Source: Erysipelotrichaceae bacterium (GTDB lineage Bacteria > Bacillota_I > Bacilli_A > Erysipelotrichales > Erysipelotrichaceae). Taken from it: DNA of 54,288 nucleotides. The position numbers and the translations under genes are program-made. The DNA lies in the NCBI GenBank assembly GCA_017431405.1, contig JAFRLB010000088.1:1-54288 (forward strand), given 5' to 3'. Position 1 is the first letter of the stretch, and every line of letters begins with the position of its first letter. The notes under the pieces were generated by a model. The model was not told the DNA's origin, ran no database searches, and saw nothing but the letters and a program-made list of their open reading frames with translations. Below are positions 1 to 54,288 of the stretch, in pieces.

Positions 1-81
1 TATAACGAGAAGTTCATGTTCAGAGCTCACAAGGGATTCGTAAACACCAGTGAACAATGGACAAATGGCTCACAACACTAA
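1..81 (+). CDS. 3' end of an unidentified gene (partial)
   Basis: An open frame enters from the left edge and ends at a TAA at 79-81, giving about 26 residues. The tail is too short to assign and I do not recognise it. A second short open stretch in another frame ends at 176, so this could equally be decayed DNA. It points toward the terminator-like hairpin at 176-204, which suits the end of a rightward gene. Confidence 0.3.
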   Translation, partial: YNEKFMFRAHKGFVNTSEQWTNGSQH

Positions 82-175
82 CTCAATGATGTTCTATATC
101 TAACTATGGGAGTAATTTACACAAAACTATTGATGCTAGCTTGGAGTATGAAGAATTACTACATATGCTTAATTA

Positions 176-207
176 AAAATATAGTTCGTAAAGAACTATA
201 TTTTGGT
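176..207. terminator. A/T-rich hairpin terminator between convergent units
   Basis: A perfect 12-bp inverted repeat (AAAATATAGTTC, 5-nt loop, GAACTATATTTT) lies just beyond the stop of nagA1 and the partial rightward frame. Arms ending in A and T runs allow it to work on both strands. The stem is A/T-rich, so strength is uncertain. Confidence 0.6.
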
Positions 208-258
208 ATTTTTTATAGAACAGACTAAAAGTACCTCTAATTAGAAATCTGTGCCATC

Positions 259-1419
259 TTATCTCTGATAATACACTTCCCCATTAATGATTGTCTTAAT
301 GACATTGTAATCATTATCCATTATGGCAAAGTCACTCTTTCTGCCTACTTCGATCTTACCTCTGTCTGTAATGCCTAAACAACTTGCTGGGTTTTCAGCA
401 TATAACAATCCAACCTGTTCCCTGGTTAAACCACATGTATTATGAGCTCTGTACATCATCTGATTCATTGTATTATTGCCACTTAGAATGTGTCCATCTG
501 TTCTCCAGTTAAAGCCATCTCTTGTAACTACCACTGTACCATCTTCTAATACATTTTCCCCATCCTGTAAACCAGATACACTTGATAAGTCTGTAATACC
601 ATAGCAGTTTTCTATTCCCTTAGCCTTTATTACCAGTTTTACCCAGGCAGGATTTACATGATAGCCATCCATGGTGATCTGAGCTTTGATTCTGTCATCC
701 AGCATTATGCCAACAACAGCTGAAGAATCTCTGTGGTGCATAGGCTGGTAGCCATTAAAGATATGTGAACATGTTCTTAAGCCATGATCAGCTGCCTCAA
801 TCATCTGTTCAGCAGTACACTTGGTATAACCTGCTTCAGGAATAACTCCTTTAGAAGAAACATATTCTATCCATTCCATTGCTCCCGGTAAATCAGGTGC
901 TACACATATGAAGGCTACATCACTGTAGTCATTACTAACTAACCAGTCAGAATGTTCTCTGGTTGGCATTGGGTATTCCCCGCCTTCCTCAATGTATCTG
1001 TCCAAGGTCAGATAGGTACCTTCAAAATGGAACTTCATTAAATCTGCACCTTTTAATTCCTTACGGATTGATCTGATATGTTCTACAGCTTCCTTTTCTT
1101 CCTTGAATGAAGTTAGATCCATAGCCAAAGTTGGAAATACCGTAGTAACACCTGTTTCAGGAAGCTTTTCACTTAAGAATTTAACCTGTTCATCTCTTGA
1201 ACCATAGGCATCTGTTCTGCTTTCATGACCAAAACTTCTCATGAAACCACCGTGGCAATGTGCATCAATGATACCGGCATATAATTCATTACCTTCTGCA
1301 TCAATTATTTCATCACCACTTAGATCCTTACCTATTTCAAGTATTTCCTTTTCATTAAATCTGACATCAACATCATTAAACTTACCATCGATAAAAACTT
1401 TTGCGTTCTTGATAATCAT
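259..1419 (-). CDS. nagA: NagA-like amidohydrolase 1 (N-acetylglucosamine-6-phosphate deacetylase family)
   Basis: The 386-residue protein is a full-length NagA-family TIM-barrel amidohydrolase. The family removes acetate from GlcNAc-6-P, giving glucosamine-6-P in the cytoplasm. Visible landmarks are HxH at 54-56, the FEG glutamate at 133, SHIFNGY with H219, HHR at 228-230, DGYHV near 251 and the catalytic Asp in ITD (277). The histidine of the canonical GHTxAT/GHSNAT metal motif is a tyrosine here (GYTKCT, Y198), so metal binding or substrate may differ. It is the last gene of the leftward operon, 15 bp after its paralogue, with a GGAG site about 10 nt before ATG. The two paralogues share almost identical N-termini, pointing to tandem duplication. 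Family assignment is firm; the exact substrate is inferred. Confidence 0.85.
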   Translation of the reverse strand: MIIKNAKVFIDGKFNDVDVRFNEKEILEIGKDLSGDEIIDAEGNELYAGIIDAHCHGGFMRSFGHESRTDAYGSRDEQVKFLSEKLPETGVTTVFPTLAMDLTSFKEEKEAVEHIRSIRKELKGADLMKFHFEGTYLTLDRYIEEGGEYPMPTREHSDWLVSNDYSDVAFICVAPDLPGAMEWIEYVSSKGVIPEAGYTKCTAEQMIEAADHGLRTCSHIFNGYQPMHHRDSSAVVGIMLDDRIKAQITMDGYHVNPAWVKLVIKAKGIENCYGITDLSSVSGLQDGENVLEDGTVVVTRDGFNWRTDGHILSGNNTMNQMMYRAHNTCGLTREQVGLLYAENPASCLGITDRGKIEVGRKSDFAIMDNDYNVIKTIINGEVYYQR

Positions 1420-1434
1420 GTTTATGTTTCTCCA

Positions 1435-2577
1435 TTATTTCTGATAGAATACCTTACCGTTTATTATTGTGTTCATGACATTGTAATCATGGTCCATTAA
1501 AACTAAATCACTTTTTCTCCCAACTTCAATCTTGCCTCTGTCAGTAATGTTCAGACAGCCAGCCACATTCTCACAATACAGACTACCTAATTCTTCCATT
1601 GACAAACCGCATCTGTCTCTGGCCGCTTTCATGATCTGATTTATGGTCATGTTTCCGGAAGCAATGTAGCCGTCTTCGCCATATATGAAACCGTCTTTGG
1701 CAATTATCCTACGGCCGTTTATTATGTGTTCACCTTCAGGTAAACCTGACATGTCAGACATGTCTGATACACCATATACATTGTTTATTCCCTTTATCTT
1801 CAGAAGAATCTTTACCCAAATCGGATCAACATGGAAACCGTCACAGGTTAACTGAGCCTTTATTCTGTCGTCATACATTACCGCTGCCACTGCCCCGGCT
1901 TCCCTGTGATGCATTGCCTTATAGCCATTAAACATGTGGTCAGCCTGACATAAGCCATGATCAGCTGCTTCAAATACATCTTGAGCAGATGCTTCGGTAT
2001 TACCTACAGTTGGATATACACCTTTTGAAACCATGTAATCACACCAAGGCATGCTGCCTGGTAAGTCAGGTGATACATGGAACAGCTTTACATCACTGTA
2101 GTCATCATCTACTAAGTAATCTGTATGTTCCTTACTTGGGTTAACAGCTTCCTTGGTAACATATCTCTTTAAGGAAGGATACAGACCTTCAAACTGAAAA
2201 TCGCCGATTTCTGCCCCTTTATATTTTCCTCTTAATTCTCTGAGCTTCTTAACTGAAACCTTAACTAATTCATAATCAGTACCTGCCAAAGTAGGAAATA
2301 CGGTTGTTACACCACACTCGGGCAGTTTCTCAACTATGTATCTGATTCTGTCTTCATAACTGCCCAGTTCATTATCCTCACCGTAATGGAAGTTTCTCTG
2401 CCAGCCACCGTGGTTATGACAGTCAATTATTCCGGCATATAAGTATTTGCCATTACCGTCAATTACTTCATCGCCACATAGATCCTTACCTATTTCCGTA
2501 ATTCCATTTTCATCAAATCTGACATCAACATCATTAAACTTCCCATCAATAAATACTCTGGCGTTTCTGATTATCAT
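1435..2577 (-). CDS. nagA: NagA-like amidohydrolase 2
   Basis: This 380-residue paralogue of the next gene downstream has the same NagA architecture: HNH at 54-56, the FEG glutamate E130, DHMFNGY with H214, HHR, DGFHV and the catalytic Asp in VSD (272). The canonical metal histidine of the GHT motif is an asparagine (GNTEAS, N193). The two copies thus replace the same ligand with different residues. AAGGAG lies about 9 nt upstream of ATG. Its place after an MFS permease in a sugar operon suggests deacylation of an imported N-acyl sugar phosphate. Specificity beyond the family is not known. Confidence 0.85.
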   Translation of the reverse strand: MIIRNARVFIDGKFNDVDVRFDENGITEIGKDLCGDEVIDGNGKYLYAGIIDCHNHGGWQRNFHYGEDNELGSYEDRIRYIVEKLPECGVTTVFPTLAGTDYELVKVSVKKLRELRGKYKGAEIGDFQFEGLYPSLKRYVTKEAVNPSKEHTDYLVDDDYSDVKLFHVSPDLPGSMPWCDYMVSKGVYPTVGNTEASAQDVFEAADHGLCQADHMFNGYKAMHHREAGAVAAVMYDDRIKAQLTCDGFHVDPIWVKILLKIKGINNVYGVSDMSDMSGLPEGEHIINGRRIIAKDGFIYGEDGYIASGNMTINQIMKAARDRCGLSMEELGSLYCENVAGCLNITDRGKIEVGRKSDLVLMDHDYNVMNTIINGKVFYQK

Positions 2578-2619
2578 GTATTATTTCTCCTTGTATATTT
2601 TTGAATCAATAAGCGTTGA

Positions 2620-3813
2620 TTACATTTCCTGTTTGTATGGTGTCTTCAGATAATTCTTAATGAAGAAGAATGAACCGATGTAAAACAGTGTTCCAACCAG
2701 CATCATTATTCCTGTAATGAAGAAGAATGTTCTTAAGCCAATGTTTTCAACTAATAAAGTACCCATGAGGTTACCAATGATACCCGCAAAGGCTGCGGTA
2801 GAAGATACCATTGTCTGAGCTGTTGAAATCAGTTCCTTTGGTGCCAGGGTAAATACGTATTTAACACTGCTGGCAATAAATAAGCCACTGGCAATGCCGG
2901 AGAAAGTTGTTGCGGCAAGTATTCCAGGGAAAGAACTGACATACCTGTATAAAATGGACTGTGCTGCATAACATAATGCTGAAAGAATGATCATGTTACG
3001 GTATGAGAACTTCTCTTCCAGTTTATCCGCAAATAACAGTACAGGTATTTCAAAGAAGGCTCTGTAAGCATGCAGTATTCCAATTAACCCCATGTTAGCC
3101 CCTACCTCTTTGATGAGGTATGGCTGATAGTTGGTAACGCTCATCTGCGGTATGTACTGAATGATACAGAAGATGATGTAAGCTATGAAATACGGATTGG
3201 AAAACAGTTTCTTGAAAGGCAGATTCCTTAAGGAAACTGACTTGGCAGCTGTTACATCATCAACAATTGTTCCTAACTGTATTAACAGCCAGATACATGG
3301 CAACATTGACAAACCTAAGAAGTAGAAGGTAAATGTTACGTTCTTCTCAGTAACAATTAACCCTAAGATAAATGACATTATGACATATGATATTGTTCCC
3401 CATACTCTGACCTTGCCAAAAGCCGTTTTTTTCTTGTTACAGCCGTCAATTACTGAAGTATCAATTAATGACTGTGACGGACTGATAAATGATCTGAAGA
3501 TAATTATCAAACCGATTATCAGTATCACGGCTATGTTCTTGATGTTTTCAGCTACTGGAATTAATGCATAAGCCAATGATGTTCCAATAAGACAGACTAT
3601 TGCTCCTTTTCGACTTGACTGCATCTTATCCGAAATGATACCGCCAATTGGTGAGGCAATAATTGCCACAATTGAACACATGGTATTGATCATACCTACC
3701 TGGGTTATTGAAAAGCCTCTTGATTCCAGGAAAATGGTCAAGAAATTCATGAAAGCTGTCGCTAGACAGAAAAAGAATTCGATTCCCGCAAATATTAAAA
3801 AGTGTTTTTTCAT
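2620..3813 (-). CDS. MFS permease (LacY/nucleoside-symporter-like, MFS_1_like)
   Basis: The protein has 397 residues with about twelve hydrophobic segments. It begins with a short cytoplasmic MKKH before the first helix and has the loop GIISDKMQSSRKG between helices 2 and 3, matching the MFS loop motif. The overall pattern resembles the LacY/NupG-like branch, so proton-coupled sugar or nucleoside uptake is likely. GGAGG sits 7 nt before ATG. It lies within the leftward operon between the hydroxy-acid oxidase and the NagA pair, so it probably imports the substrate of this pathway. The substrate cannot be read from sequence. Confidence 0.8.
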   Translation of the reverse strand: MKKHFLIFAGIEFFFCLATAFMNFLTIFLESRGFSITQVGMINTMCSIVAIIASPIGGIISDKMQSSRKGAIVCLIGTSLAYALIPVAENIKNIAVILIIGLIIIFRSFISPSQSLIDTSVIDGCNKKKTAFGKVRVWGTISYVIMSFILGLIVTEKNVTFTFYFLGLSMLPCIWLLIQLGTIVDDVTAAKSVSLRNLPFKKLFSNPYFIAYIIFCIIQYIPQMSVTNYQPYLIKEVGANMGLIGILHAYRAFFEIPVLLFADKLEEKFSYRNMIILSALCYAAQSILYRYVSSFPGILAATTFSGIASGLFIASSVKYVFTLAPKELISTAQTMVSSTAAFAGIIGNLMGTLLVENIGLRTFFFITGIMMLVGTLFYIGSFFFIKNYLKTPYKQEM

Positions 3814-3839
3814 TCATATTCCTCCCTGAACGAGTCATT

Positions 3840-3861
3840 AAACCAAATCAAGATTTGGTTT
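3840..3861. promoter_or_regulatory. 22-bp palindrome in the operon between oxidase and permease genes
   Basis: Perfect 10-bp arms (AAACCAAATC and GATTTGGTTT) are separated by AA. No T-run follows on the minus strand, so it is not an ordinary terminator. It could be an mRNA processing or stability hairpin, or a regulator site for an internal promoter ahead of the permease gene. Confidence 0.4.
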
Positions 3862-3877
3862 ACACATTCTGAATTAA

Positions 3878-4777
3878 CTACTGCCTTTTTAATGTATTTA
3901 AGTCCCACAGCACATCAGATGTAAATTCATTAACATCCCTTATGCCGGTAAATGACATCATGTAACGCAGTTCATCATTCATCTTACTGATATAAGAAAC
4001 TACCCCTTCAATACCGTTTTCATATAAGGCCGGCCGGAATGCCCTGCCCACACTTACTGCATCTGCGCCTAAACATATGCACTTGAATGCGTCACTGCCT
4101 GTAGCTATGCCGCAATCCACAAAGATCTTAATGCCTGAATCTGCCAATGCTTTCTTTATTTCCGGTAAAATCATGATTGGCGGTAAAGCCCCAGGTAATC
4201 TACCATGGTGATGGCTTACTACTATTGCCTTAACACCTGCTTCAGCACACTTTAAGGCATCCTGTACACTTAATACCCCTTTTATGACAAATGGCAGATC
4301 TGTATATTCAACATATGCCTTTATGTCTTCAAGACTTTGCTTATCCATTAGTTCACCGGCACAGACATCATAGCCATTCAAGCCAAAGATGTGGTCAATG
4401 TCCATGCCAACCGCTAAGGCACCGTTATCTGCCGCATATCTTAACTGGGAAAAGATCTTATCCTTGTCGGCATAAGGTTTTACGATTCTGATCGTTGAAG
4501 AATTTACATTCAGTATTTCCTGAAATTCTTCATTCTCAATCATCCCAATCCAGTTAACCACATTAAGTTTTTCGGCAGCCTTACTGTACTCAATAAGCCC
4601 ATTCTCTCTTCCTTCACCCATTGACTTCATATGCGAGAATGCCGGTAACATGATTGGACTGGCAAACGTCTTGCCAAACAGTTCCATGGAAGTATCGGCC
4701 ACAAATGAATCAATCAGCCTCTGTTCAACCACAAACCTTTCAAAATACTCCCTGGTTATTTCATTAGTGTCTTTCAT
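3878..4777 (-). CDS. FMN-dependent alpha-hydroxy-acid oxidizing protein, short form
   Basis: The protein has 299 residues and belongs to the FMN_dh family (lactate/glycolate oxidase type), which oxidises 2-hydroxy acids to 2-oxo acids. Seen are PIMLPAF near 41, K166 in VIKGV, the active-site segment S188-HHHGR-193, DCGIATGSDA (221-230) and GADAVSVGRAF (238-247). The family motif SNHGGR reads SHHHGR: the catalytic His190 and Arg193 remain, but Asn and the first Gly are both His. The protein lacks roughly 50 N-terminal residues of typical members. AAGGA precedes ATG, with a 5-bp gap to the upstream gene, so it is co-translated with the sugar enzymes. A role in oxidising a hydroxy-acid fragment is inferred. 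Confidence 0.75.
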   Translation of the reverse strand: MKDTNEITREYFERFVVEQRLIDSFVADTSMELFGKTFASPIMLPAFSHMKSMGEGRENGLIEYSKAAEKLNVVNWIGMIENEEFQEILNVNSSTIRIVKPYADKDKIFSQLRYAADNGALAVGMDIDHIFGLNGYDVCAGELMDKQSLEDIKAYVEYTDLPFVIKGVLSVQDALKCAEAGVKAIVVSHHHGRLPGALPPIMILPEIKKALADSGIKIFVDCGIATGSDAFKCICLGADAVSVGRAFRPALYENGIEGVVSYISKMNDELRYMMSFTGIRDVNEFTSDVLWDLNTLKRQ

Positions 4778-4782
4778 AATTA

Positions 4783-5604
4783 CTATCCTTCAGTCTTACT
4801 TCTTAAGTAATTAACCCCATTACGTAAGTCTTCCAGATAATCCTCATTGGAATTATCCTGACAGATGATCACACCGTATTCACTTAAATTAAGTCCCGGT
4901 AATAACTCAATTACTTCATCAGTCCTTACCACACCCTTACCTACGGCAGTAAAGGAGTTTCTTCTGATCTCAGGGCCAAATTCCCTGATAAGGTCCTTGA
5001 AATGAATTGAGTTTACTCTGTTCTGGTATTTGTTAATGAATTCAACCGGATCTTCACCCGCAAAGGTTATCCAGCCGATATCAGGCTGTAGCTTCATGTC
5101 CGGACACATCAACATTAAGGTGTCTATTAATGAGAGATTAATGAATCTGGCAAATTCATTTTCATGCGGATGATAGATGACGTTAACATCAATGTCATCT
5201 ACTTCATACAGTATTCTGTTAAAAAAGAAGGCATCACGCTGCAAGTCTTCCGGATTACTCATTGAGCCATCCGCAAAGACAAAGTTTCTGATCCCGGCTT
5301 CTTCATAAAGCTTTCTCATGCCCTGACCTACTTCATAAGGGTCAGATTCCTTATTGAAAACGACATGTACTGAATTGATTTCAATACCTGTCTGTCTGAT
5401 TTCTTCCTTAATATCAATTAACTGCTGATAATCCCAGATCAGATTTGGGTATTTTGGATTCTGGTTCTTACCTGCTTCTTCGCAGTTAACCATTGGCTCA
5501 AAGCTTTCAAAACCAAGTTCCCTTATTGTCTTCATTGCTTCGGTAATGCCATTACCTAAGACAAAACGTAAGCCATATGCGTTTAAACCAATTTTATATT
5601 TCAT
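4783..5604 (-). CDS. Sugar-phosphate isomerase/epimerase, xylose-isomerase-like TIM barrel
   Basis: The 273-residue protein has the AP_endonuc_2 (xylose isomerase-like TIM barrel) pattern: an N-terminal GLNAYGLRF strand, repeated strand/helix units, VIYHPHENEFARF with a His and Glu suited to metal binding, LQPDIGWI and SIHFKDL (the family's HxKD motif). These enzymes interconvert ketoses or epimerise sugars with a divalent metal. ATG overlaps the kinase stop as ATGA, with AGGAGG upstream, so translation is coupled. The exact sugar is not determinable from the sequence. Confidence 0.75.
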   Translation of the reverse strand: MKYKIGLNAYGLRFVLGNGITEAMKTIRELGFESFEPMVNCEEAGKNQNPKYPNLIWDYQQLIDIKEEIRQTGIEINSVHVVFNKESDPYEVGQGMRKLYEEAGIRNFVFADGSMSNPEDLQRDAFFFNRILYEVDDIDVNVIYHPHENEFARFINLSLIDTLMLMCPDMKLQPDIGWITFAGEDPVEFINKYQNRVNSIHFKDLIREFGPEIRRNSFTAVGKGVVRTDEVIELLPGLNLSEYGVIICQDNSNEDYLEDLRNGVNYLRSKTEG

Positions 5605-7073
5605 ATCTTGTTCCTCCTGACACTTTCAACAGCCTTTTTCCATAAATTACGTTTGGCTGTTCTTGTTTCTTCATTCATCTGCGGTTCATAACTGCTTCTG
5701 TTAATGTTCTCAAAGACAGTTTCCTCATAAATGCCCTTGCTTAAGCCGGCCATGTAGGCTGCCCCAATGCAGGAGAGTTCTTCTACATCAGGAACCAGTA
5801 ACTTACAGTTCAGCATGTCACTTTGAAACTGCATCAGATATTTATCACGGGTTGCCCCACCGTCTACTCTTAATTCAGTTACGGATACTCCCGCATTATT
5901 AACCATTGTTTCTACTACGTCAGTGATCTGATGAGCAATAGAATCTTCAGCTGCTCTTACTACTTCATTCTTACCGGTTGTTCTGCTCATGAAGCAGATA
6001 GAAGCCTTGGCACTGGTATCCCAATGTGGGGCACCTAGGCCACTGAAAGCCGGTACAAGTACCGTTACATCATCAGGATTGGCCAGTTTAGCCAGCTTAC
6101 CGCTTTCCTTGGCATCATAAATAAGTTTCAGATCATCCTTCAGCCAGGTAATTACCGCACAGCTGAAAGTTACATTGCCTTCCAATACATAATAGATCTG
6201 ACCATTTCTTTTCCAGGCAACACAGGCCGCAATGCCATCACACATTACCGGTTTTGTACCGACATTCATCATGATTGAAGAACCGGTACCGTAGGTTGCC
6301 TTGATCATGCCTTCCTTATGGCAACCCTGACCAAATAAAGCGGCATGAGAGTCACCCATCATGGCACTGACAGTAACCTTATTCTCAAAATAACCTTCCA
6401 GATCAGTACACCCGAAACATTCATCAGATGCACATATTACAGGTAATGAGTCCAGGGAAATACCAAACCTGTTACATATCTCCCTGCTCCAGCATAACTT
6501 CTCCAAGTCCATTAACATGGTTCTGGAAGCATTTGAAACATCGGTCTTAAATTCACCGGTTAACTTGAACAGTAACCAGCTGTCAATTGTCCCAAAACAT
6601 AACTCACCATTTTCATTTAAAGCCCTTGCTTCAGAAACATTATTCAGTATCCAGCTCATCTTTGGCCCGGCATAATATGGCGAATAGTTCAAACCGGTTA
6701 TTTCATTAACCTTCTTACCAAACCCATCAACATTCAATTTCTGACACAGTTCTTCGGCCCTGGCACATTGCCAGACAATGGCATTATATACAGGTTTCCC
6801 TGTTTTTTTATTCCAGGCAACCGTTGTTTCACGCTGATTGCTGATGCCGATGGTAACGACGTCATTTTTATCAATGCCGTTTTTTTCTATTACTTCCTTT
6901 ATGCAGCTGACTGTATTATTCCAGATCTCCTCTGGGTCATGTTCAACATAGTTATTGCTTAGTATTATCTGTCTGTGTGGTCTGTCAGTTCTGCCGATTA
7001 TCTTACCTTGTTCATCAAATAATAAGACCTTTGTTCCCTGAGTACTCTGATCTATGCCTATAACATACTTCAT
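5601..7073 (-). CDS. FGGY carbohydrate kinase, glycerol-kinase-like
   Basis: I start the gene at the ATG giving MKYVIGIDQST (490 residues), because AAGGA lies 8 nt before it and the preceding stop is 4 nt away; an in-frame ATG seven codons earlier lacks this. FGGY kinases phosphorylate polyols and ketoses with ATP. It closely resembles glycerol kinase: NQRET (R81, E82), IVWQ (W101), SPYYAG and GDSHAALFGQG (D241). The glutamine that follows the catalytic Asp in glycerol kinase is Ser242 here, which may shift specificity toward another polyol or ketose. GTGSS and the C-terminal VDGGATRD loop are intact. It is co-translated with a TIM-barrel isomerase, so it probably makes the phosphorylated intermediate of this pathway. 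Confidence 0.8.
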   Translation of the reverse strand: MKYVIGIDQSTQGTKVLLFDEQGKIIGRTDRPHRQIILSNNYVEHDPEEIWNNTVSCIKEVIEKNGIDKNDVVTIGISNQRETTVAWNKKTGKPVYNAIVWQCARAEELCQKLNVDGFGKKVNEITGLNYSPYYAGPKMSWILNNVSEARALNENGELCFGTIDSWLLFKLTGEFKTDVSNASRTMLMDLEKLCWSREICNRFGISLDSLPVICASDECFGCTDLEGYFENKVTVSAMMGDSHAALFGQGCHKEGMIKATYGTGSSIMMNVGTKPVMCDGIAACVAWKRNGQIYYVLEGNVTFSCAVITWLKDDLKLIYDAKESGKLAKLANPDDVTVLVPAFSGLGAPHWDTSAKASICFMSRTTGKNEVVRAAEDSIAHQITDVVETMVNNAGVSVTELRVDGGATRDKYLMQFQSDMLNCKLLVPDVEELSCIGAAYMAGLSKGIYEETVFENINRSSYEPQMNEETRTAKRNLWKKAVESVRRNKI

Positions 7074-7077
7074 ATAA

Positions 7078-8136
7078 CTATTCCTTCTGATCATCAGTTA
7101 CTTCAAAGATCATGGCATCGTATTTCTTATCCTTAGGTCCATCCCATATCCTGTTACGGTAATAGGTAAACCTTACACCATCCTTTTCATACTGACGGTC
7201 AAAGATGCCATCAGGCACTACCTTTCTTAACAAGCAGAAACATGCTCTGCCTTCATTAAGATCCAGGGCATCCTGCCAGCCCATGTCCTTTAATACCTGG
7301 GTAAAGGAATCCAGGTTAGGACTTCTTCTCAAGTGACATGGCTTGCCATTGTATTCATCGATAGGTGCCCTCTTATCTTCATATGGCTTATACAGCAAAG
7401 TACCGGCATCAGGATTCTTAAACAGAATGTATTCAGCCATTTCCAGATACTTATCAACATAAGAAGCATCATGTAAGCCATTACCGGCTGCTAAGATGTC
7501 GTAATCCTTACGGTAAGAAGCCCATCTCTTCAAATTACGGTAGCTTCTTTCAACACTGATGCGGCTGTCAAAGAAATTACCGTTTAATTCATCACCACAG
7601 AACAGTATTCTGCTCTTTCTGTCCAAAAACTGTAATGATCCCGGGCAATGCTCATCTATTAACATTACTTCCAGCTCCCTGCCCTTTAAGTTAAAGATGT
7701 CACCATCTTCCAAGAAAACGACCGGGTAGTCACCTGGGAAGCCAAGAGCTTCATGTTCAGGAGCCAGTCTATGTGAATAGGTCTGTTTGGACATGTAGGT
7801 AACGTCAAACAGGTAGTTATTCATTGTATGGTCAGAATGAAAATGAGTATTAACGATTCTGTATAACGGCTTTTCAGGACAAAGTGACTGACAGAATGCC
7901 CTTAAGTCACCTACACCATTACCGCCATCAATGCACAGCAATTCATCATCACCTTCAAGCACATAGGTATAGTCGCCATTGCTTAAAACCTGCCATACGC
8001 CATCAGTAACCTTCTTAGCCTTGAAATAAGGTTCACTGCGTAATCTGATATCGCCTTCTTCATCCATGAGATACTCACTGGAGTATTCCGGAACTTCTAT
8101 TGCCTTCATGTTGCGTTTCCACTTCAAGCCGCTCAT
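7078..8136 (-). CDS. MBL-fold metallohydrolase
   Basis: The protein has 352 residues. The metallo-beta-lactamase core carries HxHxDH as H98, H100, D102 and H103, then H163 in DEHCPGS and D182 in FCGDE, a complete dinuclear-metal set. About 20 N-terminal residues precede the domain and a C-terminal extension of roughly 130 residues follows. No signal peptide is seen, so it is cytoplasmic. GGAGGT lies 6 nt upstream of ATG. It is the first gene of the leftward operon. A lactone, thioester or phosphate-ester hydrolase role is possible; the substrate is unknown. Confidence 0.8.
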   Translation of the reverse strand: MSGLKWKRNMKAIEVPEYSSEYLMDEEGDIRLRSEPYFKAKKVTDGVWQVLSNGDYTYVLEGDDELLCIDGGNGVGDLRAFCQSLCPEKPLYRIVNTHFHSDHTMNNYLFDVTYMSKQTYSHRLAPEHEALGFPGDYPVVFLEDGDIFNLKGRELEVMLIDEHCPGSLQFLDRKSRILFCGDELNGNFFDSRISVERSYRNLKRWASYRKDYDILAAGNGLHDASYVDKYLEMAEYILFKNPDAGTLLYKPYEDKRAPIDEYNGKPCHLRRSPNLDSFTQVLKDMGWQDALDLNEGRACFCLLRKVVPDGIFDRQYEKDGVRFTYYRNRIWDGPKDKKYDAMIFEVTDDQKE

Positions 8137-8339
8137 CTTTCTACCTCCATATTATTATTGTTATAAATATCTTAATTATATTTTACATTTATTGTTTCAA
8201 TTTGTCTCATATATGTACCGCTAAAACGCCATTTGTTATATAATTTATTATATAAATCTATCATTTAATATAATCATTGAGCTGTTTTGAAACTATAAAG
8301 CTGTCGTAATCTGACAGAAGCAATATAGAAGGAGAAATC
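8137..8339. promoter_or_regulatory. Divergent promoter region between two sugar operons
   Basis: This 203-bp A/T-rich region lies between oppositely oriented operon heads. Rightward TATAAT-like hexamers occur at 8239-8244 and 8269-8274, but no good -35 is spaced to them. Two copies of the palindrome TTATATAA lie 12 bp apart at 8236 and 8248. An inverted repeat CTGTC-7-GACAG spans 8301-8317 close to the rightward ribosome site. Co-regulation of both operons from here is likely but not proven. Confidence 0.5.
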
Positions 8340-9164
8340 ATGAACGCTAAACAACTTAAGAACAAGGCAAATGTATTACGCGGTGATGTTCTCGATGTCA
8401 TTTACAAGGCCAATACCGGTCACATTGGAGGAGATTACAGTGTAATAGACATTCTTACCTGTCTTTACAATGAAGTAATGAACATTTCCCCTGAAACCGT
8501 AAATGATCCAGACAGAGACCGTTTCATCATGAGCAAGGGACATTCAGTTGAAGCTCTTTACGCTGTCTTAGCTGACCGGGGCTTCTTTTCAATGGAAGAG
8601 TACAAAAACACCTTCTCAAAGCTGGGCAGTAAGTTCATTGGCCATCCAAACAATGAATTACCTGGCATAGAAATGAATACCGGTTCATTAGGCCATGGCT
8701 TGCCGGTTGGTGTCGGCATGGCATTGGCTGGCAAACTTGACAACAGGGACTATCGGGTCTATGTAGTTACAGGCGATGGTGAACTGGCTGAAGGTTCCTT
8801 ATGGGAAGCTTTCCAGTCAGCCGTACATTACAAACTTGATAACTTAATTGCCATCATTGACCGTAATGGCTTACAGATAAGCGGTACTACTGAAGAAGTA
8901 ATGGCTTCAGGTGACATGGCTGAAAAGTTAAAAACATTCGGTTGGGACGTAGTTGATGTTAAAAACGGCAATGACACTGCTGAACTATTGGAAGCCTTTG
9001 AGCATTGTAAGAAAAAGGAAGGCAAGCCACATGTCATTGTTGCCCATACTACCAAGGGCTCAGGAGTTTCCTTCATGGAAAACAAGGCAGCCTGGCATCA
9101 TCATGTGCCTACCGAGGAACAATACCTCAAGGCTAAGGAAGAACTGAAAGGACAGGTGCAATAA
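8340..9164 (+). CDS. Transketolase, N-terminal (TPP-binding) subunit
   Basis: The protein has 274 residues and is the pyrophosphate-binding half of a split transketolase. Diagnostic features are TGHIGG (H28), SKGHS (H68), LGHGLPVG (H119) and the TPP/metal motif starting GDG at 145-147, with the NG of the motif in IDRNG. Transketolase moves two-carbon ketol units between sugars using thiamine diphosphate. AGAAGGAG lies before ATG. The partner subunit starts one base after its stop. Being the head of an operon with a ketol isomerase and facing sugar-catabolic genes points to a dedicated, pathway-specific enzyme rather than the central one; this is inferred. Confidence 0.92.
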   Translation: MNAKQLKNKANVLRGDVLDVIYKANTGHIGGDYSVIDILTCLYNEVMNISPETVNDPDRDRFIMSKGHSVEALYAVLADRGFFSMEEYKNTFSKLGSKFIGHPNNELPGIEMNTGSLGHGLPVGVGMALAGKLDNRDYRVYVVTGDGELAEGSLWEAFQSAVHYKLDNLIAIIDRNGLQISGTTEEVMASGDMAEKLKTFGWDVVDVKNGNDTAELLEAFEHCKKKEGKPHVIVAHTTKGSGVSFMENKAAWHHHVPTEEQYLKAKEELKGQVQ

Positions 9165-9165
9165 C

Positions 9166-10095
9166 ATGGCAGTAACAAATCGTCAGATAATCGCCGATGT
9201 ACTTACCGAAGCAGCCTATAAAGATAAGGACATTCTGGTCTTATGCAGTGATTCACGTGGCTCAGGTTCTATGACCGGTTTCTTTGAAACCCACCCTGCC
9301 CAGGCTATTGAAGTTGGCATTGCCGAACAGGATCTGGTATCCATATCAGCCGGTTTGGCTAGTTGCGGCAAGAAACCATATGCCGTATCCCCTGCCTCAT
9401 TCTTATCAAGCCGCAGCGTTGAACAGATTAAGATAGATGTCTGTTACTCAAGAACAAACGTAAAGCTTATCGGCATCAGCGGTGGTGTCAGTTATGGCGC
9501 CTTGGGTATGAGTCATCATGGGGCCCAGGACATTGCCATGATAAGCGCCATACCAAACATCAGAGTATACATACCTTCTGACCAGTATGAAACCAGATTC
9601 TTAATGCAGCAGATGGTAAAGGACAATGAAGCAGCCTACATCAGGGTTTCCAGAAATCCTTCAGAAGATGTATATGCCGCTGATACACAATTCGAATTCA
9701 ACAAGGCAAAGACAGTATGTGAAGGAAATGATGCAACGATCATTGCCTGCGGGGAATTTGTATCAACAGCCAAAAAAGCTGCCGGTTTACTTAAGGAAAA
9801 AGGCATTAATGTCAGAGTACTGGACATGTACTGCATTAAGCCTATAGATAAGGAAACCATCATTAAGGCAGCCGGTGAAACAGGAAACATCATTACCATA
9901 GAAGAGCATTCAGTTATCGGGGGCTTAGGATCAATGGTAGCCTCAGTTGTTACTGAAAACTGTCCGTGCAAGATGAAAATACTTGGCTTACCGGATGAGG
10001 AATTAATCTGCGGCAGCCAGACAGAAATATTTGAACATGAAAATCTGACACCTCAGGGCGTGGCAGATGAAGTCATAAAACTTATTAAAAAATAG
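9166..10095 (+). CDS. Transketolase, C-terminal (pyrimidine-binding) subunit
   Basis: The 309-residue protein contains the transketolase pyrimidine-binding domain with GIAEQD (E54, the glutamate that activates TPP), the strand around GGVSYGALGMSHHGAQD and a C-terminal domain with IIACGEF and EEHSVIGGLGS. The ATG follows the upstream stop by one base, so the subunits are made together and should form the usual heterotetramer. It is full length for a split subunit. A 13-bp gap leads to the isomerase gene. Confidence 0.92.
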   Translation: MAVTNRQIIADVLTEAAYKDKDILVLCSDSRGSGSMTGFFETHPAQAIEVGIAEQDLVSISAGLASCGKKPYAVSPASFLSSRSVEQIKIDVCYSRTNVKLIGISGGVSYGALGMSHHGAQDIAMISAIPNIRVYIPSDQYETRFLMQQMVKDNEAAYIRVSRNPSEDVYAADTQFEFNKAKTVCEGNDATIIACGEFVSTAKKAAGLLKEKGINVRVLDMYCIKPIDKETIIKAAGETGNIITIEEHSVIGGLGSMVASVVTENCPCKMKILGLPDEELICGSQTEIFEHENLTPQGVADEVIKLIKK

Positions 10096-10108
10096 AAGGA
10101 GAAACATA

Positions 10109-11521
10109 ATGGCTAAACAAACTTTTGGAGTTATCGTATCAACAAGAAGCTTCTTCCCTTCCAGCTTGGTTAAGGGAGCCAGAGAAGGAATCAAGAAAGT
10201 ATTAAAGAAATTAGGGCACAATTACATCATGGTTTCCGAAAAGGATACCGAATACGGTGCCGTACTAACCTATGATGAAGCTAAGACATGTGCCAACCTG
10301 TTTAAGAAACACGCCGATGAGATTTCAGGCATAATCGTTGTACTACCAAACTTCGGTGAAGAACTAGGTATCGCAGAAGCAATCTCATTATCAAAGCTGA
10401 ATGTTCCAATCTTAATTCAGGCTTGCGATGATGATTTTGACAAACTGGACATGGCACACAGAAGAGATGCCTTCTGCGGCAAGATCTCTTTATGTAACAA
10501 CCTCTATCAGCGTAACATACCATTCACCTTGACTAAGAATCACACCTGCCGTTTGGACAGTAAGGACTTTGAAGAAGACGTAATCAAGTTTGCGGCTGTA
10601 TGTAATGTCGTTCAGGGTATTAAGACATCCCGTATTGCGATGTTAGGCGCCAGACCTGTAGCTTTCAATACTGTCAGATTCTCAGAAAAGATCTTACAGA
10701 AATACGGCATTGCCGTTCAGACCGTCGACTTCAGTGAAGTAATCTTTGAAGCAATGAACTACAAGGATGAAAAGAAAGTAGCTGCCAAGGTTAAGGAAAT
10801 CAGAGAATATGGTGAAGTTGCTCCATTCATTTCTGATGAATTATTAACCAGGCAGGCTAAATTATGCTTAGCCATTGAAGAAAAGGTTGAAGCATATCAG
10901 TGTAACGCTTCTACCGTACAGTGCTGGGACAGTGTTGAAAATAACTATGGATGCGCTACATGCTTAGCCATGAGCATGATGGGAGACAAGGGTAAGCCAT
11001 CAGCCTGTGAAAGTGATATTACCGGTGCAGTATCAATGTTAGCTGCTTACCTGGCAACAGACAGTGCCCCTGCCTTAATGGACTGGAACAACAACATCAG
11101 AGAAGACCGCAACGCCTGCATCTGCCTGCACTGTTCTAACTTCCCTAAGAGCTTCTTCCAGAAAGACAACATTGAAATTGAATGTCTCGATGTCTTAGGT
11201 TCTACCTTAGGCAAGCCAAACTGCTTCGGTGCCTGCAAGGGTCAGGTAGCCGGTGGCGACATGACATTCTTCAGAGTAACCACTGATGATCAGAAAGGCG
11301 TCATGAAAGCCTATGTCGGTGAAGGAAGATTTGAAGAGGAAGAAGTCAGAACCAAGGGTGGTGTAGCCAACTGCAAGGTTGAAGGTTTACAGGACTTATT
11401 AAAGTACATCTGTAAGAACGGTTATGAACACCATGTATGTTTCGTAAGAGGACATGTAGCTGATATCCTTGAAGAAGCATTCACAACCTATTTAGGTGTT
11501 GAAGTATACAGACATAATTAA
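10109..11521 (+). CDS. L-fucose/L-arabinose isomerase-like ketol isomerase
   Basis: The 470-residue protein matches the fucose-isomerase-like family (COG2407 type), whose members interconvert aldoses and ketoses with Mn2+. The C-terminal half has ACESDITGAVSM (E301), ALMDWNNN (D325) and ICLHCSNFPKSF (H341), which correspond to the Glu, Asp and His metal ligands of the family. The N-terminal half shows the Rossmann-like repeats of the first two domains. GAAGGAG precedes ATG by 8 nt. Together with the split transketolase it suggests isomerisation to a ketose that is then cleaved; the substrate is unknown. Sulfoglycolytic pathways use this enzyme pairing, but no sulfonate transporter or other marker lies nearby. 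Confidence 0.8.
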   Translation: MAKQTFGVIVSTRSFFPSSLVKGAREGIKKVLKKLGHNYIMVSEKDTEYGAVLTYDEAKTCANLFKKHADEISGIIVVLPNFGEELGIAEAISLSKLNVPILIQACDDDFDKLDMAHRRDAFCGKISLCNNLYQRNIPFTLTKNHTCRLDSKDFEEDVIKFAAVCNVVQGIKTSRIAMLGARPVAFNTVRFSEKILQKYGIAVQTVDFSEVIFEAMNYKDEKKVAAKVKEIREYGEVAPFISDELLTRQAKLCLAIEEKVEAYQCNASTVQCWDSVENNYGCATCLAMSMMGDKGKPSACESDITGAVSMLAAYLATDSAPALMDWNNNIREDRNACICLHCSNFPKSFFQKDNIEIECLDVLGSTLGKPNCFGACKGQVAGGDMTFFRVTTDDQKGVMKAYVGEGRFEEEEVRTKGGVANCKVEGLQDLLKYICKNGYEHHVCFVRGHVADILEEAFTTYLGVEVYRHN

Positions 11522-11530
11522 TATACGCTA

Positions 11531-11577
11531 TCAAAAAAGTCATAATTATCTACATGGTAATTATGACTTTTTTATTC
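11531..11577 (+). terminator. Terminator of the transketolase-isomerase operon
   Basis: Perfect 16-bp arms (AAAAAAGTCATAATTA and its complement) with a 9-nt loop end in a T-run, 11 nt after the isomerase stop. The A-run on the left makes it usable from the other strand as well. Confidence 0.85.
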
Positions 11578-11733
11578 TGTTGTTTATCTTCATTAATTTC
11601 CTTGTTCAGCAATTAAAGAGAAATGCTTAATTTTTACATTACTTCATTTGATTTTATAGGTAAGATGCATTTCCTGGTTTTGATTACACATCTGTTGAAT
11701 GACTGTTTTTGTGTAAAAACACGCTTTTAGTAA

Positions 11734-12981
11734 TCAAAGCAATAAGTTATTCTCTAAAAGGAAATTAATGACACCAACTTGAATTATGCCATCGTTATCA
11801 ACTCTCGGTTTCATATATCCATTAACCACTATTATCTTTCTGAACGAATCATTGATGGTCTTTAATGACCTCTTTTCCTGAATGGCTTTTTCTGCGTTCG
11901 ATATTTCATACGCTGATTGAATATAGTAACGTTCACTACCCCGATTTACAATAAAGTCTACCTCATAGTCAACACGAATTGTTTTATGGTTTTCATCTTT
12001 CCCATATACTTCAACAACACCAACATCCACTCTATAACCTCTGGCAATCAGTTCGTTATAAATAATGTTTTCAAGAATATGACCTTCATCGATTTGTCTG
12101 AAATTCAGTCTGGCATTTCTTAAACCAATATCTTCAAAATATATTTTATACGGAGAATTAATATATCTTTTACCTTTCACATCATATCGTTGTGCTTTTG
12201 AAATAATATACGCATCCTCAAGATACTCAATATATGAAGAAATTGTATTATGAGAAAATGAAATCTTGTGTTCTGACTTAAAAGTATTTTCAAGCTTTGT
12301 TGGGTTAGTTAATGATCCTATTCCCGAGGCAAGAACGTCGACAAGATCATCAAGTTTATCTTCGTTCCTTAATCCATTTCTATCTTTTACATCAGTTAAG
12401 TAAGTTGTTTTAAATAGATTAGTAAGATACTCCTGCTTGGACTCTACAGTTTTATATGAAAAAACCAATGGCATTCCGCCATAATTAACAAAATCATCCC
12501 ATGCCTCATCTCTATCATCATATATCGTCATAACCTCCGCAAATCGAAGTGGATGTATATGTATAACATCACCACGTCCTCTGAACTCAGTAACAATATC
12601 TGAAGATAAGAATTTTGAATTACTTCCAGTTACATATATGTCAGTGTTTTTTAATAACATCAGGCCATTTAATACTTCAATAAAGCTGTCCATCATCTGA
12701 ACTTCATCAATAATGACATAATTAATATCGCCATCAACAAGCTTTCCCTTTATATACTCATAGGTGTATTTTGAGTTTCTGTATTTTATGTTTTCAAACC
12801 CCTCCATAGAAATCTGAATAATGTGATCTGGTGTAACGCCACTTTTTAATAAAAACTCTGTATACAAAACGTTTATTAAAAATGATTTCCCTGATCTTCT
12901 TATACCGGTAATAACCTTAATCAGCCCATTATTCTTGCGTTCTATTAGTTTATTTAAGTACAGATCTCTATTAATTTTCAT
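11734..12981 (-). CDS. AAA ATPase A with DUF4143-like C-terminus
   Basis: The start at 12981 (MKINRDLYLN, 415 residues) is chosen for its AAAGGAGAT site 5-6 nt away; a longer frame overlaps the palindrome upstream. Walker A is TGIRRSGKS (about 25-33), Walker B is VIIDEVQ (89-95) and a VTGSNSKFL sensor follows. The C-terminal part has the VDFIVNRGSERYYIQ pattern of the nuclease-like DUF4143 region. This AAA_14/DUF4143 family is common in bacteria and archaea as single genes; no biochemical role is firmly established. It has its own strong promoter with an operator-like palindrome and no operon partner, which fits a self-contained mobile or defence-related unit. Confidence 0.8.
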   Translation of the reverse strand: MKINRDLYLNKLIERKNNGLIKVITGIRRSGKSFLINVLYTEFLLKSGVTPDHIIQISMEGFENIKYRNSKYTYEYIKGKLVDGDINYVIIDEVQMMDSFIEVLNGLMLLKNTDIYVTGSNSKFLSSDIVTEFRGRGDVIHIHPLRFAEVMTIYDDRDEAWDDFVNYGGMPLVFSYKTVESKQEYLTNLFKTTYLTDVKDRNGLRNEDKLDDLVDVLASGIGSLTNPTKLENTFKSEHKISFSHNTISSYIEYLEDAYIISKAQRYDVKGKRYINSPYKIYFEDIGLRNARLNFRQIDEGHILENIIYNELIARGYRVDVGVVEVYGKDENHKTIRVDYEVDFIVNRGSERYYIQSAYEISNAEKAIQEKRSLKTINDSFRKIIVVNGYMKPRVDNDGIIQVGVINFLLENNLLL

Positions 12982-12998
12982 TTTATCTCCTTTTTTTG

Positions 12999-13053
12999 TG
13001 TGTGCACACAATTTTGGTAGTTACATTATAACATTGTGTTGATTTCTATTCAA
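12999..13053 (-). promoter_or_regulatory. Promoter and palindromic operator of ATPase A
   Basis: Reading leftward, -35 TTGAAT (plus-strand 13048-13053), a 17-bp spacer and TATAAT (13025-13030) preceded by TGT give a near-consensus extended promoter. A perfect 12-bp palindrome TGTGTGCACACA lies at 12999-13010, in the predicted leader, where a bound protein could block transcription. Confidence 0.75.
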
Positions 13054-13166
13054 TTAATATCCTGTGAAAAAGCAATTATTCATCAATATACCCTTAACTG
13101 ATTAGTTCCATTTTCCCTACATCTTATGTACATTTTTAAAATTCATTATGATTTGCGCACGCAACA

Positions 13167-13190
13167 CAAAAGCAGCATTTCTGCTGCTTG
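13167..13190 (-). terminator. Terminator downstream of nanE
   Basis: An 8-bp inverted repeat AAGCAGCA-TTTC-TGCTGCTT is followed on the minus strand by TTTTGTG. It lies about 70 nt past the nanE stop. The rest of the interval from 13054 to 13256 shows no gene. Confidence 0.65.
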
Positions 13191-13256
13191 TAATCTAATT
13201 AGTGTGTTTTCATAACGATGGTTCTAATTACCGCATAATAATTATGCCATTAGCTG

Positions 13257-14003
13257 TTAATGTTTCGCTCTCTCAGCTTCTCTCCAGTTATCCTGGTAGC
13301 CTCCCATTAAATCCACAAATCGTTTTGCGGTTAAGTGCGGTCTGGTAATGGCAGAGCCGACAACCACTGCATCAGCCCCCAGATACAGACATTTTACGGC
13401 ATCTTCAGGAGTATAAATATGGCCTTCCATGACCATGAATACCTTATCACTGAAATCACGGCACATTCTGGCAAACTCTCTTAAGTCCGGTGATTCAATG
13501 TGCTTTGTTTCTTCCGTATAGCCATATAATGTTGGTCCAACAATGTCTGCCCCATTTTCTACGGCATGCCTGGCTTCTTCATAGTTTGATACATCCGCAA
13601 AGAACAGTGCCTCAGGTATTTCCTTTTTGGCTTGGGCTAATAAATCCCAGGCAATGGTACCTTCATGAGTTTTCTGACTTGTACAGTCAAGTGCGATTAT
13701 TTCGGCCCCTGCTTCCCATATTTCTCTTACTTCCTTCATCGTTGGGGTAATGAATACATCGGTATCATCATGCCATACCTTGTATAAGCCAATCAAAGGT
13801 AATTCAGGAACTGCCTTTTTAATGTCTCTGATCTGTTCAGGTGAATTGGCTCTTAAACCTTTTGCCCCTGCCCACCTGGCTGCCTTGGCCATTAATACGA
13901 CAATGTCATCAGAATAGATTGGGTCATCTTTCTGTACCTGGCAGGATACGATCAGGCCACCCTTCATTGATTCAAGTATCTGTTTTTTCTTTTCGTTATT
14001 CAT
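13257..14003 (-). CDS. nanE: Putative N-acetylmannosamine-6-phosphate 2-epimerase
   Basis: The 248-residue TIM barrel is full length for NanE, which converts ManNAc-6-P to GlcNAc-6-P in sialic acid and amino-sugar catabolism. Seen are GGLIVSCQ near the N-terminus, GLYKVWHDD with K75, ALDCTSQ, FADVSNYEEA, VMEGHIYTPEDA and GADAVVVGSAITRP at the phosphate-binding end. A ribosome site GGAG lies before ATG, 14 bp after the esterase stop, so the two are an operon. Its product would be a substrate for NagA-type enzymes such as those at 259-2577. No nanA or nanK is present in this window. Confidence 0.9.
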   Translation of the reverse strand: MNNEKKKQILESMKGGLIVSCQVQKDDPIYSDDIVVLMAKAARWAGAKGLRANSPEQIRDIKKAVPELPLIGLYKVWHDDTDVFITPTMKEVREIWEAGAEIIALDCTSQKTHEGTIAWDLLAQAKKEIPEALFFADVSNYEEARHAVENGADIVGPTLYGYTEETKHIESPDLREFARMCRDFSDKVFMVMEGHIYTPEDAVKCLYLGADAVVVGSAITRPHLTAKRFVDLMGGYQDNWREAERAKH

Positions 14004-14017
14004 ATCTTTTCTCCTGT

Positions 14018-15565
14018 TTAGATGTTTGGTTTGTTTTCCATTTTTATTCCTTCCAGTAACTTATCCAGCTTTTCTTCCGGATACTTACTGCATCTGATGT
14101 CCTTGCTTAAGATCATGGTGTATCTGTTCTCTGTATCAAACTTCTTCCACTCTGGAATACATTCATTATTTGGGTCCCCGTTTGAGGCAAAGCTTACCCA
14201 AGCAGCTGACACTTCACTTTCCAGTTTGGAAGTATACTCAGAACACAGTGATTCATCATATACCGTATTACACAAGGCAAACGGCACTTCACTGGTATGC
14301 TGGCTCATCATGCCGCCATATAATGTAGACTCATAGGCAAAGATGTAATTGTATACCGGTGCCTTATTTGCTTTTGCCTTGGCTAAGGCATAGACATTTG
14401 AATCAGGTCTGAACATTCTGTCTATTTCAACACTGTAGACCGGATCAAATTCAGGATAGGCTTCCTTAAAGGCTTTTAATATGCCATCGGTCTTATCACC
14501 AAATACTTCATAAGCAATCCTATATCTTTCTTCATCACTCAGTTTTTTCTTATTGCCAAAGACTTTCTTAGCCGGGAATTCTACCAGACAGGTACCGATC
14601 ATTAACGGCTTATCAGCTACCCCTTCCCAGTCATTGAAAGCCAATGGATTACCGACATAGTAGTCATTAGCCTTTGGACCCCAGTTACTGTGATAATCCA
14701 TGTCCAATTCTGTATATACTTCCTTAACAACGTCTTCAACCTTTTCATATTGCATTGTCTCAATGTCTTCTACATTATTCTCACTAAGCCCAAGTCTCTG
14801 ACATATGATCTTTCCCGCCTCAGTTCTCTTATCACTAGGTTGTAGCTCTGAAGTAACACCACTTTCAATGATGGCCTTCTTAAACAGATCCCTGGCATCC
14901 GGGCAGTTAAGCACTGAAGACACCTTGGCCCCACCGCCTGACTGACCGAATATGGTCACATTATCCTTATCGCCACCAAAACGTTCAATGTTATCTCTGA
15001 CCCATCGCAATGCCTGAACAATGTCTTCAATACCGGCATTGGCAGAATTATGATACTTATCACTTACCGCTGAAAGATCCAGGAAACCATTCATGTTCAA
15101 ACGATGATTTATCGTAACAACAACCACATCATGTCTGTCAGCCAGATTATAGCCTTCATAGTAGTAAAACTGACTTGCACAGCCGCCATGGAAACCACCG
15201 CCGTGAATATAGAACATTATCGGTTTTCTTACCTCACTGTTAATGCTCTTAGTCCAGACATTTAAGAACTGGCAATGTTCATTCATGGCCACATAACGCT
15301 TTGGATCAACAATGCCCGGCCCTGGTGACTTTTCTCTTAAGGAATGGCCAAAGTTCATTGCCTGGTAACCATAATTAAGCGCGTCTCTTATTCCTTCCCA
15401 TTTGTCCGGTTCTTCAGGAGAACAGAATCTCTTGGCCTTGGCATATTCTATGCCTCTGAAGCAGAATACATCATCATCCTGATAACCTCTCAGTTTTCCA
15501 TATTTGGTTTCAACTACCGGAAAATCTTCTTCACAGCGAAATACCTTACGTTCCTTTAAGCGCAT
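14018..15565 (-). CDS. Type-B carboxylesterase
   Basis: The 515-residue protein is an alpha/beta-hydrolase of the carboxylesterase type B family. The oxyanion motif HGGGFHGG starts at 121, the nucleophile elbow is GQSGGG with Ser209, and SQHTSEVPFAL provides the expected catalytic His. FCFRGIEYAKAKRF near the N-terminus is the family hallmark. No signal peptide is visible, so it should act inside the cell on an imported ester. It lies just upstream of nanE, so removal of an ester group from an amino sugar or glycoside is a reasonable inference. GGAGGT lies 7 nt before ATG. A decayed relative is at 21620-22040. Confidence 0.9.
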   Translation of the reverse strand: MRLKERKVFRCEEDFPVVETKYGKLRGYQDDDVFCFRGIEYAKAKRFCSPEEPDKWEGIRDALNYGYQAMNFGHSLREKSPGPGIVDPKRYVAMNEHCQFLNVWTKSINSEVRKPIMFYIHGGGFHGGCASQFYYYEGYNLADRHDVVVVTINHRLNMNGFLDLSAVSDKYHNSANAGIEDIVQALRWVRDNIERFGGDKDNVTIFGQSGGGAKVSSVLNCPDARDLFKKAIIESGVTSELQPSDKRTEAGKIICQRLGLSENNVEDIETMQYEKVEDVVKEVYTELDMDYHSNWGPKANDYYVGNPLAFNDWEGVADKPLMIGTCLVEFPAKKVFGNKKKLSDEERYRIAYEVFGDKTDGILKAFKEAYPEFDPVYSVEIDRMFRPDSNVYALAKAKANKAPVYNYIFAYESTLYGGMMSQHTSEVPFALCNTVYDESLCSEYTSKLESEVSAAWVSFASNGDPNNECIPEWKKFDTENRYTMILSKDIRCSKYPEEKLDKLLEGIKMENKPNI

Positions 15566-15596
15566 TTTTCTACCTCCTGTCAGTTAATATCACAAT

Positions 15597-15625
15597 ATTT
15601 TATTTATATACTTTACTTTATTCAA
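15597..15625 (-). promoter_or_regulatory. Promoter of the carboxylesterase-nanE operon
   Basis: On the minus strand TTGAAT (plus 15620-15625) and TAAAAT (15597-15602) are separated by 17 bp, about 30 nt before the start codon. Confidence 0.65.
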
Positions 15626-15682
15626 TTATAACATATGTATATACTTTTATTTTTATTTATAGTACAAGAAAATCTTTTAATA

Positions 15683-15702
15683 TTTAGCATAATTATGCTA
15701 AA
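15683..15702. promoter_or_regulatory. 20-bp perfect palindromic operator of the Phd/RelE-type module
   Basis: TTTAGCATAATTATGCTAAA is a perfect palindrome immediately before the AAGGAGGG ribosome site of the antitoxin gene. Antitoxins of this class bind palindromes over their own promoter, so this is the expected autoregulatory site. Confidence 0.75.
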
Positions 15703-15724
15703 ATATATCAAAGGAGGGATTATT

Positions 15725-15988
15725 ATGGATAAGATAAGGCCTGTTTCCGATCTGCGAAATAACTTCGCTGAGATATCCCGTCAGGTACACGAAACAAAAG
15801 AACCTGTTTTTTTAACTAACAATGGTTTTGGGGACATGATTGTTTTAAGCATGGAAGCATATGAGGAACTAAGATTTGAAAGTGAAGTATACTTTAAACT
15901 GAAAGAAGCAGAGTTAGTCAGAAAAAACGGAGGTAAAACTTATACTGCCAAAGAGGCGCTGAAACTGGTTAAGGAGTCCATTAAATAA
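15725..15988 (+). CDS. Phd/YefM-family antitoxin
   Basis: The start at 15725 (MDKIRPVSDLRNNF, 87 residues) is supported by AAGGAGGG 8 nt upstream; 30 codons of open frame before it cover the operator. The N-terminal pattern VSDLRNNFAEISRQV followed by EPVFLTNNGFGDMIVLSMEAYEEL is the Phd/YefM DNA-binding and dimerisation domain. The basic C-terminal tail would bind and neutralise the toxin. The toxin gene starts 3 nt after its stop. Confidence 0.9.
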   Translation: MDKIRPVSDLRNNFAEISRQVHETKEPVFLTNNGFGDMIVLSMEAYEELRFESEVYFKLKEAELVRKNGGKTYTAKEALKLVKESIK

Positions 15989-15991
15989 CTG

Positions 15992-16300
15992 ATGTATCAA
16001 GTTGTTTTTTTAGAGACGGCTATTACGGACATGCAGGAAATAGTTTCATATATTGCCAATGTGCTACATAATCCTGAAGCAGCTGATAAACTGGCTAACA
16101 GATTAATTGAAGCACCTGAAAGCATTCGTGAATTCCCCTATTCTCACCCAGTTTATATACCCCTCAAACCATTAAAGCACGAATACCGCAGACTATACAT
16201 TAGCAACTACACAATGTATTACATCATAGATGAAAAAACTAAAACCATCAGCATCGAAAGAGTGATTTACTCAAGTAGAAGCATTGCTGATGAATTATAA
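15992..16300 (+). CDS. RelE/ParE-family toxin
   Basis: The 102-residue protein has the RelE/ParE fold pattern: VVFLETAITDMQEIVSYI, two helices, then EYRRLYISNYTMYYIID and a final strand ISIERVIYSSR. Such toxins either cleave ribosome-bound mRNA or poison gyrase; which applies cannot be told here. It is directly coupled to the antitoxin gene. A hairpin terminator follows at once, making the pair a compact module. Confidence 0.88.
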   Translation: MYQVVFLETAITDMQEIVSYIANVLHNPEAADKLANRLIEAPESIREFPYSHPVYIPLKPLKHEYRRLYISNYTMYYIIDEKTKTISIERVIYSSRSIADEL

Positions 16301-16311
16301 GATAAGCACAT

Positions 16312-16363
16312 AAAAACAACCGGCCACAGTCAATAGCTGACTGCTCCGGTTGTTTATTCTTTT
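16312..16363. terminator. Bidirectional terminator after the toxin gene
   Basis: Outer arms AAACAACCGG and CCGGTTTGTT-like complement (16314-16323 and 16346-16355) enclose a second stem, CAGTC with GACTG. A-run on the left and T-runs on the right serve both the toxin gene and the convergent lysoplasmalogenase gene. Confidence 0.85.
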
Positions 16364-16364
16364 T

Positions 16365-17024
16365 TTATACAGTGCTCAACACTATCAGTAACAAGCCCGT
16401 AAAGTAAGTAAGGCTGTTGGCTCTTATCAGCCATATATTATCACCTAAAACAAACTTATATGTTACTAAAATCATGTCAGATATCATAAACAGAACTGAG
16501 CCAATGCCCATCATCACATAGTTTGTGCCCGGCAATAACATGGCCATTGCCATGCCCGTCATGCCATGAGTAAATATGCTCATGAGGTAGAAAGTCATTG
16601 GTATGCGCATCTTACCAAGCTTGAATGTTTCCGGTTTGAATTTACAGGCCAATATGAACAACAGAATCATTATCCCACTTACCGCAAATGCCCAGCCAAA
16701 ATCCCTTAAGTGCAGGCCATGATCTTTCATTACGGCCACTTCAAAAAGTGTGAAGCAAACATTACCTGCCAGAAAGAAGTCGCCACCCCTGCCGAAATCA
16801 AACACCAGGAATATGTCACCAAGCCAGGCAAAAAACAGTGCGGCCATTAACAGCGTCTGATAACTGGTAAACTCATATTTCCTTACGAAGGTAACTATTC
16901 CCAGTACGAGATACATTGTGGCCATCAGATACTTGTTTAAGGCCCTGTACAGTTTCTTATCAGAAAATCTGGTGAAGAAATAGCAGAATAAGGCCACAAG
17001 ATAAACTATCACAAACAATGTCAT
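16365..17024 (-). CDS. YhhN/TMEM86 family lysoplasmalogenase-like membrane protein
   Basis: The protein has about 219 residues, nearly all in seven to eight membrane helices. WLGDIFLVF and FMISDMILV carry the paired aspartates conserved in the YhhN/TMEM86 family, whose characterised members cleave the vinyl-ether bond of lysoplasmalogens. Plasmalogens are common in anaerobic Firmicutes, which fits. The start is uncertain: ATG at 17024 and TTG at 17036 are both in frame and neither has a clear ribosome site. It is a single gene with converging neighbours. Confidence 0.75.
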   Translation of the reverse strand: MTLFVIVYLVALFCYFFTRFSDKKLYRALNKYLMATMYLVLGIVTFVRKYEFTSYQTLLMAALFFAWLGDIFLVFDFGRGGDFFLAGNVCFTLFEVAVMKDHGLHLRDFGWAFAVSGIMILLFILACKFKPETFKLGKMRIPMTFYLMSIFTHGMTGMAMAMLLPGTNYVMMGIGSVLFMISDMILVTYKFVLGDNIWLIRANSLTYFTGLLLIVLSTV

Positions 17025-17116
17025 AACTATTACCAATTATTTTCATGACAAAAACACATTCAACTGTCTTATGTATTTCTGTAAGCTTCCCTTTACTTTA
17101 TAATAGATTATTCAGC

Positions 17117-17134
17117 ATCTATATTGAAATAGAT
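17117..17134. repeat. Small inverted repeat upstream of the lysoplasmalogenase gene
   Basis: ATCTAT-attgaa-ATAGAT lies in the A/T-rich 190-bp gap 17037-17228. It may be an operator for the leftward gene. Nothing else but the terminator at 17187-17210 is recognised in the gap. Confidence 0.3.
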
Positions 17135-17186
17135 TTTACAAATAATCTCTTAAAAAGCTGTATATTCACATATAATCTTTGTTAAT

Positions 17187-17210
17187 TTAAAAAGACGGTT
17201 TAACCGTCTT
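17187..17210 (-). terminator. Terminator of the MFS carrier gene
   Basis: AAGACGG-TTTAA-CCGTCTT is followed on the minus strand by TTTTTAAATT, about 20 nt beyond the MFS stop. Confidence 0.75.
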
Positions 17211-17228
17211 CAATATCTTATTTGGATT

Positions 17229-18374
17229 TTAATTATTTACTTTCTTAGATACTACTGCACTTAGATATGACAGTATGCACATTACTATGATGACAATGAT
17301 TGCCAGGTTATAGGAAGAAGTAAAGTCATACATGTAGCCAATGGCTGACAAGGCAAAGGCATTGGTAACATTACCGCCAAATACCACAATTGGATAAGTG
17401 ATCTTGTAATTGTCTACACCAAATGTTTCCCTTACCAGTAAAGGAGCTATTACAGCTGTAATGGAATAGACAAAGCCCAGTGTTACAGCCCCGGCGAACA
17501 GTACAGGAGCATTACTACCGATGAGTAATAATACACAGCCTGATACAACGATACAGCACATTATGAGTAATGATTTCATTGTGCCAATTACGTCAACCAT
17601 TCTGCCGGCAATTAGCTTACTGACAATATTACCAACCATGCAGGCACTTACCATTAACGGCCCTACTGAACCAAACCCACGGCTGATGGCCAGATTGTTC
17701 AAGTGCTGAGGCAAGCCAAGAGTAAACTGAATCAGGGTAAGTACCAAGAAGCCTGAAATGAATCCTACGGTAAGGAAATTAAACTGTTTCTTTTCTCCTT
17801 CATCATTTGTTTCTCTGAAAGTAAACTTACATAGTAAACCTGGAATATTAAGCACAACATCTAATACAGCCATGACCATGAAGGCCATTCTCCAGCCAGC
17901 CGCATTGATAATGGCCGCAAATGTCGGTGAAAGAACTGCCCCGGCAATGCCGCTGAAGCTGAATACTATGCCGGTTATTGAACCAATGTTACTGTCAAAG
18001 TTATTACTTATTAACAAGGAGATCATAACTACCGAATAAGCGCAGCAGCCAAGTCCTACCATCAGTGAACTTACATATAAAACCACCAGGGAATTTGATA
18101 AACCTAAACCAACAACACCTAATGCAGAAACTATCAGCGAAATGAGATATACCTTCTTGTAATTGGCATTATTGACGATTTTGGAAAGGATCATCGAACC
18201 AACTGCTATTGAAAAAGTAATGATGGTAGAAAACATGGATACTTCTCCCTGCGATATGTTCAAAGCATCCGCAATAGGATTAAAGAACACACCTACCGAG
18301 TTTACAAACAGACCAATGGATGTACTAGCCATGCCGCATAGTGCTACTATTTTCAATATGTCATTCTTCTTCAT
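17229..18374 (-). CDS. MFS transporter (monocarboxylate/OFA-like)
   Basis: The 381-residue protein has about twelve hydrophobic helices, with GVFFNPIADALNISQGEVSMFSTI in the first loop and helix 2 as seen in the OFA/monocarboxylate-type MFS branch, and GWRMAFMVMA after helix 5. Likely an organic-anion uptake carrier or antiporter in the cytoplasmic membrane; the substrate is unknown. It is transcribed alone, divergently from the AbiE-like operon. Confidence 0.75.
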   Translation of the reverse strand: MKKNDILKIVALCGMASTSIGLFVNSVGVFFNPIADALNISQGEVSMFSTIITFSIAVGSMILSKIVNNANYKKVYLISLIVSALGVVGLGLSNSLVVLYVSSLMVGLGCCAYSVVMISLLISNNFDSNIGSITGIVFSFSGIAGAVLSPTFAAIINAAGWRMAFMVMAVLDVVLNIPGLLCKFTFRETNDEGEKKQFNFLTVGFISGFLVLTLIQFTLGLPQHLNNLAISRGFGSVGPLMVSACMVGNIVSKLIAGRMVDVIGTMKSLLIMCCIVVSGCVLLLIGSNAPVLFAGAVTLGFVYSITAVIAPLLVRETFGVDNYKITYPIVVFGGNVTNAFALSAIGYMYDFTSSYNLAIIVIIVMCILSYLSAVVSKKVNN

Positions 18375-18471
18375 GCTAAATCACCATTCCTATTCAACGA
18401 TATTATATTACAGGAATTATCATGTTTATGACATTCATTTTGACTGTTTCCCCTTATTATTTCTACAAGCG

Positions 18472-18500
18472 TTGACTAGGTCATTTAAATGCCCTATAAT
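18472..18500 (+). promoter_or_regulatory. Strong promoter of the AbiE-like pair
   Basis: TTGACT, a 17-bp spacer and TATAAT are near consensus. The predicted start is only about ten bases before ATG, so the mRNA leader would be very short with GGGGTGA as ribosome site. Confidence 0.85.
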
Positions 18501-18517
18501 CTTATTGGGGTGATTTA

Positions 18518-19150
18518 ATGAACATTCATACTTATTTATCTACAAGTGAAAGCAGTCTTTACAAGCTTGCCAAGCAATGTGGCGTACAATATACCACATT
18601 AAAGGAACTCGTTGCTGGCAAAAGGAAAATAGAAAACCTTCCAGGAAAAACAATTCTGAGTTTAGCCAGAGGAATTGGCTGTTCCATGGAAGATATAATG
18701 AACATGGAATTCAGCAATGATACTATTTCCATTACGTCCTATGCTACAAAGAGTGACTATTACAAATACATGCTTAAGAATTACAAAAATGTTATTCTCG
18801 CATTTGACAGTGCCTTGGAATTTTACAAACTGTCTAATGATAATTCCAGTAGAAAAGTTTACTGTTATTCAGTCAGTGCCTTACCAGAGCCATTCATTCC
18901 TGTGATCGTAAACAATTTCTCAAATATAGACTATCAGACACACGATAATATTCTGGTAACATCAATTGATCAGACCTTTAATGATTTGATTGCAGACGAC
19001 AACAGTGATACTCAGCCAATTTATGAGGCTCTTAATCACTATTATTACGAACACGACAACAGTTTTGAGAGTCTTAATATCTTGCCTCAAAACTCTGACA
19101 GATTTTTAAAACTGGCAGAGGAGAGTCTTGAATACTATGCAGAAGGTTAA
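18518..19150 (+). CDS. AbiEi-like antitoxin with an HTH N-terminus
   Basis: The 210-residue protein begins with a helix-turn-helix region (about 1-62: SSLYKLAKQCGVQYTTLKELVAGKR, then LSLARGIGCSMEDI) that reads like an XRE/phage-repressor HTH. The middle and C-terminal part resembles AbiEi: VILAFDSALEFYKLSN (an S-A-L motif) and ILVTSIDQTFNDLI, then a helical tail. AbiEi proteins repress their own operon and antagonise the nucleotidyltransferase toxin AbiEii encoded next, a type IV system that can abort phage infection. Canonical AbiEi has a winged HTH, so this is a variant. The gene overlaps the toxin gene by 23 nt. Function is inferred from pairing and motifs. Confidence 0.7.
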   Translation: MNIHTYLSTSESSLYKLAKQCGVQYTTLKELVAGKRKIENLPGKTILSLARGIGCSMEDIMNMEFSNDTISITSYATKSDYYKYMLKNYKNVILAFDSALEFYKLSNDNSSRKVYCYSVSALPEPFIPVIVNNFSNIDYQTHDNILVTSIDQTFNDLIADDNSDTQPIYEALNHYYYEHDNSFESLNILPQNSDRFLKLAEESLEYYAEG

Positions 19151-19838
19151 TGATTTAATTAATGATTACTCTACCTTCTACAAAATAATGAGTACTATAG
19201 AAGCCAGTAAGTTGCCTGTAGTTTTCAAAGGGGCTCTGGTACTCAGACAAGCCATTAAAAATTCAATATATTCTAGACAAACAAAAGATATAGATTGTGA
19301 CTGGATAGGTTCGCCTCCAACACCTGAAAAAATAGAAGAGTTACTAAACAACTGTTTCACAGGCACTGTGCCAAGCATATCTTTTAAGCTCAGCAGACCA
19401 TATGTAATCGGAAGGCAATCAGCTGGTTTTAACATATATGCTGATAATTCGCTGCTAACCACAATGGATATGAGTATTAAACCAGTCACTTCCAACTGTA
19501 TGTATTATGTTGGAGAATCATCTTTTCCAGGCTATACCCTTTCAAACATACTAAGTGACAAAATCTATGTTCTTTCCACTGACAAAAAATTCCGTAGAAT
19601 TAAGGACTTAATTGACATTTACTGTATTATTTCAAGTCATAGTATAGATACAAGTACTATTTTTATGGAACTAGAAAGCAAACAAAGAGAATTAGCTGAT
19701 TTTAATGCATTCCTTAACCGTAAAGATGAAATAGAGCACGCATATAACAGATTCAAAGGCATGGATAATAAACCTGACTTTAAGGAAATATATCAAACAG
19801 TATTTGAATTCATTCAGGTATTTTTACCAAACAAATAA
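19128..19838 (+). CDS. AbiEii/AbiGii-family nucleotidyltransferase toxin
   Basis: The 236-residue protein carries the minimal nucleotidyltransferase motifs of AbiEii: VVFKGALVLRQAI, then RQTKDIDCDW with the catalytic D-x-D, and KKFRRIKDLIDIY near the C-terminus (the K/R-x-D-hhDLh motif). AbiEii toxins modify cellular RNA or nucleotides and halt growth. Two starts are possible: TTG at 19128 lies 4 nt after GAGGAG, and ATG at 19137 lies 13 nt after it. Both are inside the antitoxin gene, so translation is coupled. A terminator follows at once. Confidence 0.82.
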   Translation: MNTMQKVNDLINDYSTFYKIMSTIEASKLPVVFKGALVLRQAIKNSIYSRQTKDIDCDWIGSPPTPEKIEELLNNCFTGTVPSISFKLSRPYVIGRQSAGFNIYADNSLLTTMDMSIKPVTSNCMYYVGESSFPGYTLSNILSDKIYVLSTDKKFRRIKDLIDIYCIISSHSIDTSTIFMELESKQRELADFNAFLNRKDEIEHAYNRFKGMDNKPDFKEIYQTVFEFIQVFLPNK

Positions 19839-19863
19839 AGAGGCAAAAGCCTCTTTGTTTTAT
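19837..19863. terminator. Bidirectional terminator between the AbiEii-like and LCP genes
   Basis: AAAGAGGC-AAAA-GCCTCTTT is followed by GTTTTATTTTT; on the other strand it is followed by an A/T-rich tract. Both converging genes end within 10 bp. Confidence 0.85.
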
Positions 19864-19865
19864 TT

Positions 19866-21443
19866 TTACTCCAACGTGATTATCTGACCGGCAATAACCT
19901 GATCTATCAGACTTTGCGCCTTGTTAACATCACTGCTGTCAACGATGAACACGCTGTACAGCTGACCTGATGCAGCGCCCATGGCATAACTTGTCCGCAT
20001 GTCCGCATATCCGCTTAAGCCAAACTGATTAATGTTCCAGGTTGCCATGTCATCAAGCTGCATCTGTACCAATGCATAGATCTGGTTGATGTTCAGATCT
20101 GTTGCGAATGTTCCTTCAACTGCCTTCAGTAAATCAGTAACATGAGTAATTACACTTACCGAAGTAACCTTGTTGATGATTTCCTTCAAAACCATTGCCT
20201 GATGCTGGTTTCTCATTTCATCACCGGTAACTCCAGCCTCTTCGTTATAATACTTTCTTTCACGGCAGTATGTTAAAGCTGCTGCTCCATCAAGATGCAG
20301 GTCACCAACTTCAAAGGTGTACTCCCTGTAAACGTGATTGCCGTTTTCATCCGGCACATAGTTCTCAAATGTTGTTTCAAAATAATACGGGTTATAAATG
20401 TCTATGCCGCCTAATGCATCAACAACATTGATCAGGGATGCGAAATTCAGTCTGACAAAGTAGTTTATATCTACATCCATGAAATAACTTACCGTTTCGA
20501 TCCAGTCGCTTATGCCATAAACTGTGGCATGAGTAAGCTTATCCATGGCATAGTATTCACCCCATAAAGGAACATATGAATCTCTTGGTATGGTTATGAT
20601 TAGCACCTGCTTGGTTGTAGGATTTACAGTAACAAGCATGTTGACATCTGTTCTGCCCTGATAACCTGCCGTATCCAGGATCTCATCGTAGTCCCATGAG
20701 TCATTACCGCCAATTAATACGGTAAACGGTTCTTCGGTAATGTTTTCAACAGCCGTAGTATCGTATGTCAGCTGAACTTTATGTTCAATTGTATAAATCT
20801 TCTTTGTTCTTGTTTTAAAGTCTTCAAAGTCATTGTTACCGGTAAGGATGGTTTCATATGATTCGTTCAGTAAAATGGCCTTTACATTTCCGTTATACAG
20901 ATCTTCAACTGCTGTGTAGAGATCTTCATATTCCTTTGTTGGCACTTCATTACCATCTAACTCCTTGGTAATTACCTTTAATGAATAGCCCTGATATTCA
21001 GTATCAAGCTTCTGCTGAATGCCAATTTCAACCCCATTCAGATCACTTACATCATCCAGATTTGAATCTGCTAATGTATAGACACTGAAGTTCAGTGTTC
21101 CCTCTTCAGGCACATTCGTAAAGATTCTTTCAATTCGGCCCTGATATTCAGGTATCTTGATGATTCCCACTACCAGTGCTGCACATATGATTCCCTCAAA
21201 CAGTATCTGCAATATCTTATTAAGGTTATTTACATTAGGCAAGAACGCAAAGATACTGAAAAAGACGTTTATTCCTATCAGTACATACATGGTTATATCA
21301 ATGTATTTCTTTGGCAGTACGCCGATACCACTGACCAGTTTGAATACCATGTATGAGGCAACCATTGTTCCAATGGCCACCAGTACAGCTAAGATATACA
21401 CGAAGATTGAAGGTTTTCCCCTTTTGTTCTTGTTTTTAGCCAT
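19866..21443 (-). CDS. LytR-CpsA-Psr (LCP) family cell-wall glycopolymer ligase
   Basis: The 525-residue protein has a basic N-terminus (MAKNKNKRGK), three or four membrane helices within the first 115 residues, and a large extracellular part. The LCP domain begins around residue 250 (GRTDVNMLVTVNP) and includes IPRDSYVPLWG, YAMDKLTHATVYG, VDALGGIDI and LTYCRERKYY with the catalytic arginines and aspartates. LCP enzymes attach teichoic acid or capsule polymers to peptidoglycan outside the membrane. The region before it resembles an LCP-associated accessory domain. AAAGGAG lies before ATG. An extended -10 (TGTTATAAT) is at 21470-21478 on the minus strand. It is single and convergent with the AbiE-like operon. 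Confidence 0.88.
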   Translation of the reverse strand: MAKNKNKRGKPSIFVYILAVLVAIGTMVASYMVFKLVSGIGVLPKKYIDITMYVLIGINVFFSIFAFLPNVNNLNKILQILFEGIICAALVVGIIKIPEYQGRIERIFTNVPEEGTLNFSVYTLADSNLDDVSDLNGVEIGIQQKLDTEYQGYSLKVITKELDGNEVPTKEYEDLYTAVEDLYNGNVKAILLNESYETILTGNNDFEDFKTRTKKIYTIEHKVQLTYDTTAVENITEEPFTVLIGGNDSWDYDEILDTAGYQGRTDVNMLVTVNPTTKQVLIITIPRDSYVPLWGEYYAMDKLTHATVYGISDWIETVSYFMDVDINYFVRLNFASLINVVDALGGIDIYNPYYFETTFENYVPDENGNHVYREYTFEVGDLHLDGAAALTYCRERKYYNEEAGVTGDEMRNQHQAMVLKEIINKVTSVSVITHVTDLLKAVEGTFATDLNINQIYALVQMQLDDMATWNINQFGLSGYADMRTSYAMGAASGQLYSVFIVDSSDVNKAQSLIDQVIAGQIITLE

Positions 21444-21469
21444 ATAAAAACTCCTTTATTTCATTGGTG

Positions 21470-21478
21470 ATTATAACA
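21470..21478 (-). promoter_or_regulatory. Extended -10 element of the LCP gene
   Basis: TGTTATAAT on the minus strand lies about 30 nt before the start codon. No good -35 is seen, as is common for extended -10 promoters. Confidence 0.5.
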
Positions 21479-21619
21479 TGAATGTCAGATTTGATACAGA
21501 AAGCGGCCCAATCTGATGTTTCTTCAAATATGTCGTTTTGCTAACCCTTTTTTAGAACGTCATCAATAATCAAGCTTTAATACAATATGAATAGTAATAA
21601 CAAGGATTGGGGGTTTAAT

Positions 21620-22040
21620 ATGCAGAAATACAATACATTTGCAGATTTATACGGCCCTGTCAAAACAAGTGGCGGTCTTATCAGAGGCTACAGTTATGAT
21701 GGACTGTATTTTTCAAGAAAATAAAATATGCTGAAGCCAAGCGTTTTCACAGCCCTGAAGAAACAAGCTGGGAAGGAATCAGGGACTGCACCTCATACGT
21801 TTTCGTACCGCCACAGATAAATCCAGGCGGCATAGCCGATGACTTTTATGTACCTCACTTCTACAGTGTTGAAAATGAAAAGGAATGCCTTAACCTTAAC
21901 GTATGGACACCATCGATGAATAAGGAAGAAAAACTGCCGGCTGTAGTTGGTGTATATGGCGCCAGCTTCGATACCGGAAGCGGCATAGAAATGAAAGCGT
22001 ATGAAGGCAGCCGTCTGGCAAAGGATGGTAACCTGGTTTA
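21620..22040 (+). pseudogene. Decayed type-B carboxylesterase, frameshifted and truncated
   Basis: An ATG with a GGGGG ribosome site opens a frame that matches the esterase N-terminus (YGPVKTSGGLIRGYSYDGLYF) but stops after 34 codons at 21722-21724. The hallmark continues in another frame (KYAEAKRFHSPEETSWEGIRD), a shift explained by one missing T in the T-run near 21709-21715. The homology ends after KDGNLVYVI, so some 360 residues including the nucleophile serine are missing, and the oxyanion HGGG reads YGASF. It cannot be an active esterase. The intact gene at 14018-15565 is a relative. The break coincides with the 38-bp M24-derived segment. The leader 21479-21619 holds only possible promoter DNA. 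Confidence 0.85.
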
Positions 22041-22078
22041 TGTTATCAGGATCATGTCCTCTACACGCATGTTCATTT
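22041..22078 (+). repeat. 38-bp direct copy of part of the M24 peptidase gene
   Basis: This stretch matches 23567-23604 at 36 of 38 positions in the same orientation. Read on the minus strand it encodes MRVEDMILIT, the conserved metal-ligand region of the peptidase, followed at once by a stop. Flanking DNA on both sides is unrelated to the peptidase gene. Confidence 0.85.
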
Positions 22079-22118
22079 TGTATGTTAATCCATTTTCCAG
22101 CTGATACTGTCTGATAAC

Positions 22119-23366
22119 TTAAATTGCCGAAACTGGCAATACCAGCACATTATCTTTTATGCTATATGGACTTCCGGTAGTACATATGATTGCATCTGTT
22201 TTCCTTTGCAACGATGTATTATTCAACTTTTCAAAAGATGTAACATCATTGTAACTGTAATTTATTCCTGACTTACACTCAATAAGTGACAGTGTCCCAT
22301 TATGAGGAATGACAAGATCTATCTCCTTCTGCTGATTATCACGGTAATAGTAGATAGGCTGATCTATTCCATTATTCATATAGCTTTTCCTGATCTCATT
22401 CGCTATATACGTTTCGACAAAACGACCTTTCATGAAACTTGCCTGAAGGGTTTTTTCATCCCTTATACCTGCCAGATAACACGCCATACCTGTATCAAAG
22501 AAATATAGTTTAGGACGTCTGACAATCATTTTTGAAACAGAATGCTCATTGTATGGCAGAGCAAGCCAGACGATACCAGTCTTTACCAAACTAGAGACCC
22601 ATTCTTTTATAGTCGGTGAACTTACACCAACCTGTTTTGCGTAATTATCATATATAAGTTCCTGCCCTGTATTTGAGGCAAGAAGCATCATAAAATTCTC
22701 AAATTTCAGATAATCTTTAACAACAAGAACTTCAGTTAGATCTTTCTGTAAATATGTCTCTATATAGTTTGAAAAAAACTGCTGTAATGGCATTTCACTG
22801 TCGTCATACAACTGGGGCATCATGCCACGTAAAATATATGATAAGAGTTGCTTCTCATCAAGGGAAAAGTCATTTGCTCTTTTTACTGAGCCTAACTTAT
22901 CTATCGTAAATGGTTCATCATCAAACCCCTGTATCTCTCTCATACTGAGTGGATTCATTTTCAGAATATTTACTCTTCCCGCAAGGGACTCCCTGGCATT
23001 ATCCATAAGAGCTCTTGAACTGCTTCCTGACAGAATAAACATTCCATTTGCAGCCTTATTTCCTTTCTCCAGTCTGGTTTGGTTAACTATTTCTTCTATA
23101 GCCGGAAACAATTCCTTTGCCCTCTGACATTCATCGATGATTATTGGAGTATTATGTCCTCTTAAAAACCCTTCTGGATCATTTCTGGCATTCATCAATT
23201 CGATTCTATTGTCTAATGTGACATACTCATAGCCAAGTGGTTGAATATTATGATATAACTCCGTAGATTTTCCTACCTGACGAGGACCACTTATGATTGT
23301 CACAGGAAAATGCTTTATAGAATCTTTTATTTGCTCAGTAATAGTTCTTTTAATCATTATCATCAT
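22119..23366 (-). CDS. AAA ATPase B with DUF4143 C-terminus
   Basis: The 415-residue protein has Walker A SGPRQVGKS (26-34), Walker B IIIDECQ (75-81), a FILSGSSSR sensor, the LNPLSMREI-type segment typical of AAA_14 proteins, and a C-terminal DUF4143 part with RPKLYFFDTGMACYLAGI and the PD-(D/E)xK-like pattern EIDLVIPHNGTLSLIECKSG. Several in-frame ATGs cluster at the start (MMIMIK); AGGAAATGGG precedes the first. It is a stand-alone gene with an extended -10 promoter and two operator-like boxes. Function of the family is unsettled; a role in DNA metabolism, mobile elements or defence is only suspected. Confidence 0.85.
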   Translation of the reverse strand: MMIMIKRTITEQIKDSIKHFPVTIISGPRQVGKSTELYHNIQPLGYEYVTLDNRIELMNARNDPEGFLRGHNTPIIIDECQRAKELFPAIEEIVNQTRLEKGNKAANGMFILSGSSSRALMDNARESLAGRVNILKMNPLSMREIQGFDDEPFTIDKLGSVKRANDFSLDEKQLLSYILRGMMPQLYDDSEMPLQQFFSNYIETYLQKDLTEVLVVKDYLKFENFMMLLASNTGQELIYDNYAKQVGVSSPTIKEWVSSLVKTGIVWLALPYNEHSVSKMIVRRPKLYFFDTGMACYLAGIRDEKTLQASFMKGRFVETYIANEIRKSYMNNGIDQPIYYYRDNQQKEIDLVIPHNGTLSLIECKSGINYSYNDVTSFEKLNNTSLQRKTDAIICTTGSPYSIKDNVLVLPVSAI

Positions 23367-23382
23367 CCCATTTCCTGACTAT

Positions 23383-23448
23383 ATTATAACATCTTTTAGA
23401 CTTTTTTAAAGTTGAACTTTATTTTTTCTAAAGTGCAACTTTATTTTT
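23383..23448 (-). promoter_or_regulatory. ATPase B promoter with two palindromic boxes at 22-bp period
   Basis: TGTTATAAT (plus 23383-23391) is an extended -10. Upstream lie AAAGTTGAACTTT (23408-23420) and AAAGTGCAACTTT (23430-23442), each nearly a perfect palindrome and each followed by ATTTTT. They agree at 17 of 19 positions over the longer unit and start exactly 22 bp apart, two helical turns. The nearer box overlaps the -35 position, as expected for a repressor site. Confidence 0.75.
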
Positions 23449-23503
23449 AACATTCCGTTTAAACAGATAATGAATGAAATTATCATTAAAAAAGGAAACA
23501 ACA

Positions 23504-24649
23504 TCAGTCATTTCCTATTTCAAACATGTCTCTTGGGAATATGCTTAATGATTCTGCACCTGTTTCTGTTATCAGGACCATGTCCTCTACACGCATGTAC
23601 ATTTCACCAGGGAACATCATCTTCGGTTCTGAACAGAATACCATGCCAGGTACAAACGGTTCATCCTCTGTATCCATCAGCATTGGGAATTCATGACAGT
23701 CAATGCCGATCTGATGTCCATTCATTCCCCTGTTCTGTTTTCTGAAGTATTCACCATAACCGTGCTCATTTACATAATCCGTTATGGTCTTATATGTTGA
23801 GTTAACGTTGGTCTTATAAGGAACAATGGTATTGATCATGTGCAGCTGGGCATCATTTAAAACCTTATATCCTTCCTTGATATATTCAGGTGCCTTGCCC
23901 CAATATAATGTTCTGCCCCAGTCTGAACAGTATCCATCCTTCATGAAGCCGATGTCAAAGGCAATGCCTGTTCCCGGAACCAATCTTGTGGTTCTTGGGA
24001 AATCATAGTTCTGTTCTGGTGTAAAGGTTCCTCTGGTCTTAAAGCCGATCGTTGGCGGGAATGAAAAGTCATCCATGCCCCTTTCCATGCCATAACGCAT
24101 TAACATGTCTTCAGCTTCAGCCATTGTCATTCCTTCCTTAAAGTTATTGGCTACATACATTATTGCCTCATCGGTAAATCTGGCCAGCTTTCTTAGCTGA
24201 GCTATTTCATTTTCATCCTTTACCTTACGGATGTCCTTTAACAGATGTTCTGCATCTATGGTTTCTATTTCACTGTCGATTTCCTTCAAGGTATCCTTGA
24301 GCCACTGGTAACAGTCTGCCCCAATGCCTATTCTCTTACCCTTTACAAAGAATGACAGAGTATCTTCCATCTGGTCAAAATATGAAGTAATTACCTTACA
24401 GCCTGGGAAATCATCCTTGATTCTTGGAATGGCTACGATGATGCATTCATTGTCACTTGAAAGCCATAGTACGGCCTCAGGTAATATGTGTGAGCTCTGA
24501 GCTCCAGCGATGTTGTTCATGCAGCTGCGCTGCCAGAAATACTTCGTGCATTCACTTACATACTGTAAGTTTGCTCCTGTAGCAAACAATAAGCCATCTA
24601 ATCCGGCGTTTTTCATTGCACTGATTATCTTTTCTCTTCTTACTGACAT
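23504..24649 (-). CDS. M24 family metallopeptidase (Xaa-Pro dipeptidase-like)
   Basis: The 381-residue protein has the creatinase/prolidase N-terminal domain (1-150) and the pita-bread M24 domain. All five metal ligands are visible: D232 (AFDIGF), D243 (CSDWGRT), H312 (NGHQIGID), E341 (CSEPKM) and E355 (RVEDMVLITETG). The likely role is cleavage of Xaa-Pro dipeptides or a related amide in the cytoplasm. It is transcribed alone. Part of its 3' region, 23567-23604, occurs again at 22041-22078. Substrate within the family is uncertain. Confidence 0.88.
   Translation of the reverse strand: MSVRREKIISAMKNAGLDGLLFATGANLQYVSECTKYFWQRSCMNNIAGAQSSHILPEAVLWLSSDNECIIVAIPRIKDDFPGCKVITSYFDQMEDTLSFFVKGKRIGIGADCYQWLKDTLKEIDSEIETIDAEHLLKDIRKVKDENEIAQLRKLARFTDEAIMYVANNFKEGMTMAEAEDMLMRYGMERGMDDFSFPPTIGFKTRGTFTPEQNYDFPRTTRLVPGTGIAFDIGFMKDGYCSDWGRTLYWGKAPEYIKEGYKVLNDAQLHMINTIVPYKTNVNSTYKTITDYVNEHGYGEYFRKQNRGMNGHQIGIDCHEFPMLMDTEDEPFVPGMVFCSEPKMMFPGEMYMRVEDMVLITETGAESLSIFPRDMFEIGND
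23567..23604 (+). repeat. Parent copy of the 38-bp direct repeat, inside the M24 gene
   Basis: It encodes the conserved YMRVEDMVLIT segment on the minus strand, so this is the source copy and 22041-22078 the derived one. Confidence 0.8.
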
Positions 24650-24780
24650 ATTATCAACACCTCACTTTTTTCATATCATATCAACAAAAAAGTTGAATTT
24701 GTTACCATTTGACCAGTTATTTATACTTTGCTATAGTTAGTTTTGGATGTTTTACCATAGTAACATCCAGGGGAGGCAAT

Positions 24781-25422
24781 ATGAAAAAAATCTTAATAAT
24801 TGCACTGACAGTATTCATGGCCATTTCACTTATCGGCTGTTCAAAAAAGTCTGAAGAAGCAGTATTTCCTCAGATGGGAACATTCTTCGACCAGAGTAAG
24901 CAGACCATGTTAACAATTGAAGAATCAGATGACATTAATAAACCATTCTGGAAAATCATAATCCTTGGCAGCACTTCATACGAAGGTTATGTAAATCTTC
25001 AGGAAAACAGTTTACTTGGCGAAGTGAACAATGAATCAGATGAAACTGAAAAGACAACAGTGACCATCGCTCAGGAAGATAAAAACGTTTATGTCGCAAA
25101 ACTGGGCAATGGTGAAGAATACCATTTCATTTCCACAGATGATCTTAAGGTGATTGGAACAGTATCAGTAAACACTCAGGGAAATGGTCAGGTTACCTGT
25201 GCCATGTCTGGTGAAGAAGTTGTCTTCAGTGATGAAACACCGATTCAGTCATTCCAGGTCAATGTATTTGAGGCACAACATTATACCTTTGCCGCAAAGC
25301 CTGATGAAGGCTGGAAGTTCCAGCACTGGAAAGTAAACGGCGACTTATTCAGTCAGGAAGAACAGATCGAACTGTATGTTGATCATAACATCGAATTAGA
25401 AGCCGTATTTACAATGAACTAG
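24781..25422 (+). CDS. Surface lipoprotein of unknown function
   Basis: Starting at the ATG after GGGGAGG, the 213-residue protein has a lipoprotein signal peptide (MKKILIIALTVFMAISLIGC, lipobox LIGC, acylated Cys20). The mature part has no recognised domain up to about residue 140. The last 80 residues (NTQGNGQVTC ... FAAKPDEGWKFQHWKVNG ... ELEAVF) look like a divergent InlB B-repeat/Listeria-Bacteroides type beta repeat found in cell-surface proteins. It is a single gene ending in a strong terminator. Function unknown. Confidence 0.8.
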   Translation: MKKILIIALTVFMAISLIGCSKKSEEAVFPQMGTFFDQSKQTMLTIEESDDINKPFWKIIILGSTSYEGYVNLQENSLLGEVNNESDETEKTTVTIAQEDKNVYVAKLGNGEEYHFISTDDLKVIGTVSVNTQGNGQVTCAMSGEEVVFSDETPIQSFQVNVFEAQHYTFAAKPDEGWKFQHWKVNGDLFSQEEQIELYVDHNIELEAVFTMN

Positions 25423-25428
25423 TCTATT

Positions 25429-25458
25429 AACAAAGGGTGCCTGAGCACCCTTTGTTCT
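25429..25458. terminator. Bidirectional terminator between lipoprotein gene and mtnA
   Basis: Perfect 12-bp arms AACAAAGGGTGC and GCACCCTTTGTT with loop CTGA. It separates converging genes. Confidence 0.88.
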
Positions 25459-26488
25459 ATTTGTAATACTTGTATAATTCATCCGGCTTTAAGATACCTT
25501 TATCAGTAACTACTCCTCTGATCAGACTTGCCGGAGTAATGTCAAAGGCCGGATATACTCCCTTTACCCCTTCTTCTACTATCTTGGTTCCCGTGAAGGA
25601 TAATACCTGTTCAGGATCCCTCTGTTCTATTACGACATTTTCTGCACTTTCATACGCCAAACTTGGCTCACCTGTAACATAATATGGAACCCCATAGTAT
25701 TTTGCCAGTAAGGCAATCTGATTGGTACCGATCTTGTTAATGACACTGCCATCCATGGTTATGACATCAGCTGCACTGGTAAATAAGTCCACATACATGT
25801 GCTCCAAGGCATAGGCGACCATGTTGTCGGTAATTACCGTTGTATCCAGACCCATTTCATTAGCTAAGGAGGCTGTTAATCTGGCACCCTGGAAATACGG
25901 TCTGGTTTCAGCGCATATGACCTTAACATTCTTGCCTGTCTCATTGATCTTCTTAAACAGCATCGCCAGTACTGTTTCCGCAAAGCACTGGGTCAGTATG
26001 ACACCATCATCAGGTATCCTGTCAAATAAGTAAGAAGCAGTTCTTTCATATTTAAGGTAATTATTATTAATTCTGTTTACCGCATATTCTCTTAATTTCT
26101 CAACAACATCTTCGCCATTGTTCAATGCATCCATCGCAATACTGTAAGCTGTATCTGTTATCTGTTCCATGGCCTTTGAAGTGGTCACACGGGCATGTGA
26201 GAGCTCGTAGGCGGCCGTTTTAAGGAAAGAGGTAATATTATCCCTGTTTTCATTACACACCTCATATGCCGCTAATACCATCCCCATGGCGGCGGCGGTG
26301 TAAGGACCTGCACTTTGAGTAACCATGTCCTTAATGGCCTTAGCTACTTCCTTATAGCTCTTACAGATGACATATTCCGTTCTTATCGGAAATATTCTTC
26401 TGTCCAGTATTCTTACCTGCCCGTTTTCATACCAGGCAACGTTCTCATATCTTAATAAAAAGCCTACACCTTCATCTGCTCTGATCAT
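25457..26488 (-). CDS. mtnA: Methylthioribose-1-phosphate isomerase-like protein (eIF2B/MtnA family)
   Basis: The 343-residue protein belongs to the MtnA/eIF-2B alpha-beta-delta family. It has ILTQCFAE with C168, ICAETRPYFQGARLTA, VITDNMVAYAL, D241 and VINKIGTNQIAL, in the order expected for MtnA, which converts methylthioribose-1-P to methylthioribulose-1-P. Two motifs differ: the N-terminal GRPTAVNL region reads AGPYTAAAMG and GADRI reads SAADV. The start codon overlaps the mtnK stop by 4 nt, so the two are coupled; that context makes MtnA the best call. No other salvage genes are in the window. Confidence 0.82.
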   Translation of the reverse strand: MIRADEGVGFLLRYENVAWYENGQVRILDRRIFPIRTEYVICKSYKEVAKAIKDMVTQSAGPYTAAAMGMVLAAYEVCNENRDNITSFLKTAAYELSHARVTTSKAMEQITDTAYSIAMDALNNGEDVVEKLREYAVNRINNNYLKYERTASYLFDRIPDDGVILTQCFAETVLAMLFKKINETGKNVKVICAETRPYFQGARLTASLANEMGLDTTVITDNMVAYALEHMYVDLFTSAADVITMDGSVINKIGTNQIALLAKYYGVPYYVTGEPSLAYESAENVVIEQRDPEQVLSFTGTKIVEEGVKGVYPAFDITPASLIRGVVTDKGILKPDELYKYYK

Positions 26489-27669
26489 TTCAGTTCTCCC
26501 AAAACTCTGTTGATTAATGAAGTTACCTCAGTACCCTTACGGTAACCGTTTCTGTTCTTTATGAATTCCTTAGCTAAGATGATGCAGCACTTTTCAGCCT
26601 TAAGTCTGGCTGGTTTATCAATGGTGGTAAGATCTTTTACCTGGGCATCTCCTACCGTTCTTCTGATCAGTTCCGTGCCACACATGCCAATTGAATCACT
26701 CATGATGTCATTAATGACAAACTGACAATAGCCTTCCGTTTCAGCCATCGGGTCAGTAACTTTTTCCTTTAACAGTTCCATGCTCTTAACCTGGAAGTCA
26801 TCTATGACATTTTCAATTGTCTTACTTACCCAGTAGTCAAAATAGCTGTTCTTTGCCGTATATCTGTTTCGTACCAACGCAAAGATCAGATTGGCAATGA
26901 CATTACCTACGTCATAGCCCGCCGGACCGTAGAAGGCAAACTCAGGATCAAGTATCCTGGTACTTCCTTCCTTAACAAATATTGACCCTGTGTGCAGGTC
27001 ACCATGTAACAGGGACTGTGCCTTATTCTTAAATAAGTATTTAAGCTTGGCAACTTCCAGCTTCAGTTCCTTATCGCCGCATATTTCCCTTTCAATGTAG
27101 TCCTTTAATTCAGGAGTATAGTTATTAAACGGACAATGCCTGTCATACGGTTCTGAAAAGACCAATCTCTCCGTTATCCGGCATAACATCGGATTAATGA
27201 ACTGCTTGACAGCTTCTTTCTTTTCCATTGGACTTAGAACATCATCAGTAGAAAGAATAAGGGTCTTTACCATGAAGTCCACTATATCCTTGCCAAAGGT
27301 TGAATAGGTATGCTGCTGCATTAAGCCATAGCGCATGTTTTCATAGTCCTTCAGGTCTTCCATGATGAACAGTCTGTTGGCCTGATCTAACAGATATACT
27401 TCCGGTACATAATTACCGGCCAGTTCCCTTTCCTTCAACAAGGCATTTGTTTCAATGCGGTTACGGTCAACCGTTAATGGGTTGCCGGATGTTCTGATTT
27501 TATCATCAGCGTATTTGACTATTACGCTTTTTCCTTTTTCATCCTGCACTCTGTAAACATAGTTAATGTTGCCATCACTTAGTTCACTTATCGTTAATTT
27601 TCCATCTGCCAATAGTCCGGTATTCTTTCTGACATACTCCAGTATTTCCTGTTCATTTAACTTATTCAT
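26485..27669 (-). CDS. mtnK: S-methyl-5-thioribose kinase
   Basis: The start at 27669 (MNKLNEQEILEYV, 394 residues) is chosen because AGAAGG lies 9 nt upstream. MtnK phosphorylates methylthioribose with ATP in the methionine salvage pathway. It has the aminoglycoside-phosphotransferase-like kinase fold: SDGNINYVYRV (glycine loop), VIVKYADDKIR (ATP-binding lysine), LLHGDLHTGSIFV (catalytic loop with Asp) and ILDPEFAFYGPAGYDVGN (metal-binding DPE in place of DFG). Length fits the family. It heads a two-gene operon with mtnA. Confidence 0.92.
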   Translation of the reverse strand: MNKLNEQEILEYVRKNTGLLADGKLTISELSDGNINYVYRVQDEKGKSVIVKYADDKIRTSGNPLTVDRNRIETNALLKERELAGNYVPEVYLLDQANRLFIMEDLKDYENMRYGLMQQHTYSTFGKDIVDFMVKTLILSTDDVLSPMEKKEAVKQFINPMLCRITERLVFSEPYDRHCPFNNYTPELKDYIEREICGDKELKLEVAKLKYLFKNKAQSLLHGDLHTGSIFVKEGSTRILDPEFAFYGPAGYDVGNVIANLIFALVRNRYTAKNSYFDYWVSKTIENVIDDFQVKSMELLKEKVTDPMAETEGYCQFVINDIMSDSIGMCGTELIRRTVGDAQVKDLTTIDKPARLKAEKCCIILAKEFIKNRNGYRKGTEVTSLINRVLGELK

Positions 27670-27795
27670 GTTATTGTACCTTCTCTTATACATATTATAA
27701 TTTGTTTTTTCTCAACTTACGCAAATAACGACGTTCAGACTTGTTTTTTTGTGCCTGAGTTTTGTGTTATATTATAGGTAAGAGGTAAAAACACA
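27670..27795. promoter_or_regulatory. Divergent promoter region, mtnK and lipoprotein operon
   Basis: A leftward TATAAT lies at plus 27694-27699, close to the mtnK ribosome site. A rightward extended -10 (TGTTATATT) lies near 27765-27773, some 25 nt before the lipoprotein start. I looked for a SAM-type riboswitch ahead of mtnK and see no room or conserved core for one. Confidence 0.45.
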
Positions 27796-28866
27796 ATGAA
27801 GAAAATAATAACAACACTGTTGGCGGTGCTGATGTTTTTTGCTTTCAGCGGATGTACGCCAGAAAAAGATAATGAACCTGAGCAGTCAGACTATATTCCT
27901 GCCGATTCACTAAGTTGTGACCCGGCAGAACTGAATATGGTAGTAAATGACAAAGTTGAATTAAAGGTAACGGTAAGTCCTGATTCTGCGACAGAGAAAG
28001 GTGTAACCTTTTCATCTACCAACACTTCCGTAGCCATGGTAAATGAAAACGGGCTGGTTGTAGCCATTGCGGAAGGTGTAGCCGACATAATGATCACGGC
28101 TAAAAATGAAACCATGGTCAATCTGCCGGTTCATGTAATAGTCAAGGCAAAGGAAAGCGACCCTGCTCCTGCCCCAACACCTGAACCTACACCAGAGCCA
28201 ACCCCTGAACCGGAGCCGGAAACAGCCAAGGTAATTGCCGTATATACAAACGGTGTTGCCGAAGTTAACCCGGAATACTACCCTGTCATTACTCTTTATG
28301 ACAATGGTGAGTTCTCCTTCTATGAAAACATGTATGAAGGCATGGTTACCTACTTAGGAACATACTCTGATGATGGCTATGAACTTACTCTGTACTGTGA
28401 CTACATCAGATCACCGGGTGGCGATGCTTCACCGGCTGATCTTGGGGAACTGAAGTTCATGAAGATCGGCGACAAGTATCTGGAAATGCATTCAACTGCT
28501 TATCTTTCACAATATGATGACATCTTTACCAAGGATTATAAGGAGAAGGAATTGGCCTACTCTTACTTCATACCTATGGATGGTTCTGAAAACAACTTCT
28601 TAGTAAAGGTAGAGCTATATACCGACAAGAGTTTCATCCTGTATGAAAACTACTATGAAGGCTATGAGGTTGTAGAAGGCGTATATTACACCGATGACGG
28701 CTTAACCTACATCTTCAACCCAACCAAGCAAACTGACCGTACCGGTCATACTTACAAGCAATTCACAATGGTAGAAACCCAGGCAGGCTTTGAATTAATG
28801 ACTGACTTGCACATGGTAAAGAAGGAAACATTCTTTACCAACTGGGAAAACCATTTAGCTGATTAA
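27796..28866 (+). CDS. Big_2-domain lipoprotein heading an unknown three-gene operon
   Basis: The 356-residue protein has a lipoprotein signal (lipobox FSGC, Cys20). Residues about 36-115 form a bacterial Ig-like Big_2 domain (LSCDPAELNMVVNDKVELKVTVSPDSA ... VTFSSTNTSVAMVNENGLVVAIAEGVADIMITAK). A Pro/Thr/Glu linker of repeated PTPE units follows. The C-terminal 210 residues contain two related halves, each with a YDNGEFSFYENMYEG / YTDKSFILYENYYEG element, so probably a duplicated beta domain. It should sit on the outer face of the membrane. Two cytoplasmic-looking proteins are encoded 27 and 22 bp apart downstream. Function unknown. Confidence 0.82.
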   Translation: MKKIITTLLAVLMFFAFSGCTPEKDNEPEQSDYIPADSLSCDPAELNMVVNDKVELKVTVSPDSATEKGVTFSSTNTSVAMVNENGLVVAIAEGVADIMITAKNETMVNLPVHVIVKAKESDPAPAPTPEPTPEPTPEPEPETAKVIAVYTNGVAEVNPEYYPVITLYDNGEFSFYENMYEGMVTYLGTYSDDGYELTLYCDYIRSPGGDASPADLGELKFMKIGDKYLEMHSTAYLSQYDDIFTKDYKEKELAYSYFIPMDGSENNFLVKVELYTDKSFILYENYYEGYEVVEGVYYTDDGLTYIFNPTKQTDRTGHTYKQFTMVETQAGFELMTDLHMVKKETFFTNWENHLAD

Positions 28867-28893
28867 CTGTATTCTTGAAAGGAGTGAAACATA

Positions 28894-30180
28894 ATGGTAG
28901 ATAAAACCACCTTTACGGTCAATGCCCAGAATCTAGCCATGCGCATTGGCCAGGCAGAAATGTACCTGAAGGAATTTGAAAAAGAGGTAGAAAGAGCCAA
29001 TGGCGCTACCGGTATTTTCCGTTCCAAGGAAGATGCCCTGTCCAGAATAATGATCCTTAATGAATTTGCTCCCAATGATGCAAGAGTAAAGGACCTGTTT
29101 GAAAGAGCCAGAAAATGCATCATGGGCAGCAGCGGCAATTTCATTGACATTACCCATGACATGATCGTCTATCTGGAAAACGAAGAAAACATCAGAAAGC
29201 TGTATGCCGAGAAAAGTGAAAATGCCTGGAATAAACTGGTTGCCGAATATAAGGATAAGACCATTGAAAAGATCTACCCTGCCCCAGATGTAATGCACGT
29301 TTCCATAGAAGAATTAAGAGGGCAGTATGTAATACTTGATGAAGTCAGATACCCTGGAAATCAGTTCATGGGTGTAACTGGTGAATACATCTGGATGGGC
29401 AAGCGTTCCAGCGGCATGTATTTCATCCGGATAGATACTCGAAGATGGTTGGGACCGTATGAAGCCGTAAAACGCTACAGAAGACTTGTTGACAGTACCA
29501 TGATGGAAGTCGACAAATGGACGATATTAGGTGAGATCACTGACCTTACCATGGAAATACCGGAACCTGGCGAAAAGAAAGTCGGGGCTCCTGTCTATGC
29601 CGTTGTCGTTGAACCGGTTGCGCTGTATGTTCCAGGACATGTAATAGGTTTGTATGACCCTGAAGCTGAAACCAGCGGCTACTTTGAAGGTGAAGATGAA
29701 GTAGCGGCCATCAAGGAAAGCTGGTACACCGAAAAGAGCGTGCCGGAAGATGTAACCCCGGCAAGACTGGTAGAAAAATTCCGACAGGCCATCAAGGAAA
29801 AGAACTATGCACTTTATGAAGACTGCATTCAGCCGGAAAGAAGACAGAATCCTACTCAGGAATCACTGTTACTGTATCACTGGGACTTACATCAGGAAAG
29901 ATTCCATGGCGAATACGTCCATGCCAATGTTGTTCCTGATGCCACAACAATAACCGTGGTCAAGGGCTACAGTGATAACAGCGGTCTGGAATCATATTTC
30001 CTGTCCAGTGAAGAACAGAAGAAGATTTCCGACAGATATGGTGAAAAAGTTGAATATGCCTCCGTACAGACCATTGCCTTTGATAAAAACGGCAAACAGC
30101 TGGGCAGTCCGGTAAGAAGAAATCTGATCAGGACTAACGGCGGCAGATGGTACATAAGAGATTACGAAATCAGATTCTGA
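28894..30180 (+). CDS. Uncharacterised protein with a possible NTF2-like C-terminus
   Basis: The protein has 428 residues with GAAAGGAG before ATG. I do not recognise a named family. About 1-130 is helical (TFTVNAQNLAMRIGQAEMYLKEFEKEVER), the middle 140-290 is rich in strands (VILDEVRYPGNQFMG, YIWMGKRSSGMYFIRI), and 300-428 (LVEKFRQAIKEKNYALYEDCIQPE ... RRNLIRTNGGRWYIRDYEI) looks like an NTF2/SnoaL-like fold. There is no signal peptide or membrane helix, so it is predicted cytoplasmic, though its operon starts with a lipoprotein. Domain guesses come from pattern only. Confidence 0.75.
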   Translation: MVDKTTFTVNAQNLAMRIGQAEMYLKEFEKEVERANGATGIFRSKEDALSRIMILNEFAPNDARVKDLFERARKCIMGSSGNFIDITHDMIVYLENEENIRKLYAEKSENAWNKLVAEYKDKTIEKIYPAPDVMHVSIEELRGQYVILDEVRYPGNQFMGVTGEYIWMGKRSSGMYFIRIDTRRWLGPYEAVKRYRRLVDSTMMEVDKWTILGEITDLTMEIPEPGEKKVGAPVYAVVVEPVALYVPGHVIGLYDPEAETSGYFEGEDEVAAIKESWYTEKSVPEDVTPARLVEKFRQAIKEKNYALYEDCIQPERRQNPTQESLLLYHWDLHQERFHGEYVHANVVPDATTITVVKGYSDNSGLESYFLSSEEQKKISDRYGEKVEYASVQTIAFDKNGKQLGSPVRRNLIRTNGGRWYIRDYEIRF

Positions 30181-30202
30181 TGACAGAAACGGAGAATGAA
30201 TT

Positions 30203-31384
30203 ATGAGCGAATACGATTTTACAAATGGTGAAGAGGTAGGTTCAGGCAATCCCAATTTATGGGGAAACATTGACGAAGCACAAATACAGAATGAATTAAC
30301 CGGACTTATTTCACGGTTAAATGAAACTTCAACTTACCTTCAGAAGTTCGTCTATTATAACGACTATGAAAAAATGAATAAACTTTACCAGAACACCTGG
30401 AATAACGATCTGAACCCGGGTGGCTGGTTACAGTCATTCTATAATTCCAATAAGGCAGACATGGGAAAATATGCGGCCGGCAATTCCCGCCCTTCATATT
30501 ACTTTGACATGTCTGATGCCGATCAGAAGGCTTTCGATACAGCCGCAAAGTACTACGCTGACATATCACACATCGTACCGGCTGCCGAAGCTATCAGAGT
30601 TGCGATGATGCAGCTGCCGCTTCTTGACGGCTTCATGTTCCAGCGTTTTGTTCTGAACTTTACGGAAGCCGGTTTCATGGAAGATCTGTACCATAAGATC
30701 AACAGTGACATCAAGGAAGTCTCTGAGCTTATCAACAGCAGCTGGACCTATTTCGAATCCAGAGCTGACAATTCTAAGAGATTCTATGAAAACAATAAGC
30801 GTGACATGGCCAAGGATGCCTTAAACAGAGGCTACCGCCAGGCCAGAATCAAGGACCATCAGTTCAATCTGGAAGTTACAAAGGCCAGAGACAGCTTTAC
30901 TGCCAGATCAGACGGTACTTACTCAGTTAATCCATCTGTTCTTGCTCAAATGAAGGTTTTAGACAAGTATACTGAACAGGTTGCTTATACCAACAACATT
31001 GAAGAAGGCATGGATAAGACCATTGAACCGTTAAGAAACGTAAAGAGTACACTTCTGCCATTGGCAGATAAGAACTGTCATGACAAACAGTGCCTTGCCT
31101 TGGTAAGTGCTCTGTATACCCTTTGTGATCGGGTAATGGAATTTGCCCTCGACAGTAAGAATGTATACAAGCGTTTCAAGGACCGTGATGATGAATCACC
31201 ATACATTTTCATGAGGCCATTACCGGTTTTCTCTTCAATGTCAGCGAAATATAGTCTTGCCCCGATCTCAAATGATCCTTGGCATGACGGTACCCGCTAT
31301 TACTCTCTTTACATCAACGCAGCTGATTCATTGACTCAGCATTGCCGGGAGTTTGTTCAGCGAGAACATCCTGAACTAAAGTAA
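30203..31384 (+). CDS. Uncharacterised helical protein, third gene of the unknown operon
   Basis: The 393-residue protein is not a family I recognise. It starts with an acidic, Gly/Asn-rich segment (MSEYDFTNGEEVGSGNP), followed mostly by long amphipathic helices (IQNELTGLISRLNETSTYLQKF; KINSDIKEVSELINSSWTYFESR; DALNRGYRQARIKDHQF). A CHDKQC pair of cysteines lies near 290. No signal peptide or membrane helix is seen. GGAG precedes ATG, 22 bp after the upstream stop, with no terminator between, so it is co-transcribed with the two preceding genes. Confidence 0.72.
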   Translation: MSEYDFTNGEEVGSGNPNLWGNIDEAQIQNELTGLISRLNETSTYLQKFVYYNDYEKMNKLYQNTWNNDLNPGGWLQSFYNSNKADMGKYAAGNSRPSYYFDMSDADQKAFDTAAKYYADISHIVPAAEAIRVAMMQLPLLDGFMFQRFVLNFTEAGFMEDLYHKINSDIKEVSELINSSWTYFESRADNSKRFYENNKRDMAKDALNRGYRQARIKDHQFNLEVTKARDSFTARSDGTYSVNPSVLAQMKVLDKYTEQVAYTNNIEEGMDKTIEPLRNVKSTLLPLADKNCHDKQCLALVSALYTLCDRVMEFALDSKNVYKRFKDRDDESPYIFMRPLPVFSSMSAKYSLAPISNDPWHDGTRYYSLYINAADSLTQHCREFVQREHPELK

Positions 31385-31424
31385 AAAAATCATTAACAAG
31401 AATTGACAAATATCTATTAAAGAA

Positions 31425-31467
31425 GCAAAACCCTCTATCAGATTTAAGTGAAACCTGGTAGAGGGTT
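31425..31467 (-). terminator. Terminator of the phd-doc operon
   Basis: A 13-bp stem (AACCCTCTATCAG with CTGGTAGAGGGTT, one G-U pair) encloses a 13-nt loop. On the minus strand it is followed by TTTTGCTTC. It lies 6 nt past the doc stop and may also serve the rightward operon. Confidence 0.7.
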
Positions 31468-31472
31468 CAATA

Positions 31473-31847
31473 TTATATATGGCAAGTTATCCAGATCAAG
31501 GTATCCGTATACCCAAGTTTTCCATCAGCAATTCCCAGAAACAAATCACTTAATTCATTCTGTTCATATTCAAGTTCAATCCCATTTAAAGCAAGGAACA
31601 CTAACATGACATGAGCACCGATTCTTTTATTGCCATCCATAAATGCATGATTACTTGCAAGGTCAAATCCGAGTCTTGCTGCCTTCTGATATATTGACGG
31701 GAATAATTCCTGACCATCAAATGTCTGAAATGGAGCTGCCAGGGCAGACTCAAGCATTCCCTCATCATTAATGCCATAACTTCCACCTGTTTCATCAATT
31801 AACTGCTTATGCAAGAATATAACCTGATCTTTAGAAAGAATTATCAT
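31473..31847 (-). CDS. doc: Doc-family toxin (Fic fold)
   Basis: The 124-residue protein is full length for Doc. The Fic motif is intact: HAFMDGNKR at 67-75, and GGSYGINDEGMLESALAAPFQTFDGQELFP matches the Doc N-terminal region. Doc phosphorylates elongation factor Tu and stops translation. The ATG overlaps the antitoxin stop by 4 nt, the usual coupling in phd-doc modules. Confidence 0.93.
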   Translation of the reverse strand: MIILSKDQVIFLHKQLIDETGGSYGINDEGMLESALAAPFQTFDGQELFPSIYQKAARLGFDLASNHAFMDGNKRIGAHVMLVFLALNGIELEYEQNELSDLFLGIADGKLGYTDTLIWITCHI

Positions 31848-32086
31848 TTAGCAAGTTCCTCATAAGCTTTACGATTCTTCTTGATAAGTCTTTCAGAAAT
31901 GTTCTTCAGATCTTCATTTGAAGCCATCTGCATTTCTTCTGTTTCTTCAAAATTAATAATTAGATAGCGAGGCTTATTGTTTTTAATTATGATTGCTGAT
32001 CCGGCATGATCCACCATCCTGGCAACCTTAGAAAAATTCTGATTTGCTTCGGTCATCGAGATAATATTACGTGTATCAACTAGCAT
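31844..32086 (-). CDS. phd: Phd-family antitoxin
   Basis: The 80-residue protein has the Phd/YefM N-terminal domain (ISMTEANQNFSKVARMVDHAGSAIIIKNNKPRYLIINFEE) and a charged C-terminal tail (ISERLIKKNRKAYEELAK) suited to capping Doc. AAGGAGGT lies 7 nt upstream. The promoter just before carries an inverted repeat for autoregulation. Confidence 0.92.
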   Translation of the reverse strand: MLVDTRNIISMTEANQNFSKVARMVDHAGSAIIIKNNKPRYLIINFEETEEMQMASNEDLKNISERLIKKNRKAYEELAK

Positions 32087-32108
32087 GGAAGCACCTCCTT
32101 ATGACTTA

Positions 32109-32141
32109 ATTATAACAAAATATAGGATATATTCAACCTAT
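32109..32141 (-). promoter_or_regulatory. phd-doc promoter with inverted-repeat operator
   Basis: Minus strand TTGAAT (plus 32131-32136), 16-bp spacer, TATAAT (32109-32114) with TGT before it. ATAGG-10-CCTAT (32122-32141) overlaps the -35 and spacer, an expected Phd binding site. Confidence 0.75.
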
Positions 32142-32202
32142 TATCTTGGTTGTATTGTTTTTAATAATTGTTTAAGCAACAGCAACCTTTTAGTTATTAA
32201 TG

Positions 32203-35200
32203 TTATTTAGTGCTTAACAGTTCCATTAATTCTTCCTTGCTTAAGCTTGAAATGTTAACGGTATCGCTGTTCAGTAATGTCTCAGCCAGTTCCTGCTTCT
32301 TATCCTGAAGTTCTACGATCTTTTCTTCAATTGTGTCTTCAGCGATGATCTTATAAACAGATACTACTTTCTCCTGACCGATTCTGTGTGCTCTGTCAGT
32401 TGCCTGATTCTGAGCTGCCACATTCCACCATGGGTCATAGTGAATAACGATGTCAGCCCCAGTCAGATTCAAGCCCGTGCCCCCTGCCTTTAAGGAAATA
32501 AGGAATACCGGTACATCATTAGCGTTGAACATGTTTACTAACTGTAATCTGTCTTCCTTTTTGGTCTGACCGGTGATCTTGTAATAATCAATGCCGTTAC
32601 TGCTTAATTCATTCTCAATTATTTCCAGCATGCTGGTAAACTGTGAGAACAGCAGTATCTTATGGCCTTCCGCAATGGCATTTCTGATAAGTTCCATGCA
32701 GGCTTCCCGCTTGGCACTTTCCCCATCATAATCCTCAAATACCAGTGAAGGTTCACAACAGATCTGTCTGATCTTCATTAATTCAGCCAGAATGGCGATC
32801 TTGGATTGATTGAATGCCTCATTACTGGTCTTTTCGATCTTCTTGGTCATCTTAACGACCTGGCTGTCATAGAGCTTCTGTTGCTTGTTTTCAAACTTTA
32901 CCTTGATGATTTCTTCCATCTTTTCCGGCAAGTCAGTTAATACATCCATCTTCTTTCTTCTTAAGATGAATGGGGCAATCATCTGCTTCAGTCTTTCCGC
33001 TGCCCTTTCATCATTGTCCTTGGCGATCCTTACTTCATAGTTTCTTCTGAAAGTATCATAGTTATAGAGGAATCCAGGCATCAGATAGTCAAAGATGCTC
33101 CATAGCTCACTGAGGTTGTTTTCAATTGGCGTACCCGTAAGCACAAAGCGATGATTTGCCTTTATTACCTTACAGGCCTTGGCATTAGCCGTGGTATGAG
33201 TCTTAATGTATTGAGCTTCATCAAGTATCTGATAGGCAAACTGCTTATCTTCATACATTGATATGTCACGTTTTAACAAGTCGTAGGAAGTAATCAGAAC
33301 GTCAAACTTATACCATTCGTGCAGAATGTTCTTTCTTTCACTTTGTGTTCCAGCGACTGCCTTTACAATCATTTCTGGAGCAAACTTATTAAATTCACTT
33401 ACCCAGTTATATACCAGTGAACTTGGACATATGACAAGTGAGGTACCGCTACCACCCTTTTCCTTATGGTCAAGTAATACCGATATCATCTGTACGGTTT
33501 TACCCAGACCCATTTCATCGGCTAAAATGCCGCCGAAGTTAAAGTGTTCCAATGTCTTTAACCACTTGAAGCCATCCTTCTGATAACCTCTCATGACTTC
33601 ATTAAGGCTTTCAGGCACTTCAAAGTCAGATTCCTTAATGGTCTTGAAATCTCTTATGAGCCGCTTGTACTGGCTGTCACGGTTATCATACAGATGATCG
33701 TTTTCTTCCAGTAGCTTATCAAGATAAAGTGAACGGTAAGCCGGTATGTTCATCTTGCCCTTAACAAAGTCCTTTAAGGAAACATTTAATGAAGAAAGTA
33801 AGGCTTCCAGTTCCTCAATGGTTTCATTATCCGTGCGAATGAAACTGCCGTCCTTCAGCTTGTGATATTTCTTTTTCTGACGGTAACTGCTGATGATCTG
33901 GGCAAGTTCCTCTAAGGAAATGTCATCTGTCTTTACATCAAGTTCCAAAAGATTATTATCGAGTCTTACCCCGACACTGACCTTTGGATTACGCTTTACC
34001 TTTAATCTGTCAAAGGCATCCGTTGAATGGACGGTACCGTATTTCATCAAATCTGGAATCACACTTTCCAGGATTTCATATATCGTATCATCGTCACCCA
34101 CTACTACTAATAGGCCATTATCATCATGGTAATGGAAACACCTTCTTAATATTTCAACAACCTGGCTTTCCGTTATTTCATCCCTGACCTCAAGTTTCAT
34201 GTCAATGGTTACCAGATTATGCTTACTCAAGCCATAGGTAACTTCCGGCAGGCAGGTTATTACCCCTTCTCTGACGTCAAAGTAAAAGTTAAATTCCGGC
34301 TTAGGTGGAATGTACCTGCTGACAAGGTCTCTGTTATTTTCAAATATCTCGATCTTGTCCTTTAAAACCGGTAATACATGGTGATAGAATCTGGCTAAGT
34401 TCTTCTTACCAATGCGGTAATCAACTTCGTTAGTACGAGAACCTCTGGTCAAGCTGGCTACGATGTTACTGTATTCATCATTTACTCTGTAAAGATGCTT
34501 ATCATCTATGAAATAACTGTACTTGCCACCCTTAAACAGCTTAGGCACCTGCCCATGGATCCTTACCCCATCGAATTCCCTGTTTCTTAATACCTCATCA
34601 ATTGACAAAGATATTTCAGGCTTTCCTTCTCTTAAGGTGATCATGTTTTTGCCATTACCCTGATAAGTCTTGTCATTTACCTCAATGGTTTCATTTTCAG
34701 CCAGATCATAGAATTCATCCAGCCTTGTGCCATACAGGGTAATGTCCTTACTGACATCCAATAACTTTGATTCACCGTTACTGCGGTAATCCATGTTTCT
34801 GATCGCATCTCTGGTCTTTTCATCAGTTACGGTCTTTTCTATGAAGTCATAGTATTTCCTACTGTCTTCATCAAACTTCTGTTTGGCAAAGTGCAGCTTG
34901 CTCTTACTGCCTAAGGCATACTCACTTTCATTTTCCACACTGTCGACCAGTTCAGAAAGCTTCTTAACCACAAACAGCTTTTCACAGCCTATTTTAAAGC
35001 CCAGATTCAATACCCCATAGCCATCATATTCCAGCTTTGGCACTAACCTGACATTATCTTCACTTTTAACTGCTTCATTTTTCTCAGGCAATACATTAAA
35101 TGAATCCAGAAACCTCATGCCGTTAAGGTCAGTAGAATCACCTGGGTTATGCTCCAGGATGTAATTCTTCAAGGCCAGTAAAAGAGCCACCTCATGTTCA

Positions 35201-35829
35201 CAAGGTGTTATTCTTCTTTCCGCCCAGCCATAGGAATAGGTATAACTGTTACAGCCTCTGTGATAACAGGTTCTGGTAACGATCTCATCATGATTAATAA
35301 TTATTTCCGTATCCGGATAATAGCCATTCATCGCCATGGTTGCCTTAAGGCACTGACCATCAGAATAATTGAAGAAGCCCTGAGAGACCTCAACATTGTA
35401 TCTGTCACTGTCTAAAAGCTTCTGAGCCTTTGAAAGATTTCCCTCCGTTATTCTTAACTCAGAAGTCAGCTTTTCAAGATCATAGTAGTAACCCTGATCA
35501 CTGAATAAGCCCTTAAATGGGAAAACTCTTCTGTTCTTATCGCCGTTTTCCAGTCTGTATTGTGCTTCATATTCCAGTAATACAGCCACTTCATGCTTAC
35601 AGTAGTTACCGTCTAAGGAAAACGGACAGTCGCAATCCATTGATTTAATTGAACCGTTATTACCTAATAAGATCCTGACCTTGTAAACCATGTCACCTTT
35701 GACATCAGCTCTGATTTCAGTATCATTAATTATCTTGAAATTCTCAACATAGCCACGATTAAAGTAAGTCTGCCCTCTTTGCAGAATCGTATTATAGAAT
35801 TTGCCTCTCCAACTAAGTATCTTTAACAT
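32203..35829 (-). CDS. SWIM-domain SNF2-family DEAD-like helicase
   Basis: The 1208-residue protein has a zinc-binding SWIM motif at the N-terminus (C66-x-C68, C77-x-H79), a second SWIM-like cluster (C188, C193, C210-x-H212), a long middle region of about 500 residues, and a SNF2 motor: ADEMGLGKT near 770-778, LVICPSSLV, LDEAQYIKTH near 870, VLTGTPIENN, and the C-lobe ending DRAHRIGQ near 1150. Such proteins remodel protein-DNA or RNA polymerase complexes using ATP; SWIM binds DNA or protein. It is a single gene. The 116-bp gap at 32087-32202 and 93-bp gap at 35830-35922 contain only promoter DNA. Confidence 0.92.
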   Translation of the reverse strand: MLKILSWRGKFYNTILQRGQTYFNRGYVENFKIINDTEIRADVKGDMVYKVRILLGNNGSIKSMDCDCPFSLDGNYCKHEVAVLLEYEAQYRLENGDKNRRVFPFKGLFSDQGYYYDLEKLTSELRITEGNLSKAQKLLDSDRYNVEVSQGFFNYSDGQCLKATMAMNGYYPDTEIIINHDEIVTRTCYHRGCNSYTYSYGWAERRITPCEHEVALLLALKNYILEHNPGDSTDLNGMRFLDSFNVLPEKNEAVKSEDNVRLVPKLEYDGYGVLNLGFKIGCEKLFVVKKLSELVDSVENESEYALGSKSKLHFAKQKFDEDSRKYYDFIEKTVTDEKTRDAIRNMDYRSNGESKLLDVSKDITLYGTRLDEFYDLAENETIEVNDKTYQGNGKNMITLREGKPEISLSIDEVLRNREFDGVRIHGQVPKLFKGGKYSYFIDDKHLYRVNDEYSNIVASLTRGSRTNEVDYRIGKKNLARFYHHVLPVLKDKIEIFENNRDLVSRYIPPKPEFNFYFDVREGVITCLPEVTYGLSKHNLVTIDMKLEVRDEITESQVVEILRRCFHYHDDNGLLVVVGDDDTIYEILESVIPDLMKYGTVHSTDAFDRLKVKRNPKVSVGVRLDNNLLELDVKTDDISLEELAQIISSYRQKKKYHKLKDGSFIRTDNETIEELEALLSSLNVSLKDFVKGKMNIPAYRSLYLDKLLEENDHLYDNRDSQYKRLIRDFKTIKESDFEVPESLNEVMRGYQKDGFKWLKTLEHFNFGGILADEMGLGKTVQMISVLLDHKEKGGSGTSLVICPSSLVYNWVSEFNKFAPEMIVKAVAGTQSERKNILHEWYKFDVLITSYDLLKRDISMYEDKQFAYQILDEAQYIKTHTTANAKACKVIKANHRFVLTGTPIENNLSELWSIFDYLMPGFLYNYDTFRRNYEVRIAKDNDERAAERLKQMIAPFILRRKKMDVLTDLPEKMEEIIKVKFENKQQKLYDSQVVKMTKKIEKTSNEAFNQSKIAILAELMKIRQICCEPSLVFEDYDGESAKREACMELIRNAIAEGHKILLFSQFTSMLEIIENELSSNGIDYYKITGQTKKEDRLQLVNMFNANDVPVFLISLKAGGTGLNLTGADIVIHYDPWWNVAAQNQATDRAHRIGQEKVVSVYKIIAEDTIEEKIVELQDKKQELAETLLNSDTVNISSLSKEELMELLSTK

Positions 35830-35922
35830 TCAGTCAACCTCATTCAGTTTATGGTAACCAGTTTTCATTTAATTAGTAATCAAAAACATTCATTATTATC
35901 ACAGGACCTTTTATTAATCATA

Positions 35923-37326
35923 CTATCTTTCTGGTATTTTCAAGTCATCAAAGCTTATCTTTTTCAGAATATTTGCGGGATAACTTTCTTTTAAAAAACC
36001 TGTATAGTAAAGTGGGTAGGTTTTAAACAGTTCTCCATTCCCTATGTTTGTATCTGCTATTTTGATTGCGGAATGTTTTCCGTATTTTTGCGGATGCTGC
36101 AAAACATATTTCATACTTGTAGCTTTCCCGTTCGATGACTTACACTCAATAATTGTTATCTCACCATCAATATCAGCTACAAAATCAAGTTCAGGTGCCC
36201 CACTGGAGCCACGATAATAATATAATTTACGATTATTATCATATAATGCTAATGCAACAACGTTCTCTGCAATAGCACCTTTGTATGCCCCGATGTCACC
36301 GTTAAGTATCTTTGCAGCGGCATCATTTCCCAATTGAGATACAAGTAATCCCGTATCAGCGTAATATGCTTTATATTCCTTACTGATTTTATTAGCTTCC
36401 AAAGGAGATGACAGTTCCCTTAAATTGTAGGCTTTTACGACAAGGCCAAGATCTGCAAGATACTGCAAAGCATCTGCCTTATCATCTGAATGAGCTTTAT
36501 TGTCAACGTTACTGTACTGAAACTTCTTATATTCTTTTGACAATTGTGCAGGCAGAGAATCAAGACAGGCTTCTGCTCTTAATTTTAAAACTTCATTAGC
36601 ATTCTCGTTACCATTTGAATCAATATATCTGCCTAAGTCATCCCTAATTGAATCTAATATTCTTTTCTGTATGCTTCTTACAGCGTTAATGTCATGGTGC
36701 TGCATAAACTCATTTACTGCTTCAGGCATTCCACCAACAACAAGATATTCAAAGTAAAGGTCTCTCATCCTCTCATGTATTGCTGCATCAATTACTTTTG
36801 ATTCATTTATACACTGCTGGACGTATTCAATGATATTCTGTGGCATGCCATAATTATTAAGAAATTCTCTGAATGTCAGCGGGAACATTGTCATATGTTC
36901 TTCATAGCCAACAGGTATCCCCCTCTGATACGGCTTTCTGAAACCCTTGACACCAAGGAAGCTTCCCGTGGCAATGACATCATACCTTCCATCTAAATCC
37001 CAGTATTTTAAAGAACTGCGAGCATTAGGACAGTCCTGAATCTCATCCATAATGACCAGTGTTTCTGACGGAACAAATGTTGCATCAAATAACAGAGCAG
37101 TAATTCTGCTGACCATTCTATTAACATCAAAATCACCTTCAAATACAGTATGGAGGCTCTTATTGGACCTGAAATCCATGTACACAACATTCCTGTAATT
37201 TTCGTGTCCAAACTGTCTGACAATGTAGGTCTTTCCAACCTGGCGAAGCCCGGACAAAATTAACGGATGGTGATTATTTCTCAATTTCCAATCTACTAAT
37301 TGCTTCATTATATCTCTCGCCAACAT
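35923..37326 (-). CDS. AAA ATPase C with DUF4143 C-terminus
   Basis: The 467-residue protein has Walker A SGLRQVGKT (25-33), Walker B LVIMDEIQD (90-98), a DVIATGSFLG sensor, MFPLTFREFL and a C-terminal DUF4143/nuclease-like part with KAYYADTGLLVSQLG and ELDFVADIDGEITIIECKSS. It is about 50 residues longer than ATPase B. AGGAG precedes ATG. It is single, with a TAGAAT -10 about 30 nt upstream and three phased repeats beyond it. As with A and B, the biochemical role is unsettled. Confidence 0.85.
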   Translation of the reverse strand: MLARDIMKQLVDWKLRNNHHPLILSGLRQVGKTYIVRQFGHENYRNVVYMDFRSNKSLHTVFEGDFDVNRMVSRITALLFDATFVPSETLVIMDEIQDCPNARSSLKYWDLDGRYDVIATGSFLGVKGFRKPYQRGIPVGYEEHMTMFPLTFREFLNNYGMPQNIIEYVQQCINESKVIDAAIHERMRDLYFEYLVVGGMPEAVNEFMQHHDINAVRSIQKRILDSIRDDLGRYIDSNGNENANEVLKLRAEACLDSLPAQLSKEYKKFQYSNVDNKAHSDDKADALQYLADLGLVVKAYNLRELSSPLEANKISKEYKAYYADTGLLVSQLGNDAAAKILNGDIGAYKGAIAENVVALALYDNNRKLYYYRGSSGAPELDFVADIDGEITIIECKSSNGKATSMKYVLQHPQKYGKHSAIKIADTNIGNGELFKTYPLYYTGFLKESYPANILKKISFDDLKIPER

Positions 37327-37360
37327 AAGATCACACTCCTACACTATTATTCTACACTAG

Positions 37361-37446
37361 TTTGTATTTTTTTAAAGGGTAAAACATGTGCACTTTGTAT
37401 TTTTTTAAAGGGTTAATTATGTTTGTTTTGTGTTTTTTTAAACGTT
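37361..37446. repeat. Three 20-bp repeats at exact 33-bp period upstream of ATPase C
   Basis: TTTGTATTTTTTTAAAGGGT occurs identically at 37361-37380 and 37394-37413; a third unit at 37427-37446 matches at 17 of 20. Spacing is exactly 33 bp, about three helical turns, with 13-bp non-identical spacers. The first unit abuts the probable -35/-10 of ATPase C, so the array is likely an operator or protein assembly site. Confidence 0.85.
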
Positions 37447-37452
37447 TAACAT

Positions 37453-37474
37453 AAAAACCGGGAATTATCCCGGC
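37453..37474 (-). terminator. Terminator of the suf operon
   Basis: CCGGGA-ATTA-TCCCGG is followed on the minus strand by TTTTTATG. It lies about 215 nt after the last gene of the suf operon; no nearer terminator was seen. Confidence 0.75.
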
Positions 37475-37688
37475 TTCCAATACTTTAAATAATCCCCAAG
37501 CCCAACCCTCATCATAAGTCAATGCCCGGTATTAACAATACTCTGTAACAGTGCATTTGTGCCCGATTTGAGCAATACACTAAAATTATTTAAAAGAATC
37601 TGCTCTGCAATTCTGATCCCCTTAAGTGTGAACTCATTCATTCTCAGTCACAGAGATCGCATTCGCCCTTAGACTACACGCTTGCTTG
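37475..37688. other. Non-coding or decayed stretch after the suf operon
   Basis: No recognisable gene. A 40-codon leftward frame spans 37519-37641 (start MNEFTLKGIRIAEQILL) but has only a weak ribosome site and matches nothing I know. It could be a small protein, a remnant, or part of a long 3' untranslated region. Confidence 0.35.
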
Positions 37689-38141
37689 TTATTTTAATTC
37701 AATTGTCCAGTTAGCTTCCTGGATCTTATTGTCCAGTTCACGTAACTGCTTGCTCATCCTGTCGATGTCCTTCTGGAAGGATTCAACATTGATGGTTGGT
37801 AAAACCTTGATTTCGGTTCTGGTTGCTCTTGATGTATTGGAACTTGCTTCATTGACTACGTTTCTGTAAGTAGCTATTTTCTGCTTTAATACATCTCTTT
37901 GTGCAATTAACTCTGTCAAAGTCTTGCCTTCAACTGTTTCAACACTGTTGGTAAGGTTGATTCTGACGATCAACTTTTCCATTTCTTCTAATGACTTGTT
38001 GAATTCCTTAAACAAATCACCTGGCTTTTCGTTAGGATTTTCACCTTCCTGCACAAGTGCGTTGCTGGTTAAACGGTATTCAAGCTGATTGATCTGTCTT
38101 TTCAGATCTGCTCTGGCTTGTAATGCTTCTGCTAATTTCAT
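37689..38141 (-). CDS. DIP1984 family coiled-coil protein
   Basis: The 150-residue protein begins [24 protein letters not shown] and continues SNALVQEGENPNE, the hallmark of the DIP1984 family. Two long coiled-coil segments flank an acidic loop; it should be a soluble helical protein. The function of the family is unknown. The start codon overlaps the sufB stop as TAATG, so it is translationally coupled to the suf operon. Confidence 0.82.
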   Translation of the reverse strand: MKLAEALQARADLKRQINQLEYRLTSNALVQEGENPNEKPGDLFKEFNKSLEEMEKLIVRINLTNSVETVEGKTLTELIAQRDVLKQKIATYRNVVNEASSNTSRATRTEIKVLPTINVESFQKDIDRMSKQLRELDNKIQEANWTIELK

Positions 38142-39556
38142 TATCCTACTGCCCCCTCCATGTCAATTTTCAATAACTGATTTAACTCAACGGCATATTC
38201 TACCGGTAATTCCTTGGTAAATGGTTCCAAGAAGCCCATGATGATCATCTGAGTGGCCTGCTGTTCAGTCAAGCCTCTGCTCATCAGATAGAACAGTTCC
38301 TCATCAGAGATCTTTGAAACGGTAGCTTCATGCTCCAGGGTACAGTTGTCATTCTGTACGGTGTTATAAGGAATTGTATCACTGTTGGACTGTTCATCAA
38401 GAATCAAGGTATCACATTCAATCTTGGTTCTGGCATTATCTGCCTTAGGTCCAATGTACATCCAGTCTCTGAAGTTGGCGTATCCGCCATTTCTGGCAAT
38501 GGACTTGGAAATGATTGAACTTGAAGTATTAGGTGCCAGGTGAATCATCTTAGCCCCGGTATCCTGGATCTGGGTCTTATTGGCTACCGCAATGGTAATG
38601 GTCATGCCCTTGGCGCCTTCTTCTGCTAAGATGCAGGCCGGATACTTCATGGTGACATGAGAACCGATGTTGCCATCAACCCATTCCATCAAGCCGTTTC
38701 TTTCGACCTTTGATCTCTTGGTAGTAAGATTCAATACATTGGTTGACCAGTTCTGTACGGTTGAATAACGGCACTTTGCGTCTTCCTTGACGTATATCTC
38801 AACTACTGCGGCATGCAGTGAGTCCTTCTGATAAATTGGTGCGGTACAGCCTTCTACATAGTGTAAGTTAGCCCCTTTATCAACGATGATGATGGTTCTT
38901 TCAAACTGGCCCATCTGTTCACTGTTGATACGGAAGTATGACTGTAAAGGCTTATCAAGTGTTACTCCAGGAGGAACATAAATGAATGAACCGCCGGAGA
39001 ATACAGCACTGTTTAAGGCCGCAAACTTGTTATCGGTATAAGGAACGATCTTGCCTAAGTATTCCTTAACGAGTTCAGGGCAGTACTTGATGGCACTGTC
39101 CGTATCTAAGAAGATGACACCCTTATCCTGTACTTCCTGTAACATGTTATGGTAAACAGCTTCTGATTCATACTGGGTGGTTACACCGGCCAAAAACTTC
39201 TGTTCACTTTCCGGTATGCCCAGCTTGTCAAAGGTATTCTTGATCGTTTCCGGTACTTCTTCCCAATCTGATGCCTTGTTCTCTGAAGACTTGATGAAGT
39301 ATGTATAATCTTCAAAGTTCAGATCACTCAGATCAGGACCCCAGGTTGGCATTGGCATTCTTTCAAAGGCTTCAAAGGCCTTAAGTCTGTATTCCAATAC
39401 CCAATCCGGTTCACCCTTCTTTTTGGAAATGGTAATTACCGTATCTCTGGTTAAACCCTTACCGGTGGTAAAGATCGTTGTATTCTCATCATAAAAGCCA
39501 TACTGATAATCATCCTGAGACTGGAAGATCTGCTCATTTTTCTTATTTTCTGCCAT
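38141..39556 (-). CDS. sufB: Fe-S cluster assembly scaffold SufB
   Basis: I start at 39556 ([11 protein letters not shown], 471 residues) with GAGG 6 nt away; an ATG 18 nt earlier lies deeper in sufU. SufB with SufC and SufD builds Fe-S clusters in the cytoplasm. Seen are [19 protein letters not shown], the beta-helix core with FIYVPPGV and [20 protein letters not shown], and the C-terminal [23 protein letters not shown]. Length matches the family. It overlaps sufU by 14 nt. Confidence 0.95.
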
Positions 39557-39998
39557 CTTCTGCCTCACTTTCATTGATCAGCTGTTCAAGACCATGCCAG
39601 CCGATCGTAGCGCACTTGATGCGGTTTGCCTGCTTACTGACACCCTGTAAGGCAATGGCTTCTTCAAGCATTTCCTCATCATATGCTTCGCCATTGATCA
39701 TGGCATAGTATTCATTAATGATTTTTCTGGCTTCCTCAATGCTTTTACCCTTTACCAGATCAGCCATGATGCTGGTAGAAGCGGTTGAAATGGTACAGGC
39801 CTTACCGTCAAAGTTGACATCTTCAATGATGCCGTTATTGATCTTTGCCTGAACATGAATGTCATCGATGCATGACTCTGAAGCCATGTGGGTCATTCTA
39901 TAAGCTGGATCATTCAACAGCTTATGATGACGTGGATATTCGTAATGATCCATGATGATCTGTCTTAAGACCATTGGATCCTTCATTAAATCTGACAT
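39543..39998 (-). CDS. sufU: SufU, zinc-dependent sulfurtransferase
   Basis: The 151-residue protein has the SufU zinc ligands C43, D45 (SCIDD), C68 (GKACTIS) and C129 (IKCATIGW), plus the extra insert between the second and third Cys that distinguishes SufU from IscU. It accepts sulfur from SufS and activates it. The start lies 16 nt after the sufS stop and its end overlaps sufB. Confidence 0.94.
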
Positions 39999-40014
39999 AA
40001 ACTACAAGCCCCCT

Positions 40015-41247
40015 TTAAAAGAAAATTCCAATGCAGTTTTCAATCGTGCAGGTTCTTACTGCCTCAACCAGGGCATCTACATCTTCCTTTGTGTTATAGA
40101 AATACATGGAACAGCGAATCGTATCATCCGTTCCTAAGAATTCAACCAGGATCTTCGCACAGTGGTTGCCGCTTCTTACCGCAACACCCTGTGAACTCAA
40201 ATATCCGGCGGCATCCTGCGAGAAGATGTCCTTGACATTGAATGTAACAATGCCGGTATCCCCGTCAGGATTATAAAGTATGACATTATCCAGCTTGCTT
40301 AATTCATTAACCAGATATGTTCTTAATTCCTTTTCATGAGCGGCAATGTTTTCCATTCCCACCTTCATTAAATATTCAATAGCAGCCTTCATGCCAATGA
40401 TGCCTTCAATGTTCTGAGTGCCGGCTTCAAACTTGTAAGGTACTTCCTTGAGAATCACTTCCCCACAGCTGTTGAACCTGGCATTTGCCCCACCGCCTAA
40501 TAATAATGGTTCAGTTTCCTGTAACAGTTCATATTTGCCATACATGACACCCATGCCACTAGGCCCGCACATCTTATGAGCCGAGAAAGTCAGGAAATCG
40601 CAATCCAGGTCCTTAACATCAGTTACATTGTGCGGGACACTCTGGGCGCCATCGATCATTACCTTTGCCCCATATTCATGAGCAATGGCACATATTTCCT
40701 TAACCGGTGCCTTATAGCCTAAGACATTGCCGACAGCCGCAAAGGCCACAAACTTAACCTTCTCGTGCATTGCACTTCTGAAGTTTTCAACAGTCAGTCT
40801 GCCGTTCTCACTTAACGGGATGTATTCAATTACAACCCCGATCTCTTCAGCCAGTCTGAACCATGGCAAGACATTAGAAGCATGTTCAGCATCGGTAATG
40901 AGTATTACGTCACCCTTCTTAAGATGAGTTCTTACATAGCCATAGGCAACCTGATTAATGCCGAATGTCGTACCTGAGGTAAAGGCAACTTCTCTTCTGT
41001 CACAGTTAATGAACTTCGCTACAACATCTCTGGTCTGCTCATAAAGCTTGTCAACCTTCATTGACAGTTCATAATCACCTCTGTGGGCATTGGCAGTTAT
41101 TTCTTCATAGAAATAGTTGACCGCATCGATTACGCATTGCGGCTTTAAGGTCGTTGCCCCATTATCAAGGTAACTTAAAGGATGACCACTCATGGTTTTA
41201 CCGTTAAGCATCGGGAAGTCTTTTCTGATTTCCGCTACATTGAACAT
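40015..41247 (-). CDS. sufS: Cysteine desulfurase SufS
   Basis: The 410-residue PLP enzyme removes sulfur from cysteine for Fe-S assembly. YLDNGATTLKP, DAEHASNVLPW, MIDGAQSVPH, SAHKMCGPSG with the PLP lysine K225, and RSGNHCAK with the catalytic Cys363 are intact. Length is normal for group II desulfurases. It overlaps the end of sufD by 13 nt and precedes sufU, the usual Gram-positive order. Confidence 0.96.
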   Translation of the reverse strand: MFNVAEIRKDFPMLNGKTMSGHPLSYLDNGATTLKPQCVIDAVNYFYEEITANAHRGDYELSMKVDKLYEQTRDVVAKFINCDRREVAFTSGTTFGINQVAYGYVRTHLKKGDVILITDAEHASNVLPWFRLAEEIGVVIEYIPLSENGRLTVENFRSAMHEKVKFVAFAAVGNVLGYKAPVKEICAIAHEYGAKVMIDGAQSVPHNVTDVKDLDCDFLTFSAHKMCGPSGMGVMYGKYELLQETEPLLLGGGANARFNSCGEVILKEVPYKFEAGTQNIEGIIGMKAAIEYLMKVGMENIAAHEKELRTYLVNELSKLDNVILYNPDGDTGIVTFNVKDIFSQDAAGYLSSQGVAVRSGNHCAKILVEFLGTDDTIRCSMYFYNTKEDVDALVEAVRTCTIENCIGIFF

Positions 41248-42038
41248 CCTTCACTCACCTTCATCTCTATTTCTTCTTTCAGTCTGTTTTCAAGTTCCTC
41301 ATCATTTATGACCTGAGTAATAGGCAACAGGTAACCAATGACAATCAGCTTCAGTGCTTCACCATAGGTCAAGCCTCTTGACTGCAGGTAATACAGCTGG
41401 TCATTGTCAGGCTGACCTAATGAAGCAGCGTGAGAAGCTGCGACATCATTGTCATAAATGTAAAGGATCGGTAATATCTTACCTACTGCACTCTTGTCAT
41501 AGGTAAGTAAGCGGCTGGTCTGATGGGTGCTTGAACCATGGGCACCCTTGACGATGGTATTCTTTACCACTAAGTCACATAGGCCATGAGCCAGTACTAC
41601 CCCATAGTTATTAACGTGGGCTTCAGTATTACCAACCTCATGAACACAGTTCTGGTTGAACTTTACCTTGCCGGCAGTTAATGAAGCAGTCTGAACCTGT
41701 AAGAAGGCTCCCTGCTCCTTGAGGTTGTATTCTGAATTTACAACCGTATTAAAACCGTTTAACTCAGCATGAGCTATAACGCTCTTACTGTAGCCAAACA
41801 GGTCATATTTCTCATTTATTTCCAGTTCCTCATTATTGTGATTGATTACCAGTAAGGTGAAATCGGCACTGTCTTCAACCTTTACATTAAGATTGAAAGT
41901 TGCCTTATTACTGCCTTCAATTGTAAAGATGACGGCACTCTTAGAGTGTGAAGCTATCTTTAAACTGTATTCAGTAACCTTATCCTTATCGGTATTAATG
42001 ATGAACTGCTCAGAAGAATTAACAACAACTTCCATCAT
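41235..42038 (-). CDS. sufD: SufD, short form
   Basis: The 267-residue protein has the SufD/SufB beta-helix core and the C-terminal signature QLYYLQSRGLTYGEALKLIVIGYLLP. SufD partners SufB in the SufBC2D scaffold. It is roughly 150 residues shorter than typical SufD (for example in Bacillus), lacking the N-terminal helical domain. HQTSRLL and a run of beta strands are kept. The gene overlaps sufC by 4 nt and sufS by 13 nt. Confidence 0.9.
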   Translation of the reverse strand: MMEVVVNSSEQFIINTDKDKVTEYSLKIASHSKSAVIFTIEGSNKATFNLNVKVEDSADFTLLVINHNNEELEINEKYDLFGYSKSVIAHAELNGFNTVVNSEYNLKEQGAFLQVQTASLTAGKVKFNQNCVHEVGNTEAHVNNYGVVLAHGLCDLVVKNTIVKGAHGSSTHQTSRLLTYDKSAVGKILPILYIYDNDVAASHAASLGQPDNDQLYYLQSRGLTYGEALKLIVIGYLLPITQVINDEELENRLKEEIEMKVSEGCSM

Positions 42039-42862
42039 TCAGCCTTACCCCTCTGATTGGCGGCACAGCTGCCTAAGGAAATGGCTCTCTTAACTACTTC
42101 TTCCTGTTCAACAACAAGGTTCTGTTCCTTGATCAGCCATTCATAGCCTTCAGCATCGATCTTCTTGGCTAACTCATGGTCACCGCTCTTAACGATCTTA
42201 CCGTTGACTAGGACATGAGCATGAGTAGGCTTGATCAGTTCATAGAATCTTTCATAGTGTGATACGATGATCATACCCATGTTATTTTCTCTGTATAATT
42301 CATTGACGTTATCAGCTACGATCTTCAAGGCATCTACGTCCAAGCCTGAGTCCAACTCATCAAGCATGGCCAAAGATGGCTTTAAGAGCTTCATCTGAAT
42401 GATCTCATTACGCTTCTTTTCACCGCCTGAGAAACCTTCGTTTAAGAAACGGTGAGCCATGTCACTCTTCATGCCAACTTCTTCAATTGTCTTATCCAGC
42501 AAACGGATGAACTGGAATAACTTGATTGGTTCATCTCTGTGCGCATTTACAGCAGCCTTTAAGAAGTCACTGTTGGTAACACCCGGTACTTCCTGCGGAT
42601 TCTGCATCGCAATGAAAAGTCCGGCCTTACTGCGCTGATCAACGCTCATTTCCAGAACATTCTGATCACCAAAATAAATTGATCCTTCGGTTACCGTATA
42701 TTTCGGATGTCCCATGATGGTCATTAACAAGGTACTCTTGCCATTGCCGTTAGGACCCATTAAAGCATGTATTTCACCCGGATTGACAACCAGGTCAACG
42801 CCTTTCAATATTTCCTTATTTTCAACACTTACATGTAAGTTTTCAATCTTCAATGTTGGCAT
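42035..42862 (-). CDS. sufC: Fe-S assembly ATPase SufC
   Basis: The 275-residue ABC-type ATPase energises SufBCD. Walker A GPNGNGKS (36-43), FSGGEKKRNEI signature, MLDELDSGLD Walker B with the SufC-typical Asp-Ser-Gly, and a final H-loop VSHYERF are present. A C-terminal tail of some 20 residues goes beyond the usual end. First gene of the operon. Confidence 0.96.
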   Translation of the reverse strand: MPTLKIENLHVSVENKEILKGVDLVVNPGEIHALMGPNGNGKSTLLMTIMGHPKYTVTEGSIYFGDQNVLEMSVDQRSKAGLFIAMQNPQEVPGVTNSDFLKAAVNAHRDEPIKLFQFIRLLDKTIEEVGMKSDMAHRFLNEGFSGGEKKRNEIIQMKLLKPSLAMLDELDSGLDVDALKIVADNVNELYRENNMGMIIVSHYERFYELIKPTHAHVLVNGKIVKSGDHELAKKIDAEGYEWLIKEQNLVVEQEEVVKRAISLGSCAANQRGKAE

Positions 42863-42891
42863 ACTAAAAACAACTCCTTCAATTCGCTTGT

Positions 42892-42897
42892 ATTATA
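42892..42897 (-). promoter_or_regulatory. -10 element of the suf operon
   Basis: TATAAT preceded by TGC lies about 30 nt before sufC on the minus strand, an extended -10. The -35 is weak. Confidence 0.6.
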
Positions 42898-42992
42898 GCA
42901 CATCTTTTTTTAATTGACTCTTTTTATGATTATTCTGTATAACACATAAATGTCTAATAACTTTTCATACATATTAGATATAATATTTAGAA

Positions 42993-43021
42993 TTGCATCT
43001 TGCCTTCAAACATACTATAAT
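42993..43021 (+). promoter_or_regulatory. Promoter of the foldase genes
   Basis: TTGCAT (42993-42998), 17-bp spacer, TATAAT (43016-43021), about 30 nt before the ATG. Another TATAAT at 42979-42984 lacks a -35. Confidence 0.75.
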
Positions 43022-43052
43022 AATATGGATTTTCGCTAAGGAGGAACTACTT

Positions 43053-44042
43053 ATGGCTAAGTTTTTGAAAGAAAACTGGTTTGTTGCCATTGTTGCTGTA
43101 TTCTTTATCGGTGTAGCAATCTTTTTTACTTATGACCAGAACAAAGATAAACTGCCTGGCAAGTCCGTTGGAGGCAAGCAGGTAGTATTCAGTGTTGATG
43201 ACACAAACTATACCGCTGATGATTTATATGACAGATTATCAAGCGACTATTACGAAAGCAGAGTATTCCTGTCATTCCAGAAGGCCTTGCTTGATGAAGC
43301 AACCAAGAATGACAAGGATATTGAAACAAACGTTAAAACTCAGTATCAGCAGACATTACAGTACTATCAGAATCAGTACGGTTATGATGAAGAATATCTG
43401 AATCAGATCGCCAGATACTACTATGGATACGACACATTCTATGACTACATGCTGTATTCAAACAAGTCAATGTCAGTCTTCAAGGATTACATCAAGACAA
43501 ACATCGCTGACTTATTAACAGATGAAAAGAAAGCTGAATTAAATCCTAGAATCGTAAGTTACGTTGTAATCGCCATGGATGATCCGGCTAACCCAACTGC
43601 TGAAGAAAGTTCAAAGTTAAAGGCTGCTCAGGATGCCTGGGCTTCAGACACATACACAGCTGAAAACTTCGGTGACTTCGCAGCTGCTTATTCACAGGAT
43701 GGCAACGCTGCCAACAAGGGTGTCTTCGGTTACATCGATACCAAGACAACAGGAATTGATGAAACATTCTTAAATACAGCCTTAAGCTTAAAGGATGGCG
43801 AAGTAAGTGAATGGGTTTACTCAGAACAGTTCGGTTACTTCTTAATCAAGTGTGATACTTCCGATACAGCTGCCTTACTTGAAGAAGATGATTTCGTAAG
43901 TGAAGTTCTCAACATGAACGAAGGCTTACAGAACAAGGTAATGTGGCAGAAGGCCGAAGAATTAGGCGTAAGTTATGGTGATGAAGAAGTTGAAAAAATC
44001 ATCAAGGATCACATGAACGTAAACGAAAGCGAGGGCAATTAA
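43053..44042 (+). CDS. Membrane-anchored peptidyl-prolyl isomerase (SurA/PrsA-like)
   Basis: Starting at MAKFLKENW after AAGGAGG, the protein has 329 residues: a single membrane helix at about 8-27, then an extracellular part with a SurA_N-like helical region (to about 155) and a parvulin domain near 160-265 (PRIVSYVVIAMDD, FAAAYSQDGNAANKGVFGYID, SLKDGEVSEWVYSEQFGYFLIK). Parvulins speed proline isomerisation and help fold exported proteins. The anchor is an uncleaved helix rather than a lipid. It is 2 bp from the next gene. Confidence 0.88.
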   Translation: MAKFLKENWFVAIVAVFFIGVAIFFTYDQNKDKLPGKSVGGKQVVFSVDDTNYTADDLYDRLSSDYYESRVFLSFQKALLDEATKNDKDIETNVKTQYQQTLQYYQNQYGYDEEYLNQIARYYYGYDTFYDYMLYSNKSMSVFKDYIKTNIADLLTDEKKAELNPRIVSYVVIAMDDPANPTAEESSKLKAAQDAWASDTYTAENFGDFAAAYSQDGNAANKGVFGYIDTKTTGIDETFLNTALSLKDGEVSEWVYSEQFGYFLIKCDTSDTAALLEEDDFVSEVLNMNEGLQNKVMWQKAEELGVSYGDEEVEKIIKDHMNVNESEGN

Positions 44043-44044
44043 TT

Positions 44045-44956
44045 ATGAAGAAATTAGTTAAGATCGCATTATTAAGTTTAGTAACTGTCGCATTATTAGC
44101 CGGATGCACTGACGCAACCGCTACAGTATCTGATAAGAACAAGACCATCATCAAAGTTGGAAACACAACCGTTACCAAGGGTGACATCTACAACGAAATG
44201 ATGAAGGACGATGCCGGTAACACTATTGTTAACCTGGCAATGAAGCAGATTGCCAACGATGAAATTGAAACAACAGCTGACATCCAGAGTGAAGCTCAGA
44301 AGATCTATGATGACTACAAGGCTCAGATTGAAGCCACAGGCGTTGACTTTGAGGAAGGCTTAAAGACATATGGCTATACTTCACCAGAAGACTTCATGGA
44401 CTACTGTGTATCAACAGTTAAGTCTCAGAAGCTGATCGACAAGTACATTGAAGACAACTTTGACAAGCTCGTTGATGAATACAGACCTGTAAAGGCCAAG
44501 ATGATCTATCTTGACGGTACATCAGGAATTGAAGCAGCTGCTGAAAAAGGCAAGCAGGCCATCGAAGAAATCAAAGCCGGCAAGAGCTTTGAAGAAGTTG
44601 CTGAACAGTACAGTGACAGAAAGACCTCTGCTGAAGAAACATTATATCTGCTGGCTAATAATTCAACTCTTGACTATAACGTCTTACAGTTCTTATCAAC
44701 CAGCACAACACCAACATTATCTGATCTGATTCAGGCTAACTCAGGAAATGCCTACTACATCGTTCAGATCACTAACACAAACATTCAGCAGATGAGAGAT
44801 GACTTCATCTCTGAATTAAAGGACCAGGAAAAGACCAGCGAAACAGTTTACTACAACTATTTCAAGGATCACAAGTTCACGGTATATGACATTGATGTAT
44901 ACAATACCATCAAGGAAAACTACCCTACTTACCTGGTACAGGACGTTAAGGACTAA
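44045..44956 (+). CDS. prsA: PrsA-like foldase lipoprotein
   Basis: The 303-residue protein has a lipoprotein signal (LLAGC, Cys21), then VGNTTVTKGDIYNEM typical of PrsA/SurA N-terminal domains, a helical chaperone region and a degenerate parvulin-like segment (AKMIYLDGTSGIEAAAEKGKQAIEEIKAGKSFEEVAEQYSD) lacking clear active-site residues. It probably works as a chaperone for secreted proteins with the preceding isomerase. It is acylated outside the membrane. A terminator follows. Confidence 0.82.
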   Translation: MKKLVKIALLSLVTVALLAGCTDATATVSDKNKTIIKVGNTTVTKGDIYNEMMKDDAGNTIVNLAMKQIANDEIETTADIQSEAQKIYDDYKAQIEATGVDFEEGLKTYGYTSPEDFMDYCVSTVKSQKLIDKYIEDNFDKLVDEYRPVKAKMIYLDGTSGIEAAAEKGKQAIEEIKAGKSFEEVAEQYSDRKTSAEETLYLLANNSTLDYNVLQFLSTSTTPTLSDLIQANSGNAYYIVQITNTNIQQMRDDFISELKDQEKTSETVYYNYFKDHKFTVYDIDVYNTIKENYPTYLVQDVKD

Positions 44957-44966
44957 TCAACACATT

Positions 44967-44998
44967 AAGCCATGTTCAATTAAGATCATGGCTTTTTT
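44967..44998 (+). terminator. Terminator of the foldase operon
   Basis: AAGCCATG, a 12-nt loop, CATGGCTT and a T-run, 11 nt after the stop. Confidence 0.85.
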
Positions 44999-45013
44999 AT
45001 ATCATTTAACTGA

Positions 45014-45022
45014 TGTTATAAT
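45014..45022 (+). promoter_or_regulatory. Extended -10 of the metallophosphoesterase gene
   Basis: TGTTATAAT lies 24 nt before the start codon, directly beyond the preceding terminator. Confidence 0.55.
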
Positions 45023-45045
45023 GTTAGTGCGAAAGGAAAAATGAC

Positions 45046-45873
45046 ATGGCTTACTTCATTCTACTGGTATTAGTGCTATTGTTTGCGTATTATCTCCATA
45101 GGGAGAATAATACTCTTTCAGTGACCCGTTATCCAATCATTAATGAAAAGATAAGTGAAGATCTGAAGATCGTTCAGATATCTGATTTTCATAATACCAG
45201 AAATGAAAACATCAGAAGTCAGCTCATTGACCAGATAATTAGTGAAGACCCGGATGTCATCGTCATTACCGGAGATCTGTTTGATTCACGTCAGTTAGAC
45301 AGGCAATCCGTTGCCATGTTCCTTAATGCCATTCATGATGTTGCCCCAATGTATTTCATTACCGGTAACCATGAAGAAAGACTTTTAAGCGATAATGAAG
45401 ATGTCTTAAGCTTATTGCAGCACTATGACATTACCATACTGAACGGTAACTCCATCAGACTGGAAGAAAACAACATCATCATTACCGGCATCTGTGATCC
45501 AAGAAGAAGCGGTAAGTCCAGAGGTGAATTACCGGAAAACTACATGAAAGGCTCATTGGAATACTTACCGGTTTATGCCGGCTACTATAACATTCTCTTA
45601 TCACACCGCCCTGAATACTTTGAATTATATTGCGATACAGACTTTGATCTGGTACTTACCGGACATGCTCATGGCGGACAGTTCATATTGCCTCTGATTG
45701 GCGGTTTATATGCCCCTAATCAGGGAATCTTACCAAAGTACTACGCAGGTATCCACGAACAAAACAATACCTCGGAAATCATTTCCCGAGGCATTGGCGG
45801 TTTACAGTTTCCATTCAGGATCAATAATAAACCTGAACTGGTAGTAGTTGAATTAGAATCCCCTGTCGAATAG
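45046..45873 (+). CDS. Membrane-anchored metallophosphoesterase
   Basis: The 275-residue protein has an N-terminal helix (3-17) and a calcineurin-like phosphoesterase domain: ISDFHN (D47, H49), ITGDLFD (D77), TGNHEE (N108, H109), LSHRPE and GHAHGGQF near 209-216, a complete dimetal site. YaeI/YkuE-type relatives act on membrane lipids or UDP-sugars. AAAGGA precedes ATG. Its 3' end overlaps the convergent gene by 21 nt. Confidence 0.88.
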   Translation: MAYFILLVLVLLFAYYLHRENNTLSVTRYPIINEKISEDLKIVQISDFHNTRNENIRSQLIDQIISEDPDVIVITGDLFDSRQLDRQSVAMFLNAIHDVAPMYFITGNHEERLLSDNEDVLSLLQHYDITILNGNSIRLEENNIIITGICDPRRSGKSRGELPENYMKGSLEYLPVYAGYYNILLSHRPEYFELYCDTDFDLVLTGHAHGGQFILPLIGGLYAPNQGILPKYYAGIHEQNNTSEIISRGIGGLQFPFRINNKPELVVVELESPVE

Positions 45874-47088
45874 GTAGATGCCATAATATGACATCCAGAT
45901 CATGAAGCTATAGAATACTACTATGAATGTAATGACAGCGATCTGCAATCTCTTATGCCGGGTTATCATGCCGACAAATTCTCTTACAGCCGCATTAGGC
46001 CAGAAGTACCACTTGGTTTTCGCACCTATTCCTTCGGCCTTTAAGCCATTCTCCACGGCAAACATACCACTTCTTAATACATGATAGTTATTAGTCGCAT
46101 AAGCGGCTTTTTCATTTGGATCAATGCCGTCAATTATTTCCTTTGAGAAACGCATGTTTTCGGCCGTAGTTGTTGATCTTTCTTCCAATAGAATTCTGTC
46201 TTCACTAATGCCTTGCTGCATCAGGTAGTTCTTCATGCACTGACTTTCCGAAATGATTTCATCACTGCCCTGGCCTCCAGATGGAATGAAGTTTATGAGC
46301 TTACCGCTCTTTCTTTCCTGATATCTGGCGAACTCTATTGCCCTGTCTATTCTGCTTCTTAACAAAGGTGTTGGAGTACCGTCTTTTCTCATGCCGCAGC
46401 CTAATATTATGATAAAGCCCTTATCAGCCTCCGGGATGTGGTGAGAAACAATGATGTTAGTGATTATTGAACCCAGTAACATGCATACGAAATAAACATA
46501 GATGGCATATAAGACATTGTAAATAAGTTCTGAGATGAATACTTCAAACTGACTTCCGCTTGTATAGTAAGTTAACCACCACAGAAAGACAAATCCACCG
46601 ACGATCATGAAACTCAGTATTAAGCCCAGCAGATTTACAAATCTGTACCCTTCCTTACGTATCAGCTGAATGTTGCTGACTGCCAGCAAAATGGAGAATA
46701 TCAGTAGGAAAGGCGCAACTATCCAGGAGAAATTTGTCATGGAATAAGCTATTGCACCAAAGATGCTGACTAAGTTCATTGCCTCAGGATCATTATTCAT
46801 TCCAATCAGAATAAGCGCATTGGCAATACTGTTGATTAAGGCAAATATGCCAAAGCCAATGTACATGATCGTATTATGGGTATAGGGATTATAGTTTATC
46901 TGCTTCTTAGCCATGACCATCAATATGATCCAGACTGATATCAGATAATATTCAAAGAGATAACCGGCAACGTAAACCTTGTTATCTTTCAGGCACAGTA
47001 AAACGGCCAGTTCCGCAATCAGCAACAGAACTGTTGCGATTATAAGGCCTTTAACTGTTGGTTTTTCATTGCTGGTAAAAAACTTCAT
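45853..47088 (-). CDS. YdcF/ElyC (DUF218) family membrane protein
   Basis: The 411-residue protein has about six to seven membrane helices in the first 210 residues, a DUF218 domain at about 215-370 (IILGCGMRKDGTPTPLLRSRIDRAI, SGGQGSDEIISESQCMKNYL, EERSTTTAENMRFSKEII, ATNNYHVLRS) and a final helix near 385-402. ElyC/SanA/YdcF proteins are linked to envelope polysaccharide metabolism. The domain should be near the membrane surface. Single gene. Confidence 0.85.
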   Translation of the reverse strand: MKFFTSNEKPTVKGLIIATVLLLIAELAVLLCLKDNKVYVAGYLFEYYLISVWIILMVMAKKQINYNPYTHNTIMYIGFGIFALINSIANALILIGMNNDPEAMNLVSIFGAIAYSMTNFSWIVAPFLLIFSILLAVSNIQLIRKEGYRFVNLLGLILSFMIVGGFVFLWWLTYYTSGSQFEVFISELIYNVLYAIYVYFVCMLLGSIITNIIVSHHIPEADKGFIIILGCGMRKDGTPTPLLRSRIDRAIEFARYQERKSGKLINFIPSGGQGSDEIISESQCMKNYLMQQGISEDRILLEERSTTTAENMRFSKEIIDGIDPNEKAAYATNNYHVLRSGMFAVENGLKAEGIGAKTKWYFWPNAAVREFVGMITRHKRLQIAVITFIVVFYSFMIWMSYYGIYLFDRGF

Positions 47089-47136
47089 AACAAACTCCCA
47101 AAACTATTATATTACATAACCCCTGCCCTTAGCCAA

Positions 47137-47163
47137 AAGAAAACGTCTGAATTAACAGACGTT
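47137..47163 (-). terminator. Terminator of the nucleoside ABC transporter operon
   Basis: AACGTCTG-AATTAA-CAGACGTT overlaps the last bases before the nupQ stop and is followed on the minus strand by TTTCTTTTGG. Confidence 0.8.
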
Positions 47164-47168
47164 CATTA

Positions 47169-48200
47169 CTATCTTTCTTCTCTGAAGTAGGAAATGCCAA
47201 GAGATTGCGGTGCCTGGTTTTCCCTCTTTTTCTTTGAACTTACCAATACCAGTACAATGATGGTTACGATGTAAGGTATCATCTTGTAAAGGTTCTGCAT
47301 GTATGTTGTTCTGCTGACATTGAACAGTTTCATCAAGGCGTTGTTGATGCCGGCAGGAATGTACAGGTAGATCCAGTAACAGAAGCCAAACAGGTAAGCT
47401 CCCCAGGTTGCGTTCTTTGGTTTCCAGCTTGTAAAGATAACTAAGGCAACAGCTAACCAGCCCAATGCTTCAATGCCACTGTCGTTAGACCAGGTACCCT
47501 TGACGTAGTCCATTACATAGTACAGGCCGCCAAGACCGCTGATGGCAGCGCCAAGACAGCTGGCTGCATATTTGTATTTTGTAACATTGATGCCGGCTGC
47601 ATCTGCCGTAGCAGGATTTTCACCGACACTTCTCAAGTTCAGACCTGTTCTGGTCTTATTGAAGAAGTACTGCATTGCAAATGCCATTATTAAGACCACA
47701 TAGGTCAGCCAGCCGTACTTAAACAATAACTGTGAAACAATACCCAGGTTACTGGAAATAAACGGCATGGTGGCCTTAAAAGCCTTAGAAGTGGATGCTA
47801 CACTGATCTGGCCTACACCGCCAGATAACTTAACCAATGAACCGCCAAAGAAATTGGCGATACCATTACCGAAGATGGTTAAAGTCAGACCGGTAACGTT
47901 CTGATTAGCTCTCAGGGTAATGGTTAAGAAGCCATACAATAAGCCGGCTAAGCCGCTTACGACCAGACAGCTTATGAGTGAGATAAGTACACAGACAATT
48001 GGTACAGGATTTGGTGTGCTTCTTTCATAGAAGAAGGCACCGGCTAATGAAGCAATACCACCCAGCATCATGATGCCAGGAGTACCAAGGTTCAAGCCTC
48101 CTGCTTTTTCATTCAGAGTTTCACCGATACAACCGAACATGATTACGGTACCAAAAGTAATGGCAGCGGTAATCCAGGCGATAATTACATCAAGTGTCAT
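47169..48200 (-). CDS. nupQ: Nucleoside ABC transporter permease 2
   Basis: The 343-residue protein has about nine membrane helices and belongs to the BPD_transp_2 family: GETLNEKAGGLNLGTPGIMMLGG and SVGENPATADAAGINVTKYK (the coupling helix, EAA-like) are typical of NupQ/YufQ. With the neighbouring permease it forms the channel for purine nucleosides. One base separates it from the upstream gene. Confidence 0.9.
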   Translation of the reverse strand: MTLDVIIAWITAAITFGTVIMFGCIGETLNEKAGGLNLGTPGIMMLGGIASLAGAFFYERSTPNPVPIVCVLISLISCLVVSGLAGLLYGFLTITLRANQNVTGLTLTIFGNGIANFFGGSLVKLSGGVGQISVASTSKAFKATMPFISSNLGIVSQLLFKYGWLTYVVLIMAFAMQYFFNKTRTGLNLRSVGENPATADAAGINVTKYKYAASCLGAAISGLGGLYYVMDYVKGTWSNDSGIEALGWLAVALVIFTSWKPKNATWGAYLFGFCYWIYLYIPAGINNALMKLFNVSRTTYMQNLYKMIPYIVTIIVLVLVSSKKKRENQAPQSLGISYFREER

Positions 48201-48201
48201 A

Positions 48202-49296
48202 CTAGTGTTCCTCCTTGTGTCTGAAGACTATTTCATAATTTGTAAAGAACTCACTTGCCAGGATACAGAACAGTAAGATACCGGTTATGATCTTTGAAGC
48301 GTACTCATTTAAGTTGAAGTCACTGGCGATCTGAATGGCACCCTTATCCAGGAATACGATCAGGAATGAATAGATAACCATGATGATCGGGTTCAGCTTT
48401 GCCAGCCAGGTAACTATGATGGCGGTAAAACCACGGCCGCCAGAAGTCTTTGTTGAAATGGTATGTGAGATACCGGCAACTTCAGTAAAACCTGCCAGAC
48501 CACAGATTGCACCGCTTATCAGCATGGTTCTGATAATGACGCCAGGTACATTGATACCGGTATATCTGGCTGTATTTTCACTTTCACCGGTTACGGCTAC
48601 TTCATAGCCATGCTTTGAATAACGCAAGTAAACAAAGACAAATATGGTTACTGCCGCAACGATGATAATGTTAAGAATATACTGCTGACCAAAAACAGAT
48701 GGGAACCAGCCGGCCTGAGTGTTCGGATTAATGACACCGACACTGTGAGACTGTTTCTTATCCCATACGTCTACGAAGAATTCAACCAACTGAATGCCAA
48801 CGTAGTTCATCATCAAGGTGAACAAAGTTTCGTTTGTATTGTATTTTGCCTTGAATAAAGCTGGTAAGAAGCCCCATAGGGCACCTGCTAAAGCACTTAA
48901 TACCATTGAACAGATAAGTATTACTGCAGAAGGCAGTTTGTCACCAAAGTAGATCATCATGGCTGCGGTAGCCAAGCCGCCTACCAGAATCTGACCTTCA
49001 GCACCGGTGTTCCAGAATTTTAATTTGAAAGCCGGGGTCAGGGCAACGGCAATGCTTAACAGTAATGCCGTATCTCTGATGGTGATCCAGATTCTTCTTG
49101 TTGTACTGAATGCTCCTCTGAACATTGATTCATATACCTTTATAGGATTCAGCTTGGTAATTAAGTTAATGAATAATGCTGAAATGATCAGAGCAATGAT
49201 GATCGCAATTACCTTGATCAGGATCTGCTGCCACAGAGGACGGTCATCTTTTTTTCTGATTCTGATGAATGGTTGTTTGTTTTCCATGCTATTCAC
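48202..49296 (-). CDS. nupP: Nucleoside ABC transporter permease 1
   Basis: The 364-residue protein is a BPD_transp_2 permease with about nine helices: FKLKFWNTGAEGQILVGGL and AVTGESENTARYTGINVPGVI mark the coupling loop typical of NupP/YufP. The start overlaps the ATP-binding gene by 8 nt. Basic N-terminus, no signal peptide. Confidence 0.9.
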   Translation of the reverse strand: MNSMENKQPFIRIRKKDDRPLWQQILIKVIAIIIALIISALFINLITKLNPIKVYESMFRGAFSTTRRIWITIRDTALLLSIAVALTPAFKLKFWNTGAEGQILVGGLATAAMMIYFGDKLPSAVILICSMVLSALAGALWGFLPALFKAKYNTNETLFTLMMNYVGIQLVEFFVDVWDKKQSHSVGVINPNTQAGWFPSVFGQQYILNIIIVAAVTIFVFVYLRYSKHGYEVAVTGESENTARYTGINVPGVIIRTMLISGAICGLAGFTEVAGISHTISTKTSGGRGFTAIIVTWLAKLNPIIMVIYSFLIVFLDKGAIQIASDFNLNEYASKIITGILLFCILASEFFTNYEIVFRHKEEH

Positions 49297-50818
49297 CTTC
49301 CTTCAGATGAGTCATTAATAATCCGACTTCTTCCTTATTGGCTGTTCTGCCATCCAGGATGCCGTTTACCTTGCCGTTACACAGAACCATGATACGGTCA
49401 CTTAAAGCTAATAATACGTCAAGGTCTTCACCAACGTATACTACTGCTACGCCACGCTTTTTCTGTTCGTTTAACAGATTGTAAATGGCATATGAGGTAT
49501 TGATGTCCAAACCTCTTACGGCATAGGCAGTCATTAATACAGTAGGCTTGTTATTGATTTCTCTTCCTACTAATACCTTCTGTACGTTACCGCCGGAAAG
49601 CTTTCTTAACGGATATTCCAGATCAGGTGTCTGAACGTCAAGTTCTTCCTTGATCTTAACGGCAGTCTGATGAGGCTGTTCACGATGCAGGAATGGACCA
49701 GGTCCCTTTCTGTAACGCTTTAACATGACGTTATCAGTCATGCCCATGTTACCAACTAAGCCCATGCCTAATCTGTCTTCCGGTACAAAGGCCAAGTGCA
49801 GGCCATGCTCAATGATTTCCTGAGTACTTAAACCAACTAATTCATGAACACCATGAGCTGTTGAATAATAAACTACAGATGAACCAGGTTCGCATTTCTG
49901 TAAGCCCATGATGGCTTCCAATAGTTCCTTCTGACCTGAACCGGAAATGCCGGCGATGCCCAGTACTTCCCCACTGTACAGGTTAAAGGTAACATCATCA
50001 ACAACTCTCTTGTTCTCGTTATTGATGACTGTAAGATTCTTTACTTCAAGTCTCAGATTCTTTTCTTCAACCAGGTCTCTTTTAATATCCAGAGTGATCT
50101 TTTCGCCAACCATCATTTCCGTCAGCTGCTGAGGATTGGTTTCGGCGGTATTGACGGTACCAATGTACTGGCCCTTTCTTAAGATGGTAACTCTGTCAGA
50201 AATCTCCATTACTTCATTTAACTTATGAGTAATGATGACGATGGCCTTGCCATCATCTCTCATGTTACGCAGAATGTTAAACAGTCTGGCTGTTTCCTGT
50301 GGGGTTAATACAGCGGTTGGCTCATCCAGAATCAGGATGTCGGCGCCTCTGTATAAAACCTTGATGATTTCCAGGGTCTGTTTCTGAGAGACAGTCATGT
50401 CATAGACCTTCATGTCCAGATCCATTTCAAAGCCGTACTTTGAACAGATCTCAGAAACCTTTTCCCTGGCCATTGATAAATCTTTTTTCCCTTCAGCCTT
50501 TAAACCTAAGACGATGTTTTCTAAAGCAGAAAAAACATCTATCAATTTATAGTGCTGATGAATCATGCCGATTCCCAAGGCATAGGCATCCTTAGGATCC
50601 TTAATTGAAACCAGATTACCGTTAACGTAGATCTCACCGCTGTCAGGATAGTAAATGCCAGCCAACATGTTCATGATGGTTGTTTTACCGCTGCCATTTT
50701 CTCCCAGTAAGGCGAGAACTTCGTGTTTTCTGATATCAAAGGATACGTTCTCATTTGCCACTACCGGGCCAAATGATTTGGTGATGTTTGTTAATTGAAC
50801 TGCACAATTGTTATCCAT
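49289..50818 (-). CDS. nupO: Nucleoside ABC transporter ATP-binding protein (double domain)
   Basis: The 509-residue protein has two ABC domains. The first has Walker A LLGENGSGKT (about 36-45), a TVSQKQTLEI signature region and LILDEPTAVL. The second has the degenerate Walker A GISGSGQKE and the signature KLSGGNVQKVLVGRE, with MTAYAVRGLD in place of a full Walker B. This asymmetry is normal for Nup/Rbs-type proteins. It energises the two permeases encoded downstream. The BMP lipoprotein gene lies 89 bp upstream. Confidence 0.92.
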   Translation of the reverse strand: MDNNCAVQLTNITKSFGPVVANENVSFDIRKHEVLALLGENGSGKTTIMNMLAGIYYPDSGEIYVNGNLVSIKDPKDAYALGIGMIHQHYKLIDVFSALENIVLGLKAEGKKDLSMAREKVSEICSKYGFEMDLDMKVYDMTVSQKQTLEIIKVLYRGADILILDEPTAVLTPQETARLFNILRNMRDDGKAIVIITHKLNEVMEISDRVTILRKGQYIGTVNTAETNPQQLTEMMVGEKITLDIKRDLVEEKNLRLEVKNLTVINNENKRVVDDVTFNLYSGEVLGIAGISGSGQKELLEAIMGLQKCEPGSSVVYYSTAHGVHELVGLSTQEIIEHGLHLAFVPEDRLGMGLVGNMGMTDNVMLKRYRKGPGPFLHREQPHQTAVKIKEELDVQTPDLEYPLRKLSGGNVQKVLVGREINNKPTVLMTAYAVRGLDINTSYAIYNLLNEQKKRGVAVVYVGEDLDVLLALSDRIMVLCNGKVNGILDGRTANKEEVGLLMTHLKEGE

Positions 50819-50907
50819 GTCATCAAACCTTTCTATGTCTATAGGTGAGGAAGAAAAATCTCCCTCACCTATCTAATACATTCAAATACTAATAAATAAT
50901 TACTGAA

Positions 50908-52146
50908 TTATTTTTCGAAGATGCCATCGATGATTACGCTGAATGATGGAGCACTTCTGAATTCTGATTCATGGAAGTAGCCATCGAAGATAGCGTTCTT
51001 GTCTTCTGCATCATCTGTATCAAAGTCGCCAGTTAAGTCGATCTTTAATTCTGATAAATGTTCACCGTTTAATGTCCAGTTGTTTGTATCGAATACATGT
51101 AATTCACCAGACTTGATAGCTGCGATAGCCTTGTCAACAGCTTCCTGTGTGCCAGGAGCACAGTTAGGACCTAAAGCAGTGATTGCAACAGCACCTGTCT
51201 TATAGCCTTCAGCCCAGTCAGTAGCAACAGGTTCGCCCTTGATTACCTGACCGAATGCATATGTGTAGTAAACACCCCAGTTATTTGTTGCAGAAGTTAA
51301 AGCAGCATTTGGAGCAGCTTCTAACATGTCAATGTTATAACCAACTGAGTAAGCAACTGTACCGTTAGCTAATGCTGCTTCAACTGCAGCAGGAGCACCT
51401 GTAGAGTCTGCATGCTGGCCAATGATGACACAGTGGTCTGCCATTAATGTGTTAGCTGTTTCGCCTTCAGCAACTAAGTTAAACCAAGAGTTAGTATAGA
51501 TAACTTCCATGGTAACATTTTCGAATACTGACTTAACGCCTAAGAAGAATGCTGTGAAACCAGAAACTACTTCTGCGTATGGATAAGCACCAACATATCC
51601 GATTAATACCTTGCCGTCCTTGTAGCTTTCTGCAGGGATCTGACCGTTAGCTTCTAATTCAGCTAACTTCATACCAGCAACGATACCTGAAACATAACGT
51701 GATTCATAAACGTTTGTGAATGCGTTTGCGAAGTTTGTTAAGCCGCTTAATGCTGCTGTATCACCTGTAGCTGCAACGAACTGAACTTCTGGATATTCGC
51801 TGGCTGCCTGCTGCATGAACTGCTGATGACCGTAGCTGTTAGAGAAGATTGCTGTACAACCCTGTTCAACCAAGTCAACTGCTGCATCATAACAAGCCTG
51901 TGTTTCACCGATTGTGTACTTCCAGATGATCTGGCTGTCATCTAAGCCATTAGCCTTCTGAGCTTCCTGAATGCCTACCATATGAGCATATGTATAACCT
52001 TCGTTTTCGTCACCAACTAAGATGATACCGATTTTGGTCTGCTTTTCAGGCTCGCCACCCTCACTTGGCTTCTGTTCAGAAGAACATCCGGTTAAACAAC
52101 CGAGAACTAAAAATAAAGCCATTACCAGAGAAAGAATTTTTTTCAT
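50908..52146 (-). CDS. BMP-family substrate-binding lipoprotein
   Basis: Starting at MKKILSLVMALFLVLGC (GGGAGG upstream; an ATG five codons earlier is less suitable), the 412-residue protein has a lipobox CLTGC and a Bmp/PnrA domain: IGIILVGDENEGYTYAHMVGIQEAQ, FSNSYGHQQFMQQAA, VGYVGAYPYAEVVSGF, VIIGQHADSTG and ATNNWGVYYTYAFGQV. PnrA-type proteins capture purine nucleosides outside the membrane for the ABC importer encoded next. The 89-bp gap to nupO (50819-50907) has no clear terminator. Confidence 0.92.
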   Translation of the reverse strand: MKKILSLVMALFLVLGCLTGCSSEQKPSEGGEPEKQTKIGIILVGDENEGYTYAHMVGIQEAQKANGLDDSQIIWKYTIGETQACYDAAVDLVEQGCTAIFSNSYGHQQFMQQAASEYPEVQFVAATGDTAALSGLTNFANAFTNVYESRYVSGIVAGMKLAELEANGQIPAESYKDGKVLIGYVGAYPYAEVVSGFTAFFLGVKSVFENVTMEVIYTNSWFNLVAEGETANTLMADHCVIIGQHADSTGAPAAVEAALANGTVAYSVGYNIDMLEAAPNAALTSATNNWGVYYTYAFGQVIKGEPVATDWAEGYKTGAVAITALGPNCAPGTQEAVDKAIAAIKSGELHVFDTNNWTLNGEHLSELKIDLTGDFDTDDAEDKNAIFDGYFHESEFRSAPSFSVIIDGIFEK

Positions 52147-52176
52147 TTTTTTACCTCCCATTTCTCTCGCTTCTTA

Positions 52177-52202
52177 TAATTAAAGGTCAAGCACCTTAAT
52201 TA
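52177..52202. promoter_or_regulatory. Imperfect inverted repeat upstream of the BMP gene
   Basis: TAATTAAAGGT-CAAGC-ACCTTAATTA (11- and 10-nt arms, one extra A) lies 30-55 nt before the start codon, over the probable promoter. A candidate operator or leader hairpin for the nucleoside import operon. Confidence 0.45.
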
Positions 52203-52258
52203 CCTAAAATAAAGAATTGAATTCGGTCGTAGCCCATCCTACTCACAGAATTCAATTC
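52203..52258 (-). terminator. Terminator of xpt, its 5' arm within the coding end
   Basis: Perfect 11-bp arms (GAATTGAATTC in xpt's last codons and GAATTCAATTC downstream) enclose a small GTAG/CTAC hairpin and are followed on the minus strand by TTTATTTTAGG. It separates xpt from the BMP operon. Confidence 0.7.
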
Positions 52259-52817
52259 CGTTTTTAACACTCATAGATTTTACGCGTGCCAAAGACTCTA
52301 CACGTACGCCCTGGCTTCTGATTAATTCGCCACCTGGCTGGTAGGCCTTCTCAATTACGATAGCGCAGCCTACCAATTCGCCTCCTGCCTGAGAAACAAT
52401 TGACATTAAAGCCTTTAATGCCTCTCCATTTGCCAGGAAGTCATCAACGATGAGAACCTTGTCATTCTTGCCAATGTACTTCTTAGAGACAGAGATGACG
52501 AAGTCAGTGCCTCTGGTGTATGAGTGTAATGATGCATGATAGGCATCGTCACTCATGTTCTTGGCATGCCCTTTTTTGGCAAAAACTACCGGACAGTCAT
52601 TAAAAAATTGTGAAGTAACGCAGCCGATAGCAATGCCAGATGCTTCCACTGTCAGTATTTTTGTAACTTCACAATCACTAAATCTGTTTTTGAATTCCTG
52701 TCCAACCTCCTTCATGAAAGCGATATCGATCTGATGATTAAGAAAACTGTCAACTTTGAGAATATCATCCCCTAAGACACGACCTTCAGAAATAATACGC
52801 TTTTCCAAGAAGTTCAT
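52239..52817 (-). CDS. xpt: Xanthine phosphoribosyltransferase
   Basis: The 192-residue protein converts xanthine and PRPP to XMP. It matches Xpt throughout: LEKRIISEGRVLGDDILKVDSFLNHQID at the N-terminus, TVEASGIAIG, FAKKGHAKNM, and the PRPP loop VLIVDDFLANGEA (121-133). Length is normal. TTGGAGG lies before ATG. Neighbouring nucleoside import genes fit a purine salvage role. There is no purine riboswitch in the leader. Confidence 0.94.
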   Translation of the reverse strand: MNFLEKRIISEGRVLGDDILKVDSFLNHQIDIAFMKEVGQEFKNRFSDCEVTKILTVEASGIAIGCVTSQFFNDCPVVFAKKGHAKNMSDDAYHASLHSYTRGTDFVISVSKKYIGKNDKVLIVDDFLANGEALKALMSIVSQAGGELVGCAIVIEKAYQPGGELIRSQGVRVESLARVKSMSVKNGIEFCE

Positions 52818-52847
52818 GGGCAGCTACCTCCAAAAAAATATGCTTTA

Positions 52848-52876
52848 AATATACCCCAATCAAACCATTATTTCAA
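52848..52876 (-). promoter_or_regulatory. xpt promoter
   Basis: Minus strand TTGAAA (plus 52871-52876), 17-bp spacer, TATATT (52848-52853), about 30 nt before the start codon. Confidence 0.75.
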
Positions 52877-52898
52877 TATCAAAAATTGCAATTTCTCA

Positions 52899-52927
52899 TT
52901 GAAAGCGCTTTACGTAAGATGGATAAT
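52899..52927 (+). promoter_or_regulatory. HIT gene promoter with a cre-like palindrome on its -35
   Basis: TTGAAA (52899-52904), 17-bp spacer and GATAAT (52922-52927) form a good promoter. The -35 is part of TTGAAAGCGCTTTAC (52899-52913), which matches 13 of 15 positions of the Gram-positive catabolite-repression site (cre). CcpA binding here is plausible but inferred. Confidence 0.65.
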
Positions 52928-52956
52928 ATTTAGTATAAATAAGGAGATTAATTCAT

Positions 52957-53352
52957 ATGTGTATATTCTGCGACATTATCGATGGAAAGATCCCATCTAA
53001 GAAAATTTATGAAGATGAAAAGTGCATTGCAATTTTAGACATCGCCCAGTTAACAAAAGGCCATTGTCTGGTAATTCCAAAGCAGCATTTTGACAATATC
53101 GTCGATGTTGACGAGGAAACCTTAGCCCATATCATCAAGGTCACAAAGAGACTTGCCACCAGCAACATGAAGAAACTGAATGCTCCAGGCTGTCACATTC
53201 TCAATAACTGTAACCCTGTTGCCCAGCAGTCAGTCATGCATGTTCATTTCCACATCATTCCAAGATACAGTGAAAATGACGGTGTCTCAATGGACTTCGA
53301 TCCTCAGCATGAAGAATACGATCTTGACGAGATCCAGAAGATATTAGCCTAA
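52957..53352 (+). CDS. HIT family nucleotide hydrolase
   Basis: The 131-residue protein is a histidine-triad enzyme with HVHFH at 95-99 followed by IIPRY, and CIFCDIIDGKIPSKKIYED at the start. It likely hydrolyses nucleoside phosphoramidates or adenylated compounds in the cytoplasm. AAGGAG lies about 10 nt before ATG. Full length. Single gene with its own terminator. Confidence 0.93.
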   Translation: MCIFCDIIDGKIPSKKIYEDEKCIAILDIAQLTKGHCLVIPKQHFDNIVDVDEETLAHIIKVTKRLATSNMKKLNAPGCHILNNCNPVAQQSVMHVHFHIIPRYSENDGVSMDFDPQHEEYDLDEIQKILA

Positions 53353-53356
53353 AAGG

Positions 53357-53381
53357 AAAAAGACCTTGCAAGGTCTTTTTT
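53357..53381. terminator. Bidirectional terminator after the HIT gene
   Basis: AAAAAGACC-TTGCAA-GGTCTTTTT, 5 nt after the stop, reads as a terminator in both directions between converging genes. Confidence 0.88.
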
Positions 53382-54246
53382 ACTGCTGTGGTGTTTCTTC
53401 GGCAGGCTGCTCAGGTACCGGTTCAGGGTTTTCCTCAGGAACCGGTTCAACACTGGTAATGTTGATGTTGCTTCTGTGGGCAACGATGTTAACTTCCTTT
53501 TCAGCCTCTTCCGGTTCATTATTGTAGTAATTAACTACCGTTTCAACTTCTTCTACCTTTTCCTTTACTCTTTCACCATTGATGTTAAGAATGCCATAAG
53601 TAGTAGATACAGCTGACTTATAGGCTGTAAGTGAATCAGTTACGTTAAGATTTACCGTACCGCTGATTTCGGTAACATTCAGCTTATTGAAAGTTACTTC
53701 ATCAACTGTCATGTTCCCTTCATTGGTATTGAAGATGATGTTTTCTATTTCAGAATTCTTTATTTCAATGCCGCTGGTGATTGATGAAACATTCAGTCTT
53801 TCCAGGGTAACGTTACTTACATCGGTCGTTCCGCTGATCGTATCATAGGAAATGTCTGGCAAGCAGTCAGTTGGAATGTAAACGGTAATGGTGTCGATCT
53901 TACGGCTGCTCTGGAAAAACAGGTTATCCAGATTTTCAACTCTTTCCCTCATGTTCAAGCTGACTACCCCATTACCATTATTATATGTATTGATGTTATC
54001 AGTTTTCTGGAAATAATTGATTCTGATCTTGTCCCCTTCACTTTCCTTAATGATCAGCTTGTGGTTTACGCTCTTAAGATCAAGAGTGTCAACTTCTAAT
54101 GGATCTATTTCCTGATAGACTTCCATGTAGGTTGCGGAAATGCGGGCATTAGGAACATAGTAAACACTATAAAGAACCCATATACCAACTATGGCAACGG
54201 TTAGTAAAAGTATCAGAAAAATAGGCAGTTTTCCTCTAGTGTTCAT
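53380..54246 (-). CDS. Membrane-anchored DUF4097-like adhesin-type protein
   Basis: The start at 54246 (MNTRGKLPIF, 288 residues) follows GAAGGGGA; an ATG six codons earlier is less well placed. One membrane helix spans about 8-29, then a beta-repeat region (IDTITVYIPTDCLPDISYDTISGTTDVSNVTLERLNVSS) typical of DUF4097/putative auto-transporter adhesin proteins, and a Pro/Glu-rich tail (PVPEENPEPVPEQPAEET). The bulk lies outside the cell. The left end of the family domain is normal; function is unknown. Confidence 0.75.
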   Translation of the reverse strand: MNTRGKLPIFLILLLTVAIVGIWVLYSVYYVPNARISATYMEVYQEIDPLEVDTLDLKSVNHKLIIKESEGDKIRINYFQKTDNINTYNNGNGVVSLNMRERVENLDNLFFQSSRKIDTITVYIPTDCLPDISYDTISGTTDVSNVTLERLNVSSITSGIEIKNSEIENIIFNTNEGNMTVDEVTFNKLNVTEISGTVNLNVTDSLTAYKSAVSTTYGILNINGERVKEKVEEVETVVNYYNNEPEEAEKEVNIVAHRSNINITSVEPVPEENPEPVPEQPAEETPQQ

Positions 54247-54264
54247 ATTTTCCCCTTCAAGCAA

Positions 54265-54270
54265 ATTATA
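54265..54270 (-). promoter_or_regulatory. -10 element of the DUF4097-like gene
   Basis: TATAAT lies about 20 nt before the start codon on the minus strand; the -35 would be at the window edge. Confidence 0.5.
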
Positions 54271-54288
54271 GCATAATAGCCCTAAATA

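Follow-up and report, generated by a model that had tools for sequence, protein, structure and literature searches.

A 33-bp head-to-tail repeat array at the promoter of a stand-alone DUF4143 ATPase recurs among its homologues and is a candidate autoregulatory operator

Results

ATPase C and its predicted structure

The window, that is, the whole 54,288-nucleotide stretch of DNA analyzed here, carries on its minus strand a stand-alone gene (35923–37326, with the ATG at 37326) encoding a protein of 467 residues (hereafter ATPase C). With the Pfam gathering scores as cut-offs, ATPase C matched AAA_14 at residues 19–156 (75.3 bits; cut-off 27) and DUF4143 at residues 249–398 (99.1 bits; cut-off 28.1), and residues 1–447 matched the PADLOC PDC-S01 model PDLC04786 with an E value of 5.9e-133. 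The AlphaFold2 model (mean pLDDT 87) comprises an ATPase core, a winged helix, and a C-terminal domain. The predicted winged-helix region (residues 245–322; 36361–36594, minus strand) is made up of helices 245–262 and 280–293 and strands 296–302 and 313–322, and the second of these helices (36448–36489, minus strand) is the putative recognition helix. From about residue 346 to 445 (35992–36291, minus strand), the predicted fold and the invariant columns suggest a PD-(D/E)XK-like region; E354, D381, E394, and K396 are invariant across 35 homologues, so the catalytic residues are kept, and nuclease activity is inferred. A structure search with the model gave the archaeal AAA+ ATPases 2qen (PABY2304) and 2fna (SSO1545) as the best matches to the core and winged helix at Z 15–16 (16.2 and 15.5, respectively), together with the CED-4/NLR STAND ATPases (Z about 13–14.5), and Orc entries also matched. 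However, 2fna, 2qen, and CED-4 have only about 12–17% identity to ATPase C, and these matches barely test its nuclease-like C-terminal part. A fold shared with STAND/SSO1545-type ATPases does not by itself settle the membership of ATPase C in that group. Elsewhere in the window (31473–32086, minus strand), a gene for a Phd/YefM-type antitoxin and one of the Fic/Doc family overlap, adjoining an SNF2 helicase gene.

Three-unit array upstream of ATPase C

Upstream of the gene, TTTGTATTTTTTTAAAGGGT at 37361–37380 is followed by an identical copy (20/20 bp) at 37394–37413 and by a third copy at 37427–37446 that matches at 17 of 20 positions; on the minus strand, the first unit reads ACCCTTTAAAAAAATACAAA and the third AACGTTTAAAAAAACACAAA. 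The three units run head to tail over 37361–37446 with a step of exactly 33 bp. The repeats described in an initial annotation of this DNA were thus confirmed, coordinates included; three matches with up to three mismatches were found in the window and none in 100 dinucleotide shuffles, and the same three units are the sole such matches in the whole 1.84-Mb genome. When the units were widened to 23 nt, copies 2 and 3 showed 96% and 83% identity to copy 1.

A promoter-like pair (37349–37376, minus strand), which rests on a consensus match only, consists of a −35 hexamer TTTAAA (37376–37371), a 16-bp spacer, and a −10 hexamer TAGAAT (37354–37349). The promoter-proximal unit had been described as bordering this pair; it does adjoin the promoter, but it in fact contains the −35 hexamer. 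The promoter score taken alone is close to chance for AT-rich DNA, and the call gains weight because the homologues retain the same −35/−10 geometry. Similarly, the 33-bp step had been described as about three helical turns, with binding on the same face of the DNA. With 10.5 bp to a turn, it amounts to 3.14 turns, and therefore neighboring sites lie near, but not exactly on, one face. An intrinsic terminator suspected by eye at 37453–37473, between the array and the upstream operon, was not called by a terminator scan. A CRISPR array was ruled out because the spacers of 13–16 bp are too short and the copies number only three to five, and a structured RNA element was ruled out because no Rfam match was found up to an E value of 1; the position of the array upstream of the −10 also opposes both readings.

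Occurrence of the array among homologues

Homologues were collected from 194 related genomes, genome contigs of many phyla, and further fetched loci, and their upstream regions were scored for three copies of a 17-nt unit at lags of 18–60 against dinucleotide shuffles, with arrays called at z > 4. This test called arrays in 123 of the 176 upstream regions and, once duplicates had been removed, in 120 of 170, compared with 12 of 400 other genes from the same loci, none of which had a 33-bp lag. The absence of phased repeats from homologous genes, which had been set beforehand as a refutation, was therefore not observed. In the non-redundant set, the lags were 33/33 in 83 called arrays and 32/32 in 17. 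Fifty homologues had no called triple; in about 26 of these, the best two copies still lay 32 or 33 bp apart (every other lag averaged about 0.5), and about a fifth of the homologues had no 32–33 bp signal at all.

The arrays occur in both bacteria and archaea. Plasmid records of Glaesserella parasuis (33/33, z 7.0) and Collinsella aerofaciens (33/33, z 15.1), a named Ruminococcus albus record (32/32, z 4.5), and a phage-labelled gut scaffold (33/33, z 11.9) carry them; the signal was borderline in an Acinetobacter plasmid (32/33, z 2.7), and the array test gave none in a Fusobacterium record. Because arrays are present in named isolate records, the feature does not stem from contaminated MAGs. 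Only 1 of 28 PF09820 relatives, another AAA plus PD-(D/E)XK family, had an array, so that a general trait of AAA-plus-nuclease ATPases is rejected as far as PF09820 is concerned. Although PF09820 genes at large lack arrays, two genes of this type have short-period arrays of their own: one of 10 bp, TTGGTAATCR (L103; minus strand, ORF 6661–7354), and one of 21 bp, TGATTCGGCAATATTTGGTGC (L085; plus strand, ORF 601–2506). The array in the window is an instance of a family-wide feature and not a local oddity.

Array anatomy

In 117 aligned arrays, three units were present in 83, four in 31, and five in 3, and the spacing was 33 bp in 209 and 32 bp in 51 of the 271 intervals. The sites are asymmetric and all in the same orientation. 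A run of A's and the TG after it are conserved in the unit, and the flanks vary more; within a locus, the copies share 78% identity in the units and 53% in the spacers. We also considered that no dedicated protein binds the array and that it arose as a tandem promoter or by slippage, with −35-like and −10-like words duplicated in 33-bp steps; one hexamer of each kind can fit in each period, and the copy number ranges from 2 to 5. This explanation is hardly tenable given that conservation lies in the units and not in the spacers, that different phyla share the 32–33 bp step, Bacteroidales and an archaeal MAG locus with different promoters among them, and that other genes do not have such arrays.

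Confinement of the unit to the ATPase C promoter

A wide genomic occurrence of the unit would have spoken against a link with ATPase genes. In 20 genomes (about 57 Mb), 54 of 59 near-exact matches (≤1 mismatch) fell within the array, and the other five equal the number given by the reversed-pattern background; for the coriobacterial unit, all six matches were consistent with arrays. Since matches are essentially confined to the array, a widespread genomic motif was ruled out, and so was a virus-borne target array, as viral contigs gave 35 lone, chance-like matches and no array.

The closest relative differs at this place. In this genome (G007, locus L319, about 1360–1420), the flanking sequence shares about 96% identity with the window, ATPase C is absent from this place, and a two-unit remnant, spaced at 33 bp, lies in front of the neighboring SNF2 helicase gene. 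The ATPase gene was probably lost and the array left behind; insertion of the gene next to an array that already existed is less likely, but is not excluded. Apart from this remnant, no array was found away from the gene, which speaks against a chiefly non-regulatory array that would mark or load the ATPase in the manner of origin or centromere repeats, with its promoter position being secondary. An array combined with an ATPase does resemble iteron or Orc-box layouts, and AAA+ Orc1/Cdc6 proteins, which are among the structural matches of ATPase C, bind origin repeats via a winged helix. By contrast, the arrays lie at the gene's own promoter with the −35 within the last unit, and the gene sits among unrelated chromosomal neighbors. 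A mainly non-regulatory role is thus very improbable.

Co-divergence of the unit with ATPase C

The distance between units tracked the distance between proteins (rho 0.42, Mantel p about 0.002), whereas the spacer (0.09) and the leader (0.00) did not. Orthologue-like protein pairs with more than 55% identity from different phyla had a unit identity of 0.77; by comparison, paralogues with less than 45% identity within one genome had 0.49, unrelated pairs 0.52, and the shuffled control 0.41. As judged from these sequence comparisons, the unit follows the ATPase protein and not the host. No neighbor gene family occurred in more than 4 of 106 loci, with the exception of one large cluster (23 loci) that, by its sequence, looks like an antisense frame of the ATPase gene, and a shared neighboring regulator was ruled out because no neighbor family recurs. 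Because the unit tracks the protein, the sites are confined, and no neighbor recurs, the ATPase itself is the favored binder over a host or neighbor regulator, in the absence of binding data. Another regulator, host-encoded or unlinked, could still bind the array and control the ATPase gene, since binding by the ATPase has not been demonstrated and unlinked regulators control many promoters. Such a regulator would have to follow the ATPase across phyla, differ between paralogues of one genome, leave no recurrent family among the neighbors, and serve the ATPase gene alone, because its sites occur at no other gene; we consider this quite unlikely.

Within the closest clade, of more than 50% identity, the strongest residue–base covariation was between position 12 of the unit and residues 278 and 286, which lie in or beside the putative recognition helix. 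On the tree, this covariation rests on about three evolutionary events, and it is suggestive only. A tree-corrected test of changes in the recognition helix had too few independent events, and three of its seven apparent exceptions (rows L052, L065, and L079) had been given the unit of a second gene in the same locus. Mapping of specificity by 40-residue protein windows pointed to no clear domain.

Arrays in other DUF4143 subfamilies

Head-to-tail arrays with a 23-bp step were called in 16 of 32 B-type DUF4143 genes (12 at 23/23), whereas A-type genes mostly lack arrays (called in 3 of 31). As the 33- and 23-bp spacings differ by about one helical turn, we infer that neighbors would keep a similar relative angle. 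The 23-bp arrays at the B-type loci L228, L232, L235, L247, L249, and L250 are quite different in sequence and have up to five units; upstream of the L228 gene, AAATTTACCGATTGAAATCTTAC occurs five times. In the window itself, the region upstream of ATPase B (22122–23366, minus strand) contains AATAAAGTTGNACTTTA twice, about 22 bp apart, at 23367–23460, and a gene related to ATPase B on another contig (C78) has one copy of it. In the A-type upstream regions of L260, L261, and L262, paired elements of 20–40 nt flanking the −10 were judged by eye. Inverted-repeat arms of at least 9 were found in 4 of 31 A-type regions against about 4% in shuffles, which is too weak to claim palindromes.

Promoter geometry across homologues

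A TATAAT match of 5/6 or better was located 3′ of the last unit in 62 of 104 loci (29 expected), and the −10 mostly lies 16–17 bp from a hexamer, usually TTGAAA, within the last unit. At 34 of the 117 loci, no more than 25 nt separate the end of the last unit from the start codon, which fits repression. In many loci, the array extends far upstream of the −35. The opposite direction of control is also conceivable: a chain of the ATPase upstream of and over the −35 would recruit RNA polymerase in positive feedback. Class II activators, too, use direct repeats that extend upstream and stop at the −35, and the array lies upstream of the −10 in most loci. However, a good −35 and −10 at 16–17 bp are already present in many of these promoters, and a protein bound as close as 25 nt or less to the start codon would hinder transcription and not assist it. 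Activation therefore remains a possibility, albeit an unlikely one.

Discussion

Our preferred interpretation is that the array is an autoregulatory operator, to which ATPase C would bind head to tail at its own promoter to repress itself; we give this reading a probability of roughly 60%, and both the binding and the repression are inferred, as is defence as the biological role, whereas the sequences do show the array itself, its spacing and conservation, its restriction to this promoter, and its co-divergence with the protein. In this mechanism, the winged helix of one protomer would read each asymmetric site of about 18 bp, and protomers placed head to tail every 33 bp would bring three to five of them into contact along the DNA, a contact that is likewise inferred. 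The chain would cover the −35, and in some relatives the start region, and block transcription, so that a potentially harmful ATPase-nuclease is kept scarce. The promoter would reopen if the ATPase were drawn away, altered in its nucleotide state, or depleted, as might happen when a foreign element invades.

Several points stand against self-repression. There are no binding or expression data, and the covariation depends on so few events. The homologues without any 32–33 bp signal, the reach of many arrays far upstream of the −35, which is also seen with activators, and the two units retained by at least one close relative without the ATPase also have to be accounted for. A bolder version would have DUF4143 ATPase-nucleases stored inactive in head-to-tail chains on an array specific to themselves, with 33 bp per protomer, or 23 bp in another subfamily, such that invasion empties the array, frees the enzyme, and induces more of it. 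We regard this version as doubtful.

The proposed operator differs from known cases. Most dimeric repressors read inverted repeats, unlike the asymmetric, same-orientation sites of these arrays. In Phd/Doc toxin-antitoxin systems and with the C proteins of restriction-modification systems, binding to the own promoter keeps a potentially toxic product low; those regulators are small, dedicated proteins that mostly read inverted repeats, whereas here the candidate reader is an ATPase-nuclease and the sites are head to tail. Orc1/Cdc6 and the iteron or DnaA-type initiators, which are AAA+ or winged-helix proteins, recognize several direct repeats beside their own gene, but the sites described here lie across a promoter, and nothing points to a role in replication.

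ATPase C matches the PDC-S01 models and resembles this group in being a stand-alone single gene that combines an ATPase with a PD-(D/E)XK-superfamily domain and is spread over bacteria and archaea. PDC-S01, in which an ATPase is fused to a domain of this superfamily, is reported to rank fourth in frequency among the predicted defence genes of prokaryotes (PMC12988326) and to be the single locus met most often in genomes from the rumen (PMC13356809). Validation is pending for most PDC candidates (PMC12988326), and the antiviral role of PDC-S01 is a prediction in these papers; ATPase C is accordingly a candidate phage-defence protein, its antiviral role being a prediction only. The initial annotation knew of no operator of this type for DUF4143 ATPases, and the open-access literature likewise yielded none, nor any published operator or regulation for the PDC-S01 family, nor a self-operator for 2fna/2qen/CED-4-type ATPases. 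No earlier description of such arrayed operators was found there either, most subscription journals being outside the scope of the search, and a keyword search on AAA_14/PF13173 returned unrelated text only. The sole DUF4143-naming paper found concerns a Thermus AAA_14/DUF4143 gene, the RNA of which was up 6.6-fold with a plasmid present in an Argonaute-bearing strain (PMC4406477).

PDC-S01 is very common as a predicted defence gene, yet its mode of action is unknown. A family-wide self-operator would amount to more than 100 natural protein–site pairs, in which DNA binding is directly testable, and the 33- or 23-bp arrays may serve as a sequence mark for sorting DUF4143 subfamilies. Such an operator would also be a clue to how these ATPase-nucleases are kept quiet.
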